DNA from: Bradyrhizobium arachidis
Lineage (GTDB): Bacteria > Pseudomonadota > Alphaproteobacteria > Rhizobiales > Xanthobacteraceae
Length of the DNA stretch: 64,000 nt
Assembly (NCBI RefSeq): GCF_024758505.1
Contig: NZ_CP077970.1
Span: 8,060,001 to 8,124,000, forward strand
Reading direction: 5' to 3'
Shown: positions 1 through 64,000 of the stretch, in pieces
How the letters are laid out: every line of letters starts with the position of its first letter
Position numbering within the stretch: position 1 is the first letter of the stretch
Made by a program: the position numbers and the translations under genes
The notes under the pieces: generated by a model
What the model saw: the letters and a program-made list of their open reading frames with translations, nothing else
Databases searched by the model: none
Told to the model about the DNA's origin: nothing

Positions 1-1
1 C

Positions 2-286
2 CGCAAGCGCGGCGAGACCGAGCAGCGCATCTATCTGCTGAGCGCCTGGCGCGAGTCCCCGCTCTACACCGACCGCGAGCGCGCTGCGCTGGCCTGGACC
101 GAGTCGGTGACGCTGATCGCGGACACGCATGCGCCCGACGATGTCTATGAGCAGGTCCGCAAACATTTCTCGGAGGAGGAGACGGTCAATTTGACCATGC
201 TGATCGCGACGATCAATGCCTGGAACAGGCTCGCAATTTCCTTCCGGGCGATTCATCCGGTGAAGGTGAAGGCGTCGGTGGCGTAA
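2..286 (+). CDS. Carboxymuconolactone decarboxylase / AhpD-like protein, C-terminal part (5' end outside window)
   Basis: The gene enters the window already in frame and ends at TAA (284-286), leaving about 94 visible codons. The visible protein has the C-terminal helices typical of AhpD-like members of the carboxymuconolactone decarboxylase family, including the stretch LSAWRESPLYTDRERAAL and, near the end, INAWNRLAISFR. The CxxC redox motif of this family, if present, would lie upstream and cannot be seen. Members are small helical proteins with alkylhydroperoxidase or decarboxylase activity. The next gene lies on the other strand and a palindromic repeat separates them, so an operon link with it is excluded. 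Family call fairly sure; substrate unknown. Confidence 0.75.
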   Translation, partial: RKRGETEQRIYLLSAWRESPLYTDRERAALAWTESVTLIADTHAPDDVYEQVRKHFSEEETVNLTMLIATINAWNRLAISFRAIHPVKVKASVA

Positions 287-317
287 TGCGCGGCACGGCC
301 GCCGCAACGGCAGAGCC

Positions 318-457
318 GTAGGGTGGGTTAGCCCCGTGGCCGCGCGAAGCGCGGTCCACTGGCGTAACCCACCACTTCTGTCACCGCGGAAACCAAAGAG
401 GTGGGTTACGCCGCGTCGCCTGCGCTGCGCGCAGTCGCGGGGCTAACCCACCCTACG
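318..457. repeat. Nested inverted repeat (GTGGGTTA-type intergenic element)
   Basis: The ends form a long inverted repeat: GTAGGGTGGGTTAGCCCCG on the left is mirrored by CGGGGCTAACCCACCCTAC on the right. An inner pair, GCGTAACCCACC (about 362-373) and GGTGGGTTACGC (about 401-412), nests inside. The element sits between two convergent genes and contains no open frame. It looks like a non-autonomous, miniature palindromic element; it could also fold as a bidirectional transcription stop. Confidence 0.8.
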
Positions 458-462
458 CAGCG

Positions 463-1323
463 CTAGCTCGCCGTCGCCTTGGCGAAATCGACATAAATCT
501 CCCGCAGGCGCGTGGCCATCGGGCCGGGCTTGCCGGTGCCGACTGTCTTGCCGTCGATCGTGACGACCGGCTGCACGAACACCGACGCTGACGTGATGAA
601 GGCTTCCTTGGCGGCAACCGCCTCGGCGACCGTGAAGGGACGCTCCTCGACGCGGAGCTGGCGTTCTTCGGCGAGCGCCACCACCGCCTTACGGGTGCAG
701 CCCGGCAAAATGGCGTTGGAGTTCTGGCGCGTCACGATGACGTCGTCCTGGGTGAGGATGAAGGCCGAGGACGAGCCGCCTTCGGTGACGAAACCGTCCT
801 CGAGCATCCAGGCCTCCGCGGCGCCGGCTTCGGCCGCGGCCTGCTTCGCCAACACCTGCGCCAGCAGCGCCACGCTCTTGATGTCGCGACGTTCCCAGCG
901 GATGTCGGGCACCGTGATCACACCGACGCCGGTCTTGGCGGACGGCGCATCCACGATCTCCTTCTCGGAGACGAACATGACCAGGCTCGACTTGACGCCG
1001 CTCTTGGGGAACGCGAAGTCGCGTCCCGTATCGGCGCCGCGCGTGACCTGGAGGTAGACGAGGCCGCTGACCAGCTTGTTGCGGGTGATGAGCTCCTTCT
1101 GGATCTCGATGATGCGCGCAACCGTCTCCGGCAGTTTCAGCGCGATCTCGCCGACGGAACGCTCCAGCCGCGCCAGATGCGAGGCGTTGTCGATCAGCTT
1201 GCCGTCGAGCACGGCCGCGACCTCATAGATGCCGTCCGCAAACAGGAAGCCGCGGTCGAGGACCGAGACCTTTGCTTCCGAGAGCGGGACGAATGAGCCG
1301 TTGACGTAGGCGATCGAGTCCAA
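463..1323 (-). CDS. D-amino-acid aminotransferase (class IV PLP aminotransferase)
   Basis: The 286-residue protein has the length and motifs of class IV fold-type PLP aminotransferases. The PLP lysine is K149 in the DIKS motif, spaced as in bacterial D-amino-acid transaminases, and E181 in VTEGGSSSAF corresponds to the conserved cofactor-binding glutamate. YLQVTRG near residue 90 is also typical. The likely reaction is transamination between D-amino acids and 2-oxo acids in the cytoplasm; a branched-chain aminotransferase or aminodeoxychorismate lyase is less likely because DIKS favours the D-specific group. Translation starts at TTG (1321-1323), supported by CAGGAG seven bases upstream. It reads in the same direction as, and downstream of, the glutamate/aspartate transporter genes, separated by a palindromic repeat. 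Confidence 0.85.
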   Translation of the reverse strand: MDSIAYVNGSFVPLSEAKVSVLDRGFLFADGIYEVAAVLDGKLIDNASHLARLERSVGEIALKLPETVARIIEIQKELITRNKLVSGLVYLQVTRGADTGRDFAFPKSGVKSSLVMFVSEKEIVDAPSAKTGVGVITVPDIRWERRDIKSVALLAQVLAKQAAAEAGAAEAWMLEDGFVTEGGSSSAFILTQDDVIVTRQNSNAILPGCTRKAVVALAEERQLRVEERPFTVAEAVAAKEAFITSASVFVQPVVTIDGKTVGTGKPGPMATRLREIYVDFAKATAS

Positions 1324-1398
1324 GGCAGGTCTCCTGAGGGCGAAGGGGGATTTGGCGCGCTTATACGCCAGTTAGGGGCTCACGACACCCCTCGTTTC

Positions 1399-1506
1399 GT
1401 CATTCCGGGGCATTCGCGTAGCGAATGAGCCCGGAATCCATTTCACCTCATGGACTGCCGCCCGATGGATTCCGGGCCCGCGCCAAGGGGCGCGTCCTGG
1501 AATGAC
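1399..1506. repeat. Imperfect palindromic repeat (GTCATTCCGGG type)
   Basis: GTCATTCCGGGGCATTCGC at the left end is mirrored by an imperfect complement ending in GGAATGAC at the right, with an internal hairpin (ATTCGCGTAGCGAAT, 1412-1426) and a second GATTCCGGGCCCGCG segment. It fills the gap between gltL and the aminotransferase gene and has no coding potential. It belongs to the same general class as the other intergenic palindromes in this window but differs in sequence. Confidence 0.75.
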
Positions 1507-1513
1507 AGAGGAG

Positions 1514-2245
1514 TTAATGCGACAAAATCTTCGACAAGAACTTCTGCGCGCGGTCGCTTCTCGGCTTGCCGAAGAAGTCGTCCTTCTGGGCGTCCTCGAC
1601 GATCTCGCCACGGTCCATGAAGATGACGCGGTTGGCGACCTTGCGGGCAAAACCCATTTCGTGGGTGACGACCATCATGGTCATGCCTTCGCGGGCGAGG
1701 TCCACCATGACATCAAGCACCTCGCTGACCATTTCAGGATCGAGCGCCGAGGTCGGCTCGTCGAACAGCATGACGATCGGGTCCATGGCGAGCGCGCGTG
1801 CGATGGCGACGCGCTGCTGCTGGCCGCCGGAGAGCTGCGCAGGAAACTTTTCCGCCTGCTCCTTCAATCCGACGCGCTCCAGGAGCTGCATGCCCTTCGC
1901 CTTCGCCTTGTCCTGCCCCCGTCCCAGCACCTTGGTTTGCGCAAGGCAGAGATTGTCGATGATCTTGAGGTGGGGGAACAGCTCGAAGTGTTGGAACACC
2001 ATGCCGACGCGCGAGCGCAGCTTTGGCAAATTGGTCTTGGGATCGTTGACCTTGGTGCCGTCGACGGAGATGTCGCCGCTCTGGAATGGCTCCAGCGCGT
2101 TGACGCATTTGATCAGCGTCGACTTGCCCGAACCCGACGGTCCGCACACCACGACGACCTCGCCCTTGGTGACGCTGGTGGTGCAGTCGGTCAGCACCTG
2201 GAAGGTCGGGCTGTACCACTTGTTGACGTGACTGATTTCGATCAT
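1514..2245 (-). CDS. gltL: Glutamate/aspartate-type amino-acid ABC transporter, ATP-binding subunit
   Basis: This 243-residue protein is a polar-amino-acid ABC ATPase. Visible motifs are the Walker [10 protein letters not shown] (residues about 35-43), the Q-loop region [10 protein letters not shown], the signature [15 protein letters not shown], Walker [14 protein letters not shown] and the switch histidine in VVTHEMGFA. It would power import of glutamate or aspartate through GltJ and GltK at the inner membrane. The ATG at 2243-2245 was chosen because [11 protein letters not shown] matches the family N-terminus; the same frame stays open far upstream, but that part overlaps gltK and is a shadow. 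The start lies 11 bases after the gltK stop, so the four genes form one operon. Confidence 0.93.
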
Positions 2246-2256
2246 GACCCAGAACT

Positions 2257-2949
2257 CTACCTGATGATGGCGATGCGCGACTGCAGGCGGCGAACGCCGA
2301 AGGACGCGATACAGGAGATGGTGAAGTAAACTACAGCCGCGAACAGATACATCTCGACCAGACGTCCGTCGCGCTGCGCGACCTTGCTGGCCGCGCCCAG
2401 GAAGTCGGGGATCGACAGCACGTAGACCAGCGAGGTGTCCTGGAACAGCACGATGGTCTGCGTCAGCAGCACCGGCAGCATGTTGCGGAACGCCTGCGGC
2501 AGCACGACGTAGCGCATGGTCTGCGCATAGTTGAGACCGAGCGCGCTTGCCGCCGCCGGCTGTCCGCGCGAGATCGACTGGATGCCGGCGCGCATGATCT
2601 CGGAGAAATACGCCGCCTCGAACATGATGAAGGTGATGAGCGAGGAGGCGAACGCGCCGACCTTGATCGGCCGCGGCGCGCCGGTGATCCACTGCCCGAT
2701 ATAGGGCACCAGGAAGTAGAACCAGAAGATGACGAGCACCAGCGGCAAGGACCGCATGAAGTCGACATAGAGGCCGGCGATGCGCCCGAGGATCTTGTAG
2801 CCGGACAGGCGCATCAGCGCGATGGCCGTGCCGAAGACCAGGCCGCCGAAAGCGGCGAGCGCCGTCAGCGTCAGCGTGAAGGTCATGCCCTCATAGAACA
2901 GATAGGGCAGCGAGCGGCGGATGACGTCGAAATCGAAACTGCCGAGCAT
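2257..2949 (-). CDS. gltK: Glutamate/aspartate-type ABC transporter permease (GltK-like)
   Basis: The 230-residue protein has the layout of a His/Glu/Gln/Arg/opine-family permease: an N-terminal membrane segment around residues 22-45, several further hydrophobic segments, and the EAA loop region around [23 protein letters not shown]. Length and motifs fit GltK, the second membrane subunit of glutamate/aspartate importers. It begins three bases after the gltJ stop (ATG at 2947-2949, preceded by GGAAATAACC) and ends 11 bases before gltL, which points to tight translational coupling. Substrate is inferred from the operon and from GltI; other acidic or amide amino acids remain possible. Confidence 0.9.
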
Positions 2950-2952
2950 TGG

Positions 2953-3684
2953 TTATTTCCCCGTGATGTAGCCGGGGATCGCGACGTAGCGCTCGAGGAA
3001 GCGCATCGCGGTCACGACGACGGCGTTGACGAGGAGATACAGGATGGTCGCGGCGGTGAAGGCCTCGAACACCTGGAACGAGAATTCCTGCATCGAGCGC
3101 GCCTGCCCGGTGAGCTCGATCAGGCCGATGGTGATGGCGACCGCCGTGTTCTTGATGGTGTTGAGGAACTCGGAGGTCAGCGGCGGCAGGATGATGCGGA
3201 AGGCCATCGGCAGCAGCACGTAGCGATAGCCCTGCACGGTGGTGAGCCCGAGCGCGGTCGCCGCCATCTTCTGGCCGCGCGGCAACGAGCCGATGCCGGC
3301 CTGCAATTGCACGGCGACGCGCGCCGACATGAACAGGCCGACGCCGATCGCGGCCGTCCAGAACGGCGCGTTCGGCAATTGCTTCAGCCACAGGCCGGCC
3401 GCGCGCGGCAAGATCTCCGGCAGCACGAAGAACCACAGGAACAACTGCACCAGGAGCGGCATGTTGCGGAAGAATTCGACCCAGCAGAAGCCGAACCAGT
3501 AGGCGCCCCGGGAGGGCAGCGTCCGCAGCACGCCGACGATCGAGCCGACGGCCAGTGCGATGATCCAGGCGAGCAGCGCCGTCTTGAGGGTCAGCACCAG
3601 GCCCGACAACAGCAGGTCGAGATAGGTGCCGGTCCCCATCGGGTTCGGCTCGAGAAATATCTTCCAGTTCCAATTGTAGTTCAC
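2953..3684 (-). CDS. gltJ: Glutamate/aspartate-type ABC transporter permease (GltJ-like)
   Basis: The 243-residue protein opens with the aromatic MNYNWNWKIFLEPNP motif that is characteristic of GltJ and carries about five hydrophobic segments. The EAA-type loop lies in GIGSLPRGQKMAATALGLT. It pairs with GltK to form the membrane channel of a polar amino-acid importer. Translation starts at GTG (3682-3684) behind a GGGGGA Shine-Dalgarno. A 170-bp palindromic repeat separates it from gltI upstream, which could lower expression of the membrane subunits relative to the binding protein. Confidence 0.9.
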   Translation of the reverse strand: MNYNWNWKIFLEPNPMGTGTYLDLLLSGLVLTLKTALLAWIIALAVGSIVGVLRTLPSRGAYWFGFCWVEFFRNMPLLVQLFLWFFVLPEILPRAAGLWLKQLPNAPFWTAAIGVGLFMSARVAVQLQAGIGSLPRGQKMAATALGLTTVQGYRYVLLPMAFRIILPPLTSEFLNTIKNTAVAITIGLIELTGQARSMQEFSFQVFEAFTAATILYLLVNAVVVTAMRFLERYVAIPGYITGK

Positions 3685-3771
3685 GAGTCCCCCACGCGAA
3701 CGCGACGATTACAAAAACCGAAATCGTCTATGCAAATGTCCGGCCATTCCCTCCAGATTGGCCGCACTCAA

Positions 3772-3940
3772 CTCCCTCTCCCCGCGTGCGGGGTCGGGAC
3801 GAGCAAGCTCGCCCTGCGAGGGTTGGCGTGGGGGCTCTCCACGAAGGAGGTGATAGTTGACCTCGTGGAGACTCCCCCTCACCCGGAATCCGCGCTACGC
3901 GCGAATTCCGGCCTCTCCCCGCAAGCGGGGAGAGGCGAAG
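3772..3940. repeat. Palindromic repeat between gltI and gltJ with a strong CCTCTCCCCGC hairpin
   Basis: The block contains CCCTCTCCCCGCGTGCGGGG at its left side and a perfect hairpin CCTCTCCCCGC-AA-GCGGGGAGAGG at 3912-3935, plus an internal GGAATCCGCGC/GCGCGAATTCC pair. It lies inside a transport operon between the binding-protein gene and the first permease gene. Such structures can protect the upstream mRNA end or stop part of the transcripts, which would favour extra binding protein. No open frame of its own is supported. Confidence 0.75.
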
Positions 3941-3948
3941 AGTCCGTC

Positions 3949-4860
3949 TTACTTGTAGTCGTCCGGGCTCGGCGAGTCCGTCGGCTTGGCGAACTCGTTC
4001 TTCAACTCGGCCGAGATCGGCGTGTTGAGGTTCAGGCCCTTCGGCGGCACCTTTTCCATGAACCATTTGTTGTAGATCTTCTCGCCTTCGCCCGAGGTGT
4101 AGAGCGCGGCGGTCGCCGCATCGACCACCTTCTTGAAGGGCGCGTCGTCCTTGCGCAGCATGATGCCGTAGGGCTCGGGCTTGGAGAACGCATCCTTGGA
4201 GATGACGTAGTCGCCCGGCGCCTTCGAGCCGGCAACGAGACTCGCCAGCAGGATGTCGTCCATCACGAAGGCCACCGCGCGATCGGTCTCGACCATCAGG
4301 AAGGCTTCGGCATGGTCCTTGGCCGGGATGATGTTGGCGCCGAGGCCCTTAGCGACGTTGGCTTCAGTGAGCTGCTTGATGTTGGTGGTGCCGGCGGTCG
4401 AGACCACCGTCTTGCCCTTCAAATCCTCGATCGACTTGAGGCCGCTCGACTTCTTGAAGACGTAGCGGCTGGCGGTGAGGAAGTGGGTGTTGGTGAAGGC
4501 GACCTGCTTTTGCCGTTCGGCATTGTTGGTGGTCGAGCCGCATTCGAGGTCGATCGTGCCGTTCGCCATCAGCGGAATACGCGTCGCCGAGGTCACCGGG
4601 TTGAGCTTCACCTCGAGCTTGTCGAGCTTGAGCTCCTTCTTCACGGCATCGACGATCTTGAGGCAGATGTCCATCGCGAACCCGACGGGCTTCTGGTTGT
4701 CGTCCAGATAGGAGAACGGGATCGAGGAGTCGCGGAAGCCAAGGGTGATGGCCCCGGTGTCCTTGATGTTCTTCAAGGTGCCGGTGAGCTCCTGGGCACC
4801 GGCCTGGCTCGCGACCAAGGTGGCGGCGAGCGCGAGGCCTACGTTACGGAAATGTTTCAC
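3949..4860 (-). CDS. gltI: Glutamate/aspartate-type ABC transporter periplasmic binding protein
   Basis: The 303-residue protein begins with a clear signal peptide (MKHFRNVGLALAATLVASQAGAQ, likely cut after AGAQ or nearby) and continues as a family 3 solute-binding protein. GAITLGFRDSSIPFSYLD and PVGFAMDICLKI are the usual ligand-lobe motifs, and ECGSTTN is the central strand of the GltI type. Its role is to capture glutamate or aspartate in the periplasm and feed GltJKL. Translation starts at GTG (4858-4860) behind AGGGGAGA; an open frame extends upstream but would put residues in front of the signal peptide. It is the first gene of the operon. Confidence 0.92.
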   Translation of the reverse strand: MKHFRNVGLALAATLVASQAGAQELTGTLKNIKDTGAITLGFRDSSIPFSYLDDNQKPVGFAMDICLKIVDAVKKELKLDKLEVKLNPVTSATRIPLMANGTIDLECGSTTNNAERQKQVAFTNTHFLTASRYVFKKSSGLKSIEDLKGKTVVSTAGTTNIKQLTEANVAKGLGANIIPAKDHAEAFLMVETDRAVAFVMDDILLASLVAGSKAPGDYVISKDAFSKPEPYGIMLRKDDAPFKKVVDAATAALYTSGEGEKIYNKWFMEKVPPKGLNLNTPISAELKNEFAKPTDSPSPDDYK

Positions 4861-4944
4861 TTTTTCTCCCCTTATGGATAGTGCGGCCGGATGCTGGCAC
4901 AAATTGGGCCGGATTAGAATGTGACTTTCGGCTCCCCCCAAAGT

Positions 4945-6330
4945 CTAACCCAGCGGGCGCGGCAGCTCCCCCAGATCCCAGAACAGGCCCGCCATTGTAG
5001 CAAGCGCCTCCTCGGTCAGGGGCAACAAAATGTGCTCGTTGGGGGCGTGCTGGGAGCAGCCGGGATAGGAGTGCGGGACCCAGATCGTCGGCAGGCCCAA
5101 AATGTCCGAAAACACGTCGTTGGGCAGCGAGCCGCCGAAATTCGGCAGAATCGCCGGCGCCTTCCCGGTGGTCTTCTGGACCGAGGCCGCGGCCCATTTG
5201 ATCCAGGGACTGTCAAAATCGGTGCGCGAGGCGGCAAAGCTCTGCGCCGCCCGCACCTCGACCATCGGAAAGCCCTTCGCATCGAGATGGGCGCGGATCG
5301 CCTCGATCATCCCGTCGATCCTGGTGCCGACGACGAAGCGCAGTTGCAGCACGGCATTGGCGTGGCCGGGGATCGCGTTCGCAGGCTTCTCGATATTGCC
5401 CGAGGACACCGCCAGCACTTCCAGCGTATTCCAGGCGAACAGCCGCTCGGCGTCGGACAGGCCTTCCTCGCCCCAGTTCTCGGCGAGCGCGGGCTCGTCC
5501 GCGGTCGGCTCGACCTTCACATCGGCCAGGAAACTCCTGATCTGGTTGGTCAGCCGCGGCGGTTTCAGCGCATCGAGCTGAAGGCGGCCATTGCCGTCGA
5601 CCAGCGTCGCAATCGCGTTCACCAGGATGGTCGCTGGGTTGGCGAGCACGCCACCCCAATTGCCGGAATGGTTGCCGCCATCGCGCAGGTTGACGTCGAG
5701 ATGGATGCGGATGCCGCCGCGGCAGCCGAGGAACAGCGTCGGACGATCGGCTGACAGCCGCGGCCCGTCGGAGGCCATGAACAGATCGGCCTTGAGCGCG
5801 TCGCGATTGGCGTCGCAGACCTTGCCGAGATCGGGCGAGCCGATCTCCTCGCCCATCTCGACGATGAACTTTGCATTGAAGCCGAGCTTGCCGCCTCGGG
5901 CGTCGCGCACGGCGCGCAGCGCGGCCATGTTGATGCTGTGCTGGCCCTTGTTGTCGGCGGTGCCGCGGCCATAGACGCGCGCGCCTGAAATCGTCGTGCG
6001 CCAGGGATCGCGGTTGTCGCGCCACTCGCCCTCCATGCCGTCGACGACGTCGCCATGGCCGTAGATCAGCACGGTCGGCGCGGAACTGCTCTCGCGATGC
6101 TCGGCGATCAGGAACGGCGCCTTGCCGCTCGGGGATTCCACCATCCGGCTTTCGAAATCGAGCGCCGCGAACGCCGGCTGCATCTCCTGTTCCAGATAGG
6201 CGCGCAACTCGGCGGAGCGCGACCCGTTCTGGCTTTCGGTCTTGTAGGAGACGCGGCGATCGAGTTCGGTGAGGAAGGCGCCGGACGTGATGTCGTGACG
6301 GGCGCGGGCGATGGCGTCGGCTCTGGTCAT
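4945..6330 (-). CDS. M20-family metallopeptidase (dipeptidase / deacylase)
   Basis: The 461-residue protein is an M20 zinc peptidase. Metal and catalytic residues are readable: H92 and D94 in YGHGDVVDG, bridging D126 in GRGTADNKGQ, the general base and ligand E161-E162 in EMGEEIGS, and a C-terminal histidine in SQHAPNEH. The family cleaves dipeptides or removes acyl groups in the cytoplasm. The ATG at 6328-6330 is preceded by AAGAAGG; a TTG at 6361-6363 in the same frame would add 11 residues and cannot be excluded. It lies directly upstream of gltI on the same strand (84-bp gap), which suggests peptide or N-acyl amino-acid use together with glutamate/aspartate uptake. Confidence 0.88.
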   Translation of the reverse strand: MTRADAIARARHDITSGAFLTELDRRVSYKTESQNGSRSAELRAYLEQEMQPAFAALDFESRMVESPSGKAPFLIAEHRESSSAPTVLIYGHGDVVDGMEGEWRDNRDPWRTTISGARVYGRGTADNKGQHSINMAALRAVRDARGGKLGFNAKFIVEMGEEIGSPDLGKVCDANRDALKADLFMASDGPRLSADRPTLFLGCRGGIRIHLDVNLRDGGNHSGNWGGVLANPATILVNAIATLVDGNGRLQLDALKPPRLTNQIRSFLADVKVEPTADEPALAENWGEEGLSDAERLFAWNTLEVLAVSSGNIEKPANAIPGHANAVLQLRFVVGTRIDGMIEAIRAHLDAKGFPMVEVRAAQSFAASRTDFDSPWIKWAAASVQKTTGKAPAILPNFGGSLPNDVFSDILGLPTIWVPHSYPGCSQHAPNEHILLPLTEEALATMAGLFWDLGELPRPLG

Positions 6331-6420
6331 TGCCTTCTTTAGCAGGGCTTCAGTCTGGAGCAAGTCTCACGACTTACGCGGGCTCGCAAAAGTGGACGAG
6401 GGTGCGAATTGGCTCTTGCC

Positions 6421-6450
6421 AAGAGTATGACTTACAAGAGTATGACTAAT
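6421..6450. repeat. Tandem 15-bp direct repeat in the promoter gap before the monooxygenase gene
   Basis: Two adjacent 15-base units, AAGAGTATGACTTAC (6421-6435) and AAGAGTATGACTAAT (6436-6450), share their first 12 bases. They lie 74-103 bases before the start codon of the monooxygenase gene and between divergent genes, so they could be a tandem operator. The function is inferred from position only. Confidence 0.5.
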
Positions 6451-6523
6451 GCAAGAACTTCGCCAAGTTTCGCGCTGCATCTAACATTCCAAGAGCGCCG
6501 GGCTGAGGGCGCCGAGGGACAGC

Positions 6524-7903
6524 ATGGCAAAAGAGATCAGGCTCAACGCATTTGCGATGAATTGTGTGGCGCATCAATCGCCGGGCCTGTGGACCCATCC
6601 CCGCGACCGCACCGCCGAGTATAACCGCCTGCCCTACTGGATCGATCTTGCCAAAACGCTGGAGCGCGGCCGTTTCGACGGGTTGTTCCTCGCCGACGTG
6701 CTCGGCGTCTATGACGTCTATGGCAACAGCCCCGACGCTGCATTGCGCAATGCAGCGCAGACACCGTCGAACGAGCCACTGCTGCTGCTCTCGGCGATGG
6801 CGGCGGTGACGAAAGATCTGGGCTTTGGCGTCACCTCCAACCTCTCCTACGAGCCGCCCTATCCGTTCGCACGGCGGATGTCGACGCTCGATCATCTCAC
6901 CGAGGGGCGGATCGGGTGGAACGTCGTCACCGGCTATCTCGACAGCGCCGCGCGCGGCGCCGGCAAGCAGAAGCAGACCGGGCATGACGACCGCTACGAC
7001 ATCGCCGACGAATATATGGAGGTCGTCTACAAGCTCTGGGAAGGAAGCTGGGAGGACGATGCGGTGCTGCGCGACCGCACGCGCGGCATCTTCACCGATC
7101 CCGCAAAGGTTCATCGCGTCAATCATGACGGTGCGAACTACCGGATCAACAACACCATTCATCTGAGCGAGCCGTCGCCGCAGCGGACGCCCGTGCTGTA
7201 CCAGGCCGGCACATCGCCGCGCGGACGGCAGTTCGCGGCACAGCACGCCGAATGCGTGTTCATGTCGGGTCCGTCGGCGAAGGTGATCGCGCCGCGCGTG
7301 TCGGCGATCCGCGAGACGGCGGCCGAGCTCGGGCGCAATCCCCAGGAAATCTTGATGTTCTCGATGATGACGATCATCCTCGGGAATACCGAGGCCGCGG
7401 CGAAGGCAAAATACGCCGACTATCGCGCGCACATCAACCCCGAGGGCGCGCTGGCGCTGATGTCGGGATGGACCGGTGTCGACTTCTCCGGCTACGAGCT
7501 CGACCAGCAGGTGCGCCACGTGCAGAACGACGCCGGCCGCAGCGCCATGGACAATGTCACGCGCGCCGACCCCGATCGGGTCTGGACGGTGCGCGACGTC
7601 ATCGAACATGTCGGCATCGGCGGCGCCGGCCCCGTCGTGGTCGGCACGCCCGAGAGCGTCGCTGACAAGATCGAAGAGTGGTTTGAGAAGACCGACGTCG
7701 ACGGCCTCAACGTCGCCTTTGCGATCTCGCCCGGCGATTTCGAGGACATTTCGGACATGCTGGTGCCGGAGCTGACGAAGCGCGGACGCTACAAGCCGGA
7801 CTATGCGAAGGGCACGCTGCGGGAAAAGCTGTTCGGTTCAGGCCGCGCGCGGTTGGCCGCGCCACATCCGGCCGCGGGGTATCGGGTGGGGAAGAAGGGG
7901 TAG
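6524..7903 (+). CDS. FMN-dependent monooxygenase of the NtaA/SnaA/DszA group
   Basis: The 459-residue protein belongs to the bacterial luciferase-like flavin monooxygenases. Family features include the N-terminal NAFAMNCVAHQSPGLW, FDGLFLADVLG near residues 48-58, the SYEPPYPFARRMSTLDHLT region, RIGWNVVTG, and the HDDRYDIADEYMEV segment typical of the nitrilotriacetate/dibenzothiophene-sulfone subgroup. It needs reduced FMN from a separate reductase; none is adjacent. The natural substrate cannot be told from sequence. The start has a GAGGGA Shine-Dalgarno nine bases upstream. Length is normal for the subgroup. It is a single gene flanked by opposite-strand genes. Confidence 0.88.
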   Translation: MAKEIRLNAFAMNCVAHQSPGLWTHPRDRTAEYNRLPYWIDLAKTLERGRFDGLFLADVLGVYDVYGNSPDAALRNAAQTPSNEPLLLLSAMAAVTKDLGFGVTSNLSYEPPYPFARRMSTLDHLTEGRIGWNVVTGYLDSAARGAGKQKQTGHDDRYDIADEYMEVVYKLWEGSWEDDAVLRDRTRGIFTDPAKVHRVNHDGANYRINNTIHLSEPSPQRTPVLYQAGTSPRGRQFAAQHAECVFMSGPSAKVIAPRVSAIRETAAELGRNPQEILMFSMMTIILGNTEAAAKAKYADYRAHINPEGALALMSGWTGVDFSGYELDQQVRHVQNDAGRSAMDNVTRADPDRVWTVRDVIEHVGIGGAGPVVVGTPESVADKIEEWFEKTDVDGLNVAFAISPGDFEDISDMLVPELTKRGRYKPDYAKGTLREKLFGSGRARLAAPHPAAGYRVGKKG

Positions 7904-7945
7904 AGTTACAGGTCAGGTAGCCACGCGGGTTGCCACTCCCTCGGT

Positions 7946-8073
7946 GTCGTCCTGGCGAAAGCCAGGACCCATAACCCCAGGGAGAAGTTTTGCGAAGACT
8001 CGTCGTTCGGGATTAGCACCGCCCGCCGTCGATAGATTCCGCGGCATGGGTCCTGGCTTTCGCCAGGACGACG
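7946..8073. repeat. Inverted repeat (GTCGTCCTGGCGAAAGCCAGGAC type)
   Basis: GTCGTCCTGGCGAAAGCCAG at 7946-7965 is mirrored by CTGGCTTTCGCCAGGACGAC ending at 8073, with about 85 bases between the arms. Each arm is itself a short hairpin. It separates two convergent genes. A related but shorter hairpin occurs at 57544-57569. Confidence 0.8.
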
Positions 8074-8106
8074 TTGGGGAGGCAGTGTGCGTCCCGCCCT
8101 ACGTCC

Positions 8107-9768
8107 TTACACCTTCCCGTCCACCATCACCTCAATCAGTTTTGTACCCGGCCGATTGAATGCCGACGCAAACACCGACTTCAACTCCGCCGGATCCGTC
8201 ACCTTGATCGCCTCGCAGCCCAGCGATTTTGCAATGCCTGCGAAGTCCACGGGCGGATCGACAAAATCCATGCCGACATAATTGTCATCGCCGTGGAAGG
8301 CGAGCAGGCGCTGCTTGATGATGCGGTAGCCGCCATTGTTGGCGATGACGACCGTGAGCGGCAGCTTGTGGTGCGCGGCGGTCCACAGCGACTGGATCGA
8401 ATACATCGCGCTGCCGTCGCCGGAGAAGCACACGACGGGGCGTTCGGGGTTCGCGAGGCTGACGCCGACCGACGCCGGCAGGCCCCAGCCGATGCCACCC
8501 GAAGCCAGCCCGTGATAGCCGTAGCGGTCGCGATGCGGGCGCAGGTTCGTGATCTGCCGTCCCGAGGTAAGGCCTTCGTCGACGAGGATCCCGTGGTCGG
8601 GCATCGCCTCGACCATTTGCAGCACCAGGAAGTCCGGATCGATGGGGTTGCGGTCCCTGGTCTTTCCGATCTGCTCGACGAGAGCCGCGCGGCGCGCGGT
8701 CCAGTTCTTCGGCGCGAGTTCGGCGAGCCGCTGTTTCGCGCGGCTCGCGAGCGCCGCGCCGCCCATCTCCTTCAGCACCGGAATCAGCGCGCGCAGCGTT
8801 TCCTTCACATCGGCCTTGAGCGCAATCTCGACGCCATAGTTCTTGGCGATCTCCCAGTCGGCGAGGCCGATTTGCACGATCCCGAGTCCGTCCGGCAACG
8901 CATCGACCTCGCTGTAGACCGACATGCGCAGGGGATCGCCGCCGAGCGCGATCAGAAGGTCATGCGGCGCGAGCGTGTCGCGCGCGACTTTTTGCACGCG
9001 GGCGAGCGTGCCGACGAAGCTCGGGCTCTCGGAGAGGAAGTGCGCACCATAGGGCGTCGACGACTGATAGGCGGCGGCCCCGAGCAGTTCCGCAAGCTCG
9101 GCCGCCTCCTTCAGCGCGTCGCTCTTGACGACCTCGTCCATGGTGACGACGACGGGACGCTCGGCCTTGAGCAAACGTGCAGCAAATGCCCTCAGTGCCT
9201 CGTCGGATGGTTTCGTCCGCGCATCGATCCGGGTGGAGCGGCCGAGATCGATGCCGGCTTCGGCATTGAGGATATCGCCCGGCAGCGAGATGAACACCGG
9301 GCCGGTCGGCGGCGTGGTCGCGATTTTTGCCGCGCGGCGCACGATGCGCGGCAGGTCCTCCAGTCGCGTGACTTCCACCGCCCATTTCACCAGCGGCTCG
9401 GCCATGCGCACCAGCGGACCCGCGAGTACCGGCTCCATCAGCCCGTGACCCTGCTCCTGCTGGCCCGCGGTCAGGATCATCGGCGTGCCCGTGAACTGCG
9501 CGTTGTAGAGCGAGCCCATCGCATTGCCGAGGCCGGGCGCGACATGGACGTTGCAGGCGACAAGTTTTCCGGAGGCGCGGCTAAAACCGTCGGCGATCGC
9601 GACGACGAGGCTTTCCTGCATCGCCATCACATAGGTGAGATCGGGATGGTCCTTCAGCGCATGCATGATCGGCAATTCGGTGGTGCCGGGATTGCCGAAC
9701 AGATGCGTAATGCCCTCGTCCTTGAGCAGCGCCAGAAACGCCGAGCGGCCGGTGATGCGGTTCTTCAT
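8107..9768 (-). CDS. Thiamine-diphosphate enzyme, benzoylformate-decarboxylase-like
   Basis: The 553-residue protein has the three-domain layout of ThDP decarboxylases and acetolactate-synthase-like enzymes. Visible elements are FGNPGTTELP (residues 24-33), the cofactor-activating E52 in MAMQES, NVHVAPGLGN with H75, and the ThDP-binding GDGSAMYSIQSLW followed about 26 residues later by NN. FGNPGxxELP plus a conserved histidine at the H70 position of Pseudomonas benzoylformate decarboxylase make that subgroup the best match; the S26 position is Thr here. The reaction would be non-oxidative 2-oxo acid decarboxylation. A perfect AGGAGG lies four bases before the ATG. Other ThDP enzymes with a different 2-oxo acid substrate are possible. 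Confidence 0.8.
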   Translation of the reverse strand: MKNRITGRSAFLALLKDEGITHLFGNPGTTELPIMHALKDHPDLTYVMAMQESLVVAIADGFSRASGKLVACNVHVAPGLGNAMGSLYNAQFTGTPMILTAGQQEQGHGLMEPVLAGPLVRMAEPLVKWAVEVTRLEDLPRIVRRAAKIATTPPTGPVFISLPGDILNAEAGIDLGRSTRIDARTKPSDEALRAFAARLLKAERPVVVTMDEVVKSDALKEAAELAELLGAAAYQSSTPYGAHFLSESPSFVGTLARVQKVARDTLAPHDLLIALGGDPLRMSVYSEVDALPDGLGIVQIGLADWEIAKNYGVEIALKADVKETLRALIPVLKEMGGAALASRAKQRLAELAPKNWTARRAALVEQIGKTRDRNPIDPDFLVLQMVEAMPDHGILVDEGLTSGRQITNLRPHRDRYGYHGLASGGIGWGLPASVGVSLANPERPVVCFSGDGSAMYSIQSLWTAAHHKLPLTVVIANNGGYRIIKQRLLAFHGDDNYVGMDFVDPPVDFAGIAKSLGCEAIKVTDPAELKSVFASAFNRPGTKLIEVMVDGKV

Positions 9769-9876
9769 TGTTCCTCCTGGCCGGACGGTCGTTGCCGCTG
9801 GGCACGGAGCGCATGATGACCGAATTCGCCAGATGCGCGCAAGGAAGCGCGCTCATGGCTGCCTTGCGCCAAGACC

Positions 9877-10380
9877 TCACATCTCGTCGTGGCCGAGCTC
9901 GAACGGGTCCTCGCCGCTAGCGCGCCTCCTCTTTTTCGAGCGCTGCCAGACCACGCCGGGAAAGCCTTTGAGCGGCACCAGCGGCTCGCCGGTGTAGGCC
10001 CATTCCTGAAGCTCTTCGATGGCGATGTGATAGAGCGGCTGCCGGCCGGTGCGTTCCTTGAAGAGCGCGCGAGGGATGTTGACCATGTGCTGAGAGCGCG
10101 GGCGCTCGTACATGATCGGCGTGCCGCAATGCGTGCAGAAGCTGCGCGTAGTCTTCGTGGCCTTGTCTTCGTAACGCGCCAGCGCGGTCTTGCCAGAGGT
10201 GATGCGAAACCGCTTCTTCCAGCTTCCGACATAGGTGGCGTAGGCCGCGCCATGGGCGCGGCGGGAGCTTGCCGAATGATCATGCCAGGCCCAGCGCGCG
10301 GGAACATCGATCTCGAAGGTCACCTTGCCGCACAGGCACTGGCCGGTGGCGGTTCCTGCGGCGACGGCGGCTTTGGCCAT
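9877..10380 (-). CDS. GFA (glutathione-dependent formaldehyde-activating enzyme)-fold protein with altered zinc ligands
   Basis: The 167-residue protein has the GFA/CENP-V fold pattern: GQCLCGKVTFE (C15, C17) and FCTHCGT (C82, C85), which would bind the structural zinc. The second zinc motif, usually C-x-C-x-x-C, reads HDHSAS at residues 33-38, so two cysteines are replaced by histidine and the third by serine. The rest of that region (RRAHGAAYATYVG) is typical, so this is a substitution rather than an error in frame. A glutathione-linked or other thiol-adduct role is uncertain. The ATG at 10378-10380 has GGAGAG upstream; an earlier ATG lies inside a palindromic repeat and was rejected. Confidence 0.75.
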   Translation of the reverse strand: MAKAAVAAGTATGQCLCGKVTFEIDVPARWAWHDHSASSRRAHGAAYATYVGSWKKRFRITSGKTALARYEDKATKTTRSFCTHCGTPIMYERPRSQHMVNIPRALFKERTGRQPLYHIAIEELQEWAYTGEPLVPLKGFPGVVWQRSKKRRRASGEDPFELGHDEM

Positions 10381-10395
10381 GATGTGTCTCTCCAT

Positions 10396-10479
10396 CGTCA
10401 TTGCGAGCGCAGCGAAGCAATCCAGACTGCCCATCGCGGAGAGAGAGTCTGGATTGCTTCGCTTGCGCTCGCAATGACG
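10396..10479. repeat. Palindromic repeat, GTCATTGCGAGCG family, copy 1
   Basis: CGTCATTGCGAGCGCAGCGA at the left is the near-perfect complement of the right arm ending in GCAATGACG, with TCCAGA/TCTGGA near the centre. A second copy with the same ends lies at 63639-63725 between gltB and gltD. The two copies share the outer 25 or so bases of each arm and differ in the loop, as expected of a dispersed repeat family. Confidence 0.85.
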
Positions 10480-10503
10480 GAGATGGCGTTGTCCGCCGGA
10501 GGA

Positions 10504-11631
10504 TCAAGCCGGCGTCAGCTCGTCATAGACAGGATAGTCCGTATACCCCTTCTCCTCGCCGCCGTAGAACGTCGCGCGGTTGTACGGCGTGATCGGATAG
10601 TCGTGCTGCAGGCGGCGCGGCAGGTCCGGATTGGAGATGAAGATGCGGCCGAAGGCGATGAGGTCGGCATGGCCGTCGGCGATCGCGGCATTCGCGGTCT
10701 CGCCGGTGAAGCCGCCGGCGGTCATCAGCACGCCGCTATAGAGCGGACGGAACAGTACCATGGCCGACGGCACGTTCTGCCAGTTGACCTCGGCGCGCCC
10801 CGAACCGCTCGAGCGCGGCTCGATGAAGTGCAGATAGGCCAGGCCGAGTCTGTCGAGCGCCTTGACGACATGGGTGTAGAGCGGCATCGGATCAGGCTCG
10901 CCGGATCCATTGGCGATGCCGTAGGGCGACAGCCGCACGGCGACGCGGTTCGCGCCCCAGACGTCGATCGCTCCTTGCGTCACCTCAAGCAGCAGCCGCG
11001 CGCGGTTCTCGATTCCGCCGCCATATTCGTCGGTGCGCTGGTTGCTGTGCGATTGCAGGAACTGCTCGAGCAGATAGCCATTGGCGCCGTGGATCTCGAC
11101 GCCGTCAAAACCAGCGGCGAGTGCGTTCTTCGCGGCCTGCCGGAACGCCTCGACGACGTCCTTGACCTCCGTGGTCTCGAGCGCGCGCGGCGTCTCGTAG
11201 TCGCTGACCTTGCCGTCGGCGGTCATCGCCCTCATGCCTTCAGCCCTGATCGGAATCGCCGAGGGAGCCACCGGCAGCGCGCCGCCGTGGAACGAGGAAT
11301 GCGAGACGCGGCCGACATGCCAGAGCTGAAGGAAGATGATGCCGCCCTTGGCGTGAACGGCATCGACCACCTTGCGCCAGCCCGTCACTTGCGCATCCGA
11401 ATAGATACCGGGCGTCGCGGGGTTGCCGCGGCCGGTCGAGACGACCGGCGAGGCTTCGGCGATGAGCAGCCCGCCCTTGGTGGCGCGCTGGCCGTAATAT
11501 TCGGCGTTGAGAACGCGCGGCGCAAAGCTCTCGCGCTCGGCCCGCATCCGCGTCAACGGCGCCATCGCGACGCGATGCGCCAGTCTGTATGGACCGACCT
11601 GCAACGGTTTGAACAACGCCGGAAACTTCAT
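10504..11631 (-). CDS. nemA: Old yellow enzyme family NADH:flavin oxidoreductase (N-ethylmaleimide reductase-like)
   Basis: The 375-residue protein is an FMN-containing TIM-barrel ene-reductase. It starts with LFKPLQVGPYRLAHRVAMAPLTRMRA, keeps the substrate-binding HGANGYLLEQFL (H-x-x-N pattern), the LHFIEPR strand, and the C-terminal FMN phosphate loop around ADLIAFGRIFISNPDLP. Members reduce activated alkenes, nitroesters and electrophiles in the cytoplasm with NAD(P)H. Length matches NemA. The neighbouring GFA-fold gene downstream on the same strand may add to electrophile handling, but a palindromic repeat lies between them. The exact substrate is unknown. Confidence 0.88.
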   Translation of the reverse strand: MKFPALFKPLQVGPYRLAHRVAMAPLTRMRAERESFAPRVLNAEYYGQRATKGGLLIAEASPVVSTGRGNPATPGIYSDAQVTGWRKVVDAVHAKGGIIFLQLWHVGRVSHSSFHGGALPVAPSAIPIRAEGMRAMTADGKVSDYETPRALETTEVKDVVEAFRQAAKNALAAGFDGVEIHGANGYLLEQFLQSHSNQRTDEYGGGIENRARLLLEVTQGAIDVWGANRVAVRLSPYGIANGSGEPDPMPLYTHVVKALDRLGLAYLHFIEPRSSGSGRAEVNWQNVPSAMVLFRPLYSGVLMTAGGFTGETANAAIADGHADLIAFGRIFISNPDLPRRLQHDYPITPYNRATFYGGEEKGYTDYPVYDELTPA

Positions 11632-11770
11632 GTTGGCCCCAAATGGCTATGGAAGGACGGGCAACATATGAGAACCGACGCGCGCGCGGAAGCGGCCTGA
11701 ATGGATGGCTGGCCAGACGAATACGGACGTCCTGGACCGGCACGGCCGCATTGTCCGCACGACGAAATGA

Positions 11771-11797
11771 AAAACCCCGGGCGATTACCCGGGGTTT
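11771..11797 (-). terminator. Rho-independent terminator of the outer-membrane protein gene
   Basis: A strong stem AAACCCCGGG / CCCGGGGTTT encloses a short loop. Read on the minus strand, the stem is followed by TTTTTCATTT, so it fits termination of the porin-like gene that ends at 11819. Read on the plus strand there is no good T-run. Confidence 0.8.
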
Positions 11798-11818
11798 GAG
11801 TCCGACGAGAGCCGCCGA

Positions 11819-12682
11819 TCAGTATCTGGCGACGACCGGTCCGGAGTCGAACTTGTAGTTCAGACCGACCCGCGCGATGTGCCCCCTGAAATTCGCTGAC
11901 GCGTCAAAGCCGCGATCCGGTCCCGGGGTGAACGGGAACAGCGGATTGAAGAAGGTATATTTCACGCTGTCGAGGTCATAATAAAGATATTCGAGCTTCA
12001 CGCTCCAGTTCGAGGCGAAGCGATACTCGCCGCCGCCGCCCACCGTCCAGCCCGCGCGCCAGCTGTCCGCCGAGCCCGCACCGCAGATGATGTTCAGGCA
12101 GGGAACGCCGCTCACACCGGTGAGATCAACGATCGACGTCGTCGCCTTGACGTGGCCATAGGCGAGGCCGCCGGTGACATAGAGCAACCAGTCGGGCGTG
12201 ACGGTCGCGCCGATGCGGCCGCGCACGGTGCCGAGCCAGTCGACCTTCTGCTCCTGCGTCGTGGTGAAGGTCGAGAAAAACGGCGCCGTGCCGGAGACCG
12301 TGGAACTGCCCTTGATGGCGGCCGCGGCGATGTCGGCCTCAACGCCCCAGACGAAGGCGCCGCTCTGCACATTGTAGCCGGCTTGCAAGCCACCCAATAC
12401 GCCGCGCGGGTTGGTGGCAAGCGACGCCGGCACGACCCCGTTGGCGAGCGCGATGTCGAGGACACCCGCGGTGAAGGCCGGATTATGCGGCGCAAGATCG
12501 ATCGCGCTGTCGCCCCAGCCGTAACCGAGGTTGACGCCGGCATAGAAGCCCGACCAATCGTAGGCCACGGACGCGGGCGGAGCCTTGTAGAGCGGCGCGC
12601 GTCCGGCAATGTCGGCTGCAAGCGCCGGCTGCAGCGAGGCGAATCCAACAGCCGCAAGGACGATCGAAGCGACGCGAAGCAT
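11819..12682 (-). CDS. Outer-membrane beta-barrel protein (Omp25/RopB-like)
   Basis: The 287-residue protein has a signal peptide (MLRVASIVLAAVGFASLQPALA) and then the pattern of Rhizobiales small barrels: DWSGFYAGVNLGYGWG at the mature N-terminus, YNVQSGAFVWGVEADI, WLGTVRGRIG, WLLYVTGGLAYGHV, SVKLEYLYYDLD and a C-terminal strand ending in aromatic Tyr. This is the Omp25/Omp31-type eight-stranded barrel that stabilises the outer membrane. The ATG at 12680-12682 begins the signal peptide; a TTG seven codons upstream is a weaker alternative. A terminator follows the gene. No operon partner. Confidence 0.88.
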   Translation of the reverse strand: MLRVASIVLAAVGFASLQPALAADIAGRAPLYKAPPASVAYDWSGFYAGVNLGYGWGDSAIDLAPHNPAFTAGVLDIALANGVVPASLATNPRGVLGGLQAGYNVQSGAFVWGVEADIAAAAIKGSSTVSGTAPFFSTFTTTQEQKVDWLGTVRGRIGATVTPDWLLYVTGGLAYGHVKATTSIVDLTGVSGVPCLNIICGAGSADSWRAGWTVGGGGEYRFASNWSVKLEYLYYDLDSVKYTFFNPLFPFTPGPDRGFDASANFRGHIARVGLNYKFDSGPVVARY

Positions 12683-12888
12683 GAACGTTATCCCAAATCT
12701 CAAAAATCCAACGCCGACCAGACCTAACCGGCCGGCGTTCGAAATGGGATAACGAACCGCGCAGAAACGCAGGCGACGCGCGCTTTCAACGTCGCCTGTA
12801 GTGCCCGGGCAACAACCTCAAGTCGCTGCAAGCAAGCCGCCGTCGCCGCAAGCAAGCCACATCGCTTGAGCCCGCACGCGATGGCGCG

Positions 12889-14385
12889 TCAGGCCGTCTT
12901 GATCCAGACCGCCTTCACGTTGAGATATTCCTCGACATGCTGCTTGCCGGATTCGCGACCGTAGCCGCTCATCTTGTAGCCGCCGAAGGGAACGGCGGGG
13001 TCCATCGCCTGGTAGCAATTGACCCAGACCGAGCCTGCGCGCAGCGACTTTGCGACCTTGTGCGCCTTGCTGACGTCGCGCGTCCAGAGGCCGGAGCCGA
13101 GGCCGAACGTCGTGGCATTGGCGCGCTTGATCAGTTCGTCCATGTCCTTGAATGCGATCGCGGAGATGACGGGACCAAAGATCTCCTCCTGCGCAATGCG
13201 CATATTATCCTGGACGTTGGCGAACACCGTCGGCTGCACGAAGAAGCCTTTTGACAGCGCACCTTCGGTGACACGGCCGCCGCCGGCGAGCGCCTTGGCG
13301 CCCTCCTTCTGGCCGATGTCGAGATAGCCGGTGACGCGCTCGAGCTGCTGCGCGGACACCAGCGGACCGATCTGCGTATTGGGATCGAGGCCGTTGCCGA
13401 CCTGCAGCTTCTTGCCGAACTCGGCGACACGGCCGACGAACTCTTCGTAGATCGACTGCTCCACGAACAGCCGCGTGCCGGCGCTGCAGATCTGGCCGGA
13501 GTTGGCGAACACCGCCATCGCCGCGCCCGGAACGGCGGCGTCGAGATCGGCATCGGCGAACACGATGTCCGGCGACTTGCCGCCGAGCTCGAGCGAGACG
13601 CGCTTCAAATTGCCGGCCGACGCACGAATGATCGACTGGCCCGTGACATGCGAACCGGTAAAGGCGACCTTGTCGACGTCGGGATGCGAGGACAGTGCCG
13701 CACCTGCGGTCTCGCCATAACCCGGCACGACGTTGATGACGCCGGGCGGCACGCCCGCTTCCATCGCGAGCTCGGCGATGCGCAGCGAGGTGAGCGGCGC
13801 TTCTTCGGCAGGCTTCAACACCACGGTGCAGCCGGTCGCAATCGCGGGTCCGATCTTCCAGATCGTCGCGGTGAGCGGTCCGTTCCAGGGAATGATGGCG
13901 CCGACGACACCGACCGGCTCCTTCAGCGTGTAGGAGAAGATGTCGCCGGGCAGCGAGTTCTCGATGGTCTCGCCATGGATCGCGGTGGTCTGGCCGGCGT
14001 AGTAGCGCAGCATGCCGACGGCGCGCAGATGATAGGCGCGCGTGCGGCTGACGGGCGCGCCCATGTCGAGCGTGTCGAGCTGCGACAATTCGTCAAAATT
14101 CTTCTCGACGAGATCGGCGAGTTTCAAGAGCAGGTTCTGCCGCTCGAACGGCTTGACCTTGCTCCAGGGCCCCTCGAAGGCGCGGCGAGCGGCGGCGACC
14201 GCACGGTCGATGTCTTCCTTGTCGCCCTCGGCAACGGTTGCGAGCAATTCACCGGTCGCGGGATTGTGGGTCTCAAAGCGCTTGCCGGATGCGGCATCGA
14301 CCCATTTTCCGTCGATCAGCATCTGCTTGTAGGACCCGTTGGCGAACGGATGGCGCGTGATCGGAATAGCCTGCGTCACAGCCAT
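12889..14385 (-). CDS. NAD(P)-dependent aldehyde dehydrogenase
   Basis: The 498-residue protein is a standard ALDH superfamily member. Catalytic residues are visible: N168 in PWNGP, the FTGSHVTG nucleotide-binding turn, E266 in SLELGGKSP, and the nucleophile C300 in NSGQICSAGTR. It oxidises an aldehyde to the acid in the cytoplasm; the overall sequence is closest to the broad betaine/retinal/phenylacetaldehyde type, so the substrate stays open. GGGAG lies eight bases before the ATG. It is divergent from the SDR gene at 14588 with a 200-bp shared promoter gap, and a flavin amine oxidase gene lies just beyond, which would fit amine-to-aldehyde-to-acid oxidation. Confidence 0.92.
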   Translation of the reverse strand: MAVTQAIPITRHPFANGSYKQMLIDGKWVDAASGKRFETHNPATGELLATVAEGDKEDIDRAVAAARRAFEGPWSKVKPFERQNLLLKLADLVEKNFDELSQLDTLDMGAPVSRTRAYHLRAVGMLRYYAGQTTAIHGETIENSLPGDIFSYTLKEPVGVVGAIIPWNGPLTATIWKIGPAIATGCTVVLKPAEEAPLTSLRIAELAMEAGVPPGVINVVPGYGETAGAALSSHPDVDKVAFTGSHVTGQSIIRASAGNLKRVSLELGGKSPDIVFADADLDAAVPGAAMAVFANSGQICSAGTRLFVEQSIYEEFVGRVAEFGKKLQVGNGLDPNTQIGPLVSAQQLERVTGYLDIGQKEGAKALAGGGRVTEGALSKGFFVQPTVFANVQDNMRIAQEEIFGPVISAIAFKDMDELIKRANATTFGLGSGLWTRDVSKAHKVAKSLRAGSVWVNCYQAMDPAVPFGGYKMSGYGRESGKQHVEEYLNVKAVWIKTA

Positions 14386-14587
14386 GGCTGCACTCCCTTT
14401 TCGGTTTCTTGGCTCGGGTGTTGATTGGTTTCGATCTGGGCGGGATCGTTATGGCGCCGAAACTACAGCGCGGGGGATTTTGCGTAAAGCTGCCGCGCGT
14501 AGACCTCCCATGCGTCCCGGTCGTGGTCAAAAGCTTGCCGTGATATAGGTCGATCGTTTTGCAGTGCCACCTCGCCGGAGACGATCC

Positions 14588-15433
14588 ATGCCGCATCCCG
14601 CCATGACAGAAGACAACGTTGCCGTGATCACCGGGGGCGCCGCCGGCATCGGGCTTGCCGCCGCGCTGAAATTCGCTAGCCACGGCATGAAGGTCTGCAT
14701 CGCAGATGTCGACCAGGGCCGGCTGACGGAAGCCGAAACAAAACTGTCATCGATCGTGGGTCGCGCGAATGTGATGGCATCCGTGGTCGATGTTGTCCGG
14801 CCTGAGACCATCGCGGAGTTGGAGGCCGCCGTGCGCGCGCGGTTCGGCGGCACCGACATCCTGATGAACAATGCCGGCATCCAGCCCGGCAGCACGCTGT
14901 TCGGCGCGCCGGACAATTGGCAACGCATCATCGGCGTCAACATGTGGGGCATCATCAACGGCGCGCGCATCTTCGCGCCCAACATGATCGCGCGCGGCAA
15001 AGCCGGCCTCATCATCAACACCGGTTCCAAGCAGGGCATCACCACGCCACCGGGCGATCCCGCCTACAACGTGTCGAAGGCCGGCGTGAAGGCATTCACC
15101 GAGGCGCTCCAGCATGAGCTGCGCAACACCAAAGACTGCAAGATCACTGCTCACCTGTTGATCCCCGGCTTCGTCTTCACCGGTCTGACCGCAAAGGGCC
15201 GCACCGAAAAGCCGGCCGGGGCCTGGACGCCGGAGCAAACGGTGGATTTCATGATGGAGCGGCTGGACGCCGGCGACTTCTACATCCTTTGCCCGGACAA
15301 TGACGTGCCGCGCGCGCTCGACGAGAAGCGCATGCTCTGGGCGGCCGGCGACATCGTCGAGAACCGCCCGCCACTGTCGCGCTGGCATCCGGATTATGCG
15401 GACGCGTTCGCGACATTCGTGAAGGGCGACTAG
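14588..15433 (+). CDS. Short-chain dehydrogenase/reductase (SDR)
   Basis: The 281-residue protein is a classical SDR. It has the cofactor glycine motif TGGAAGIG (residues 15-22), a D40 after the second strand that suggests NAD(H) preference, NNAG at 94-97, catalytic S147 in NTGSKQG, and Y160/K164 in YNVSK. It would oxidise or reduce an alcohol/carbonyl pair; substrate not predictable. The ATG at 14588 is supported by GGAG eight bases upstream; a GTG at 14564 would add residues in front of the fold. It is divergent from the aldehyde dehydrogenase gene. Confidence 0.88.
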   Translation: MPHPAMTEDNVAVITGGAAGIGLAAALKFASHGMKVCIADVDQGRLTEAETKLSSIVGRANVMASVVDVVRPETIAELEAAVRARFGGTDILMNNAGIQPGSTLFGAPDNWQRIIGVNMWGIINGARIFAPNMIARGKAGLIINTGSKQGITTPPGDPAYNVSKAGVKAFTEALQHELRNTKDCKITAHLLIPGFVFTGLTAKGRTEKPAGAWTPEQTVDFMMERLDAGDFYILCPDNDVPRALDEKRMLWAAGDIVENRPPLSRWHPDYADAFATFVKGD

Positions 15434-15657
15434 ACGCCGCGCGGCGTCGCGAGTCGGCCCAGGCCAGCAACCGACGAGCGTGGCGAGGACGCGTCCACGT
15501 GCGCGGCGCTATGTCCGAATCCCACCCTCGACACGACCCAAGGTTGCAGGCTAATCTCGCGTTTTATGACCGGCCCGAGACGGGCAGACCCCGCCGCTCA
15601 TTTCAAGCGATCCGGCCGGCCGACATTGCTTCTTGATTTTGACTTGAGGATATTGAC

Positions 15658-17193
15658 ATGCGCTCGATCTACGCGCGGCTCAATCGCCGTTACGGCAAGA
15701 AGTTCATCGGCTTCGACCGTCAAAAGCTCGTCAGCGCGACTCTCGCCAAGCCACTGGTCGTTTCCGCCGCGACGCCACCACGCGACATGCCGCGTCTCGC
15801 GCGGGCCCGGCGCCGGCCGCGGGTCGCAATCGTCGGCGCGGGCTTCGGCGGCCTGATGGCCGGCTATACGCTTGCCCACCGCTGCGACGTGACGATCTTC
15901 GAGGCGCGCGAACGCGTCGGCGGCCGGGTCTGGAGCAAGAACAAGTCCAGCGGCGTGGTCGAAGCCGGCGGCGAGCTGATCGGCTACAATCATCCGCTAT
16001 GGTTGGCGCTGGCGCGGCAGTTCAGGCTCGGCCTTTCGCTGTTCACGCTGGACTCGAATTTTGACGCGCTCGATCTCGATATGCCGATCTATCTCGACGG
16101 CCGAAAGATCTCGAACCCTATCGCCCTCAAGAACCTGTTCGAGCAGATGGAGGAATCGTTCAAGCGGATGGCGCGGCGCGCGCAGCACGTCCACAAGCAT
16201 GCTCCGTGGCGGACCAGTGACGCCGATACACTGGATGGGCAATCCATGGCGGATTGGATCCGGGACGAACACTGCAAGCCTCTCGTGGAGCTCGCGATGA
16301 AGGAGCAGTTCAGCAACGACGCCGGTCAACCCGTCGAGCGTCAGAGCCTGCTCGCCAATCTCGCAGTGGTCCACGGCGGAGCACTCAAGGGACATCCGGG
16401 CGCCTTCTTCACCCAGACCGAGACGCTGCGCTGTTCGGAAGGCAATCAATCGCTGGCCGAGCACCTCGCCGAGGAAATCAGACGGGTCGGAGGGGTGGTT
16501 CATCTGTCGTCGCCGGTCACCGTCATCGACATCGACAAGGAGGGCGTGACGGTCACGCCGGAAGGCGCTTCACCCCATCTTGCCGATTACGTCGTGCTTG
16601 CGATTCCGCCGAGCCTGTGGCCTGGCGGACGCTTCGCCAAGATCGACATTACCCCGCAGCTTTCGCCCGACCACTACATCTCGATGGGCACCGCCGTGAA
16701 GTACCTTAGTCCGGTCAAGCGCCGCTTCTGGATCGACCATGGGCTGGCGCCAGCTGCGACCTCGAGCAGTTTTGGCGTCACGTGGGAAGGCACCGACAAC
16801 CAGATCGCGCCGCATGGGCGCGAGGTCGAACTCAGCCTGTTTGCCGGCAGCGCGCCGGCGCACCGGGCGCTGCGGCAATGGGAGCGCGGCGGCAAGGCCG
16901 CCGTCGATGCCTTCTATGCGTCACGGATCGGCAAGGTCTATCCCGGCTACAAGGACAACCTTTCGCAGCAACCGGATTTCATCCCCTGGCCCGCGGATCC
17001 CTGGACCGGCGCCGGCTATTCCTGTCCCGCGCCGGGCGAAGTCACGCGGGCCGGACCGCTGCTCAACGGCGCGTTTCACAAACGAATGTATTTTGCGGGC
17101 GAGCACACCTGCTTTGCCTATTACGGCTACATGGAAGGCGCGCTGCAGTCCGGTCTCAAGGCCGGTTCGGCAATCCTCAGGGCAGTCGCGTAA
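15658..17193 (+). CDS. Flavin-dependent monoamine oxidase family protein
   Basis: The 511-residue protein has an extra basic N-terminus of about 55 residues and then the FAD dinucleotide motif VAIVGAGFGGLMAG, followed by the ERVGGRVWS motif of amine oxidases. A C-terminal FAD motif, MYFAGEHTCFAYYGYMEGAL, and the aromatic-rich LSQQPDFIPWPADPWTGAGY region support the monoamine-oxidase/L-amino-acid-oxidase superfamily. It should oxidise an amine with release of peroxide. GAGGA lies about eight bases before the ATG. No signal peptide is evident. The substrate is unknown; desaturase-like relatives cannot be ruled out. Confidence 0.85.
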   Translation: MRSIYARLNRRYGKKFIGFDRQKLVSATLAKPLVVSAATPPRDMPRLARARRRPRVAIVGAGFGGLMAGYTLAHRCDVTIFEARERVGGRVWSKNKSSGVVEAGGELIGYNHPLWLALARQFRLGLSLFTLDSNFDALDLDMPIYLDGRKISNPIALKNLFEQMEESFKRMARRAQHVHKHAPWRTSDADTLDGQSMADWIRDEHCKPLVELAMKEQFSNDAGQPVERQSLLANLAVVHGGALKGHPGAFFTQTETLRCSEGNQSLAEHLAEEIRRVGGVVHLSSPVTVIDIDKEGVTVTPEGASPHLADYVVLAIPPSLWPGGRFAKIDITPQLSPDHYISMGTAVKYLSPVKRRFWIDHGLAPAATSSSFGVTWEGTDNQIAPHGREVELSLFAGSAPAHRALRQWERGGKAAVDAFYASRIGKVYPGYKDNLSQQPDFIPWPADPWTGAGYSCPAPGEVTRAGPLLNGAFHKRMYFAGEHTCFAYYGYMEGALQSGLKAGSAILRAVA

Positions 17194-17226
17194 AAGCGCG
17201 ACAACGTCAGCCGATCTGACCGGCCT

Positions 17227-17433
17227 TCACAGCGTCTCCTGCTTGTGACCGCATTGCTTACAGGCGAACTTGACGCGCGTCTGGCCTTTCGGGGCCTGGA
17301 CCCGGTTCGGCGCGCCGCACTTGCCGCAGATCGCCTCGATGCGGGTATCACCCTGCTTGACGGTGATGGTCTTCTTTTCCATGGACTCGCGGATCAGGCG
17401 CTCGGCCTCCTCACGCATGGACTGTTTTGACAA
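17227..17433 (-). CDS. Small zinc-ribbon protein of unknown role
   Basis: The 68-residue protein has a basic helical N-terminus (REEAERLIRESMEKK) and then two CxxC knuckles, CGKCGAP and CKQCGHK, about 20 residues apart, which make a zinc-ribbon fold likely. The start is taken as TTG (17431-17433) because CGGAG lies eight bases upstream; an internal ATG at 17416-17418 has no such site. Zinc ribbons of this size often bind nucleic acid or protein partners, but nothing here identifies the partner. It is convergent with the amine oxidase gene. Confidence 0.6.
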   Translation of the reverse strand: MSKQSMREEAERLIRESMEKKTITVKQGDTRIEAICGKCGAPNRVQAPKGQTRVKFACKQCGHKQETL

Positions 17434-17533
17434 GGCTGTTCTCCGCTGCAAAGGCGGGAGACCCTTATCGCGCCTGCGTCCAAATCACAATCGGCAAAGT
17501 CGCCTCTTCACACCTCGACGATCACGCAATCCG

Positions 17534-18736
17534 TCAGGCGGTCGCTTTGTCCGTCATAATCAATATCCGCTGCACCAGCGCGATGGCGGTCTCGGTGGCG
17601 GGATCGGCCGAGATCACGGGAACTGCGAGCACGAGGAGGTCGACGGGATCGTCGGAGAGAATGACGACATGCGTCGCGCTGCTCGCGGCCAACAGCGAGA
17701 CCAGCCGCTCCACCGCAGGATCGGTCGGCGGATGGCCCCATGGCGCATCCGACTGCCGCAACACACGATGCGTCGCCAGGCGGTTGCGCAACAAGGCGGG
17801 ATCGTAATCGGCGAGATCGGCTTCGCGATAGCGCCGCGCGCTCTCGAACAGCGGATGTCGGACCAGCTCCGCGATGAGCTGGTCGCGCTTGGCGGCGGGC
17901 GAGATCGCGAGCGAGCTGAGAACGCCGGGCTCGCGCGATTCGAGGTAGGCACGCAGCGTATCGGTCATCAGGCCGATGGTCAGCACACCCGAGACGGCGA
18001 TGACGCAGAAGCGCGCGATCTGGGCCGCATCGGCATCGGGGGCAACGAAGGCCGCGGCAAGACCAAGCAGCGCGGAACTCGCCAGCCGCAGCACGGTCAG
18101 CAGCACTCCGTGCCAGCGCGCCTCGCTGCTGGAACCGGCGATCAGCACCGCGGTGACCACCAGCAATGCGCCGAGGGCGCCGAGACGAACCGGCATATCC
18201 GGCATCAACGCCTGGAAATCGGTGACGATGAAGGGCAGCACAATGACGGCGCCGACGATCATGCGATCGATGCTGCGGTTTTCCGACGCCATCAGCGCAT
18301 GGCGGTCGCGGGTAGCGAGCAGCCAGGCACAGGCGGCGAAGCCACCGACCTGAAACAGCGCCAGCGCGACGGCGTAGGGCGTCGCGAAATGGCCGAGACC
18401 CAGCGTGCCGCCAAAGCCGAGCACGATGGCGCCTGATATCACCGCCAGCTTGAGCACGCGCGGCGCATGCCGTCGCAACAGGCCCTCGGTGACAACAAGC
18501 GCGCCAAAGGGAATTGCCGCCGCTGGAATCGCCGAGAGATCGTCGAGCACTTCGTTTTGGGTCAGCCACGCCGTGGCGCGCAGGAGAAACAGCAGCGCGC
18601 CGATGCCGAGCGCGACCAGGAGACGGCGGGTGAGCGGACTGCGCGCATCGCGGCGGTAGAGCGCGAGCATGGCGACCGCGAGACCGATCACGCCGCAGAG
18701 ATTGACGATCGCATCGGCAATGACGGCTGAACTCAT
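17534..18736 (-). CDS. Multi-pass membrane protein of unknown function with a soluble C-terminal domain
   Basis: I do not recognise the family. The 400-residue protein has roughly eight hydrophobic segments between residues 5 and 265 and then a soluble tail of about 125 residues (from around SREPGVLSSLA) that is rich in alanine, leucine and acidic residues. The tail has no catalytic motif I can name. The start codon overlaps the stop of the upstream gene by four bases (ATGA), so the two proteins are translationally coupled and probably work together. A sensor or transporter role is conceivable but not shown. Confidence 0.7.
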   Translation of the reverse strand: MSSAVIADAIVNLCGVIGLAVAMLALYRRDARSPLTRRLLVALGIGALLFLLRATAWLTQNEVLDDLSAIPAAAIPFGALVVTEGLLRRHAPRVLKLAVISGAIVLGFGGTLGLGHFATPYAVALALFQVGGFAACAWLLATRDRHALMASENRSIDRMIVGAVIVLPFIVTDFQALMPDMPVRLGALGALLVVTAVLIAGSSSEARWHGVLLTVLRLASSALLGLAAAFVAPDADAAQIARFCVIAVSGVLTIGLMTDTLRAYLESREPGVLSSLAISPAAKRDQLIAELVRHPLFESARRYREADLADYDPALLRNRLATHRVLRQSDAPWGHPPTDPAVERLVSLLAASSATHVVILSDDPVDLLVLAVPVISADPATETAIALVQRILIMTDKATA

Positions 18737-19758
18737 CGGCCATTCCCCTGTCGGGGACGCAATGTGCCGAAGCTGCGAGTGTCATCCAGCCAATGCAGCA
18801 CCGGCAGCACCAGCCGTTGCAGCGTCAGAAGCACCGACGCGGCGAACAGGCCGGGCAAGGAGCGGTGCGGCACCTGCTCCATCAAATAGCTGCGTGCGGC
18901 CGCAAGATCGATGCGGCCGATCTGGAGGACGTCGTCGCCCCTGCCGTAGTCGAGCTCGCGCGCGCAAAAGTCAGCGTATTGCGGATCACGATGCTTTGGC
19001 GCCTCGTCAAACGTCTTCTTCAGCGCGTCGGAGCCGCCGGTATAGGCGTCGGTGATGACAAAGCGGGCCTCGTCGAAGCCGGCATCGTCGCCGACGCCGA
19101 ACACGGCACGATGCTGCCGCATGATGCCGCGGGCGAGTTGCAAATGCGCAAAGCTCTGCCGCGCGTCCGCGCGCGGCGACGGGTAGACGTCGGAAAAAGT
19201 CTCGCTGACCATGCCGACCACGGCCGGTACCTGCGTGACGTTGGAGATCCAGCGCGGGCGCAGGCCGTCGCGCGCGAACAGCACCAGCGTGGTCAGGCCG
19301 TAAAGCACCCAGGACAACCCCTTCCCTCGCGCCTCAGGGTCGACCATCACGAGCCCGAGATGGGTAATGTCCACCGGCGCGCCGTCAAGCTCGACCTGCA
19401 TCACCGACAGCGCGTTGAAGGCGATCGGCTGGCCACTCGCCTCCTCCGAGATCAGCGTGACGATCGCGCGTGACAACCGCTCGCGCGCACCGGAGAAGAT
19501 GCCGTAGGTCAATTGATCGGCCGGCAGGGTCTTGGCCGCGACCACGCGGAGCTGCGCGATCAGCCGCTCAAGCTCGTCCTCGGAAAGGGATACGCCCGGG
19601 CTTTCGACGATCCGCGTCACCAGGCCCGCATGCGTGCGCAGGCTGAGATCGATGCTCGGCTGGGTAAAGGCCTGCAGCCAGAACGCCGCATGGCGGCGCA
19701 GCCTTCCGGCCGCGCCGCGCAGATGTTGCCAGCTCTGTTCGCTCCCAGGATCCGCCAT
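18733..19758 (-). CDS. Unknown protein with a possible GNAT-like acetyltransferase core
   Basis: The 341-residue protein is not recognised with certainty. Its middle part, with an LGLVMVDPEARGKGLSWVLY segment around residues 133-152, looks like the strand-4/acetyl-CoA loop of GNAT N-acetyltransferases (R/Q-x-x-G-x-G/A). The C-terminus ends in a hydrophobic stretch (LPGLFAASVLLTLQRLVLPV) that could contact the membrane. It overlaps the downstream membrane-protein gene by four bases, so the two form an operon. An acyl transfer to a lipid, protein or amine is possible; the call is inference from one motif. Confidence 0.6.
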   Translation of the reverse strand: MADPGSEQSWQHLRGAAGRLRRHAAFWLQAFTQPSIDLSLRTHAGLVTRIVESPGVSLSEDELERLIAQLRVVAAKTLPADQLTYGIFSGARERLSRAIVTLISEEASGQPIAFNALSVMQVELDGAPVDITHLGLVMVDPEARGKGLSWVLYGLTTLVLFARDGLRPRWISNVTQVPAVVGMVSETFSDVYPSPRADARQSFAHLQLARGIMRQHRAVFGVGDDAGFDEARFVITDAYTGGSDALKKTFDEAPKHRDPQYADFCARELDYGRGDDVLQIGRIDLAAARSYLMEQVPHRSLPGLFAASVLLTLQRLVLPVLHWLDDTRSFGTLRPRQGNGR

Positions 19759-19884
19759 GCCGCCCGCCCGTGATCGGGATGGTTGTCGCGCGAGGCCATT
19801 AAGGAGCGATGAGTACCATTTTTTGGGACGGTTACACGGTAAAGGATGTCTTGCCGCGACCGCGGCACGAGCACCGCGGCCAGT

Positions 19885-20136
19885 TCAACTACGAGCACCA
19901 AAGTGGCCGATGAGGATCGAAAGCAGGAGCGGTGGAAAGAGCATGAGGTGCATGTGGAACAACCATTCTCCAGAAAGTCGCCCCTTAGTGGCGTAGGCGG
20001 CGATAACCGTGAGAGCCTCAGCAACGAAAATGCTGAACTGCCATGTTCGAATAATAGAGCCAATCAGCACGCCGGGCAGGATCGCAAAGGCGAATATCGG
20101 GGGCCAGCTAACCGCATACGAAAGGTAATCCAGCAT
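19885..20136 (-). CDS. Small hydrophobic membrane protein, unknown
   Basis: The frame encodes 83 residues with three hydrophobic segments (about residues 10-28, 33-47 and 62-78) and no known motif. GGAGGGG lies about ten bases before the ATG. The base composition is somewhat lower in GC than the neighbours, which may mean a recent arrival or a decayed longer gene. It is between the YiaA gene terminator and the GNAT-like gene, on the same strand as both. Coding status is likely but not certain. Confidence 0.45.
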   Translation of the reverse strand: MLDYLSYAVSWPPIFAFAILPGVLIGSIIRTWQFSIFVAEALTVIAAYATKGRLSGEWLFHMHLMLFPPLLLSILIGHFGARS

Positions 20137-20182
20137 GGCTCAGAGCCCCTCCATTAGTTAGGGCTGCGCGCAAAGGAAATGA

Positions 20183-20210
20183 GGCGGCGGATGATGCAGC
20201 ATCCGCCGCC
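20183..20210 (-). terminator. Hairpin terminator after the pspA-yiaA operon
   Basis: GGCGGCGGATG (20183-20193) and CATCCGCCGCC (20200-20210) form a perfect 11-bp stem with a six-base loop. It starts 15 bases after the yiaA stop on the minus strand and is followed there by a T-rich stretch, so it probably ends the operon transcript. Confidence 0.65.
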
Positions 20211-20224
20211 CCGGCTTCATCCGC

Positions 20225-20509
20225 TCACGCCGCGCGGGAGCCACGCTCGACTTCCATCAAGAGGCGCTCGGCCTTGGCGTCCTCGATGCGGTTCACGAGG
20301 CGACCGCTTTCGTGGTTGTCGCGCATCGTCTTGGTCATGGTGATGCAGGACTGCACCAGCATCAGAAAACCCATAATGAGGTAGCCCTTGATCGAGAGAT
20401 CGACCGGCATGAGGAAGATGCCGATGCCGACCATGAAAGCGGAGGCGGCGAACGAGGCGTAGGTGAAGGCGACCCAGGCGGGGCTGTGGGACGGGGTGGT
20501 CGGGTTCAT
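20225..20509 (-). CDS. yiaA: YiaA/YiaB-type inner-membrane protein
   Basis: The 94-residue protein has two hydrophobic helices (around residues 13-31 and 36-54) followed by a charged tail with a KTMRDNHESGRLVNRIEDAKAE-like segment split here as KTMRDNHES and RIEDAKAER. The two-helix layout and the motif PAWVAFTYASF match the YiaAB domain. The role of this family is unknown beyond an association with envelope stress. AGGAG lies seven bases before the ATG (20507-20509). It follows pspA by 49 bases and shares its promoter, so it is likely part of the PspA stress response. Confidence 0.75.
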   Translation of the reverse strand: MNPTTPSHSPAWVAFTYASFAASAFMVGIGIFLMPVDLSIKGYLIMGFLMLVQSCITMTKTMRDNHESGRLVNRIEDAKAERLLMEVERGSRAA

Positions 20510-20558
20510 GACAGTCTCCTGTTGCTTGAGGTTGAGGTGAATGATCATCGTTTAGGTC

Positions 20559-21254
20559 TTAGGCAGTCGGCGTGCGCTTGGCCTTCAACCGCGCGAGCAC
20601 GTCATCGGCGGTGGTCTTGAGCCGGGGGCCAAAGCCCTGTTCGGCGAGCTTCTCGGCGGTGGCGAGCGGACCGCTGGCCGCATCGAGCTCGATCAGGGCG
20701 TCATCGGCGGCCTGCGCTTCGATCTGCCGGTCGCGCAGGCGCTTCAGCGTCCTTTCGGCCTCGGACAGCGTCGACTCGTAGGGCCGGGCCGCTTCGATGC
20801 CGCCGCGGCGCAGGCCACGAACCGCCTCGGCTGCGCGCGCCACGCGCCGGCCGCGATCGAGCTCGGTGATACGCGCCTCGGCATTCGCGACCTGCCGCTT
20901 GAGGCGGGCAATCTCGGTTGCGAACAGCGTGCGCGCAGTCATCGCGGCGTCGCGATCGGCTTCCAGCCCGGCGATGGCCTGGGCCGCTTCCGTTGCGAGG
21001 TCCTCGCGACCGCCGTCGAGTGCCGCGGTCGCCCGCGTCTCGAGATCGGCGATGCGGGCGTTGGTCGCTTCCAGCCGGCGGCCCTCCTGCTGGTCCTGGG
21101 CAATCGCCAGGGCCAGCGTCCGCTTGCTGCGCTCGACGGCCGCGGCCGCGTCGCGCATCTGCTGATCGAGGATCAGAAGCGCCGATCTGTCTTCCAGCTC
21201 TTCGCCGGCGGCGGCCACGCTGCCGCGGAAGAGGGTCACTACGGTCTTGAACAT
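20559..21254 (-). CDS. pspA: PspA/IM30-family protein
   Basis: The 231-residue protein is almost wholly predicted coiled coil. It begins with MFKTVVTLFRGSVAAAGEELEDRSALLILDQQ (shown in parts: MFKTVVTLFRG, ILDQQMRDAA), where the first helix would be amphipathic and bind membrane and the next matches the PspA start. Long Ala/Glu/Arg heptads follow to about residue 190. PspA polymers coat stressed inner membrane. The ATG at 21252-21254 has GGGAG upstream; 19 codons further upstream in frame cross into the operator region and are rejected. It heads a two-gene operon with yiaA and is divergent from a TetR gene. Confidence 0.82.
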   Translation of the reverse strand: MFKTVVTLFRGSVAAAGEELEDRSALLILDQQMRDAAAAVERSKRTLALAIAQDQQEGRRLEATNARIADLETRATAALDGGREDLATEAAQAIAGLEADRDAAMTARTLFATEIARLKRQVANAEARITELDRGRRVARAAEAVRGLRRGGIEAARPYESTLSEAERTLKRLRDRQIEAQAADDALIELDAASGPLATAEKLAEQGFGPRLKTTADDVLARLKAKRTPTA

Positions 21255-21270
21255 TTGCTGCTCCCTGTTA

Positions 21271-21343
21271 TGAGCATTGCTCACGGATGCTTTGTAGCAC
21301 ATCTTGAGCATTGCTCAAGATGTTTTTGAGCAACGCTCAAGAT
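21271..21343. promoter_or_regulatory. Three TGAGCA-N-TGCTCA operators between pspA and the TetR gene
   Basis: Three related palindromes lie in the 100-bp gap: TGAGCATTGCTCA (21271-21283), ATCTTGAGCATTGCTCAAGAT (20-base core 21301-21321, nearly perfect) and TTGAGCAACGCTCAA (21326-21340). Their centres are 34 and 22 bases apart. Together they look like binding sites for the adjacent TetR-type regulator, placed to control both its own gene and the pspA-yiaA operon. Confidence 0.75.
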
Positions 21344-21354
21344 TGTGATTAACA

Positions 21355-21963
21355 ATGTCTAAAGCCTTGGAACGACGAGAGAAACTAAGGGTTGACCTGA
21401 TCCTGGCGGCGGAACGGATGATCGCCGAGCGGGGTTTGGCGGGGCTAAAGACCCGGGATCTGGCCCGCGAGATCGGCTGCGCCAATGGCGCGGTCTATAA
21501 TCTGGTGGCCGACGTCGACGAGCTGATCCTGCGCGTCGGCTCGCGCACGCTCTCGCGGCTTGACCAAGCCCTCACCGCCGCCGAGGCCGTGGATGATCCC
21601 TCCCCGCAAGCGACGCTGATCCGCATCGCGGTCGCCTATTGCGATTTTGCCGCGAGCAATCTCGAACTCTGGCGCGCGCTGTTCGAGCATCGCATGGAGC
21701 GCGGCAAGGAGGTCCCCGACTGGGCGATCAGCGAACAGATGGAGCTGTTCCGCCACATCTACCGCCCGCTCGCCGCGCTGTTTCCGCAGCGCTCGGTGGA
21801 GGAACTGAGCATCACCGCGCGCAGCCTGTTCTCCGCCGTACACGGCATGGTGGCGCTCGGGCTGGAGCAGAAGCTCATCGCAGTGCCGCAGCCGGCGTTG
21901 CGCAGGGAGATATCAGCGCTGGTGCGCGCGACGCTGGACGGGCTGGTGGCGGGTATACGCTGA
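21355..21963 (+). CDS. TetR-family transcriptional regulator of the PspA operon
   Basis: The 202-residue protein has a TetR N-terminal DNA-binding domain: an initial helix with LILAAERMIAERG, then GLKTRDLAREIGCANGAVYN as the helix-turn-helix, ending in LVADVDELI. The remainder is an all-helical ligand and dimer domain with several aromatic and His residues (FEHRMERGK, HIYRPL). It starts at ATG 21355 only 15 bases after the third palindrome, without a clear Shine-Dalgarno, which is compatible with tight autoregulation. It probably represses pspA-yiaA until an envelope or lipid-like signal binds. Ligand unknown. Confidence 0.85.
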   Translation: MSKALERREKLRVDLILAAERMIAERGLAGLKTRDLAREIGCANGAVYNLVADVDELILRVGSRTLSRLDQALTAAEAVDDPSPQATLIRIAVAYCDFAASNLELWRALFEHRMERGKEVPDWAISEQMELFRHIYRPLAALFPQRSVEELSITARSLFSAVHGMVALGLEQKLIAVPQPALRREISALVRATLDGLVAGIR

Positions 21964-22201
21964 AGATTTGCGCCGTTCCGCCGATTTGCCTCGGCGAGTC
22001 AAATGGTTTGGTGAGACCGGCGAGGCATCACGCCGAACGAAGTCGGCTACTGTGCATGGGGTTGTTTCGATGTTTTGGTGTCGGGTCATGCCTCCGGCAC
22101 CCACTGACTAAATTTTCGCCTGTCGAAGCCCGCGCGGCGACTCTAAGCTTTGCGCGGCGGCGCCCGACCGCTGTCCTCGCAACCTCTCCCCGGAGTGTCC
22201 C

Positions 22202-23656
22202 ATGCCCCTCCTCATTCGCGGCGGCACCGTCGTCAATCATGATCACTCGCGCCGCGCGGACGTGCTGGTCGACGGCGAGAGCATCGTCGCGGTGGGGTCA
22301 TCGATATCAGCGCCGACCGGCGCTGACATTATCGACGCCGGCGGATGCTTCGTAATTCCGGGCGGCATCGATCCGCACACCCATCTCGAAATGCCGTTCA
22401 TGGGCACCGTCACCGCCGACGATTTCGAATCCGGCACCAAGGCGGCGCTATCGGGCGGCACCACCATGGTGGTGGACTTCTGCCTGCCCGATCCCGGCCA
22501 GTCGATGCTCGCGGCCTATCAGGACTGGCGGCACAAGTCGGAGAAGGCGGCCGCCGACTACGGTTTCCACATGGCGGTGACGTCGTGGTCGAAGCAGATC
22601 TATGACGAGATGGAGACCGTGGTCAAAACCTACGGCATCAACACCTTCAAGCACTTCATGGCCTACAAGGGCGCGCTGATGGTCAACGACGACGAGCTCT
22701 ACAACTCGTTCGCGCGCTGCGCCCATCTCGGCGCCATGCCGGTCGTGCACGCGGAAAACGGCGACGTCGTCGCCTTGATGCAGGAGGCGCTGATCGCGCG
22801 CGGCGTCACCGGTCCGGAAGGCCACGCCTATTCGCGGCCGCCGGAGGTCGAGGGCGAGGCCACCAACCGCGCCATCATGATCGCCGACATGACGGGTACG
22901 CCGGTCTATATCGTGCACACGAGCTGCCGCGAGGCGCATGAGGCGATCGCGCGGGCACGCGCGGCGGGAAAACGCGTCTATGGCGAACCGCTGATCCAGC
23001 ATCTGCTGCTCGATGCGCGCGAATATGAGAACAAGGACTGGGATCATTCGGCCCAGCGGGTGATGTCACCGCCGTTCCGTGACAAGTCGCATCAGGACAG
23101 CCTGTGGGCCGGGCTGCAATCCGGTTCGCTTCAGGTGGTCGCGACCGACCATTGCGCATTCACGACGGCGCAGAAGCGGTTCGGCCGCGACGATTTCCGA
23201 AAAATCCCGAACGGCACCGGCGGGCTCGAGGACCGCCTGGCGCTGCTGTGGACCGCTGGCGTCGCCACGGGACGGCTGACGAAGGAGGAATTCGTCGCGG
23301 TGACCTCGGCGAACATCGCACGCATCCTCAACATCTTCCCGCGCAAGGGTGCCGTCGCAGTAGGCTCGGATGCCGATCTCGTGGTGTGGGATCCCAAGGC
23401 CACCAAAACCATCAGCGCCAAGCGCCAGATGAGCAAGATCGATTACAACGTGTTCGAAGGTTTTTCCTGCACGGGCGGACCGGCGCTCACGCTCTCGCGT
23501 GGCCGGATCGTGTGGAAGGACGGCAATCTGCGCGCCGAAGCCGGCGACGGCCACTATGTCGAGCGGCCGGCCTTCTCTCCGGTGCATGTCGCGAATTCGA
23601 CCTGGAAGGAGCTGACCGCTCCGCGCGCGGTGGAGCGCGGGGCGGTCACGCCCTAA
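22202..23656 (+). CDS. hydA: Dihydropyrimidinase / D-hydantoinase
   Basis: The 484-residue protein is a cyclic amidohydrolase with a complete binuclear metal site: H59 and H61 in DPHTHLE, the carboxylated K150 in TFKHFMAYKG, H183 in VVHAENGD, H239 in YIVHTSC and D316 in VATDHCAF. It opens dihydropyrimidine or hydantoin rings to N-carbamoyl amino acids. The substrate-orienting loop residues are in the usual places and the length is normal. GGAG lies ten bases before the ATG. In pyrimidine reduction operons it normally sits by an N-carbamoyl-beta-alanine amidase; none is adjacent here, so partner genes must lie elsewhere. Confidence 0.92.
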   Translation: MPLLIRGGTVVNHDHSRRADVLVDGESIVAVGSSISAPTGADIIDAGGCFVIPGGIDPHTHLEMPFMGTVTADDFESGTKAALSGGTTMVVDFCLPDPGQSMLAAYQDWRHKSEKAAADYGFHMAVTSWSKQIYDEMETVVKTYGINTFKHFMAYKGALMVNDDELYNSFARCAHLGAMPVVHAENGDVVALMQEALIARGVTGPEGHAYSRPPEVEGEATNRAIMIADMTGTPVYIVHTSCREAHEAIARARAAGKRVYGEPLIQHLLLDAREYENKDWDHSAQRVMSPPFRDKSHQDSLWAGLQSGSLQVVATDHCAFTTAQKRFGRDDFRKIPNGTGGLEDRLALLWTAGVATGRLTKEEFVAVTSANIARILNIFPRKGAVAVGSDADLVVWDPKATKTISAKRQMSKIDYNVFEGFSCTGGPALTLSRGRIVWKDGNLRAEAGDGHYVERPAFSPVHVANSTWKELTAPRAVERGAVTP

Positions 23657-23665
23657 CGCGATGGC

Positions 23666-24994
23666 TCAGTCGACCTCCGCAATCCGATCCCCGGGGCGCA
23701 TCTTGTCCAACCTCGCCTCGCTCGCACGCAGCATCGCCGTGTCGAGCTTGCCCTCGCGCGATCCATCCAGCGCGCATTTGAAGATGCGGTAGAACTGCGC
23801 GCCGTCATAGGCGACCAGCAGCAGGTCGACGCCGGCGTTGATTGCCTCGACTACGGCCTTGCAGACGTCGTGCTGGTAGATCGCGCCCATCACGAGGTCG
23901 TCGGTCATGACGACACCCTGGTGGTGCCATTTGTCACGGATGATGCCGTCGACGACGCGCTTCGAATGCGAGGCGGCGCGGTCCGGGTCGACCGCGGTCA
24001 GCGTCACGTGCCCAACCATGAGCGCTGCGCGTGAATGCGCCAGCACCTCACGAAAAGGCTGCCAGTCGGATGCCTCGAGCTCCGCGACCGTCGCGTCGAG
24101 GTTGGCGCTGAAATGATGGGTATCGGTGCGCACGCGGCCGATGCCCGGAAAATGTTTGAGCGTGGCGCCGACGCCCGAAGCTTCGAGGCCGCGCACATAG
24201 GCGCTCGCAATCGTGCCGACAACGACGGGGTCGGTGGCAATCGCGCGCTGGCCGATCAGCGTATGGAAGTCGAGCCGGTTACGCCGAACCGGCGGCTTGA
24301 GATCGAGAACGGGTGCGAGGTTGAGGTTGACGCCGAGCCCGGCGAGCTCGCGCCCATGGATGCGGCCGAACTCCTCCGCCTTGACCTGTTGGAGGTCAGG
24401 GGCGAGCCCGGCGAGCGTCGCCAGCGCCGGCACCCTCGTCAGCGGCGGCGAGAGATGGCCGACGATGCCGCCCTCCTGGTCGGCGGCGACGACGAGCGGC
24501 GGCAAGCCGGCGGCGCGACGCTTGTCCTGAAGCGACGCGATCTCGGCCTGCAGCTCGTCGATCGTCTTGCGGCGGAGGTTATGGCGGGTGACATAAACGC
24601 CGCCGATCAGGCCCTGCTCGGCGAGCCGCGCGACGTCAGCGAAGGACGAATAGCCGACCATGAAGTGCGGGCCGAGCTGCCGCGCCTCGGCGACGCTGGC
24701 GGTGAGGACATCGCGCTTGCGCAGCTCGAATGTGAGATGGGCCGCCGACATCAGGAGCGGCGGCAGGCACCAAAGCGCGATCAGCAGCTTTCCCATCGCG
24801 CGGCGCCAGTGCCCGCGGCGGAGAAGGAGGACAACGATGGCGATGCATGCGAGCACGAGCCCGATGTTTCCCGCGCCGCGCAGCGCAAGCAGATAGGGAT
24901 CGTTCTTGTTCGCCGCGATGAATGCGGCCAGCGGTAAGGCAAGCCAGAGCAGGATGAGAGCGAAGCGACGCGCGAATGGCATGGATACCAACAT
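23666..24994 (-). CDS. Membrane-anchored glycoside hydrolase family 3 protein (NagZ-like)
   Basis: The 442-residue protein has three N-terminal hydrophobic segments (about residues 11-28, 40-58 and 70-86) and then a GH3 domain. The GH3 part has VVAADQEGGIVGHL, the KHFPGIG motif (ATLKHFPGIGRVRTDTHH) with the histidine of the catalytic dyad, and the candidate nucleophile aspartate in VVMTDDLVMGA. This matches beta-N-acetylhexosaminidases such as NagZ, normally soluble proteins of about 340 residues. The membrane part is unusual and suggests action at the membrane surface on peptidoglycan fragments. Start choices are ATG 24994 or 24982; neither has a good Shine-Dalgarno. Confidence 0.78.
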   Translation of the reverse strand: MLVSMPFARRFALILLWLALPLAAFIAANKNDPYLLALRGAGNIGLVLACIAIVVLLLRRGHWRRAMGKLLIALWCLPPLLMSAAHLTFELRKRDVLTASVAEARQLGPHFMVGYSSFADVARLAEQGLIGGVYVTRHNLRRKTIDELQAEIASLQDKRRAAGLPPLVVAADQEGGIVGHLSPPLTRVPALATLAGLAPDLQQVKAEEFGRIHGRELAGLGVNLNLAPVLDLKPPVRRNRLDFHTLIGQRAIATDPVVVGTIASAYVRGLEASGVGATLKHFPGIGRVRTDTHHFSANLDATVAELEASDWQPFREVLAHSRAALMVGHVTLTAVDPDRAASHSKRVVDGIIRDKWHHQGVVMTDDLVMGAIYQHDVCKAVVEAINAGVDLLLVAYDGAQFYRIFKCALDGSREGKLDTAMLRASEARLDKMRPGDRIAEVD

Positions 24995-25170
24995 GTGCAG
25001 GGCGACGAATGCTTCGCACCTATCAAAGCGCTTCGCGTCGCGCGAGGGGCGAAACGGCCTCTGCACGGAAACTGCACAAGACTCCTGAGATCGTGCAGAG
25101 GTCGATCCCATCGTCTGCACGCGAGCCGTCCAAGCTGGTCGTGTCCCCATCCACGAAAGGCCTTTTGGAC

Positions 25171-26691
25171 ATGACAAGCCTGGCACCGGCTGACGCGACC
25201 GAGATCCAGCCTGCGACGACATCATCCCTGCCGTTCAAGCTCGCGATCGTGCTGGCGCTCGCAGCGCTCGCCGACTTCCTGTTCTACAACGCATGGATCG
25301 GGCTGTCGCTCGCCGTCTTTGCCATTGCGGTTGCCGGCGGATCGTGGCTCGCCAACCGCACGACGCTCGATCGGCGGAGCACATTGGTCGGTGCAATCGT
25401 TCTGCTTGTCGGCCTCGTGCCCGCCATCGAGGAGGTCAATACCGTCTCGATTCTGTTCGTCATCATGGCGCTTGCACTCGGGCTTCTGCTCGCGACCAAT
25501 CCGGATACGACCACGCTCGGCGACGGAGCACGCGCGCTGCGCAACCTGTTCCTGTTCGGACCGTTCAGGTTCTTCCTCGAGGTGCTGCAAATCTTCAGCC
25601 TGTCGTCGTTCACGCGGGGTATCGCCGCCTGGTTCCTGCCGGCGGTACTCAGCATCGTCTTCATCGCGCTGTTTGCGGCGGCTAACCCGCTGATCGAGCA
25701 GTGGGTCACGCTGCTCAATCCAAAGCTCATCCTCGACTATGTCAGCGTGGGGCGGATCCTGTTCTGGGCGATGATGCTGGCGCTGATCTGGCCGTTCATT
25801 CACGTCCGCTGGCGCAAGCGCCGCGCCAAAGCGGTCGCCGAAGCCGCGGAGCAGGAGCCTGCCGTCGCGGCCCGCGCCGAGTTCCTGGGCGCGCCGACGA
25901 TTTTGCGCTCGCTGATCCTGTTCAATGTCCTGTTCGCCGCGCAGTCGGTGCTCGATGCGCTCTATCTCTGGGGCCATGCAGCACTGCCGGCCGGCGTCAG
26001 CTATGCGACCTACGCCCATCGCGGCGCCTATCCGCTGATCGTGACCGCGCTGCTCGCCGCCGCCTTCGTTCTGGTGGCGATGCGCCCGGGCGGGCCGGCC
26101 GAGAAGTCGCCGGTGATCCGTCTATTGGTCTACATCTGGGTCGGACAGAACGTGCTGCTGGTCGCCTCCTCGATCCTGCGCCTCGATATCTACGTGGCGA
26201 TCTATCTCCTGACCTATTGGCGGATTGCCGCCTTCATCTGGATGGGACTGGTGGCGTTGGGGCTGGTCCTGATCGTCGCACGCATCATGCTGGAACGCTC
26301 GAACGAATGGCTCGTCGGCGCTAATCTGATCGCGCTCACGAGCGTGCTCTACATGGCTTCGCTGGTGAACTTCGATGCCATCATCGCCGACTATAATGTG
26401 ACCCACAGCCGCGAAATGTCGGGCAAAGGCGTGCAGATCGACGTTAACTATCTCTCGCAACTCGGGCCGCAGGCCTTGCCGGCGATCGAAAAGGTGATGC
26501 AGCTTCGTCCCAACGAAGCCTGCCTTGTCGGCCGCCGCGATCGGCTATTAGAACGTCAGCGGCTGGACATGGCGTCCTGGCGGACCTGGGGTTTTCGGAG
26601 CTGGCGCCTGCAACGCAGGCTCGACGCCCAGGCCAAGGACCCGGCCAAGGACCCGGCCAAGGACCTGGCGAAGAGCCCGGCAGCCGGCTGA
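25171..26691 (+). CDS. DUF4173-type polytopic membrane protein
   Basis: The 506-residue protein has about twelve hydrophobic segments and matches the DUF4173 (formerly grouped with DUF4153) pattern, including NLFLFGPFRFFLEVLQIFSL and YAHRGAYPLIVTALLAAAFV. The C-terminus carries a low-complexity tail of three PAKD/LAKD units. The family function is unknown. AAAGG lies nine bases before the ATG, and the frame upstream is a shadow of the GH3 promoter region. A response-regulator gene follows 14 bases later, so this protein is probably co-transcribed with a two-component system and may sense, or be controlled by, it. Confidence 0.8.
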   Translation: MTSLAPADATEIQPATTSSLPFKLAIVLALAALADFLFYNAWIGLSLAVFAIAVAGGSWLANRTTLDRRSTLVGAIVLLVGLVPAIEEVNTVSILFVIMALALGLLLATNPDTTTLGDGARALRNLFLFGPFRFFLEVLQIFSLSSFTRGIAAWFLPAVLSIVFIALFAAANPLIEQWVTLLNPKLILDYVSVGRILFWAMMLALIWPFIHVRWRKRRAKAVAEAAEQEPAVAARAEFLGAPTILRSLILFNVLFAAQSVLDALYLWGHAALPAGVSYATYAHRGAYPLIVTALLAAAFVLVAMRPGGPAEKSPVIRLLVYIWVGQNVLLVASSILRLDIYVAIYLLTYWRIAAFIWMGLVALGLVLIVARIMLERSNEWLVGANLIALTSVLYMASLVNFDAIIADYNVTHSREMSGKGVQIDVNYLSQLGPQALPAIEKVMQLRPNEACLVGRRDRLLERQRLDMASWRTWGFRSWRLQRRLDAQAKDPAKDPAKDLAKSPAAG

Positions 26692-26705
26692 AGGCGGAGA
26701 GACTA

Positions 26706-27407
26706 TTGGCGCATCGCATTCTCATTGTCGACGACGAAGGCCATATCCGCGAAGTCATCCGCGTCGCGCTCAGGAAGGCCGGCATGGACGTGATCGAGGC
26801 GCGCGACGGCAAGGAGGCATTGAGCCGCTTTGCCGCCGACAAGCCCGACCTGATCGTGCTCGACATCGGCATGCCCGAGTTCGACGGACTCGATGTCTGC
26901 CGCGAAGTGCGCAAGACGTCCGACGTGCCGATCCTGTTCCTCTCCGCGCGCGACGAGGAGATCGACCGCGTGCTCGGGCTCGAGATCGGCGGCGACGACT
27001 ATGTAACAAAGCCCTTCAGTCCCCGAGAGCTGGTGGCCCGGGTCAACGTCATCCTGCGCCGGCTCACTCCGCGCAACGGCGAGGCCAAGGCTGCCTCCGT
27101 GCTGGCGCAAGGCGGCCTCTCGATCGACCCCGAGCAGCACGTGGCGTCGTTCGCGGGCACGGCGCTGAAGCTGACCGCGATCGAGTTCGGGATTCTGCGC
27201 GCGTTCCTGACGCGGCCGACCTCCGTCTTCAATCGCGAGCAGTTGATGCGGGCGGCGTATCAGCTCAATATCCAGGTCTCCGACCGCACCATCGACAGCC
27301 ACATCCGCAACATCCGCGCAAAGCTTGCGGCGCAGAACTGCGACAATGTGATCGAGACCATTCACGGCGTCGGCTTCAAGCTTGGCCGCTGCGAGAAAGA
27401 GGCATGA
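26706..27407 (+). CDS. OmpR-family response regulator
   Basis: The 233-residue protein has a receiver domain with acidic D9-D10, the phospho-acceptor D53 in LIVLDIGMPEFDG, T/S79-80 region and K102 in TKPF, then a C-terminal winged-helix domain ending in NVIETIHGVGFKLG. The start is TTG (26706-26708) behind GGAGAG. The overall look resembles CreB-type regulators. It overlaps the histidine-kinase gene by four bases (ATGA), so the pair is coupled. The operon starts with the DUF4173 membrane gene. Target genes are not visible; none of the neighbours carries an obvious direct-repeat binding site. Confidence 0.9.
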   Translation: MAHRILIVDDEGHIREVIRVALRKAGMDVIEARDGKEALSRFAADKPDLIVLDIGMPEFDGLDVCREVRKTSDVPILFLSARDEEIDRVLGLEIGGDDYVTKPFSPRELVARVNVILRRLTPRNGEAKAASVLAQGGLSIDPEQHVASFAGTALKLTAIEFGILRAFLTRPTSVFNREQLMRAAYQLNIQVSDRTIDSHIRNIRAKLAAQNCDNVIETIHGVGFKLGRCEKEA

Positions 27408-28990
27408 GCCGCGCGCCCGACAAGTGGCGGCCGTCGCTCGGGTTCGTCATCTTCACGGTGCTGGCGACGGTCGCCGTGCTGCCGCTGGTCGGGCTGTTCT
27501 TTTTCCGCCTCTACGACAACCAGCTGATCCGCCAGACCCAGGCCGAGCTGATCGCGCAGAGTCGCGTCGTCGCCACGGTCTATGCCCAGGAGGTCGAGAA
27601 GCGGCTCGGCAGCGGCATCGAGCTGGGCGCCGAGGTGCCCTCAGGCGTGCTACCCGACCCTGGCGACCAGTTCACGCCGATCCGCCCTGCCCTCGATCTC
27701 GCCGGCAACGATCTGTTGCGGCGGCGCCCCGATGCGCTGCCGACCAACCGGCCGGCGGATCCGGCCTATGTGGAGATTGGCGCAAAGCTGACGCCGATCA
27801 TCCGCGAGACCCAGAAGGTGACGCTGGCAGGGTTTCGCATCCTCGATCCGCAGGGCGTGGTGATCGCAGGCCGCGCCGAGGTCGGGCAATCGCTCGCCCA
27901 TATCGAAGAGGTCTCCGACGCGCTGCACGGGCAATACCGTGCCACGCTGCGCAACCGCGTGCCGGACAAGGCGGTGCCGCCGATCTACTCCATCAGCCGC
28001 GGCGTCGGCGTGCACGTGTTCTCGGCGATGCCGGTGATCGTCAACAACCGCGTCGCCGGCGTGATCTACACAACGCGCACGCCGCGCAACATATTTGATC
28101 ATCTCTATCAGGAACGCGGCAAGTTCATCCTGGCCGGCCTCGCCGTGATCCTCGGCACCATCGCGATCGGTCTCGTCTTCTCCCGCACCATCACGCTGCC
28201 GATGCGCGAATTGATCGAGCGCGCCGCCAGGATCGGCCGCGGCGACCGCGAGGCGTTCAAGCCGCTCCGGCACTACGGCACAAGCGAATTCGCCCAGCTT
28301 TCGCACAGCTTCCTCGGCATGGCCGAGCAGCTCGCACGCCGCTCCGACTACATCGCGACGTTCTCGGCGCACCTGACCCATGAGCTGAAATCGCCGCTGA
28401 CCTCGATCAAGGGCGCGGCCGAGCTGTTGCAGGATTCGCTTCAGGACAAGCCGGGCGGCCTGACACCTGCCGAGCAAAAGACCTTCGTCGCCAACATCCT
28501 CAGCGATGCGGCGCGGCTGGAGGCGATGGCACAGCGATTGCGCGAGCTGGCGCGGGCGGAAAGCCTGCCGCAGAACGAGCGCACCGAGCTGGCTCCCGTG
28601 ATCGGCGATCTCAAGACGCGCTTCCCGGCCGGTCATATCGAAGCCACCGGCAGCCTCGACCGTCCGATCGGCATGTCAGGCGAGAAGGCGCTGATCGTGC
28701 TTTCGCATCTCGCCGACAATGCGATGCGGCATCGCGCCAAGACGATCCGGCTCGAGGCGGTCGACGAGCGCACGAGCCTGCGGCTGACCGTGCGCAATGA
28801 CGGCGATCCGATCTCGCCACCCAATCGGGACAGGATCTTCGATGCGTTCTTCACCACACGTCGCGACGCGGGCGGTACCGGGATGGGGCTGGCGATTGTG
28901 CGGGCGGTGATGGCGAGCCATGGCGGCTCGATCAGGCTCTTGCCGACCGAAGTCGGCGCGGCCTTCGAGCTTCAGTTTCCCATCGCGTAG
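27404..28990 (+). CDS. Sensor histidine kinase (CreC-like)
   Basis: The 528-residue protein has a transmembrane segment at about residues 13-34, a periplasmic sensor region of about 205 residues, a second segment near 241-259 and a HAMP-like linker. The dimerisation helix has H326 in ATFSAHLTHELKSPLTS, followed by the N-box around N439 (HLADNAMRH), G1 at about 465 (NDGDPI) and G2 GGTGMGLAIV at 490-499. It would phosphorylate the regulator encoded just upstream. The sensor part starts with a long region that resembles CreC. The signal is unknown, but the attached membrane protein gene suggests a membrane-related cue. Confidence 0.9.
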   Translation: MSRAPDKWRPSLGFVIFTVLATVAVLPLVGLFFFRLYDNQLIRQTQAELIAQSRVVATVYAQEVEKRLGSGIELGAEVPSGVLPDPGDQFTPIRPALDLAGNDLLRRRPDALPTNRPADPAYVEIGAKLTPIIRETQKVTLAGFRILDPQGVVIAGRAEVGQSLAHIEEVSDALHGQYRATLRNRVPDKAVPPIYSISRGVGVHVFSAMPVIVNNRVAGVIYTTRTPRNIFDHLYQERGKFILAGLAVILGTIAIGLVFSRTITLPMRELIERAARIGRGDREAFKPLRHYGTSEFAQLSHSFLGMAEQLARRSDYIATFSAHLTHELKSPLTSIKGAAELLQDSLQDKPGGLTPAEQKTFVANILSDAARLEAMAQRLRELARAESLPQNERTELAPVIGDLKTRFPAGHIEATGSLDRPIGMSGEKALIVLSHLADNAMRHRAKTIRLEAVDERTSLRLTVRNDGDPISPPNRDRIFDAFFTTRRDAGGTGMGLAIVRAVMASHGGSIRLLPTEVGAAFELQFPIA

Positions 28991-28994
28991 GGTC

Positions 28995-29141
28995 TCAAAT
29001 CGCAAAGACCCAGGCGGCGACGATGGCCCCGAGGGTGACGAGGCCAGCGATGGTCCAGCCTGCGGCATATTCCAGTTCGGGATGGCCGGTGGCCCGCATG
29101 ATCTCGCGGGGGTCGGCCGTGTGTCTCCAGTGCTGTGACAT
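28995..29141 (-). CDS. Small single-pass membrane protein (48 aa)
   Basis: The 48-residue frame begins with MSQHWRHTADPREIMRATG and ends with a hydrophobic helix (WTIAGLVTLGAIVAAWVFAI). GAGG lies six bases before the ATG (29139-29141). It is convergent with the kinase gene, four bases past its stop. The short length and N-in/C-in membrane layout mark it as a small membrane protein; no family was recognised. Confidence 0.5.
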   Translation of the reverse strand: MSQHWRHTADPREIMRATGHPELEYAAGWTIAGLVTLGAIVAAWVFAI

Positions 29142-29311
29142 GGCAGCCTCGCACACTGTTCGTCTTGGATATAAGTCGCGCCAGCCGGCTTTAGGTTCCT
29201 TCACGGACGCGAGAGGACGACGGAGCACATGCGTCCGAGGTTCTGACAGGATTGCTTTCCTACGGCCGGTTGCGTGCTAGAGTTGCGCGCCATCCACGGC
29301 AGGAGGGAAGC

Positions 29312-29701
29312 ATGGCGGACAACAAGGCCAAGCAGGGCGGAGCGGATCGCGCCCTGATCGCACTCACCGAGAAATACGAGGTCGCCTACTGGTCCAAGAA
29401 GTTCAAGGTGACGCCGGCCAAGCTGAAATACGCGGTCAAGAAAGTCGGCCACTCCGCCAAGAAGGTGGAAGCCTATATCAAGGAACAGAAGCACCGCGCC
29501 TCCGACAAGGCCCGGATCGCGCTCAGCGAGCCCTATGAAGTCCGCTACTGGTCGAAGAAGTTCAAGATCACCCCGGCGAAGCTGAGGGCGGCCGTGGCGG
29601 CGGCCGGCCACTCCTCGAAGAAGGTCGCGGCCTATCTGACGGCGAGCAAGAAGAAGGCGAAGAAAGCCACCAAGAAGACTGCCAAGAAGAAGGCCGCCTG
29701 A
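29312..29701 (+). CDS. Tandem DUF3606 protein with a lysine-rich tail
   Basis: The 129-residue protein has two copies of a DUF3606 unit, at about residues 14-57 and 68-110. Each contains Y-E-V-x-Y-W-S-K-K-F-K-V/I-T-P-A-K-L and later GHSxKKVxAYL. The final 18 residues are almost all Lys, Ala and Thr, like the tail of histone H1. DUF3606 proteins are normally single-unit and of unknown function; the tail suggests binding to DNA or another polyanion. AGGAGG lies five bases before the ATG. Convergent on neither side; the secreted protein gene follows by 43 bases on the same strand. Confidence 0.8.
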   Translation: MADNKAKQGGADRALIALTEKYEVAYWSKKFKVTPAKLKYAVKKVGHSAKKVEAYIKEQKHRASDKARIALSEPYEVRYWSKKFKITPAKLRAAVAAAGHSSKKVAAYLTASKKKAKKATKKTAKKKAA

Positions 29702-29744
29702 GCGGCCATGTCACGACAGCGCGGCGCCAGACCGGAGGCAAAGC

Positions 29745-30227
29745 ATGAGATCGGGCAGATTGATCCTCGCACTGGCGCTCGCGTTCGGCGGCGGCGCCAG
29801 CGCCCACGCCGCCTCGGGCTCGACCTCAGGTTCGACGGCGCTGGCATTGGCCGGCGTGGTCGCCACGAAGTCACCGCTGCTGACCTCGGCCGAGAAGAAG
29901 GCGATGGCCATGCTGTTCGCCGCCAACAGCGATATTCCCTACAATAAGCCGATCCTGGTGACGGCGGACCGCATCGTCTGCCGTACCAGCAATGTCGACA
30001 TCACCGTCCGCTCCTGCGAGCTCACCTTCGGCAAGAAGGTCAAGACCGTGAACGGATCGACCGCCAACGAGGTCTTTGCCACCGAAGCCCTTGCCGGCGT
30101 TCCACCCGACGGCGCCGCGGGGTCGACCTTCGAAAGTCTGTCCAAGCTCAGCTGCACGATCGATCCCAACGCAATCAGGCAGAAGGACGGGTCGGGCGCC
30201 AATTGCACGTTCGAGACCGGGAACTAG
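29745..30227 (+). CDS. Secreted protein of unknown function
   Basis: The 160-residue protein starts with a signal peptide (MRSGRLILALALAFGGGASAHA) and then a mostly polar domain with four cysteines (CRTSN, RSCELTF, LSCTID, ANCTF) that could form two disulfides in the periplasm. GGAGG lies six bases before the ATG. Family not recognised. It follows the DUF3606 gene by 43 bases and may share its transcript. Confidence 0.7.
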   Translation: MRSGRLILALALAFGGGASAHAASGSTSGSTALALAGVVATKSPLLTSAEKKAMAMLFAANSDIPYNKPILVTADRIVCRTSNVDITVRSCELTFGKKVKTVNGSTANEVFATEALAGVPPDGAAGSTFESLSKLSCTIDPNAIRQKDGSGANCTFETGN

Positions 30228-30348
30228 GCAGAGCGTTTTGCACCGATCCCGGGCGCCGTCAAATCGCCCAAGACGAACGCGTAAGATAAGGCGACAGGAC
30301 GAACCGGCATGGCATGCTGATGCTTGCCGCACGGGCGGCGTCACAACA

Positions 30349-31278
30349 ATGAAAAACTTTTCTGCAATTGCCCCTCTTCTGATCGCAACAGCGGCCTCTG
30401 CGCATGGGCCGCTTCCCGCGCCCCAGCACCTCCCGTCCGATCTGGTGCGGGCGGGCCTCACCGAGGACGCCACCTCCGCCGGCGGCACCGCGCGGCTCTG
30501 CGAGCAGGTGTCGTTCGCGCGCGGCCTGCGTTACGGCGAGAGCGAGGCCAACGTGCTCGACGTCGCGACCAGCGAGACCAAGGCGACCGTGCCGCGGCCG
30601 ATCCTGTTCTTCGTGGCCGGCGATACGTTCACCGGCGACAGCGCCGCACCCGACCTCGTCCATGACCTGCAGGACCAGGCGATGTGCTTCGCCGCGCGCA
30701 ACGGCATGGTCGGCGTGCGTGTGAACTATCGGCTGGCGCCGTCGGCGCAGTGGCCGTCAGGCGCGAGGGACGTCGCGGCTGCACTGTCCTGGGTCCATCA
30801 AAACGCAGATCTCTTCAATGGCGACACCCGCGAGATCGTCGCGGTCGGCTATGCGGCCGGCGCCTTCCATGTCGCGAGCCTGCTCGCCCATCCCGAGCTG
30901 CAAAGCCCCGACACCGACGTTGCCGGCATCGTGCTGGTGTCCGGGATCTATCGGGCGGATAAGGACGCAAGCGACAGCGAGAAGGCGTATTTCGGGACAG
31001 ACACCAGTGAATATGACAAGCGCTCGGTGTTTCCCGGTATCCTCAGGGTCGACGATCCGATTCTCTTGGCCTGGGCCGCGGCCGACCCCGCGGGCCTGGT
31101 GGCACAAGGCGAGGCGCTGAAGAAGGAGCTCTGCGCCAGCGGCCATTGTCCGCGCACCACGATCCTGCACAACCGCGACGGGCTCGCCTCGGTCTTCGGG
31201 CTCGACGGCTCCGCCGACAGTCTTGCCGAGCCGACGCTTCAACTCGTGCGGCAATTGGAAGCGCGCGGTTTGCCGTGA
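30349..31278 (+). CDS. Alpha/beta-hydrolase homologue lacking the catalytic serine (predicted pseudo-enzyme)
   Basis: The 309-residue protein has a signal-like N-terminus (MKNFSAIAPLLIATAASAHG) and the layout of the carboxylesterase/kynurenine formamidase-like hydrolases, with GVRVNYRLAPSAQWPSG and LSWVHQNADLFNGD near positions 121-155. The nucleophile elbow, normally G-x-S-x-G, reads GYAAG at 167-171, so the serine is Ala169 (codon GCG). The oxyanion HGG motif is replaced by FFVAGDTF, and no His motif is found at the C-terminus (HNRDGLASV). The enzyme is therefore predicted to be inactive and perhaps a binding protein. Downstream of the secreted gene, separated by 121 bases. Confidence 0.7.
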   Translation: MKNFSAIAPLLIATAASAHGPLPAPQHLPSDLVRAGLTEDATSAGGTARLCEQVSFARGLRYGESEANVLDVATSETKATVPRPILFFVAGDTFTGDSAAPDLVHDLQDQAMCFAARNGMVGVRVNYRLAPSAQWPSGARDVAAALSWVHQNADLFNGDTREIVAVGYAAGAFHVASLLAHPELQSPDTDVAGIVLVSGIYRADKDASDSEKAYFGTDTSEYDKRSVFPGILRVDDPILLAWAAADPAGLVAQGEALKKELCASGHCPRTTILHNRDGLASVFGLDGSADSLAEPTLQLVRQLEARGLP

Positions 31279-31321
31279 ACGCGCGACGAGTCAGCACAAC
31301 TGCCGCAAGGGATGCGGTCCC

Positions 31322-31335
31322 TTGACCTATATCAA
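31322..31335. promoter_or_regulatory. FNR/FixK-type box before an orphan binding-protein gene
   Basis: TTGACCTATATCAA matches the TTGAY-N4-RTCAA consensus exactly and forms an inverted repeat. Its centre lies about 63 bases before the start codon of the binding-protein gene at 31392, a distance that allows activation at a start site near -41.5. It suggests low-oxygen control; no transcript data are available. Confidence 0.6.
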
Positions 31336-31391
31336 GCGGCGCGCTCGCCGCTGACGACGACTCCGGATGAGGCCAAACATCGGGGTGGACC

Positions 31392-32615
31392 ATGACCGTC
31401 AACAGCCGTCTGCTGATCGCCTTTGCCGTCGCGCTGACGTCGCTCGGCGCCATGTCCTCGCAACGCGCCGAGCAGGCCGAAAACGTGACGGAAATCCGCA
31501 TCGGCAACATCATGCCGTATTCGGGGCCGCTGGCGGAATTCGGCGCCATTGGACAGGCCGAGGCCGCCTATTTCGACATGATCAACGATCGCGGCGGGAT
31601 CAACGGCCGCAAGATCCGCTTCATCACCCGCGACGACAATTCCGACCCCGCCAACGCGCTGGAGCAGACCCGCAAGCTCGTCGAGCAGGACGACGTGCTG
31701 CTGATGTTCGGATCGTTCGGCACGCCCGGCAATCTCGCCACGCGCTGGTACTTGAACGAGAAGAAGATCCCGCAGCTCCTCGTCGCCTCGGGCGACGAGG
31801 AGCTGAGCCAGGCCAAGGCGTTTCCCTGGACCATGGGATGGCAGCCGCCGTTCCGGTCGGAGGGGCGCATCTACGCTAACTACATCCAGGCCTATTACCC
31901 GCATCGCAAGATCGTGGTGCTCTGGCAGAATGACCAGTTCGGGCGCATACTCTACAAGGGCATCCAGGAAGGTCTTGGCGATCTGAACCGCCTCGTGCTC
32001 GTCGACATCGCCTTCGACATCTCCGATGAGCATCTCGACGGGCACGTCTCGATCCTCAAGCGCGCGGGCGCCGACATCTTTGTCTTTCTCGGCGTGCCGT
32101 CGACGGCGGCCAAGGTGATCAAGCTGGCGGCGTCGCTCAAATGGCACCCGGTCTTCATCGTGAACGATGCCTCCGCCTCGATCGCGAATGCGATGGCGCC
32201 GGCCGGATTGGAGAATTCGGCCGGCGTGATCTCGGCGGCCTTTCTGAAGGACCCGAGCGATCCTGCATGGAAAGACGATCCTGCCATGAAGGACTGGTTC
32301 GCCTTCATGGACAAGTACCATCATGTCGAAAGCACGAACAATAGCGCCGCGCTCTATGGCTACGCCGCAGCCGAGGCGTTGACGCAGGTGCTGAAGCAAT
32401 GCGGCGACGACCTGTCGCGTGACAACATCATGCGCCAGGCGGCCTCGCTCAGGGACCACCAGCCCTCCGTTGCGCTGCCGGGGATCAGGATGAACACTTC
32501 GCCGGACCGCTATCTGCCGATCAAGCAAATGCGGCTTGTCCAGTTCGATGGCCGCTCCTGGCAGCCATTCGGCGAGGTCATCGAAACCGCCTTCTCTGAG
32601 GTGAAGCGAAAATGA
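31392..32615 (+). CDS. Periplasmic leucine/branched-chain-type substrate-binding protein (orphan)
   Basis: The 407-residue protein has a signal-like N-terminus (LLIAFAVALTSLGAMSS) and then a type I periplasmic binding fold: IRIGNIMPYSGPLAEFGAIG, INGRKIRFITRDDNSDPA, FGSFGTPGNLA and the hinge-region GADIFVFLGVPS. These are the usual family 5/6 features, whose ligands include branched-chain amino acids, amides and aromatic acids. No permease or ATPase gene lies near, so it is an orphan that must share another transporter or act as a receptor. A FixK-type box precedes it. Start at ATG 31392 without a strong Shine-Dalgarno; the next gene begins 195 bases on. Confidence 0.85.
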   Translation: MTVNSRLLIAFAVALTSLGAMSSQRAEQAENVTEIRIGNIMPYSGPLAEFGAIGQAEAAYFDMINDRGGINGRKIRFITRDDNSDPANALEQTRKLVEQDDVLLMFGSFGTPGNLATRWYLNEKKIPQLLVASGDEELSQAKAFPWTMGWQPPFRSEGRIYANYIQAYYPHRKIVVLWQNDQFGRILYKGIQEGLGDLNRLVLVDIAFDISDEHLDGHVSILKRAGADIFVFLGVPSTAAKVIKLAASLKWHPVFIVNDASASIANAMAPAGLENSAGVISAAFLKDPSDPAWKDDPAMKDWFAFMDKYHHVESTNNSAALYGYAAAEALTQVLKQCGDDLSRDNIMRQAASLRDHQPSVALPGIRMNTSPDRYLPIKQMRLVQFDGRSWQPFGEVIETAFSEVKRK

Positions 32616-32810
32616 CCGCGCCTGACGCCGTCTATTGACGTCGCAAACGCTCGCGCCGCTCCAACGCGCGACCGGACAAGGGCGCTCAACCGTGACGGTA
32701 TGCAACCCCTGACTACGGCGGTGCGAGGTCTGAGGCTGTTTGCCTTGGCACGATGACCGTCTAACATCTGCACCGACCTGCATCCGATCCGTTTCACCTG
32801 GGAGCGAGCC

Positions 32811-33902
32811 ATGCCCGAAGCCCTCCGCATCACCCGTTTCGTCGCGCGCGCCGTGATCGTCCCGATGAACCTGCCGTTGGAAACCTCGACCGGCGCTGTC
32901 GCGAAAGCGCCGCTGGTGCTGATCGACTGCGAAACCGATCAGGGCGTGCGCGGCCATGCCTATCTGTTCTCGATCACGCCCGCAGCGCTCAAGCCGCTGA
33001 CGAGCATGGTGAGCGAGATGGCCGAGATGATCGCGGGCGACGAGCTGTTGCCGTTCGAGATCGAGCGCAAGCTGAGCCAGCGTTTCACGCTGCTTGGACT
33101 TGCCGGCTTGCAGCGGCTGGCGCAATCCGGCATCGACATGGCGGCGTGGGATGCGCTGGCACGTGCCCGCGGCCTTCCGCTCGCGCGCCTGCTCGGCGGC
33201 GCGCCAAAACCGGTGCGCGCCTACAATTCAAAGGGTCTCGGCATCATGCCGGCCGGCGCCGCCGTGGAGGAGGCGCAAAAACTGCTCGCCGAAGGCTTTC
33301 ACGCCGCCAAGATCCGCGTCGGCCGCAACGATGCGCGCGAAGATCTCAACGTCGTCCGCGCGGTGCGAAAAGCCGTCGGCGACGAGGTGACGCTGATGTG
33401 CGACTACAACCAGGCGCTCTCGGTGACGGACGCGATCCACCGCGGCCGGATGCTCGACGATGAAGGCCTGCTCTGGATCGAGGAGCCGATCCGCCATGAC
33501 GACTACCCCGGGAACGCGCGCATCGCGGCCGAGCTCCGCACGCCGATCCAGATCGGTGAGAATTTTGACAGCGCCTTCTCGATGCAATCGGCGCTGTCAG
33601 CAAAATCGTGCGACTTCGTGATGCCCGACGTGCAGCGCATCGGCGGCGTCACCGGCTGGCTGCGCGCCGCGGCGCTCGCCCATGCCGCCGGCATCGAGAT
33701 GTCGACGCATCTGTTCTCGGAGGTCAGCGCGCACCTACTCTGCGTGACGCCGACCGCGCATTGGCTCGAATATGTCGATTGGGCCGATGCGGTGCTGGCC
33801 AAGCGGCTCGCCATCAAGGACGGCTTTGCCCTGCCGAGCGAAGAACCCGGCAACGGCATCGCATGGGACGAGACGGCGGTGAAGAAATATATGGTCGGGT
33901 GA
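32811..33902 (+). CDS. Enolase-superfamily racemase, mandelate-racemase-like, with K-x-R instead of K-x-K
   Basis: The 363-residue protein aligns with Pseudomonas mandelate racemase almost without gaps. With a constant offset of three, the metal ligands are D198, E224 and E250, D273 and H300 form the R-specific dyad, and E320 is the electrophilic carboxylate. The S-specific motif Lys-x-Lys (164/166 in the reference) reads K167-I-R169, so the base lysine is replaced by arginine. The reaction may be 1,1-proton transfer on a 2-hydroxy acid or a dehydration. GGGAG lies nine bases before the ATG. A benzoylformate-decarboxylase-like gene and an aldehyde dehydrogenase gene are also in this window but far away. 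Confidence 0.85.
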   Translation: MPEALRITRFVARAVIVPMNLPLETSTGAVAKAPLVLIDCETDQGVRGHAYLFSITPAALKPLTSMVSEMAEMIAGDELLPFEIERKLSQRFTLLGLAGLQRLAQSGIDMAAWDALARARGLPLARLLGGAPKPVRAYNSKGLGIMPAGAAVEEAQKLLAEGFHAAKIRVGRNDAREDLNVVRAVRKAVGDEVTLMCDYNQALSVTDAIHRGRMLDDEGLLWIEEPIRHDDYPGNARIAAELRTPIQIGENFDSAFSMQSALSAKSCDFVMPDVQRIGGVTGWLRAAALAHAAGIEMSTHLFSEVSAHLLCVTPTAHWLEYVDWADAVLAKRLAIKDGFALPSEEPGNGIAWDETAVKKYMVG

Positions 33903-33993
33903 TCTAACTTGGCGTTGGCGCCCGCGCCAGATCATTTGATCTGCCACGGCAGGGGCAGTGTGCTAGGCTGGTTGCTCCGACAAGGGAGATCGC

Positions 33994-34296
33994 ATGCCCG
34001 CAAACATGTTGCGAACGATCGCAATTGTCACCGTCTGCTTGTCCACCGGAGCATTTGCTGCTGACAGTGGACGGACGCGCCACGCGCCGGTTCAGAAACC
34101 GGCCACCGACCGCGGCTCCTTTGCCGATCCGGCAGCACCTTATAAAGCCGATCGCCTGTCCTGGACGCGGAAGGAACGGCCCGTCAATATTCCCGGGCAG
34201 ACCACCGTGCTGACGCGGCAAGTTCTCGACGACATGAAGGCCACGAGCCTGCGGGATGCGCTGCGCTCGACCGCGGGCGTGACGGTTGGACGATAG
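33994..34296 (+). pseudogene. TonB-dependent receptor plug fragment, truncated after the signal and plug start
   Basis: The 100-residue frame has a signal peptide (MLRTIAIVTVCLSTGAFAAD) and then the beginning of a siderophore-receptor plug domain: NIPGQTTVLTRQVLDD and SLRDALRSTAGVTVGR. A normal receptor is about 700 residues; here a TAG stop follows immediately and no barrel sequence is found downstream in any frame. It is either a decayed receptor or a small protein made from the plug alone. GGGAG lies five bases before the ATG, so translation may still occur. Confidence 0.6.
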
Positions 34297-34520
34297 GACG
34301 CACCCGCTATCGCGGTGTCCGCACAGTCCTTCGATGCCTGGCGGCGCGAAATCCTCCAGACACGATGCGAGCAAATGACAAGTGCAGTTTGTGCCAGACG
34401 TGATGCGCTGACGGAACATGCCGTAGCGTCGGACGAACACTCCCCGAGGTGCATTCCACATGGTTTTCTACCATAATGTGTGCGGGCAGATGGGAGCATC
34501 ATGCGTGGGACAGGAAGACG

Positions 34521-34697
34521 ATGGGGCGCTGGAAGCAGTCGTGGAGTGACGAGGACATCAAGAAGCTTAGGGCGCTCGCAGGCACCATGCCGGTGACGAT
34601 GATCGCGAAGGAGCTTGGCCGCACCACCGGTACTGTGCTCGCGAAGGCCGTCGAGCAGAAGATTCCCATCCTGCTTCGACCGCGCGAGCTGGTTTGA
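34521..34697 (+). CDS. Small Myb/SANT-like or helix-turn-helix protein
   Basis: The 58-residue protein reads WSDEDIKKLRALAGTM at the start and MIAKELGRTTGTVLAKAVE afterwards, a pattern like a single Myb/SANT or homeodomain-like DNA-binding helix unit (tryptophan, then E/L-x-x-L, then helix-turn-helix). AGGAA lies six bases before the ATG. A longer open frame begins at 34449 but its extension has no support. The protein is too small to be more than a DNA-binding module; function unknown. Confidence 0.6.
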   Translation: MGRWKQSWSDEDIKKLRALAGTMPVTMIAKELGRTTGTVLAKAVEQKIPILLRPRELV

Positions 34698-34778
34698 GGC
34701 CGTTCAGTCGGGGCGCGTGGCGTGGCCGATCGTGAAGAAGGGATGAGAGGACGCCTCGTTAGCTCGGCTCGCGCCCCG

Positions 34779-34994
34779 TCAGCTCTTTAGCAACCGCAGC
34801 GCGCGGCCCTTGTGCATGGCGACGTGATCGGTCTTGTCGCTCTTGATCTCGTATTGCGGATCGTCCGCGCTCGCGTGGTGGACGTGGCCCTTGTAGTCGA
34901 CATCCCCAGTGTGCACGCGGAGAATATGGCCGCGGACCCGGCCGGCCTCCGAGTTCCAGCTGACGTGATCGCCGCGCTTGAAGGTCTTTGGCAT
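34779..34994 (-). CDS. DUF2945 (hypervirulence-associated Tudor-like) protein
   Basis: The 71-residue protein has the family pattern FKRGDHVSWNSEAGRVRG, an inner VDYKGHVHHAS and the C-terminal QYEIKSDKTDHVAMHKG. Members are short beta-barrel, Tudor-like proteins of unknown function. The start is placed at ATG 34992-34994 to match MPKTFKRGD; the frame stays open upstream to a TTG at 35028-35030, but that part has no family similarity. No clear Shine-Dalgarno. It lies beside tRNA-Val and cpdR on the same strand. Confidence 0.75.
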   Translation of the reverse strand: MPKTFKRGDHVSWNSEAGRVRGHILRVHTGDVDYKGHVHHASADDPQYEIKSDKTDHVAMHKGRALRLLKS

Positions 34995-35150
34995 AAAGGA
35001 ACAATGTCGGAGCGCCTTGGGGCGTTCCAATGAGCCTCGTCACGTCGAAAATTACGCTTCGCGCCGATGGATTTTTGGCTTCCGGGAAAAGCCCGCCTGC
35101 GCCCGCTGGGCTTCGGCGCGGCATCCGCCTCTCGCTTCGCGAGCGACGGA

Positions 35151-35225
35151 TGGTGGGCACGACAGGGATCGAACCTGTGACCCCTACCATGTCAAGGTAG
35201 TGCTCTCCCGCTGAGCTACGTGCCC
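35151..35225 (-). tRNA. tRNA-Val (anticodon GAC)
   Basis: Read on the minus strand the gene folds into a complete cloverleaf: acceptor GGGCACG pairs with CGTGCCC, the anticodon stem CTACC/GGTAG encloses TTGACAT with anticodon GAC, and the T arm has GGTTCGATCC. The encoded CCA end is included. No variable-arm or intron oddities are seen. A promoter-like pair lies just upstream. Confidence 0.93.
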
Positions 35226-35253
35226 TAGAGGTCATTAACGTCGGGTGGGGTCC

Positions 35254-35281
35254 CTATAACGGCTCAGGGGACCCTGCGCAA
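35254..35281 (-). promoter_or_regulatory. Promoter-like sequence for tRNA-Val
   Basis: On the minus strand, TTGCGC (35276-35281) and TTATAG (35254-35259) are separated by 16 bases, with the tRNA starting about 29 bases further on. The match to sigma-70 boxes is moderate and the position is right; the start site is not determined. Confidence 0.45.
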
Positions 35282-35299
35282 GGATGCTCAGCGGCCGAT

Positions 35300-35659
35300 T
35301 TAGGCCGCCAGCATCTTATTCACTTCGCTCACCAATTCGCGCAGGTGGACGGGCTTGGACAGCACCTTGGCGTTCTTGGGGGCCTCCGAATCCGAGTTCA
35401 GGGCCACTGCGGCGAAGCCGGTGATGAACATGATCTTGATGTCGGGATCGAGTTCCGAGGCGCGGCGGGCGAGCTCGATGCCGTCCATTTCCGGCATCAC
35501 GATATCGGTCAGCAGCATCTCGAACGGCTCCTCGCGCAGCCGCTGATAGGCCGACATGCCGTTATCGTGGGAGGAAACCTGAAATCCGGCGTTTTCCAGC
35601 GCTTTGACCAGGAAACGGCGCATGTCGTTGTCGTCTTCGGCGAGCAGGATCTTGTGCAT
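35300..35659 (-). CDS. cpdR: CpdR cell-cycle response regulator
   Basis: The 119-residue protein is a single receiver domain with MHKILLAEDDNDMRRFLVKALENAG, acidic D9-D10 region, phospho-acceptor aspartate in LLTDIVMPEMDGIEL, the T/S switch in FITGF, and KPVHLRELV near the end. Length, sequence and the absence of an output domain match CpdR, which in Caulobacter links the CckA-ChpT phosphorelay to ClpXP-driven CtrA proteolysis. The ATG at 35657-35659 is in the expected place; the longer frame upstream is not. It is divergent from hutG and adjacent to tRNA-Val, as commonly seen in Rhizobiales. Confidence 0.9.
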   Translation of the reverse strand: MHKILLAEDDNDMRRFLVKALENAGFQVSSHDNGMSAYQRLREEPFEMLLTDIVMPEMDGIELARRASELDPDIKIMFITGFAAVALNSDSEAPKNAKVLSKPVHLRELVSEVNKMLAA

Positions 35660-35982
35660 GGCTGGAAACGTCGAATCCCCGGAAACTTTACTGAGATCAC
35701 TAAGCCCGACAGAGGGTAAATTTCGGGTGAAAAATGCACCTCTTTGCCGCGCGTGGCCGACCCTTTCTGGACCGGAACAGGACACGAATCAATCGGACCG
35801 CACCCGCAGGGTTAAGACACGTTCCAAATCATTTGCCAGCCCATTTCACGTTTTTTCGCTTGGCAGAATGGTTGCGATTCCTGACAATGAAAGCACATAA
35901 AAGCCTCGCGCGACCGGCCGAATCGCTTTTGTCCGGACCTTGAGCGGACCCGCGCGAAAGACCATGGGATGACGCCCAGAAG
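35660..35982. other. Divergent intergenic region, cpdR-hutG
   Basis: This 323-bp gap carries the shared promoters. I see the sigma-54-like pair at 35861-35876 for hutG. No second recognisable regulatory palindrome, small open frame with a good ribosome site, or repeat was found in the rest. Confidence 0.4.
35861..35876 (+). promoter_or_regulatory. Sigma-54-like promoter before hutG
   Basis: TGGCAG at 35861-35866 and TTGCG at 35872-35876 have the five-base spacer and the GG-N10-GC geometry of RpoN promoters. The expected transcription start is near 35887, about 95 bases before the hutG ATG. A nitrogen-controlled promoter would suit a histidine-degradation gene. Judged by sequence match only. 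Confidence 0.5.
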
Positions 35983-36873
35983 ATGACCCGGTTTGACGGC
36001 GATCTGTCGCCACCGTTCGAGATCGTGGAGCCCAGGGAATGGCGGGCGCCGATCATCTTCAACTCGCCCCATTCAGGCTCGACCTATCCCGACGATTTCC
36101 TCGCCGCCTCGCGCATCGACCTGTCGACGCTGCGGCGTTCCGAAGATTCCTTCATGGACGAATTGGTCGGCCATTTGAGCGATCGCGGCTTCCCGGTCGT
36201 GCGCGTCAACTTTCCGCGCTCCTATGTCGACGTGAATCGCGAGCCCTATGAGCTCGATCCCCGCATGTTCGCAGGGCGCCTGCCGAGCTTTGCCAACACC
36301 CGCTCGATGCGGGTCGCCGGCGGTCTCGGCACGATTCCGCGGGTGGTCGGCGACGGCCAGGAGATCTACCGCGACCGCATCGCGGTCGACGATGCGCTGG
36401 AGCGGATCGAGGTGCTGTACAAGCCCTATCACCGCGCGCTGCGGCGACTGATAAACAAGGTGCACCAGATGTTCGGCACCGTGGTGCTGGTCGACTGCCA
36501 CTCCATGCCGTCGGTCGGCGTCAGCCGAGACGAGCCGCGCCGCCCTGACATCGTGATCGGCGACCGCTACGGCACGAGCTGCGTGCCGCTCCTGCCCGAC
36601 AGGGTCGAGGAGACCATGAGCGGGCTCGGCTATTCGATCGGGCGCAACAAGCCCTATGCGGGCGGCTTCATCACCGAGCACTACGGCAATCCGGCGAGCG
36701 GGCTGCATGCCGTGCAGCTCGAGCTCAACCGCGCCATCTACATGGATGAGCGGCGGCGCGAGCGCGGGCCCCGCTTTGGCCAGGTCGCGGCCGACTTCGC
36801 CGTGCTCGCCGACGTGCTGGCCACAACCATCTCGTTCGGCGATCTCGGTCCCTTCCAGGCTGCCGCGGAGTAA
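35983..36873 (+). CDS. hutG: N-formylglutamate amidohydrolase
   Basis: The 296-residue protein is an FGase-family zinc hydrolase. Features are FNSPHSGSTYPDDF (residues 26-39) with a zinc histidine, SEDSFMDELVG, FPRSYVDVNREP, VLVDCHSMPS and AGGFITEHYGNP with the second histidine. It converts N-formylglutamate to formate and glutamate, the last step of one histidine-degradation route. Other hut genes are not nearby. The start at ATG 35983 has no classic Shine-Dalgarno close by, but the upstream stops confine it. A sigma-54-like promoter lies 107-122 bases upstream. Confidence 0.88.
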   Translation: MTRFDGDLSPPFEIVEPREWRAPIIFNSPHSGSTYPDDFLAASRIDLSTLRRSEDSFMDELVGHLSDRGFPVVRVNFPRSYVDVNREPYELDPRMFAGRLPSFANTRSMRVAGGLGTIPRVVGDGQEIYRDRIAVDDALERIEVLYKPYHRALRRLINKVHQMFGTVVLVDCHSMPSVGVSRDEPRRPDIVIGDRYGTSCVPLLPDRVEETMSGLGYSIGRNKPYAGGFITEHYGNPASGLHAVQLELNRAIYMDERRRERGPRFGQVAADFAVLADVLATTISFGDLGPFQAAAE

Positions 36874-36973
36874 GTCCGCGCCATCAGAGCATCGCAGAAG
36901 GCGCGAGCGATTTTCGCTTGGGCAGCGCCGCGCGTCGCAAAGTGAAAGCGACGCTTCCGAAAATGCGGGCAAG

Positions 36974-37006
36974 AAAAAAGGGCCGCTTGCAATGAGCAAG
37001 CGGCCC
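36974..37006 (-). terminator. Rho-independent terminator of the candidate sRNA
   Basis: On the minus strand GGGCCGCTTGC (36996-37006) pairs with GCAAGCGGCCC (36980-36990) across a five-base loop, and six T residues follow (36974-36979). The 11-bp perfect stem plus T-run faces away from both protein genes, so it needs a minus-strand transcript between 37007 and 37443. Confidence 0.8.
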
Positions 37007-37062
37007 AAGTCTAGGGAGGAAACGCCCAAGGAGGGCAGCGGTAACGCGAGGCGCTACCGCAC
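36974..37062 (-). ncRNA. Candidate small RNA with anti-Shine-Dalgarno motifs
   Basis: On the minus strand a possible promoter (TTGCAC at 37092-37097, 17-base spacer, CATATT at 37069-37074) would start transcription near 37062. The next 90 bases form a stem-loop GCGGTA...TACCGC (37040-37060), a second hairpin GCCC-TCCTT-GGGC that shows CCUCC in its loop (about 37024-37036), a single-stranded TCCTCCC (about 37014-37020), and a perfect rho-independent terminator. Exposed CCUCC motifs are typical of alphaproteobacterial sRNAs that pair with ribosome-binding sites. No coding frame fits. Existence inferred from structure only. Confidence 0.6.
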
Positions 37063-37068
37063 CGCAAC

Positions 37069-37097
37069 AATATGCGACTGCGCTGCACAAAGTGCAA
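37069..37097 (-). promoter_or_regulatory. Promoter-like pair before the candidate sRNA
   Basis: TTGCAC (37092-37097) and CATATT (37069-37074) are 17 bases apart on the minus strand, giving a start near 37062. The -35 matches the consensus in three of six positions and the -10 in four. The fit is modest and supported mainly by the structure that follows. Confidence 0.4.
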
Positions 37098-37169
37098 GGG
37101 CTTTTGAGCGATTTCCTATGCAAAAAACACAGAGCTCCTTTGCCTCCGGAGAAACCCGGATTCAGCTGA

Positions 37170-37199
37170 ATATCTAAATAAAATCAAATGCTTAGATAT
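37170..37199. repeat. AT-rich inverted repeat upstream of hisN
   Basis: ATATCTAA (37170-37177) and TTAGATAT (37192-37199) are perfect eight-base arms around a 14-base A/T-rich spacer. It is about 245 bases before the hisN start and stands out because the surrounding DNA is much richer in GC. It may be a protein-binding site or an RNA hairpin; no function is assigned. Confidence 0.4.
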
Positions 37200-37443
37200 C
37201 GTTTGCATACCAACGAGGCATGTCCGGAACTAAGCTCTCATCACCGTGATCGATATTTGATCAGCGGATGGCTCAGTCAGCGGCACGATTTGCGGCATGC
37301 AAAATACCAGGGTGCAAATTAATACAGCGCTGCACGTCACAGGCGATTTGAGCTAGGCAATAACAAGCGTTCGCTCCGCTTTCGCTTTCCACTATCCGCG
37401 TTCGCCTCCACATTCTCTTGCCTGTCGAGTTGAAGGACCCGCT

Positions 37444-38226
37444 GTGACGGTGATCGATTTCTCAGCCTTCATCGGACGGCTCGCCACCGCCTCCGGCGAA
37501 ACTATTTTGCCGTTCTTCCGCACGTCGCTGTCGATCGACGACAAGAGCAAGACCAAGGACTTTGACCCCGTCACCGAGGCCGACCGCGCGGCGGAGGCCG
37601 TGATGCGGCGGCTGATCAAGGCCAACTTCCCCCAACACGGCATCGTCGGCGAAGAGTTCGGCAACGAGCGCGAGGACGCCGACTATGTCTGGGTGCTCGA
37701 TCCCATCGACGGCACAAAATCCTTCATCGGCGGCTTTCCGATCTGGGGCACGCTGATCGCGCTGTTGCACAAGGGCGCGCCGGTATTCGGCATGATGCAT
37801 CAGCCCTTCATCGGCGAACGCTTTTCCGGCGACAACGGCTCGGCCAATTATAGAGGCCCCTCCGGCGAGCGCCGGCTCCAGGTCCGCCGCTGCGCCTCGC
37901 TCTCGGAGGCAACGACCTACACGACCAGCCCGCTGCTGATGAACGAGCGCGACCGCGCCATCTTCGGCCGCATCGAGATGGGCGCGCGTCTGTCGCGCTA
38001 TGGCGGCGACTGCTACTCCTATTGCATGCTGGCCGCCGGCCATGTCGACCTCGTCGTCGAAACCGAGCTGAAGCCCTACGATATCGCGGCGCTGATTCCG
38101 ATCATCACCGGCGCCGGCGGCGTCGTCACGACCTGGGAAGGCAAGCCCGCGCAGGGCGGCGGCCGCATCATTGCCGCAGGCGATCCGCGCGTGCATGAAG
38201 AAGCGTTAAAACTGCTCAACGGATAG
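37444..38226 (+). CDS. hisN: Histidinol-phosphatase, inositol-monophosphatase type (HisN)
   Basis: The 260-residue protein is an inositol-monophosphatase-family Mg-dependent phosphatase: GIVGEEFGNE carries the metal-binding EE pair, VLDPIDGTKSFI is the core DP-I-D-G-T motif, and WGTLIAL and GGDCYSYCMLAAG are conserved in the HisN subgroup. It would hydrolyse histidinol phosphate in histidine biosynthesis. GTG start at 37444 behind GAAGGA; the next ATG is well inside the domain. Its placement near hutG, a histidine-degradation gene, supports a histidine-related role. Inositol or other monophosphate activity cannot be ruled out. Confidence 0.8.
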   Translation: MTVIDFSAFIGRLATASGETILPFFRTSLSIDDKSKTKDFDPVTEADRAAEAVMRRLIKANFPQHGIVGEEFGNEREDADYVWVLDPIDGTKSFIGGFPIWGTLIALLHKGAPVFGMMHQPFIGERFSGDNGSANYRGPSGERRLQVRRCASLSEATTYTTSPLLMNERDRAIFGRIEMGARLSRYGGDCYSYCMLAAGHVDLVVETELKPYDIAALIPIITGAGGVVTTWEGKPAQGGGRIIAAGDPRVHEEALKLLNG

Positions 38227-38243
38227 GCCGGCGGGGAGCCTGC

Positions 38244-39212
38244 ATGAAAAACTTGCGCAAGCTGCTCGCCGCGCTGTTGCTGCTGGCCCCATCCTTCGCA
38301 CTCGCGCAGGACTATCCGACAAAGCCGATCAAGCTGATCGTGCCGTTTCCGGCCGGCGGGCCCAACGACATCATCGCCCGCGTGGTCGGCCAACGCATGT
38401 CCGAGCTGGCGGGACAACCGGTGCTGATCGACAACCGCGGCGGCCAGGGCGGCGTGCTCGGCACCGACGTCGTCGCCAAAGCCAACCCCGACGGCTACAC
38501 GATCGCGATCACCAGCGCCGGCGCGCTCGCAATCAGCCCGAGCCTGGAAAAGGTCGCCTACGACACGCTGCGCGACCTCGCCCCGGTGACGCTCGTCGCC
38601 ACCGTGCCGGAAATTCTGGTGGTTCCGAACAGCGTGCCCGCGCAAAACCTCAGCGAACTGATCGCACTCGCCAAGGCGCAGCCGGGAAAGCTCAATTTTG
38701 CCTCCACCGGGCCCGGCGGCCTGCCGCATCTTGCCGGCGAGCTGCTCAAATCCGCCGCCAAGATCGACATCGTGCACATCCCCTATCGCGGAGCAGCGCC
38801 AGCCGTGAACGACATGCTGGGCCAGCAGCAGGTGCAGATGGCGTTCTTCGACATGCCGATCCTGTTGCCGCAGATCCAGGCCAAGACGCTGCGTCCGATC
38901 GCGATCGGCTCGCTGACGCGGGCGCCGACCGCGCCCGACATCCCGACTTTGGCCGAAGCCGGTTTTCCCGACATGCATATCGAGAACTGGTACGGCATGG
39001 TGGCGCCAAAAGGCACGCCGCCGCAGGTCGTGGCCGCGCTCCACCGCCTCACCACGCAGGCGATGGCCGATCCGGCCGTAAAGGAAAAGCTCGCCGCGCA
39101 AGGCGCGACGCTGGTCGGCGACACGCCGGAGCACTTTCGCCAGTTGATCGCCGACGAGACCAGCCGTTGGGCCAAGGTGATCAAGGACGCCGGCATCGAG
39201 ACGACGAAATAG
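38244..39212 (+). CDS. Tripartite tricarboxylate transporter-type (Bug/TctC) binding protein
   Basis: The 322-residue protein has a signal peptide (MKNLRKLLAALLLLAPSFALA) and then the Bug pattern: YPTKPIKLIVPFPAGGPNDIIARVVGQRM, IDNRGGQGGVLGTDVVAKA (each quoted in part) and the C-terminal PPQVVAALHRLTTQAM. These periplasmic proteins bind carboxylates or related acids for TctAB-type transporters. The gene follows hisN by 17 bases on the same strand, but it belongs to an orphan family common in Proteobacteria and no TctA/TctB gene is near, so the transport partner is unknown. Confidence 0.85.
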   Translation: MKNLRKLLAALLLLAPSFALAQDYPTKPIKLIVPFPAGGPNDIIARVVGQRMSELAGQPVLIDNRGGQGGVLGTDVVAKANPDGYTIAITSAGALAISPSLEKVAYDTLRDLAPVTLVATVPEILVVPNSVPAQNLSELIALAKAQPGKLNFASTGPGGLPHLAGELLKSAAKIDIVHIPYRGAAPAVNDMLGQQQVQMAFFDMPILLPQIQAKTLRPIAIGSLTRAPTAPDIPTLAEAGFPDMHIENWYGMVAPKGTPPQVVAALHRLTTQAMADPAVKEKLAAQGATLVGDTPEHFRQLIADETSRWAKVIKDAGIETTK

Positions 39213-39256
39213 CGAGGTCTTCTTCGCGAACGCGCTTCGCACAGGTGTTGCCACAC

Positions 39257-39343
39257 CGTCATGGCCGGGCTTGTCCCGGCCATCCACGTCTTTCCCGCGC
39301 GGTGCAAAGAACGTGGATACCCGGGACAAGCCCGGGCATGACG
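39257..39343. repeat. Inverted repeat, GTCATGGCCGGGCTTGTCCCGG type
   Basis: CGTCATGGCCGGGCTTGTCC at the left is mirrored by the complement ending in GCATGACG at the right, including CCGGGACAAGCCCGG. It lies between the TctC gene and the LysR gene, which converge, and contains no open frame. It is one of several palindromic families in the window. Confidence 0.75.
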
Positions 39344-39360
39344 AGTTCGGAGAGCGCTCC

Positions 39361-40251
39361 TCACATCGCCGCCGCGCGCAGATGCTCCACGAGCATCTTC
39401 GCCGGCCGCGGCAGCGTCTTGAAGCTGCGGGCGCAGATCACGAGGCGGCGGTTGGCCCAGGCGTCGCGCAGGCGCACCATCGCGATCGGCATCACGCGCG
39501 CGCAGCGACGAGCGGCGGCTTCCGGAACGAGAGCGACGCCAACGTCGGCGGCAACCATCTGGCAGATCGCATCGAAGTCGCGCAGGCGCGCACGAAAATG
39601 CAGGCGCATTCCGAGCCGCGCCGCGTGTTTTGAGATGTGGACCTGGAGCGCGGTGGCGCTGGTCAGCCCGACGAAATCGCAGCCGCTGGCCTCCTGGAAG
39701 TCGATCTGGCGACGCCCGGAAAACGGGCCGCGCCGCGACGTCACCAGTGTCAGGCGGTCCTCGTTGAAGGCGAACCGCTCGATATGGTTGGGCAGCGCGT
39801 GCTCCGCGGCAAAACCGAGATCCGCGGCGCCTGCGGTGATGGCGGCGGCGATGTCGGTGCTCTCGCGCTCCTCGATGTCGACGGCGACATCGCGATGCTC
39901 GCGCAAAAAGCCGGCGAGCGCCTTCGGGAGATGCTCCGACAGTCCCGATGTGTTGGCGAGAAAGTGCACGCTCGCCCTCACCCCGCTGGCAAAGCCTGCG
40001 AGATCACCGCGCATGGCATCGACCTGGTGCATGACGAGGCGGGCATGATCGAGCAGGCTTTCGCCGGCGGCGGTCAATTCCACGCCGCGACGGCCGCGCT
40101 TGAGCAGGGCAACGCCGAGCGAATCCTCCAGGCCCTTGATCCGCGCGCTGGCCGAGGCCAGCGCCAGGTTCGACCGCTCGGCGCCGCGGGTGATGCTGCG
40201 CTGGTCGGCGACCGCAATGAAGAGCTGAAGGTCGACGAGGTCGAAACGCAA
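39361..40251 (-). CDS. LysR-family transcriptional regulator
   Basis: The 296-residue protein has an N-terminal winged helix-turn-helix (LVDLQLFIAVADQRSITRGAERSNLALASASARIKGLE, quoted in parts: LFIAVADQRSIT, LALASASARI) and a periplasmic-binding-like effector domain. The start is TTG (40249-40251) supported by GGAGG ten bases upstream. It is divergent from the TauE/SafE exporter gene with a perfect 23-bp palindrome between them, so it probably controls that exporter. Effector unknown. Confidence 0.87.
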   Translation of the reverse strand: MRFDLVDLQLFIAVADQRSITRGAERSNLALASASARIKGLEDSLGVALLKRGRRGVELTAAGESLLDHARLVMHQVDAMRGDLAGFASGVRASVHFLANTSGLSEHLPKALAGFLREHRDVAVDIEERESTDIAAAITAGAADLGFAAEHALPNHIERFAFNEDRLTLVTSRRGPFSGRRQIDFQEASGCDFVGLTSATALQVHISKHAARLGMRLHFRARLRDFDAICQMVAADVGVALVPEAAARRCARVMPIAMVRLRDAWANRRLVICARSFKTLPRPAKMLVEHLRAAAM

Positions 40252-40269
40252 GGGCGCCTCCTATAGCTT

Positions 40270-40292
40270 AGCCTTCGTTCACAACGAAGGCT
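40270..40292. promoter_or_regulatory. Perfect palindrome between the LysR gene and the TauE gene
   Basis: AGCCTTCGTT and AACGAAGGCT are perfect ten-base arms around CAC. It lies 18 bases before the LysR start and 53 before the TauE start, the usual position of a LysR operator. The T-N11-A core is not exact, so assignment to this regulator is inference. Confidence 0.6.
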
Positions 40293-40345
40293 GTCTCCGT
40301 AACCTCCAGATTGTGCCGGCGCGCGCGATCGGTCAATGTGGCGCC

Positions 40346-41098
40346 ATGCTCGACCCGCTCCTCATCGCCATCGCCGCCGTTTTCCTGCTCGCCGGGTTCG
40401 TCAAGGGCGTAATCGGGCTCGGCCTGCCGACCGTGTCGATGGGCCTGCTCGCAGTCGCCATGGCGCCGAGCCGGGCGATCGCCATCGTCATCGTGCCCGC
40501 GATCGTCACCAACATCTGGCAGACCTTTGCCGGCCCCTATCTCGCCGACATCCTCAAGCGGTTGTGGCCGCTGATGATCGGCACCGTGATCGGTTGCTGG
40601 CTGAACGCCGGCGCGCTGACCGGCCCGCACGCGGCCTATGGCACCGTGGTGCTCGGCCTTCTGCTGGTGATCTACGCAATCATCGGCCTGAACAAATTCC
40701 ATTTCCGCGTGGCGCCCGGCAACGAAAAGTGGGTTGGCGGCGCGGTCGGCGTCGTCACCGGCGTCATCTCGGCTTCGACCGGCGTGCAGGTGATCCCGTC
40801 GATGCCGTTCATGCAGGCGATCGGCATGGAGAAGGACGAACTGGTGCAGGCGCTCGGCGTGTTCTTCACGGTGGCCACCGTCGCCCTCGCCTTCAACCTC
40901 ACCGCCGGCGGCTTGCTCAATGCGGCAACCGCGGTGCCCGGTGCGGTGGCAATGGCCTGCGCGTTCGGCGGCATGTATATCGGCCAGGCCGTGCGTGCGC
41001 GCATGCCGGCGGAAACCTTTCGCCGCTGGTTCTTGATCGCGATGATTTTGCTGGGCATCTACCTCATGGGCAGTGCGGTGCTGAAGGGATTTGGCTAG
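40346..41098 (+). CDS. TauE/SafE-family sulfite/organosulfonate exporter-like membrane protein
   Basis: The 250-residue protein has about eight transmembrane segments and the family glycine motif GFVKGVIGLGLPTVSMGLLA near residues 18-37 and a second repeat around FFTVATVALAFNL. TauE/SafE proteins export sulfite, sulfonates or other small anions. The ATG at 40346 has a weak ribosome site; a GTG at 40313 would add 11 residues. It sits behind the LysR gene and the perfect palindrome. A 108-bp degenerate copy of its 3' end is found at 45380-45487. Confidence 0.82.
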   Translation: MLDPLLIAIAAVFLLAGFVKGVIGLGLPTVSMGLLAVAMAPSRAIAIVIVPAIVTNIWQTFAGPYLADILKRLWPLMIGTVIGCWLNAGALTGPHAAYGTVVLGLLLVIYAIIGLNKFHFRVAPGNEKWVGGAVGVVTGVISASTGVQVIPSMPFMQAIGMEKDELVQALGVFFTVATVALAFNLTAGGLLNAATAVPGAVAMACAFGGMYIGQAVRARMPAETFRRWFLIAMILLGIYLMGSAVLKGFG

Positions 41099-41161
41099 CA
41101 GCCTCTGCGAGATCTCGGCCTGTAGGGGCGACTTCGAATCGCTGTGCAAAGCACGCACGAA

Positions 41162-41183
41162 GACCCGCCGTGGCCGGCGGGTC
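41162..41183. terminator. Hairpin between convergent TauE and DoxX genes
   Basis: GACCCGCC (41162-41169) and GGCGGGTC (41176-41183) form a perfect eight-base stem with a six-base loop. It lacks a clear T-run on either strand, so it may pause transcription or be a bidirectional weak terminator between the two convergent genes. Confidence 0.45.
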
Positions 41184-41201
41184 CTCTGCAATGCAGCCAG
41201 T

Positions 41202-41627
41202 TCAGCGCGCGTGCGCCGCTGCCACAACTGCGCCGCCGCTCCGCAACAGACGCGCATCGAGGCTGATGGCGCCGGCGCCGAAGGCGAAGATCTGAAGCAG
41301 ACCGCCTGCCATCATCACGTTCTTGAGGAAATGGATCATCTGGTTCTGGTCGGCGAAGTTGCCGTGGAACGCGACTGCGGCTGCCAACGAGAACACGGCA
41401 AGCGCCAGCGCGACCGGGCGCGTCTGATAGCCCGCGATCAGCAGCAGACCGCCGCCGAGTTCGACGAGAACCGCGACCGCGTAAGCCAGCGGCGGCACCG
41501 GCAGTCCGGCCGCGGCGATGTAGGCGGTCGTCGCACCATATGCGGCGAGCTTGCCGAAGCCGCTCATGGCAAAGGGGAGGCCGATCAGCAGCCGGCCGAC
41601 GAGGGAAGCGTAGCGGGTCGTATCCAT
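41202..41627 (-). CDS. DoxX-family membrane protein
   Basis: The 141-residue protein has four hydrophobic helices and the family pattern: RLLIGLPFAMSGFGKLA near the start and NFADQNQMIHFLKNVMMAGGLL near the end. DoxX proteins include quinol-linked enzymes and many members of unknown role. AGGAG lies seven bases before the ATG. It begins a minus-strand run with the NTF2-like gene just upstream. Confidence 0.82.
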   Translation of the reverse strand: MDTTRYASLVGRLLIGLPFAMSGFGKLAAYGATTAYIAAAGLPVPPLAYAVAVLVELGGGLLLIAGYQTRPVALALAVFSLAAAVAFHGNFADQNQMIHFLKNVMMAGGLLQIFAFGAGAISLDARLLRSGGAVVAAAHAR

Positions 41628-41719
41628 GGTAGTTGCTCCTGTGCTTGGTTGAAGTCCGACGGCTCGACGACGCGCGTCAGCGCTCGCCGCCGAGTAGAAA
41701 ATTCGTTTCGCAATGCGGA

Positions 41720-42142
41720 TTAGACGGGGACCGAGTCGAGATAGATGTAGAGGGCTGCGATCTTGCCGTTTCGCACGAGGATGAAGTCCTCGCCGGTGTA
41801 GGCCGGGGGCTCACCTTCGGGCCCCGATCCCCAGGCCAGCCGGGCCGAGTCGTGTAGGACCTGCGGCTCTCCGAACGGCGTATAGACGTAATGAGGATGA
41901 GTGCTTCGCAGATCGCCCGCGAACTTGTCGAGCGCATGGCGTCCGACGATGGCGCCGACGGGAGCGTGCACGACTGCGTCTTCGGCGTAGATCTCGCGGA
42001 TCACTGCCCTCCGACGCTCGGGATCATTCTCGCCGAAGACCTCGGAGACGTTGCGCTTCAACAACGTCGCGATGAGGTCTGCGTCCTCGCCGACGGAGAG
42101 CCTGACGTCTTCTGCTTTCTTCGCTTTTGTCTGCCTTGTCAT
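41720..42142 (-). CDS. SnoaL/NTF2-like protein
   Basis: The 140-residue protein has the NTF2-fold pattern of a polyketide-cyclase-like (SnoaL) domain: AVIREIYAEDAVVHAPVGAIVGR and then YTGEDFILVRNGKIAALYIYLD. It could be a small-molecule isomerase or a stress-associated binding protein. AAGGAG lies nine bases before the ATG (42140-42142). It is 93 bases from the DoxX start and may be co-transcribed with it. Substrate unknown. Confidence 0.75.
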   Translation of the reverse strand: MTRQTKAKKAEDVRLSVGEDADLIATLLKRNVSEVFGENDPERRRAVIREIYAEDAVVHAPVGAIVGRHALDKFAGDLRSTHPHYVYTPFGEPQVLHDSARLAWGSGPEGEPPAYTGEDFILVRNGKIAALYIYLDSVPV

Positions 42143-42262
42143 GGGTGAGCTCCTTCGCTGCACCCTCAAACTGACGCCGTCCGATTGAGATCGAAATAGA
42201 AATGATGGAAAGGCACCGTTTCTATTTTTGGCCCCTTACGACGCCTACTCTTCTGTCACCCC

Positions 42263-43258
42263 TCAGCCGCGCTTCGCACGGAGAAGCCGCTTCGAGAACG
42301 TCCACGCAGGAGCGATCACAAACCCGATCACGGGAATCGCTATTCCGCCGATCAGCAGGCCGACGATTCCAGACAGGACGGTTTCAACCGTCCATTTCAT
42401 CGCGCCGGCAACAGGCGGCAGGGCGTGAGCTGCCGCTTCAGCCACGGATTCGATGGCATGGGCGACGGAATTCAGACCATAGGCTTCGAGCCCATGGACG
42501 ATGATGCTGCCGCCAACCCAGATCATGGCCGCCGTGCCGACGACGCCGAGAAACGTCAGGAATCCCGGCATGCCGAGCACAAGTCCTCGTCCCAATGTGC
42601 GGCGCGTGAGATCGACAAATGACTTTCCATCGTGCCGCGCGAGAGCCACGCCGATGTCGTCGGCCTTCACGATCAACGCGACCACGCCATAAACCGCGAT
42701 GGTGATGACTATCCCCACAATCGCCAGCACCAGCGCTTGCATCCAGAAGCTCGCATCGGGAACAGCCGCCAAGGTGATCGCCATGATTTCCGCGGAGAGA
42801 ATGAAGTCGGTCTTGACGGCGCTGGCGACCTTCTTGTCCTCGAATGTCTCCGCGTTGATCGCAACCGTCCCGACCTCGGCTTCATGATCGTGCGCCTTGT
42901 GGGGCGCGATGGCCTCCAGAACCTTTTCAGCTCCCTCGTAACAGAGGTAGACACCTCCCAGCACGAGAAGGGGTATGAGCATCCGGGGAAAAAAGTAGCT
43001 GATGGCCAAGGTCGCAGGCAGCAGAATGAAAAGCTTGTTCCGAAGCGAGCCGGCGGCGATCTTGCCGACAATCGGCAATTCCCGGTCAGCCGAGAAGCCG
43101 AATACGTAACGCGGCGTCACCGCTGCGTCATCGATCACGACGGCGGCGGCCTTGGCTCCTGCCTTGACGGACTGAGCCGCCACGTCGTCGAGTGACGCCG
43201 CCGCGACCTTCGCGATCGCAGCGACATCGTCGAGCAGCCCGAGCAGCCCGATACTCAT
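42263..43258 (-). CDS. DUF808 (YedI-like) membrane protein
   Basis: The 331-residue protein starts with MSIGLLGLLDDVAAIAKVAAASLDDVA, the hallmark of DUF808, and contains SADRELPIVGKIAAGSLRNKL and about six hydrophobic helices with a conserved HDHEAEVG stretch. Function is unknown; the family is widespread in envelope-related contexts. The gene is complete and of normal length. It lies between the NTF2-like gene and the left copy of the 100-bp repeat. Confidence 0.82.
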   Translation of the reverse strand: MSIGLLGLLDDVAAIAKVAAASLDDVAAQSVKAGAKAAAVVIDDAAVTPRYVFGFSADRELPIVGKIAAGSLRNKLFILLPATLAISYFFPRMLIPLLVLGGVYLCYEGAEKVLEAIAPHKAHDHEAEVGTVAINAETFEDKKVASAVKTDFILSAEIMAITLAAVPDASFWMQALVLAIVGIVITIAVYGVVALIVKADDIGVALARHDGKSFVDLTRRTLGRGLVLGMPGFLTFLGVVGTAAMIWVGGSIIVHGLEAYGLNSVAHAIESVAEAAAHALPPVAGAMKWTVETVLSGIVGLLIGGIAIPVIGFVIAPAWTFSKRLLRAKRG

Positions 43259-43338
43259 TGCAAATTCGCTTGATTTTCAGGAAGCAACTTGCAGTCCGCC
43301 TTCCACCTGTCCGACACCGTCGTCACCGCCGTATAACC

Positions 43339-43441
43339 TAAAGCGCGATGATTTTTGGTTGAATCGTCATCGCGCTTTAGCTCTTTGTTTGAGCATGATC
43401 TTTTCGGAAAACCGCTGCACACTTTTCCGGATCATGCTCTA
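43339..43441. repeat. 100-bp dispersed repeat, copy A
   Basis: The element has two hairpins: AAAGCGCGATGA paired with TCATCGCGCTTT, and GAGCATGATCTTTTCGGAAA with its complement TTTTCCGGATCATGCTC. Copy B lies at 45489-45588 in inverted orientation with over 90 percent identity by eye. Copy A supplies the last bases of the K+-channel stop codon. Confidence 0.85.
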
Positions 43442-44269
43442 GTCCGCGCCTTCGTCGGGTATATTCAACACGGTGCCACAGGCCTTGCAATGCACCGCGT
43501 CAACATCATGGCGCTGCAGGCCGCAGATCGGGCACGGAAACCGCACCTTGGAGGGCGCGAGCAATGCCTTGGCGAGATTCAGGAAAAGAGTGACGCCGAA
43601 GATCATGATCACGACGGTTATCAGGCGCCCGATTGTGCCTGGCAAGGTGATGTCGCCGAAGCCAGTCGTGGTCAGCGCGGTGACCGTGAAATAGAGCGCA
43701 TCGGCATAGTTGGCGATCTGAGTATTGTGAGACCTCTGCGTCTCGTAGACGATTCCCGTCATGACGAAAACGAACACCGCGAGGTTCGCGACGGCAAAGA
43801 CGACTTCCTCATTGCGCCGAAAGAAGGAGCTGTCGACCCGGAGCCGCGCCACCATCTGATAGTCGCGCAGCAGCCGCAATGTTCGAAAGGCGCGCAGGAA
43901 ACCGCCGGCTTCTCCGGCAAGCGGCGCAAGAAATGAAATGATGACCACGATGTCCGTCCAGGTCGACAGGCGCGCAAAATCCTGCAGCGGCTGACGACTG
44001 ATGATCAGCCGCGCGGAAAAATCCGCCAGGATCAAGACACCGAACACGATGTCGAGCGACTCGATGCCCTTGTTGCGAGGCAGGAACGACGTCGCAACGA
44101 TGAACAGAACCGTAATGACATCGAGCCCGAGCAGGGCGTATCGGAATCGCACCCCGCCGGGCGTTTCGCCCTCATAGAGTTGCCGGAGCCTGCTTTTGAG
44201 CGTGTCAAATGGGGCAGCGACAAGAGCGAACAACCCAGGTTCATTCGGGTTGTTGCGCGAAACCACCAT
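43439..44269 (-). CDS. Voltage-gated-type K+ channel with a C-terminal zinc ribbon
   Basis: The 276-residue protein has a six-helix voltage-channel layout: S1-S3, an arginine-rich S4 (R126, R129, R132, R135, R142, R144), the selectivity filter TTTGFGDI at 200-207 and a final pore helix. It keeps the GFG filter of K+ channels. The tail is a zinc ribbon with CPICG (C246, C249) and CKACG (C261, C264). A cytoplasmic ribbon on a small channel suggests metal or redox control of gating. Start is at ATG 44269. Neighbours are small stress-type membrane genes. Confidence 0.85.
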   Translation of the reverse strand: MVVSRNNPNEPGLFALVAAPFDTLKSRLRQLYEGETPGGVRFRYALLGLDVITVLFIVATSFLPRNKGIESLDIVFGVLILADFSARLIISRQPLQDFARLSTWTDIVVIISFLAPLAGEAGGFLRAFRTLRLLRDYQMVARLRVDSSFFRRNEEVVFAVANLAVFVFVMTGIVYETQRSHNTQIANYADALYFTVTALTTTGFGDITLPGTIGRLITVVIMIFGVTLFLNLAKALLAPSKVRFPCPICGLQRHDVDAVHCKACGTVLNIPDEGAD

Positions 44270-44359
44270 GGTCAGCGGATACCGATTGTCGTTGCTCGGG
44301 CCGTCCTCCCGTCAAGAGGAATGACGGGAGACTTTTCTTTCGCATCCACGGCAGGACAA

Positions 44360-44620
44360 TCAAGCGGATCGACGCTGGCCGACGACGAATCCGTATATCG
44401 CCAGCAGGATGATCGCTCCTACGACGGCACCAATGAAGCCGGCGCCCTCGCCCGCCTTGTACCAACCGAGTGCCTGGCCGAGATAAGATGCCAGGATCGA
44501 GCCCACGATGCCCAAAATTGTCGTCAGTACGAACCCTGACGGCTCGTTGCTCCCGGGCATGATGAATTTGGCAACGACTCCCGCCAGAAAGCCTATAATA
44601 ATCGTCCAGATGATGCTCAT
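44360..44620 (-). CDS. GlsB/YeaQ/YmgE-family small membrane protein
   Basis: The 86-residue protein has three hydrophobic helices and matches the YeaQ/GlsB pattern: GFLAGVVAKFIMPGSNEP, then GIVGSILASYLGQALG and FIGAVVGAIILLAIYG. These are stress-linked inner-membrane proteins of unknown mechanism. GGGGAA lies ten bases before the ATG (44618-44620). It is adjacent to the K+-channel and YidB genes on the same strand, with the YidB gene upstream. Confidence 0.82.
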   Translation of the reverse strand: MSIIWTIIIGFLAGVVAKFIMPGSNEPSGFVLTTILGIVGSILASYLGQALGWYKAGEGAGFIGAVVGAIILLAIYGFVVGQRRSA

Positions 44621-44646
44621 CGTGCTGTTCCCCGTAAGTGGTGAAA

Positions 44647-45114
44647 TCAACTGGCGCGCGGAGGCAAACGGCCGTCGGGCGTATATCGGTCGATGGCCGT
44701 TGGCAGTTCTCGCGAAAGTCGCGCGAGAAGCTCTTCTCGGGACAGCCCGGTCTGCTGCTCCAGCGCGGCCAGGACATCAGGCCCGATGGCTTGCTGAAGC
44801 TGAGGAGGCGAGATCTCCTTGTTGGGGCCTGTGCCGACCCAGGATTCGGCTGCTTCCCCCTGTCCGTTCTTTGAGAATTGATCGAACAATTCGTTGAGAC
44901 CGCCACCAAGCAGACTTCCGGCTCCCCCTCCTCCCAGCAGGCCGCCAAAGATACTCGACAGGTCGCCCTGTGCCGCGGCCTGTCCGCCGCTGCCGGGTTT
45001 GGACTGGCTGCCCGTCGCGCTGTTGAAAATTTCCATGAGCTTGTCCCGGTTCTGGTAGCCCGCGAGGGCAAGCATTCCAAGAAGCGCAGTCATTGAGGGC
45101 ATTCCGCGGCTCAT
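44647..45114 (-). CDS. yidB: YidB-family protein (DUF937)
   Basis: The 155-residue protein has the family pattern: [27 protein letters not shown] near the start, a glycine-rich middle ([20 protein letters not shown]) and [29 protein letters not shown] with PDGRLP at the end. Proteins like YidB are of unknown role. Two Shine-Dalgarno-like GGAGGAGG repeats lie ten bases before the ATG (45112-45114). Downstream, after 26 bases, the GlsB-type gene begins. Confidence 0.82.
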
Positions 45115-45353
45115 ATTCGCCTCCTCCATTTGGAATTTGTGCTGCTTTGCGTTCGTTCACCCATCAAGCGAAATCATTCGAACATCGGCCAAGGCCGCTT
45201 CTGCCGCCTTGCTGATCTCAGATGCCGGCTCGGCCGAGCGGGTCGCAAGTCTTTCGGTTGCGGCAGCGCCCTGACTGACGCGGCGAGATTGTGACGGCCG
45301 GGGCGTGACCGGAGTCCTTGCCTCCCGACGGTACAGTCCGCTTGCTGAAGGAA

Positions 45354-45367
45354 TTGACATGGATCAA
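45354..45367. promoter_or_regulatory. FNR/FixK-type box before the YidB gene region
   Basis: TTGACATGGATCAA exactly matches TTGAY-N4-RTCAA (TTGAC-ATGG-ATCAA). On the minus strand it would be about 240 bases before the yidB start, an unusual distance; on the plus strand it lies 13 bases before the TauE remnant. It may control an unseen transcript of either strand. Confidence 0.45.
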
Positions 45368-45379
45368 TGAAACGACGTC

Positions 45380-45487
45380 GTGGCGCGTTCGTCGCGCGTG
45401 CCGGCAGATACGTTTCGCCGCAGGTTCTTGATCGCGATGATTTTGCTCGGCCTCATGAGCAGCGCGCTGCTCGAAGGGCTCGGCTAA
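45380..45487 (+). pseudogene. Degenerate 3' end of a second TauE/SafE gene
   Basis: The last 35 codons (VARSSRVPADTFRRRFLIAM... to the stop TAA at 45485-45487) align with the end of the TauE/SafE gene at 40.4-41.1 kb. The nucleotide stretch TTTCGCCGC-x-GGTTCTTGATCGC at 45413-45451 is 37 of 39 identical to 41018-41056. There is no start or earlier homologous region, so this is a decayed or truncated copy. Confidence 0.7.
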
Positions 45488-45488
45488 G

Positions 45489-45588
45489 GCATGATCCGGA
45501 AAAGTGCGCAGCGGTTTTCCGAAAAGATCATGCTCAAACAAAGAGCTAGAGCGCGATGACGATTCAACCTAAAGCCATCGCGCTCTAG
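45489..45588. repeat. 100-bp dispersed repeat, copy B (inverted)
   Basis: The element is the inverted counterpart of 43339-43441: GCATGATCCGGAAAAG at the left and ATCGCGCTCTAG at the right. It lies between the TauE remnant and the amidase gene. Together the two copies bracket the channel, GlsB and YidB genes as an inverted pair. Confidence 0.85.
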
Positions 45589-45597
45589 CGCGCTGAC

Positions 45598-47163
45598 TCA
45601 CAAGCCTGGCGGCGGCTTGCGCTTGTTGGAGGCCTGCTCATAGGCGTAGGCCAGTCGCAGAAGCTTGTGCTCACTCCAGGCTCGCCCCGCAAAAGTGACG
45701 CCGAGCGGATAGTCCGGCGTGTCCTTGCCGTCGACCCCCGAGACGAAGCCTGCCGGCACCATGACGCTGGGATAGCCCGCCTTCGCTGATATCACGCAGC
45801 CGCCGCTGCCGGGGAACAGCACCGCGTCGAGCTTGTGCTGCTTCATGTAGGCGTCCATGCCGCGCGTTCTGGCGGCGAGCAGGTCCATGGCGCGTGCCGA
45901 CTTGTACTCGCGCTCGCTCAGATCGCCCCTGGTGATGTCGGCGGCAAGGAACAGGTCCTGGCCGAAGCGTAGCGCCTTGTCGGCGTTCGCCTCGTTGAAG
46001 GCCACGATGTCGGCGAGGGTCTTGATCGCGGTGTTGGTCGCCCAATCCTCCAGATAGAGGTTGAGATCACGCTTCAGCTCATACAGGAAGACGATCGGCG
46101 GCGTCGCCAGATTGCCCTTGTGGCGGCTCAGCGGATTACGGTTGAGCACCGTCATGGTCGTGCCCGGCCCGCCGATCCAGCCCAGTGTCGGCATGTTGGC
46201 GCGCACGATGACGGCGCCCAGATCCCTGAGCAGCTCGATCGCCTCAGTCATGACCTTGGCCCAGCCGGCCGGCAGCTTGCCGTAGTAGCGATCGTTCAGC
46301 GGATCGGTGGGATCGCTCGGCACGCCGATCCGCGCGCCCTTCATCGCGTCGCGCGCGAGGCCGGCGGTGTAGTCGGCCGGCCGCCGCTGCCGCCCAGTCT
46401 CCGGGTCGAGCGGATCCTTGGCGGCCAGCACGTTCAGCAGCATCGCCGCATCGCGCACGGTGCGCGTCATCGGCCCTGCGGTATCCTGGCTGTGTGCGAT
46501 CGGCAAAATGCCGGCTCGGCTGATCAGCCCGACGGTCGGCTTTACGGTGACGAGGCCGTTCTGGCTGGCGGGGTACAGCAGCGAGCCCGAGGTCTCGGTG
46601 CCGATCGAGGCGGCACATAGACCGGCCGCGACAGCGACCGCGGAACCCGAACTCGATCCGCCCGGCTGCACGATCGGAATGCCCTGATCGTCGAAAAGCG
46701 CCGGCGCATAGGGATTCTTCACCTGGCCGCCGAGCGAGGAGTAGCCCGAGGGCATGTCGATCGCGAGCATGTTGGCGAATTCCGTCAGGTTCGCCTTGCC
46801 CAGGATGACCGCACCGGCGTCCCGCAGCAGCTTGACGACGGTGGCATCGCCTCTGGCACGCGCGCCCTCCAGCGCCAGCGAGCCTGCAGTGGTGGGCTGC
46901 CTGTCACCGGTCGCGATGTTGTCCTTCAACAGGACAGGGACACCAGCCAGCGGCCGCTTGGCCGACGGCCTGGTGTCGTCGAGCTTGCCCGCAATCGCCA
47001 GCGCGTCGGGATTGAGCTCGCGTATCGCGTTGAGCTTGGATCCGCCGCGGTCGTAAGCCTCGATACGCGCCAGATACAATTTGGTTAGCGCGGTGGCGGT
47101 GACCTGCCCGCTGGCCAGCGCCTCGATGATATCGCTCATCGGCGCGTTCTCGAGCGGGAGCAT
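45598..47163 (-). CDS. Amidase-signature family enzyme
   Basis: The 521-residue protein has the amidase signature: catalytic Lys80 in PVLLKDNIA, the cis-serine in GGSSSGSAVAVAAG at 168-181 and the nucleophile Ser194 in GTETSGSLLYPASQNG. It hydrolyses an amide to a carboxylic acid and ammonia. There is no signal peptide. The start is taken at ATG 47161-47163; a GTG at 47176-47178, twelve bases after the stop of the LysE-type gene, is possible. It follows that gene on the same strand and may share its transcript. Confidence 0.87.
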   Translation of the reverse strand: MLPLENAPMSDIIEALASGQVTATALTKLYLARIEAYDRGGSKLNAIRELNPDALAIAGKLDDTRPSAKRPLAGVPVLLKDNIATGDRQPTTAGSLALEGARARGDATVVKLLRDAGAVILGKANLTEFANMLAIDMPSGYSSLGGQVKNPYAPALFDDQGIPIVQPGGSSSGSAVAVAAGLCAASIGTETSGSLLYPASQNGLVTVKPTVGLISRAGILPIAHSQDTAGPMTRTVRDAAMLLNVLAAKDPLDPETGRQRRPADYTAGLARDAMKGARIGVPSDPTDPLNDRYYGKLPAGWAKVMTEAIELLRDLGAVIVRANMPTLGWIGGPGTTMTVLNRNPLSRHKGNLATPPIVFLYELKRDLNLYLEDWATNTAIKTLADIVAFNEANADKALRFGQDLFLAADITRGDLSEREYKSARAMDLLAARTRGMDAYMKQHKLDAVLFPGSGGCVISAKAGYPSVMVPAGFVSGVDGKDTPDYPLGVTFAGRAWSEHKLLRLAYAYEQASNKRKPPPGL

Positions 47164-47189
47164 GGCCTGCGCCTTCACGAGTCCACGCC

Positions 47190-47822
47190 CTACCGCGTCT
47201 CCAGCATCGCGACGCGAAAGCCGAGATAGATGAAGAGCCCGCCGAGCGCGCGGTTGATCCAGGCGATCACGCCTTCGGATCGCCGCAGGCGGTGCGCGGC
47301 CCTGGCAGCGAAAGCAGCCACGAACAGGCACCACAGCGTGCCCGTGCAGATGAAGATCAGGCCGAGCGTCAGGAAGGCGAGCGCCTTGTGCGGCGCATCG
47401 ACCGCGACGAATTGCGGCAGGAAGGCGAGGAAGAATAGTGCCACCTTGGGATTGAGCGAGTTGGTCAATACGCCCTGCAAAAACACCCGCCGCAGCGAGG
47501 CCTTGTCGTCGCTCGCCGCCACGCCGGCAATCGCAGGCTTCGACCACAACATTTGCAGGCCGGTGAACAGGAGATAGCCGGCGCCGACCAACTTCAGGAT
47601 CGAGAAGGCGGTGGAGGAGGCCATCAACAGCGCCGACAGCCCGATCGCCGCTCCCGTGACGTGGAATAAGCAGCCAAAGCTGATGCCGAGCGCGGCCGCC
47701 GCACCGCCTCGCCATCCCAATTGGAGGCTACGGCCGATGATGTAGACGGTATCGGGGCCCGGCGTGATGTTGAGCAAAAGGCCGGAGAGAACGAACAGCC
47801 AGAGTTCGTGAATGCCGAGCAT
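47190..47822 (-). CDS. LysE-family amino-acid exporter
   Basis: The 210-residue protein has six hydrophobic helices and the LysE/RhtB pattern: GLLLNITPGPDTVYIIGRSLQLGW, LGISFGCLFHVTGAAIG and LNPKVALFFLAFLPQFV with the conserved N-P-K motif. It exports amino acids such as lysine, threonine or homoserine lactones. The start at ATG 47820-47822 has a weak site; a TTG at 47853-47855 in frame would add 11 residues. It lies 27 bases before the amidase gene, so the pair may handle an amide-derived amino acid. Confidence 0.82.
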   Translation of the reverse strand: MLGIHELWLFVLSGLLLNITPGPDTVYIIGRSLQLGWRGGAAAALGISFGCLFHVTGAAIGLSALLMASSTAFSILKLVGAGYLLFTGLQMLWSKPAIAGVAASDDKASLRRVFLQGVLTNSLNPKVALFFLAFLPQFVAVDAPHKALAFLTLGLIFICTGTLWCLFVAAFAARAAHRLRRSEGVIAWINRALGGLFIYLGFRVAMLETR

Positions 47823-48048
47823 GCCGATATCCAAAGCGCTGCGACGGGAGGGCAATAGTACCCCGGCTTAGTCGGTTCCTACGCCGCCGTCCACCTCCGG
47901 TCTTGCGTTGATTTACATCGAAATTGCATTGCCGATAACACTTCCGCTCCGCGTCTCGTGCTCTATAAAGACCCTGTTCTTGAAATGCCGGATTCGAAGA
48001 GACTGCCACGCGGCGGCCGGTCCCGGGTCCATTGGAGCCTTTTCGGAT

Positions 48049-49839
48049 ATGGAAAGACGCTTGGCCGCCATCGTTTGCGCCGACGTCGCCGGCTATTCGC
48101 GCATGATGGGCGCGGACGAGGCCGGCACCCATGCCGCGTTCAAGGCCCATCGCACCGCGATCCACCCGATCATCCTCAATCATGGCGGCCGCGTCGTGAA
48201 GAACACCGGCGACGGCTTTTTGCTGGAGTTTCCCAGCATCGTCGGCGCCACCGAGGCGGCGATCGCGATCCAGACCATGATGGCCGAGCGCAATCATCAA
48301 TTGCCAGCCGACCGTGCCATGCAGTTCCGGCTCGGCATCCACATGGGCGACGTGATCTCCGACGAGGACGAGGTGTTCGGCGACGACGTCAACATCGCCG
48401 TCCGCCTCGAATCGGTGTCGGCGCCCGGCGGCATCGCGATTTCGGCCAAAGCCCATGGCGAGGCCGCCAAGCATCTCAGCGTGCCCCTGACCGACGCCGG
48501 CACGCACCGGTTCAAGAACATCAACCAGCCGGTCGGCGTCTGGACCTGGACGCCGGAAGGCGCCGCGCCACGGCGAGCTGACGCAGTCGTCACGCTTGGA
48601 CAGCAATACCGCACCGCCATCGTCGGGGTGCTGCCCTTTGCCAATCTCTCCGGCGAGCACGACGAGTATTTTTCCGACGGCCTTACCGAGGATCTGATCC
48701 ACGCGCTGTCGCTGCAATCCTTCTATCGTGTGCTCAGCCGCAACTCGACGTTCCCGTTCAAGGGCAAGAACGTCTCGACCCGCCTGATCGCGCGCGAGAT
48801 CGACGCGACTTACCTGATCGAGGGCTCGGTGCGCCGTGCCGGGACCAAGGTCCGGGTCACCGCCGAGTTGATCGCGCCGGAGACCGGCGAGCAGATCTGG
48901 ACCGGACGGTACGACCGCGACATCGGCGATCTCTTCGCGATGCAGGACGAGATCACGACCAATTTGTCGGCAGCGCTGGCGACCGAGATTTTCCGCGCGG
49001 AGGCTTCCGCACCGGCGCGCCTGACCACCGACGTGACCGCCTGGGACCGCTTCCTCAAAGGTCTTTCGCACTACTACCGGCAGACCAAGGAGGATTTCGA
49101 CACCTCCATCGCCCTGTTCAGAGAGGCGATCGCGCTCGATCCAAAACTGTCGATCGCGCATGCCTATCTCGTCACCATCCAGATCCAGAGCATCCAGTTC
49201 GGATGGGTCAAGGGCACGCGCGAATTGTGGGCCGAGGCGCGGCATCTCGCGGAGACCAGCGTCCGGCTCGACCCACGCTCGTCGTTCGCGTTTTCGTGCC
49301 TGTCGTGGGTGGACGTGATCGACGGCCGTTACGAGGCCGGAATGGATGCCGCCAATCGCGCGGTTGCGCTCAATCCCTACGACATGGGCGCGCGCGGCGT
49401 GCTCGGGATCTGCCACTTCATCATCGGCGAGCATCGCAAGGCGATCGAGCTGTTCTCGATGGCCGTGCAGCGCGGCAACAGCGATCCGCGCTACCAATGG
49501 GCGACGCTGAATGCATTCAGCCATTATCTGCTGGGGCAATATGACGCGACGCTGTCATGGGCGCGCGAGCAGCTCTACCTCAATCCGAACCATTTGCAGG
49601 CGCTGGCGATCCGCGCCGCGGCACTGGCGCAATTGGGGCGGGCTGAGGAGGCCACTGAAGCGACCGGGGTGCTGCTGAGCAACTACCCCACCCTGACCGT
49701 CGATCGGCATCTCAAGAACTTCCATTGGAAACAGGCTGACGACCTCGCGCACTACCGCGAAGGCTTGCTCAAGGCCGGCGTCCCGCTCGGCAAATTGACC
49801 CTGGTCCAGACGGACGTGAAGCGGGCGGCCGATTCCTGA
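48049..49839 (+). CDS. Class III adenylate cyclase with TolB-like and TPR domains
   Basis: The 596-residue protein begins with a class III cyclase domain: metal aspartates D12 in CADVAGYSRMM and D55 in KNTGDGFLLEF, and VFGDDVNIAVRLE. Lys at 51 fits adenine selection. A TolB-N/FlgO-like domain follows (VGVLPFANLSGEHDEYFSDG to about residue 310), then tetratricopeptide repeats to the C-terminus (TSIALFREAIALDPKL, RYEAGMDAANRAVALNPYD). This fusion recurs in Rhizobiales. It would produce cAMP and dock partners through the repeats. GGAG lies about 13 bases before the ATG. Upstream is a 193-bp intergenic gap with no repeat. Confidence 0.87.
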   Translation: MERRLAAIVCADVAGYSRMMGADEAGTHAAFKAHRTAIHPIILNHGGRVVKNTGDGFLLEFPSIVGATEAAIAIQTMMAERNHQLPADRAMQFRLGIHMGDVISDEDEVFGDDVNIAVRLESVSAPGGIAISAKAHGEAAKHLSVPLTDAGTHRFKNINQPVGVWTWTPEGAAPRRADAVVTLGQQYRTAIVGVLPFANLSGEHDEYFSDGLTEDLIHALSLQSFYRVLSRNSTFPFKGKNVSTRLIAREIDATYLIEGSVRRAGTKVRVTAELIAPETGEQIWTGRYDRDIGDLFAMQDEITTNLSAALATEIFRAEASAPARLTTDVTAWDRFLKGLSHYYRQTKEDFDTSIALFREAIALDPKLSIAHAYLVTIQIQSIQFGWVKGTRELWAEARHLAETSVRLDPRSSFAFSCLSWVDVIDGRYEAGMDAANRAVALNPYDMGARGVLGICHFIIGEHRKAIELFSMAVQRGNSDPRYQWATLNAFSHYLLGQYDATLSWAREQLYLNPNHLQALAIRAAALAQLGRAEEATEATGVLLSNYPTLTVDRHLKNFHWKQADDLAHYREGLLKAGVPLGKLTLVQTDVKRAADS

Positions 49840-50028
49840 AGCGCCGGGCCGCGCAACGCGCGCCTGCCCCCATCCGGCACAGTTGACGCGGCTGTGAAGT
49901 AGGCAACACTTTGCTGCACGCTGAAGTAGTATAGTCTCCCAGACTGCGCTTTCGGTTTGTTAGGGATTTCTCCGGTTCTATCCGCGCGTCTCGTTTTCTC
50001 GATTCGTCGTTTTTCAGGATCCAGGGCC

Positions 50029-52824
50029 ATGCCAGACCCCCACATTCCCCTCAACCCGCCGATCGAAGTCTCCAAGGACAATCCCTGCCCATTCCTGCGC
50101 GGCCTCGTCGGCGAGGGTTTTGTCAAGGCCGGCACCGTGCCACTCGGCACGCTTGCGAAAACGATTGGGGATGCGAGCGGCAAGACGGGATTGCCCAAGG
50201 TCAAGGCGCGCGTCGAGGTCCGTGGCGTCGCGCTCATCGCCAACGGCTTCCGTCACATCCTCAAGAGCGCATGGCAAGGCGCGCAACTCAACGACCTACG
50301 CAACGGCCCGCTGGACAAGCATGGCGCCGGTTCGCGCATCCTCAGCGTCGAGGGGGTCGTGAATGAGGACGAAATCGCGCGGCTGGCGACCTTCGGTCGC
50401 GACTATCCGGATCCGTTCGGCGGCGGCACCGAGCGCGGCCTCAACGCGCACGAGATCAAGACCTTCATGCGCGAGAACCTCGAGCGCGCCGGCGACGACG
50501 CGCGCTGGTACTACCCGCTGCTCATGAAAAACGAATGGCCGGTCCTGCTCGACATCATGGGCAAGGGTGAAGGCGACAACCGCTATCTCAGCGTGGCCGA
50601 GGTCCGGACGCTGTTCACCGAGCGGAAGTTTCCGCCACGGATCGAACAGCGGATCATCACCCGGCCCGTGATCACGCGCCGGCAGCGGGTCCTGCGCTAT
50701 GTGGGCGCGGCTCTCGCCGCGCTGGTCGTGCTACTGCTTGCGAGCCTGCGTTTCCCCGACCAGTTCCAGCCCATGCTGCCGAAATTCGTCGGGCAGTTCA
50801 TCGCCCCGTCATTGCCGGCGCATGTCGAGGCGAAGGAGGCCTATTGGCTCGAGCAGAACTGGGCGCTGGAAGACCGGCACTGGTTCCATCACGTAAGCCA
50901 GGGCACCGCGACGTTCCCGGTGCCCTATTCCTGGTTCATGGCGCTGGAGCAGCCGCGCCTCTACTTCTTCGCGCGGCCGGGACTGCTGAGCGACAGCGCC
51001 CATCTCGAGCGCTTCGGCTTCATTCCGAGCCCGAGGACGATCAACGCCGACGAGACCACGCTGCGCCGCTTCGGCTATGCCAACGTCTATGAGACGACGC
51101 CGGCGGTCCCTGCGCGGCAGTGGAATCCTCCGGTCAAATGGGAGACCCCGGTCGACAATGTCGGCGGCCTTCCGGTCGGTTTTGCGCGCATGACCGGCGT
51201 GCGCGATCCGGCGACGGGCCGGCAGGAGGAAGACAAGATCGGCCTGACCTGCGCCGCCTGTCACACCGGCCAGATCCACTACAAGGGCGTCGACATCCGC
51301 TTCGACGGCGGCCCGGCCATGACCGATCTCAAGAAGCTCGAGATCACGACCGGCCTGTCCATCGCCTACACGCTTTACGTACCGGGCCGCTTCACGCGCT
51401 TTGCGGATCGCGTGCTCGGCGCCTCCGCAAGCGATGCCGACCGGGAGGCGCTGAAGCAGAAGCTCGGCGCCATCGGTTCGTTCCTGCTCAACTGGCAGAA
51501 GAACTACGACAAGACGATCGAGGGCAAGAAAACCTGGGACGGCAAGCAGCAGCAGGATACGGAAGAGGGATTTGGCCGTCTCGACGCGCTCAACCGGATC
51601 GGCAACCAGGTGTTCGCCCAGGACCTGACGCTCAGCGGCATCGAGGGATTTGAAAAGAACCTGCATGCCCAGGATGCGCCGGTCAGCTTCCCGCCGATCT
51701 GGACCGTGCCCTGGCTCAAATACGCGCAGTACGATGCCTCGATCGAGCAACCGCTGATCCGCAATGCCGGCGAGGCGCTCGGCGTGACCGCGCTGCTCAA
51801 CCTGTCCGATGCTTATCCCAACGGCACGATGTTCCGCACCTCGACCGACGTGAAGAATCTGCATTGGATCGAGGAGATGCTGCGGGGCTCCCCACCGAAG
51901 CCCAAGAAACAGCTCAGCGGACTGACGTCACCGAAATGGCCCTCGCAAATCTTCGGCGATGGCGCCTGGACGATCGACCCCGTGCGCGTCGAGCGCGGCC
52001 GGCAGCTCTATGCCGACATCTGCGTCGAATGCCATCTGGGCCCGGTCACCGATCGCGTGTTCGACGAGAAGTACAATGACAAGAGTGTGTGGGAGTCGAA
52101 ACGCTGGGAACGCATCGGCGACGAGGACATCCTGAACCCGGTCCAGAAGAGTGTGAAAGGCATGGGCACGGACTCCGCGCAGGCCTATGTGCTGGAGAAG
52201 CGAATGGTTCAGGCTCCGGGCTTCCTCGACATCGATCCGACGAAAAAGCTCTATGACTGGTGGAAATGCGACAACCTGCCGACGGCAACGTCGACCGAGA
52301 TGCCGTACTCGATCGGCCTGATGGCGCTCGTCGAGATCGTCGGCCGCAAGGCGATGAACGATGGCAAGGTCCCGCCGGACGAGCAGACGAAATGGTGGGG
52401 CGGCCGCAAGAACTGCCCCAATCCCGGTCCACAGCCGCCCGAGCCCGTCAAGGAGCCGCGCCCCTGGTACCGCGCACGCCCGCTGAACGGTGTGTGGGCC
52501 ACCGCACCGTATCTGCACAACGGCTCGGTGCCCTCGCTCTACTGGATGCTCAGCCCTGCGCGCGATCGGCCAAAATCGTTCTGCATGGGCAATCGCGACT
52601 ACGATCCGAAGCAGGTCGGCTTCGCGGTCGAGGATGGCGAGAGTTGCAAGACGGGCCAGACGCGGTTCTCGACCACGACGTGGAGCGGGACCGAGATCAA
52701 TGGCAACAGCAACGCCGGCCATTCGTTCGAAGGAACGCCGGGACCGAACAATCCGGGCGTCATCGGCCGCATGCTCAAGGAAGACGAGCGCTACGATCTG
52801 ATCGAATATCTGAAGACGCTATAG
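50029..52824 (+). CDS. Fusion of a family-2 haem-peroxidase-like domain with a di-haem cytochrome c peroxidase-like domain
   Basis: The 931-residue protein has three parts. Residues 1-210 contain PCP (19-21) as in chloroperoxidase/unspecific peroxygenase proximal cysteine motifs, EGVVNEDE at 108-115 at the spacing of the Glu-His-Asp region of these enzymes, and YLSVAEVRTLFTERKFP at 186-202. A transmembrane helix follows at about 222-240. The remainder is periplasmic and has two c-type haem motifs, CAACH (408-412) and CVECH (665-669), plus YLHNGSVPSLY (829-838) as in di-haem peroxidases and RoxA-like oxygenases. Each half is recognised by motif only; the fusion is read directly. Start at ATG 50029. 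Confidence 0.75.
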   Translation: MPDPHIPLNPPIEVSKDNPCPFLRGLVGEGFVKAGTVPLGTLAKTIGDASGKTGLPKVKARVEVRGVALIANGFRHILKSAWQGAQLNDLRNGPLDKHGAGSRILSVEGVVNEDEIARLATFGRDYPDPFGGGTERGLNAHEIKTFMRENLERAGDDARWYYPLLMKNEWPVLLDIMGKGEGDNRYLSVAEVRTLFTERKFPPRIEQRIITRPVITRRQRVLRYVGAALAALVVLLLASLRFPDQFQPMLPKFVGQFIAPSLPAHVEAKEAYWLEQNWALEDRHWFHHVSQGTATFPVPYSWFMALEQPRLYFFARPGLLSDSAHLERFGFIPSPRTINADETTLRRFGYANVYETTPAVPARQWNPPVKWETPVDNVGGLPVGFARMTGVRDPATGRQEEDKIGLTCAACHTGQIHYKGVDIRFDGGPAMTDLKKLEITTGLSIAYTLYVPGRFTRFADRVLGASASDADREALKQKLGAIGSFLLNWQKNYDKTIEGKKTWDGKQQQDTEEGFGRLDALNRIGNQVFAQDLTLSGIEGFEKNLHAQDAPVSFPPIWTVPWLKYAQYDASIEQPLIRNAGEALGVTALLNLSDAYPNGTMFRTSTDVKNLHWIEEMLRGSPPKPKKQLSGLTSPKWPSQIFGDGAWTIDPVRVERGRQLYADICVECHLGPVTDRVFDEKYNDKSVWESKRWERIGDEDILNPVQKSVKGMGTDSAQAYVLEKRMVQAPGFLDIDPTKKLYDWWKCDNLPTATSTEMPYSIGLMALVEIVGRKAMNDGKVPPDEQTKWWGGRKNCPNPGPQPPEPVKEPRPWYRARPLNGVWATAPYLHNGSVPSLYWMLSPARDRPKSFCMGNRDYDPKQVGFAVEDGESCKTGQTRFSTTTWSGTEINGNSNAGHSFEGTPGPNNPGVIGRMLKEDERYDLIEYLKTL

Positions 52825-52930
52825 GGCCTGTGCTCACAGATTCGCCGCGCCCGCTTTGCTCCCGCAAGGCGGCGTTGCAGACGACATGACTGTTTGTCGG
52901 CATTGGCCGGCCGACGTGAACCATCGACGT

Positions 52931-53656
52931 TCAGTCGGCCAAGGGGCGCCGCACCGAAGCGACCCATTTGCCCCTCATGCCCGCACCGTCGTGCGATTTA
53001 CGCATGGCCTTCCGCAACCCGATGATCTGGAATAAACGCAGCAGATCGCGCAAATCGTCTTCATCGCAATAGTGATGAGGCAGGAAGTCATCGTCCATCT
53101 CATCGAGATCAGGACGTTGGTCGACAAAGGTGCTGGGTTCGATTTCGGCGATCTGCCCGGCGGCGACCCGCTCGCGCAACAGCTGATAATCGAGACCGTC
53201 GGTACAGGGAAAATCGACCAGCAACAATCCGCCCGGCTTGAGTACGCGCCTGACCTGGCCAAGCGTCCGTATGATCTCTTCCCGTTTCTGATGATGGATC
53301 GTCGATGTCGACAAGACAGCATCGAATGTTCGGTCCGGCCAATGCACCGTGGTCATGTCGGAAACCTGTCCCTCAAAACTGATCCGACTGTCCGCGCACG
53401 CTTCCTGGGTCAACCGAATGCCGCTCGGCGAGATGTCGATTCCCGCCATGCGAAACCCGCAACCGCCCAGATGGATCACGTGCCGTCCAACCCCGCAGCC
53501 AAGATCCAGCACGAAACCTCCTGCTGCAATGGTTGCCGCCCATTCCATCACGGCTGGATCAGGGGCGGCGTAGCTCCCGTAGCGGGGATGTCCGTTGCCG
53601 TGTCGCCATATCAGTTCCCAGCCTACCCGTTCGTCTGATTTAGAAGCATTCGGCAT
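52931..53656 (-). CDS. SAM-dependent methyltransferase
   Basis: The 241-residue protein has the class I methyltransferase motifs: VLDLGCGVGRHVIHL as motif I (residues about 49-63), FRMAGIDISPSGI as motif II and TFDAVLSTSTIHH as motif IV, then RRVLKPGGLLLVDFP. The acceptor is unknown. The start at ATG 53654-53656 is supported by upstream stops. It lies 16 bases after the tandem-cyclase gene on the same strand, so the two probably form an operon. Confidence 0.8.
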   Translation of the reverse strand: MPNASKSDERVGWELIWRHGNGHPRYGSYAAPDPAVMEWAATIAAGGFVLDLGCGVGRHVIHLGGCGFRMAGIDISPSGIRLTQEACADSRISFEGQVSDMTTVHWPDRTFDAVLSTSTIHHQKREEIIRTLGQVRRVLKPGGLLLVDFPCTDGLDYQLLRERVAAGQIAEIEPSTFVDQRPDLDEMDDDFLPHHYCDEDDLRDLLRLFQIIGLRKAMRKSHDGAGMRGKWVASVRRPLAD

Positions 53657-53672
53657 GATTATCGGTCTTCGC

Positions 53673-54761
53673 CTAATCGATGTCTGTCGATCCCGCTTGC
53701 CTTGCGGGGGAAACGCTAAATACTTGCATGGGGCGCGCGACGTTCTTGAGAGCGATTTCGCCCATGTCGACGAAACATGCATTGATCCAGTCACGGACCT
53801 GATCGTGAACCGCACGGGTGATCGAAATGCCTCCGGCCGCAGTCATGCTTTCGATACGCGCTGCGATGAACACGTTGTCGCCCGTCAAGTCTTCACCTGT
53901 CGTTATGACATCTCCAACGTGGACTCCTATACGCAGCCGCATGCCTTTGTTGTCGCCAGCCGCGGCGGCTACCCGCTCGGTTTCCGCCTGAATGGCCATG
54001 GCGCAACCCACCGCCTGAACCGCAGTGGGAAATTCTGCCAGGAAGGCGTCGCCATTGACCCTGAACAGCCGGCCATCATGCTGTGCGATACTGGGCTCGA
54101 TGATTTCGTAGCGAAGCGCGCTGAGCCGCTCCAGCGCGACCGCCTCGTCAAAGCTGGTATAGCCGTCCACGTCCGCGATGAGGATTGCGGCGAGGCGGCG
54201 CGTCAATCTGGCGGTCTTTGGCGCTACTGATTGAACGTCGCTGTTCATCCGAACGCGCCAGATTCGCATCGGATACGAGATATTCTTCAGAGATCGCGAA
54301 CCCAAATCTTCAAGGATGACATTCGCCTTGCCGCGTATTTGTCGGTACGCGTCATCGGAAACACACACGCCTCCCGGTTCGGCGAGTGCCTCAAGGCGCG
54401 CAGCGATATTGACGGCATCGCCAAAGAGGTCGCCTCCCCTGACCATCACATCACCAACGTGCACGCCAATGCGGAAGTTGACGTGACGCTCGAGTGACAG
54501 ACCGGAATTGGCCTCGGCCAGCGCTGCCTGCACCTCCACCGCGCATTGAATAGCTTCAACAGCACTGCCGAATTCTGCCAGCACGCTGTCCCCGGCGGTA
54601 TTGGCGATGCGGCCTCGATGAACCGCAATCAGGCGGTCGAGGATGGCCCGCCGATGCGTCAAGCTCCGGAGGGTCCCGACCTCGTCGGCCCCCATCAATC
54701 GGCTATATCCTTCGACGTCGCCAGCGAAAATCGCGACCAGCCTGCGCTCTGTATCAGTCAC
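53673..54761 (-). CDS. Protein with two tandem class III nucleotide cyclase domains
   Basis: The 362-residue protein has two cyclase catalytic domains in one chain: domain one with AGDVEGYSRLM (D15) and NTAGDSVLAEF (D58), domain two with IADVDGYTSFD and RVNGDAFLAEF, each followed by GD-A/N-V-N/F-IAAR. Bacterial class III cyclases normally dimerise; a fused pair recalls the C1/C2 layout of eukaryotic enzymes. The adenine-selecting Lys before the second Asp is replaced (N in the first domain, R in the second), so substrate and activity are open. It precedes the methyltransferase gene by 16 bases. Start ATG at 54759-54761. Confidence 0.8.
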   Translation of the reverse strand: MTDTERRLVAIFAGDVEGYSRLMGADEVGTLRSLTHRRAILDRLIAVHRGRIANTAGDSVLAEFGSAVEAIQCAVEVQAALAEANSGLSLERHVNFRIGVHVGDVMVRGGDLFGDAVNIAARLEALAEPGGVCVSDDAYRQIRGKANVILEDLGSRSLKNISYPMRIWRVRMNSDVQSVAPKTARLTRRLAAILIADVDGYTSFDEAVALERLSALRYEIIEPSIAQHDGRLFRVNGDAFLAEFPTAVQAVGCAMAIQAETERVAAAAGDNKGMRLRIGVHVGDVITTGEDLTGDNVFIAARIESMTAAGGISITRAVHDQVRDWINACFVDMGEIALKNVARPMQVFSVSPARQAGSTDID

Positions 54762-54878
54762 TTCAGACCGAGCCCCTAAAGCCTGTCAGCAGCATATCGC
54801 GGGACAGGAAGAGAGGACACGTCAAAGATTGAGGCTTGCCGGGCGGACCGCGTCAGGCGTCTGAGACGACGTGGGGCC

Positions 54879-55826
54879 CTAGCCGAACAGTGGCGTGCCC
54901 GGCACGAAGGCATCGAACGCGGCCCAGAACTGGGCGCGGTAGCGATCCTGCTCCTGCAAGATCTCGTGCTTGGCGCCGGCGATCACGAGGTGCGAGCCGG
55001 CGCGCAAGTGATAGGCGAACTCCTCGATTGCCGCGGTCGATACGACGGTGTCGTTGGAAGCCGCCAGCATCAGGATCGGCTGGCGGATCTCCGAGGGGTA
55101 GTTCATGCCCTTGAAGGTATTCATGGCGCGGAACGCAGTATCGGCCCAGGCGATGGTCGGCGAGGCGAGGCCAAGCGTCGGATCTTCCTCCAGCACCGCG
55201 GCATTGCGGGCATAGCGCACGGGATCGCTGGTCAGGGGATTGTTGATGAAGGGATCCATTCCGGTAAGGCGGTCGTTGCCGCCGGGCACGTAGCGGCCGC
55301 CCTGCCCCATCAGGCGCAGCGTCTTGAGCAGCATCCGCGTCGGAAGTGCGGTGGTGCGGCCCGGCAGGTCGATCATCGGCGCCGACAGCACCATGCGATC
55401 GAACCAGCGTTTGCCGGAATGCGCGACGCGCAGCATCACCGCGCCGCCCATCGAATGGGCCAGCGCGAAGAACGGCGGCGGGCAATCCGGCAGCACCACC
55501 TGCTGCACGAAGGTTTCGACGTCGACCTCGAAGTCGGCGAAGTCGCGCACATAGCCCTTGCGCGGATCGCGCAGGCGGCGTGAGGAATGGCCCTGCCCGC
55601 GCCAGTCGATCATCGCCACCGCAAAACCGCGGTCGCGCAGGTCTCGCACCGTCTCGAAATATTTTTCGATGTATTCGGTGCGTCCGGCGAAGACGCAGAC
55701 CGTGCCCTTGCGGCCCGCCGGCGGGGCCCAGCGCGCAAAGCGCAGCTCGGCGCCGTCGGGCGTCCTGATGGTGCCGCTGACGACGTCTTCGGGAACGGGA
55801 TTGGCGGGGATCGAGACCAGCGTCAT
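54879..55826 (-). CDS. Alpha/beta-hydrolase, lysophospholipase-like (PldB type)
   Basis: The 315-residue protein is a serine hydrolase with the motif HSMGG (nucleophile serine in FALAHSMGGAVML), IDWRGQGHSSRRL and an aspartate in LAASNDTVVS plus histidine in GAKHEILQE. The motifs match lysophospholipase L2 / monoglyceride lipase-type enzymes. It likely acts on lipid monoesters in the cytoplasm or at the membrane. ATG at 55824-55826; the ribosome site is weak. Upstream is the intergenic gap with the ROSE element of the opposite-strand Hsp20 gene. Confidence 0.83.
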   Translation of the reverse strand: MTLVSIPANPVPEDVVSGTIRTPDGAELRFARWAPPAGRKGTVCVFAGRTEYIEKYFETVRDLRDRGFAVAMIDWRGQGHSSRRLRDPRKGYVRDFADFEVDVETFVQQVVLPDCPPPFFALAHSMGGAVMLRVAHSGKRWFDRMVLSAPMIDLPGRTTALPTRMLLKTLRLMGQGGRYVPGGNDRLTGMDPFINNPLTSDPVRYARNAAVLEEDPTLGLASPTIAWADTAFRAMNTFKGMNYPSEIRQPILMLAASNDTVVSTAAIEEFAYHLRAGSHLVIAGAKHEILQEQDRYRAQFWAAFDAFVPGTPLFG

Positions 55827-55951
55827 GATTGGAAGTGCTTGGGCGGGAAGTACTGCAATTCAAGGGGCGGAAGCGCCGAAAAGGCGCCGATATCGCCCTC
55901 TTGAACGCCGTCTCTGTCCACCCATATCATTTTCGTGCAGGCCGCTACCAG

Positions 55952-56043
55952 TGTTTCGGAACCGAAACATCAGGCTGCACACAACATGCCCGGCCCGATT
56001 GGCGGGCGGGTTTACACATAGTCGCTCAATGGAGGACTTTTAT
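55952..56043 (+). promoter_or_regulatory. ROSE-type RNA thermometer in the hsp20 leader
   Basis: The leader before the Hsp20 start carries three hairpins: TGTTTCGG-AA-CCGAAACA (55952-55969), GCCCG-ATTGG-CGGGC (55993-56007), and a 3' one in which AGTC-G-CT (56020-56026) pairs with AG-GACT (56033-56038) across CAATGG. The last covers the GGAGGA Shine-Dalgarno with a bulged G in a TCGCT motif, the hallmark of ROSE elements. Such leaders release the ribosome site on heating. Structure predicted by eye. Confidence 0.7.
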
Positions 56044-56514
56044 ATGCGTAGCTACGACCTCACCCCGTTTTATCGTTCCACCGTCGGCTTCGACCGCCTC
56101 TTCTCCCTGCTCGACCAGGCGACCTCGGACGGCAGCCCCGGTTATCCCCCCTACAACATCGAGCGCACCGGCGAGAACGCCTACCGCATCACGGTTGCGG
56201 TCTCCGGCTTTGCCAAGGATGAGCTCTCCATCGTCGCGAAGGAAAACACGCTGACGATCAAGGGCGAGAAAGTCGCCAACGAGAACAGCAAGTCCGAAGT
56301 GCTCTACCGCGGCATCGCCGCGCGTGCCTTCGAGCGCGCCTTCCAGCTTGCCGATTTCGTGCAGGTGAAGAATGCCTCGCTCGAGAACGGCTTGCTCCAT
56401 GTCGACCTCGTACGCGAGATTCCGGAGGCCAAGAAGCCGCGCCAGATCGCGATCAACACGGTCGCGCAAGGCGCGCCGGTGATCGAGGGCTCGGCCGAGA
56501 AGGCCGCCGCCTAA
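56044..56514 (+). CDS. Small heat-shock protein (Hsp20/alpha-crystallin family)
   Basis: The 156-residue protein has an N-terminal aromatic region (MRSYDLTPFYRSTVGFDRLF) and the alpha-crystallin domain: YPPYNIERTGENAYRITVAVSGFAKDELSI, ENTLTIKGEKV and the late-domain ENGLLHVDLVREIPEAKKPRQIAI (each quoted in parts). It is an ATP-independent holdase. The ATG at 56044 follows GGAGGAC. A ROSE-type thermometer lies directly upstream and a terminator follows. The C-terminal I-x-I motif IAINTV is present. Confidence 0.9.
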   Translation: MRSYDLTPFYRSTVGFDRLFSLLDQATSDGSPGYPPYNIERTGENAYRITVAVSGFAKDELSIVAKENTLTIKGEKVANENSKSEVLYRGIAARAFERAFQLADFVQVKNASLENGLLHVDLVREIPEAKKPRQIAINTVAQGAPVIEGSAEKAAA

Positions 56515-56548
56515 GCGAGCACGACTTCAACGATCCAAGTTGCGAAAG

Positions 56549-56574
56549 CGCCCCGGTGCCCCGGGGCGTTTTTG
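56549..56574 (+). terminator. Rho-independent terminator of hsp20
   Basis: CGCCCCGG (56549-56556) and CCGGGGCG (56561-56568) are perfect eight-base arms around TGCC, followed by five T residues (56569-56573). It begins 35 bases after the Hsp20 stop. Confidence 0.82.
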
Positions 56575-56697
56575 TTTGCGTTCACATTGTTGCCTTGGAT
56601 GTGTTCGCGCCGCATCACGGAACGGTGAAGCGCGTAACGTCTGCGCCTTGCGATTCGTCCTTTGCGGTACCTGACCCAAGAAAGACGGAGACCGATC

Positions 56698-57468
56698 GTG
56701 AAACTTTGGCGCAGCCTTTTTGTCGCCGCGAGCCTTTTGGCCGCTCCCCTCAACCTCGCTCACGCGCAATCGGCACCGCCGGTGAAGGCGAAGAACGTCG
56801 TGCTGGTGCACGGCGCCTGGGCCGACGGATCGAGCTGGTCGGAGGTGATCCCGATCCTGCAGGCCGCCGGACTGCACGTCACCGCCGTGCAGAATCCGCT
56901 GTCGTCGCTGTCCGATTCGGTCGATGCGACCAAGCGCGCGCTTGCCGAGCAGGATGGACCGACCGTGCTGGTCGCGCATTCCTGGGGCGGCACCGTGATC
57001 AGCCAGGTCGGCACCGATCCGAAAGTCACCGGCCTCGTCTACATCGCGGCGCGTGCGCCCGACGCGAACGAGGATTTTGTCGCGCTGTCCAAGCAATTCC
57101 CGACCGGCCCGGTGCGCGCTGGCATCGTCGAGCACGACGGCTACACGAAGCTCTCGGAGGATGCCTTTCTAAAATATTTTGCCAATGGCGTCGCGCCTGA
57201 CAAGGCGAAGGAGCTCTACGCCGTGCAATGGCCCACCGCTGCCTCGATCTTTGCCGGCCGCACCACCGAAGCCGCCTGGCATTCGAAGCCGAGCTGGTAC
57301 GCCGTGTCGAAGAACGACGACACCATCAATCCCGATTTCGAACGCTTCCTTGCCAAGCGGATGAAGGCGACCACAGTCGAGCTCGATGCCGGCCACCTCT
57401 CGCTGGTGTCGCATCCGAAGGAGGTCGCGAATTTGATCCTGAAGGCGGCAGGATACGGGCAGAGCTGA
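56698..57468 (+). CDS. Secreted alpha/beta-hydrolase
   Basis: The 256-residue protein has a signal peptide (MKLWRSLFVAASLLAAPLNLAHA) and then a serine-hydrolase domain: VVLVHGAWADGSSWSEV as the oxyanion motif, VAHSWGGTVISQV with the nucleophile serine, and a late histidine in ELDAGHLSLVSHPKEV. The aspartate-like acid may lie in NDDTIN. It is similar to the small esterases of the haloperoxidase-type or salicylate-esterase-like group. The start is GTG (56698-56700) supported by GGAG eight bases upstream. A terminator follows; substrate unknown. Confidence 0.83.
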   Translation: MKLWRSLFVAASLLAAPLNLAHAQSAPPVKAKNVVLVHGAWADGSSWSEVIPILQAAGLHVTAVQNPLSSLSDSVDATKRALAEQDGPTVLVAHSWGGTVISQVGTDPKVTGLVYIAARAPDANEDFVALSKQFPTGPVRAGIVEHDGYTKLSEDAFLKYFANGVAPDKAKELYAVQWPTAASIFAGRTTEAAWHSKPSWYAVSKNDDTINPDFERFLAKRMKATTVELDAGHLSLVSHPKEVANLILKAAGYGQS

Positions 57469-57488
57469 CCGGCCGCATCAGCACAGAC

Positions 57489-57519
57489 GAAAAACGCTCC
57501 GGACAACCGGAGCGTTTTT
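57489..57519. terminator. Bidirectional rho-independent terminator
   Basis: AAACGCTCCGG and CCGGAGCGTTT form a strong stem around ACAA (about 57492-57517), with T-runs on the plus strand and A-runs at the left end that act as T-run on the minus strand. It ends the secreted hydrolase gene and could also stop the minus-strand gene at 57624. Confidence 0.75.
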
Positions 57520-57543
57520 GTTTTGCGCACCTCTCACCTCAAC

Positions 57544-57569
57544 GTCGTCCCGGCGCAGGCCGGGACGAC
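57544..57569. repeat. Short hairpin repeat (GTCGTCCCGG type)
   Basis: GTCGTCCCGG (57544-57553) and CCGGGACGAC (57560-57569) form a perfect ten-base stem around CGCAGG. It resembles half of the larger palindrome at 7946-8073, differing by one or two bases per arm, and may be a truncated member of the same family. Confidence 0.6.
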
Positions 57570-57623
57570 ACTGTGGGTGGTGGCGCGTGACTTCCCTCAA
57601 TCACGCGAGCCGAAGCGACGCGC

Positions 57624-58394
57624 CTAATCTAGCCCCTGCGCGGCCGGCATGCCCTGCGTCGGCAAAATCGTCGGGGCTGGCTTGGCCTGGCCTACGGTTG
57701 GTGCGGCGGCCTGTCGCGCGGACTCGGCGGGCTTCGCTTGCGTGGCGGCGGTTTGCTGTGCCGGCTGCGCAGGCTGAGCCTGCGGCGCCGGCTCGGACAC
57801 GACCGGCTTAGCCACAGCCGCCGGGGCCACAGCCACCGGGGTCTCGCCGCGGTGGGGTGCTGCCTTCGGCAGTGGCACGCTGCGGCTTGCGACATGCGGC
57901 ACCGGGGCCGGGGGCCGCGGGACCGCACTGCGGATGGCAGTCGGCGGCGGCAGCGCAGCCTGCGCCCCGTAGGGCGCGAGCGCGCCTTCCTCATAGGCCG
58001 GCTCCGCGCCGTAGGCAGGTACGAAGCGCAGGATCCGGCCGTCGCGGGCGTCGATCACCAGCCGCCCGTCGTCGCCGCGGCGGTCGATCACGGTGATGGT
58101 GTAGACAGTGCCCCGCAGCCGCGGGATGCCGAGCGGCGAAAAGCCGTTTTCGCGCAGCACGGCGTAGACCTCGGTCGCCGGCAGCAGCCCCGGCGCCTGC
58201 TCATAGCCGTAAGAGGAACCGTAGCCATAGCCGTAACCTTGCCGTGGCGGGGGCGGCGGCGGGCCCGGCGGACCGTAGGGACCGTCGAAATCCGAGGCCG
58301 CCACATAGGGCGAACGCACCAGCACCTGCGCATCGGCAGCAGATACCGCCAGAACCAGCGTGGCCGCAGCCACACATCCTGTGAAAAACTTCAT
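57624..58394 (-). CDS. Secreted proline/alanine-rich protein
   Basis: The 256-residue protein begins with a signal peptide (MKFFTGCVAAATLVLAVSAADA), then a Gly/Tyr/Pro-rich stretch (GYGYGYGSSYGYE, PPGPPPPPPRQ), a short conserved domain of about 70 residues around VYAVLRENGFSPLGIPRLRG and VYTITVIDRRGDDGRLVIDARDG (resembling a PepSY-like fold), and a long Pro/Ala/Gln tail. It should be periplasmic or cell-surface. AGGAG lies twelve bases before the ATG (58392-58394). Function unknown; codon composition is normal. Confidence 0.7.
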   Translation of the reverse strand: MKFFTGCVAAATLVLAVSAADAQVLVRSPYVAASDFDGPYGPPGPPPPPPRQGYGYGYGSSYGYEQAPGLLPATEVYAVLRENGFSPLGIPRLRGTVYTITVIDRRGDDGRLVIDARDGRILRFVPAYGAEPAYEEGALAPYGAQAALPPPTAIRSAVPRPPAPVPHVASRSVPLPKAAPHRGETPVAVAPAAVAKPVVSEPAPQAQPAQPAQQTAATQAKPAESARQAAAPTVGQAKPAPTILPTQGMPAAQGLD

Positions 58395-58893
58395 GGTCGA
58401 GACGCTCCTGTCAGGCCTCCCGATGGCGGCGCTCTTTCGCTTGTTGGAGCGTGGCGCGCCTGGTCGAGGGCTGATCCGAAGCATCCGCGGGGATTCCGGC
58501 CTCCCTTCGACCTCCCTTGGGCCGGATCGCGGCACGTTTGCTTCAAATCCGGGGCGGACGTGCTGGAAAGCGGTGGCTGACACGTTCGGAATCGGGGACT
58601 TCCGCGCGCTTGTGTGATAGACAAAAGTTTGGCAAAGTGATCGTTAGGACAGGAAGACTGTCTCAATTTGCCTGCAAACCCGGCATGGGGCTTGCAGCGA
58701 AAAATGGCGCCTTCGCGCGCCAAGAAGTTACAGGCAAAGCCGTTCGTCGGGGACGTTGAACGCCTTGGCCTGAATTTAAGAAAATGCGGCTCGCAACGGA
58801 CGAGCGGTGGCCCACTTTGCGGGTGCCGCGGGACGCCCAAGGTGCGCCGATCACGGCGGTGAGGCGTCTCGCCGCATGGAGAGGACGAGGACA
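58395..58893. other. Divergent intergenic region before gltB
   Basis: This 499-bp gap holds the divergent promoters of the secreted-protein gene and of gltB. It has an imperfect inverted repeat CTGCAA...TTGCAG (about 58674-58699) but no strong sigma-54 pair, repeat element or convincing small gene. I see nothing else in it. Confidence 0.4.
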
Positions 58894-63627
<4,734 letters not shown>

Positions 63628-63638
63628 GTATCGGAACC

Positions 63639-63725
63639 CGTCATTGCGAGCGTAGCGAAGCAATCCAGAATCTCTCCTCGGGCGATAGCCTGGATTGCTT
63701 CGTCGCTTCGCTCCTCGCAATGACG
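63639..63725. repeat. Palindromic repeat, GTCATTGCGAGCG family, copy 2
   Basis: CGTCATTGCGAGCGTAGCGA at the left is mirrored by the arm ending in GCAATGACG, with CAATCCAGA/TGGATTG inside. It is the second copy of the element at 10396-10479 and lies inside the gltB-gltD operon. Placement between co-transcribed genes suggests it is tolerated as an mRNA structure. Confidence 0.85.
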
Positions 63726-63770
63726 GTGAGGAAACAACAAACGAACTAAGCGGCAGGGACTTCGGGTTTA

Positions 63771-64000
63771 ATGGGCAAGATTACGGGCTTTCTCGAAATC
63801 GAACGGTATGATCGCAAGTACACCCCGGTCGCCGATCGTCTGAAGCACTTCAAGGAATTCGTCGTTCCCTTGAGCGAGAAGGAAACGCGCGACCAGGCCG
63901 CGCGCTGCATGAATTGCGGCATTCCCTATTGCCACGGCACCGGCTCGGTCGCGCCCGGCACGCCCGGCTGCCCCGTCAACAACCAGATTCCGGACTGGAA
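63771..64000 (+). CDS. gltD: Glutamate synthase small subunit, 5' part (continues outside window)
   Basis: Only the first 76 codons are visible. They read MGKITGFLEIERYDR and then KEFVVPLSEKETRDQAARC, followed by the cysteine motif CMNCGIPYCHGTGSVAPGTP and GCPVNNQIPDW, which bind two 4Fe-4S clusters in the N-terminal domain of GltD. The protein supplies electrons from NADPH to GltB. The ATG at 63771 has a weak ribosome site twelve bases upstream. It lies downstream of gltB on the same strand, as usual for gltBD. Confidence 0.92.
   Translation, partial: MGKITGFLEIERYDRKYTPVADRLKHFKEFVVPLSEKETRDQAARCMNCGIPYCHGTGSVAPGTPGCPVNNQIPDW

Follow-up and report, generated by a model that had tools for sequence, protein, structure and literature searches.

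A Bradyrhizobium arachidis gene predicted to join a clade VI-type bacterial peroxygenase domain to a membrane-tethered di-heme module

INTRODUCTION

Bacterial unspecific peroxygenases (BUPOs) were found through a fold search (Lopez-Tavera et al., Biochemistry, 30 June 2026; PMC13394420). In the part of that article available to us, clade VI makes up nearly 70% of BUPO sequences and occurs almost only in Bradyrhizobium, and many of its members are bimodular, with a transmembrane helix leading to a diheme CCP domain, an arrangement the authors call "never reported before." That study characterized three enzymes (clades I, III, and V) and recorded ABTS activity for 10 of 13 candidates from six clades (the available text does not specify the clade VI members among them). 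The same text reports peroxide-driven oxidation by relatives of the protein described here and, in some bacterial enzymes, lysine or arginine in place of the fungal histidine. A literature search, judged by titles and abstract openings, returned no further report of the BUPO-helix-di-heme architecture. On the di-heme side, PA2077 and PA2078 are described in the accessible part of another article as RoxA-like di-heme peroxidases that are fatty-acid oxygenases (PMC4496055).

Here we analyze a gene in a 64,000-nucleotide stretch of the Bradyrhizobium arachidis chromosome (contig NZ_CP077970.1, positions 8,060,001 to 8,124,000; the window), part of a 9.43-Mb single-contig genome from a genus known for root nodules. 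The original prediction for this gene was a heme-thiolate-peroxidase-like domain fused to a membrane-anchored di-heme domain, a design for which no earlier description was known. The architecture had already been reported (PMC13394420, June 2026, as far as the available text describes it), so the finding is correct but not first. Made from raw sequence, it independently confirms that bacteria have a heme-thiolate peroxygenase-like domain invisible to family searches.

RESULTS

The gene and its homologs

The open frame comprises 931 codons plus a stop and begins with ATG; its parts follow in the order BUPO domain, membrane helix, di-heme domain (Table 1). An in-frame TTG at 49957 is an alternative start. 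M1 is retained in 119 of 121 aligned homolog rows (the other two are gaps), and the ATG is favored because homologs begin there. The best 120 of 1,417 protein matches all cover 97 to 100% of the protein at 58 to 90% identity. The nearest named protein among the matches listed is from B. guangdongense (83% identical), and the nearest named locus among the loci listed is from B. liaoningense SZCCT0420 (90% identical). Bradyrhizobium appears in the title of 79 among the best 80 of 391 fused loci. One fused locus (L056) is titled Frankia sp. RB7; its gene and flanks match Bradyrhizobium, and the record is probably a mislabeled or mixed assembly.

Against eight chosen relatives, dN/dS was 0.21 to 0.38 for residues 1 to 210, 0.19 to 0.33 for residues 266 to 931, and 0.17 to 0.70 for the linker and helix. 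Purifying selection acts on both halves. Near-full-length homologs are abundant and dN/dS is 0.19 to 0.38 in both halves, and therefore the gene is not a chance frame.

TABLE 1 Features of the fusion gene and its conserved upstream neighbor, in window coordinates
Feature	Residues	Position	Strand	Basis
Conserved upstream neighbor, with TPR repeats and a nucleotide cyclase catalytic domain (PF00211)		48049..49839	+	Family match, loci comparison
Whole gene (BUPO domain, membrane helix, di-heme domain)	1-931	50029..52824	+	Open reading frame
BUPO (clade VI type) domain, predicted cytoplasmic	1-210	50029..50658	+	Model and fold matches
PCP motif; C20 (50086-50088), predicted heme thiolate ligand	19-21	50083..50091	+	Invariance, weak profile alignment
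KHGAGSR, candidate basic partner of acid-base pair	97-103	50317..50337	+	Conservation; position inferred
EGVVNEDE, not conserved	108-115	50350..50373	+	Residue counts
EWP; E169, predicted acid-base glutamate	169-171	50533..50541	+	Invariance; assignment inferred from motif order
YLSVAEVRTLF, conserved	186-196	50584..50616	+	Homolog alignments
Single predicted membrane helix, N-in/C-out	221-239	50689..50745	+	Hydrophobicity; arginines on N side
Di-heme domain (NF040606 match 278-930)	266-931	50824..52821	+	Family match
CAACH, first heme c motif	408-412	51250..51264	+	Motif scan
CVECH, second heme c motif	665-669	52021..52035	+	Motif scan
HNGSVPSL, inside RoxA-like cytochrome c match (814-851)	830-837	52516..52539	+	Sequence, Pfam

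The N-terminal domain is recognized by predicted fold

Searches of the N-terminal domain against Pfam, NCBIfam, and PDB sequences (phmmer/hmmsearch) did not find UPO or Peroxidase_2. The proposed kinship with family 2 heme peroxidases does not appear at this level: Pfam Peroxidase_2 (PF01328) gave zero matches at E ≤ 10 among 35 family members and none in the whole B. arachidis genome. Matches to glutamate racemase (E 0.2) and FHBP_N (E 0.0047) were judged to be chance. Profile-profile comparison with fungal UPOs was weak (P 0.034 and 0.019 over 24 to 25 columns; hhalign probability 1.5 to 2.5%), and the same weak alignment pairs C20 with the cysteine of the fungal enzymes; a sensible alignment to UPO was not obtained in hhalign global mode.

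The structural model of the domain (mean pLDDT 73.5, pTM 0.72) is the best of five spanning a mean pLDDT of 63.5 to 73.5; it is modeled without heme, and pLDDT falls below 50 at residues 92 to 100. Foldseek and VIA searches with this model returned fungal UPOs, with a best Foldseek E value of 8.4e-3 and none reaching 0.001. In structure comparison, identity to fungal short UPOs is 11 to 18%, with a large Z gap relative to unrelated rows. The domain is thus predicted to have the heme-thiolate peroxygenase/chloroperoxidase fold, in agreement with what had been proposed for it.

Two uncharacterized giant-virus proteins also matched the model in a fold search of viral models, A0A3G4ZVQ5 of Edafosvirus (E 4.2e-4, probability 1.00) and A0A5K0U776 of Yasminevirus (E 2.5e-3, probability 1.00), and perhaps share the UPO-like fold.

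Candidate catalytic residues are conserved

We counted residues in 85 fused loci (L082 is that of the window, and a few rows duplicate others), 30 single-domain loci, 120 fused proteins, and 110 single-domain proteins, from which 10 longer than 235 amino acids had been excluded. C20 was present in 85/85, 30/30, 119/120 (one gap), and 110/110 rows, respectively. Loss of C20 among orthologs had been named in advance as grounds for abandoning the heme-thiolate assignment; in the full-length homolog alignment it is kept in 120 of 121 rows, and the remaining row is a gap. E169, W170, and P171, like K97, occur in every row of all four groups, and R103 in all rows bar one of the 110 single-domain proteins. 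R103 and K97 are therefore the conserved candidates for the basic partner of E169. Residue 98 varies: it is H in 18, L in 41, and R in 26 of the 85 fused loci, and H in 28, L in 1, and R in 1 of the 30 single-domain loci. If H98 were the acid-base partner, many fused proteins would be without one, since L98 occupies 41 of 85 fused loci.

Three N-terminal segments had been likened to chloroperoxidases and peroxygenases. PCP and YLSVAEVRTLF are conserved, whereas EGVVNEDE is not: among fused rows, glutamate stands at position 108 in only 5 of the 85 loci and 9 of the 120 proteins. Because E108 is rarely kept, this segment is no counterpart of a conserved EGD/EHD motif.

The di-heme half and its predicted placement

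The C-terminal half matches NF040606 (di-heme-cytochrome C peroxidase) with 438.5 bits against a cut-off of 150. Pfam RoxA-like Cyt-c and Cytochrom_C exceed their cut-offs, and Cytochrome_CBB3 falls below its own. The sole solved relative found by sequence is RoxA (4b2n), at 30 bits. NCBIfam models for RoxA, RoxB, and RoxC scored 39 to 57 bits against cut-offs of 900 to 1,000; with scores so far below the cut-offs, the protein is not a rubber oxygenase by this test. By its family matches and its two CXXCH motifs, the C-terminal part classifies as a di-heme peroxidase of the RoxA-like/CCP group, as originally proposed. An AlphaFold model of this half was set aside (pLDDT 46).

The single membrane helix proposed between the halves corresponds to the most hydrophobic 19-residue stretch, residues 221 to 239, with a mean Kyte-Doolittle value of 2.19 (next best elsewhere, 1.01) and several arginines immediately N-terminal to it. 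Heme c attachment takes place in the periplasm, so the di-heme half is expected outside and the N-terminal domain in the cytoplasm. The trans-membrane redox design that had been suggested finds no support as a passage for electrons between the halves: the helix contains no His or Cys to hold a cofactor. For this reason we read the fusion as a tether, and tethering or co-location is the simpler reading than electron transfer.

Fused and single-domain forms share one chromosomal site

A search with the N-terminal domain only returned 862 proteins at E ≤ 0.001, the best 120 of which are mostly 200 to 225 residues long, lack Pfam domains, and are unnamed or called "hypothetical protein." At least 34 Bradyrhizobium genomes carry such a short, single-domain frame (212 to 273 codons); three further frames among the matches listed, with lengths of 404, 472, and 782 codons, were left unclassed as fused or single.

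We compared the surroundings of the domain in 85 fused and 30 single-domain loci. Upstream, on the same strand, the cyclase/TPR gene is found in 85/85 fused and 29/30 single-domain loci (the exception is a short locus), at a median distance between the two matches of 210 bases and 211 bases, respectively. An alpha/beta-hydrolase gene is present in 72/85 fused and 30/30 single-domain loci; 7 of the 13 fused loci without it are short, and the other 6 (L072, L073, L075, L077, L078, and L079) extend 2.7 to 6 kb beyond yet lack the gene. The shared flanking genes therefore place the two forms at the same site in most genomes seen. In the window, the fusion gene and the alpha/beta hydrolase are separated by a methyltransferase gene and another nucleotide-cyclase gene (52931 to 54761, minus strand). 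None of the 80 named fused loci compared has the methyltransferase gene, so the stretch looks like an insertion in this lineage.

In a tree of the domain (115 rows), a single change accounts for the fused/single label; it falls on a weakly supported branch (SH-aLRT 74). A neighbor-gene tree with eight outgroup rows, in which the outgroup did not form one side of a branch, grouped fused L070 with the outgroup and fused L071 with single-domain rows. This placement leans toward loss rather than gain of the di-heme module, but AU tests rejected neither one fused clade (p 0.165) nor one single-domain clade (p 0.316). A search for a C-terminal remnant behind the single-domain genes, in the 24 of 30 loci whose next gene lies over 30 bases away, found none (best E 4.1).

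Single-domain genomes encode a separate di-heme protein

Each of the 34 single-domain genomes tested contains, at another place, an NF040606 match that exceeds the cut-off; it is full-length in 33 and in two pieces on two contigs in the other (G098). Thirteen genomes lacking a BUPO (5 of 18, all less than 90% complete, were left out) had a full-length NF040606 match in four cases, a partial or weak one in three, and none in six. Sixty fused genomes, hand-picked from the genus match list and not random, all show the fusion; at least 17 also have a further frame of 563 to 775 codons with a near full-length NF040606 match, and several, among the matches listed, hold broken or partial ones. These data suggest that the BUPO and the di-heme enzyme go together, fused or apart, a pairing to which we give modest weight because the single-domain genomes are close kin and the pattern is confounded by descent.

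A tree of 56 di-heme domains (32 fused, a sample, and 24 separate; L136 was dropped by the motif filter) placed the 32 fused domains on one side of a starred branch and the 24 separate ones on the other, with a warning that long branches meet, chiefly those of L118 and L141. The fusion as a simple capture of the separate gene is not favored, given this split. Eighteen of 20 separate loci of the first set, from the search of genomes with a single-domain BUPO or none, form one clade, whose sister is L138 to L140, separate genes from fused genomes. A more speculative reading, to which we give a fairly low probability, is that the BUPO and the NF040606 enzyme are obligate partners that work on peroxides or lipid peroxides at the two faces of the inner membrane: most species would make them as one chain, and the clade with a single-domain BUPO at that chromosomal site would encode them separately.

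NF040606 genes on rhizobial plasmids and elsewhere

Four rhizobial plasmid loci (L201 to L204) were opened of 53 records matched. Three have a patatin-like gene less than 2 kb from the NF040606 gene, and the fourth does not. The patatin-like protein of L201 scores 35.1 bits in Pfam (cut-off 27.7), that of L203 is patatin-like by annotation, with an NCBIfam match far below cut-off, and that of L204 has 37 to 39% similarity to the L201 protein. An annotated catalase also accompanies L203 (Pfam 21.1 bits, below the cut-off of 25). Catalase was rejected as a regular NF040606 neighbor, being seen in NGR234 alone. On each of the three other plasmids, a protein of 443 to 451 amino acids without a family match lies directly upstream, and the one compared is unlike the NGR234 catalase. 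In L201 this upstream protein carries a CVSCH motif. In a genome of another genus, a single 1,202-codon frame (G249:C1:875906-879160) contains NF040606 pieces in two sets, resembling a tandem fusion of two di-heme enzymes.

Distribution

The N-terminal domain profile matches 177 of 195 Bradyrhizobium genomes, once per matching genome with up to 15 candidates scored in each, except for two matches in G074; B. arachidis itself has one match with all 44 candidates scored. In a family sample, 8 of 149 genomes match, namely, 7 Bradyrhizobium genomes and 1 genome of another genus (L117, G234) with a weak partial match (E 3.4e-4, positions 50 to 131, in a 311-codon frame) that is either chance or a distant relative. 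In a phylum sample of 398 genomes with up to 7 candidates scored per genome, the 10 genomes that match at E ≤ 0.01 are all Bradyrhizobium, with zero matches in the other 211 genera. Other BUPO clades may go undetected by this profile. The restriction agrees with the phrase "almost exclusively in Bradyrhizobium species" in the available text of PMC13394420.

DISCUSSION

We put at roughly 80% the reading that the gene encodes a two-module clade VI BUPO, that is, a cytoplasmic peroxygenase with a tethered periplasmic di-heme enzyme. C20 of the N-terminal module would bind heme b. E169, paired with a basic residue (R103 or K97/H98), would split H2O2 or an organic peroxide to yield Compound I, which could then oxidize a hydrophobic substrate near the inner membrane. 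The helix would anchor this module, and the periplasmic di-heme c module (NF040606, RoxA-like/CCP group) would reduce peroxides or oxygenate a lipid-like substrate. Such a tether would hold two peroxide-handling enzymes on opposite faces of one membrane, making an electron path unnecessary. Our best guess for the role is joint handling of peroxides, perhaps lipid peroxides, and simple peroxide handling at both membrane faces seems most likely, ranked above lipid-peroxide chemistry, its more interesting rival.

Fungal dioxygenase-P450 fusions are analogous two-step lipid hydroperoxide enzymes. By that analogy the protein could be of an oxylipin type, its di-heme part making or using lipid hydroperoxides and its heme-thiolate part converting them. 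The di-heme half may be a peroxide reductase or a lipid oxygenase like PA2077/PA2078, which belong, in the accessible part of PMC4496055, to the RoxA-like group that its Pfam match also indicates, and the patatin-like genes at three of the four plasmid loci fit such chemistry. We nonetheless consider the oxylipin-type reading unlikely: the two halves are predicted to lie on opposite sides of the membrane, patatin was absent among the four window neighbors scanned, and the fourth plasmid locus has none.

The prevalence of L98 in fused loci, set against H98 in single-domain loci, looks as if catalytic demand were relaxed upon fusion, and a cyclase/TPR gene precedes every fused locus. Both would suit an N-terminal domain that is a noncatalytic, UPO-fold heme or peroxide sensor controlling the periplasmic di-heme enzyme, with the cyclase/TPR gene part of the same stress-signaling locus. 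That C20, K97, R103, and E169 are invariant in all 85 fused loci and that dN/dS of the domain stays at 0.21 to 0.38 make this quite improbable; moreover, the cyclase gene need not be functionally tied to the fusion, because it also precedes the single-domain form and lies some 200 bases off. That the domain is no heme-thiolate protein at all, PCP and a helical-bundle fold coinciding in a small helical domain, is very improbable given the large Z gap, the strict invariance and expected order of PCP and the E-W-P glutamate, and the experimental activity of BUPOs from other clades that were identified by the same fold-based route (PMC13394420, available text).

The genus-wide pattern (usually one copy at one site, fused or single, with a separate di-heme gene when single) provides a natural comparison set for function. 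Compared by description rather than by sequence, the protein shows no essential difference from the bimodular clade VI BUPOs in the accessible text of PMC13394420: it comes from the same genus, has the same part order of BUPO, helix, and di-heme CCP (IPR047758), and like them has a PCP motif, no sequence-family match for the BUPO domain, and no conserved fungal-type EHD/EGD. The fungal short (family I) UPOs HspUPO (7o1r), DcaUPO (8iag), and MroUPO (5fuj/7zbp), to which the N-terminal domain has the identity given above, are extracellular, whereas that domain is predicted to be cytoplasmic; unlike them, the Bradyrhizobium protein lacks a conserved EHD/EGD and adds a membrane helix and a di-heme domain. 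RoxA matches the di-heme half significantly over residues 800 to 851 only. The NF040606 protein of L201, on Rhizobium etli plasmid pRetIE4803d, is 41% identical over 771 alignment columns and shares both CXXCH motifs and HNGSVP; it starts near its membrane helix without a BUPO domain, whereas the Bradyrhizobium fusion has one.
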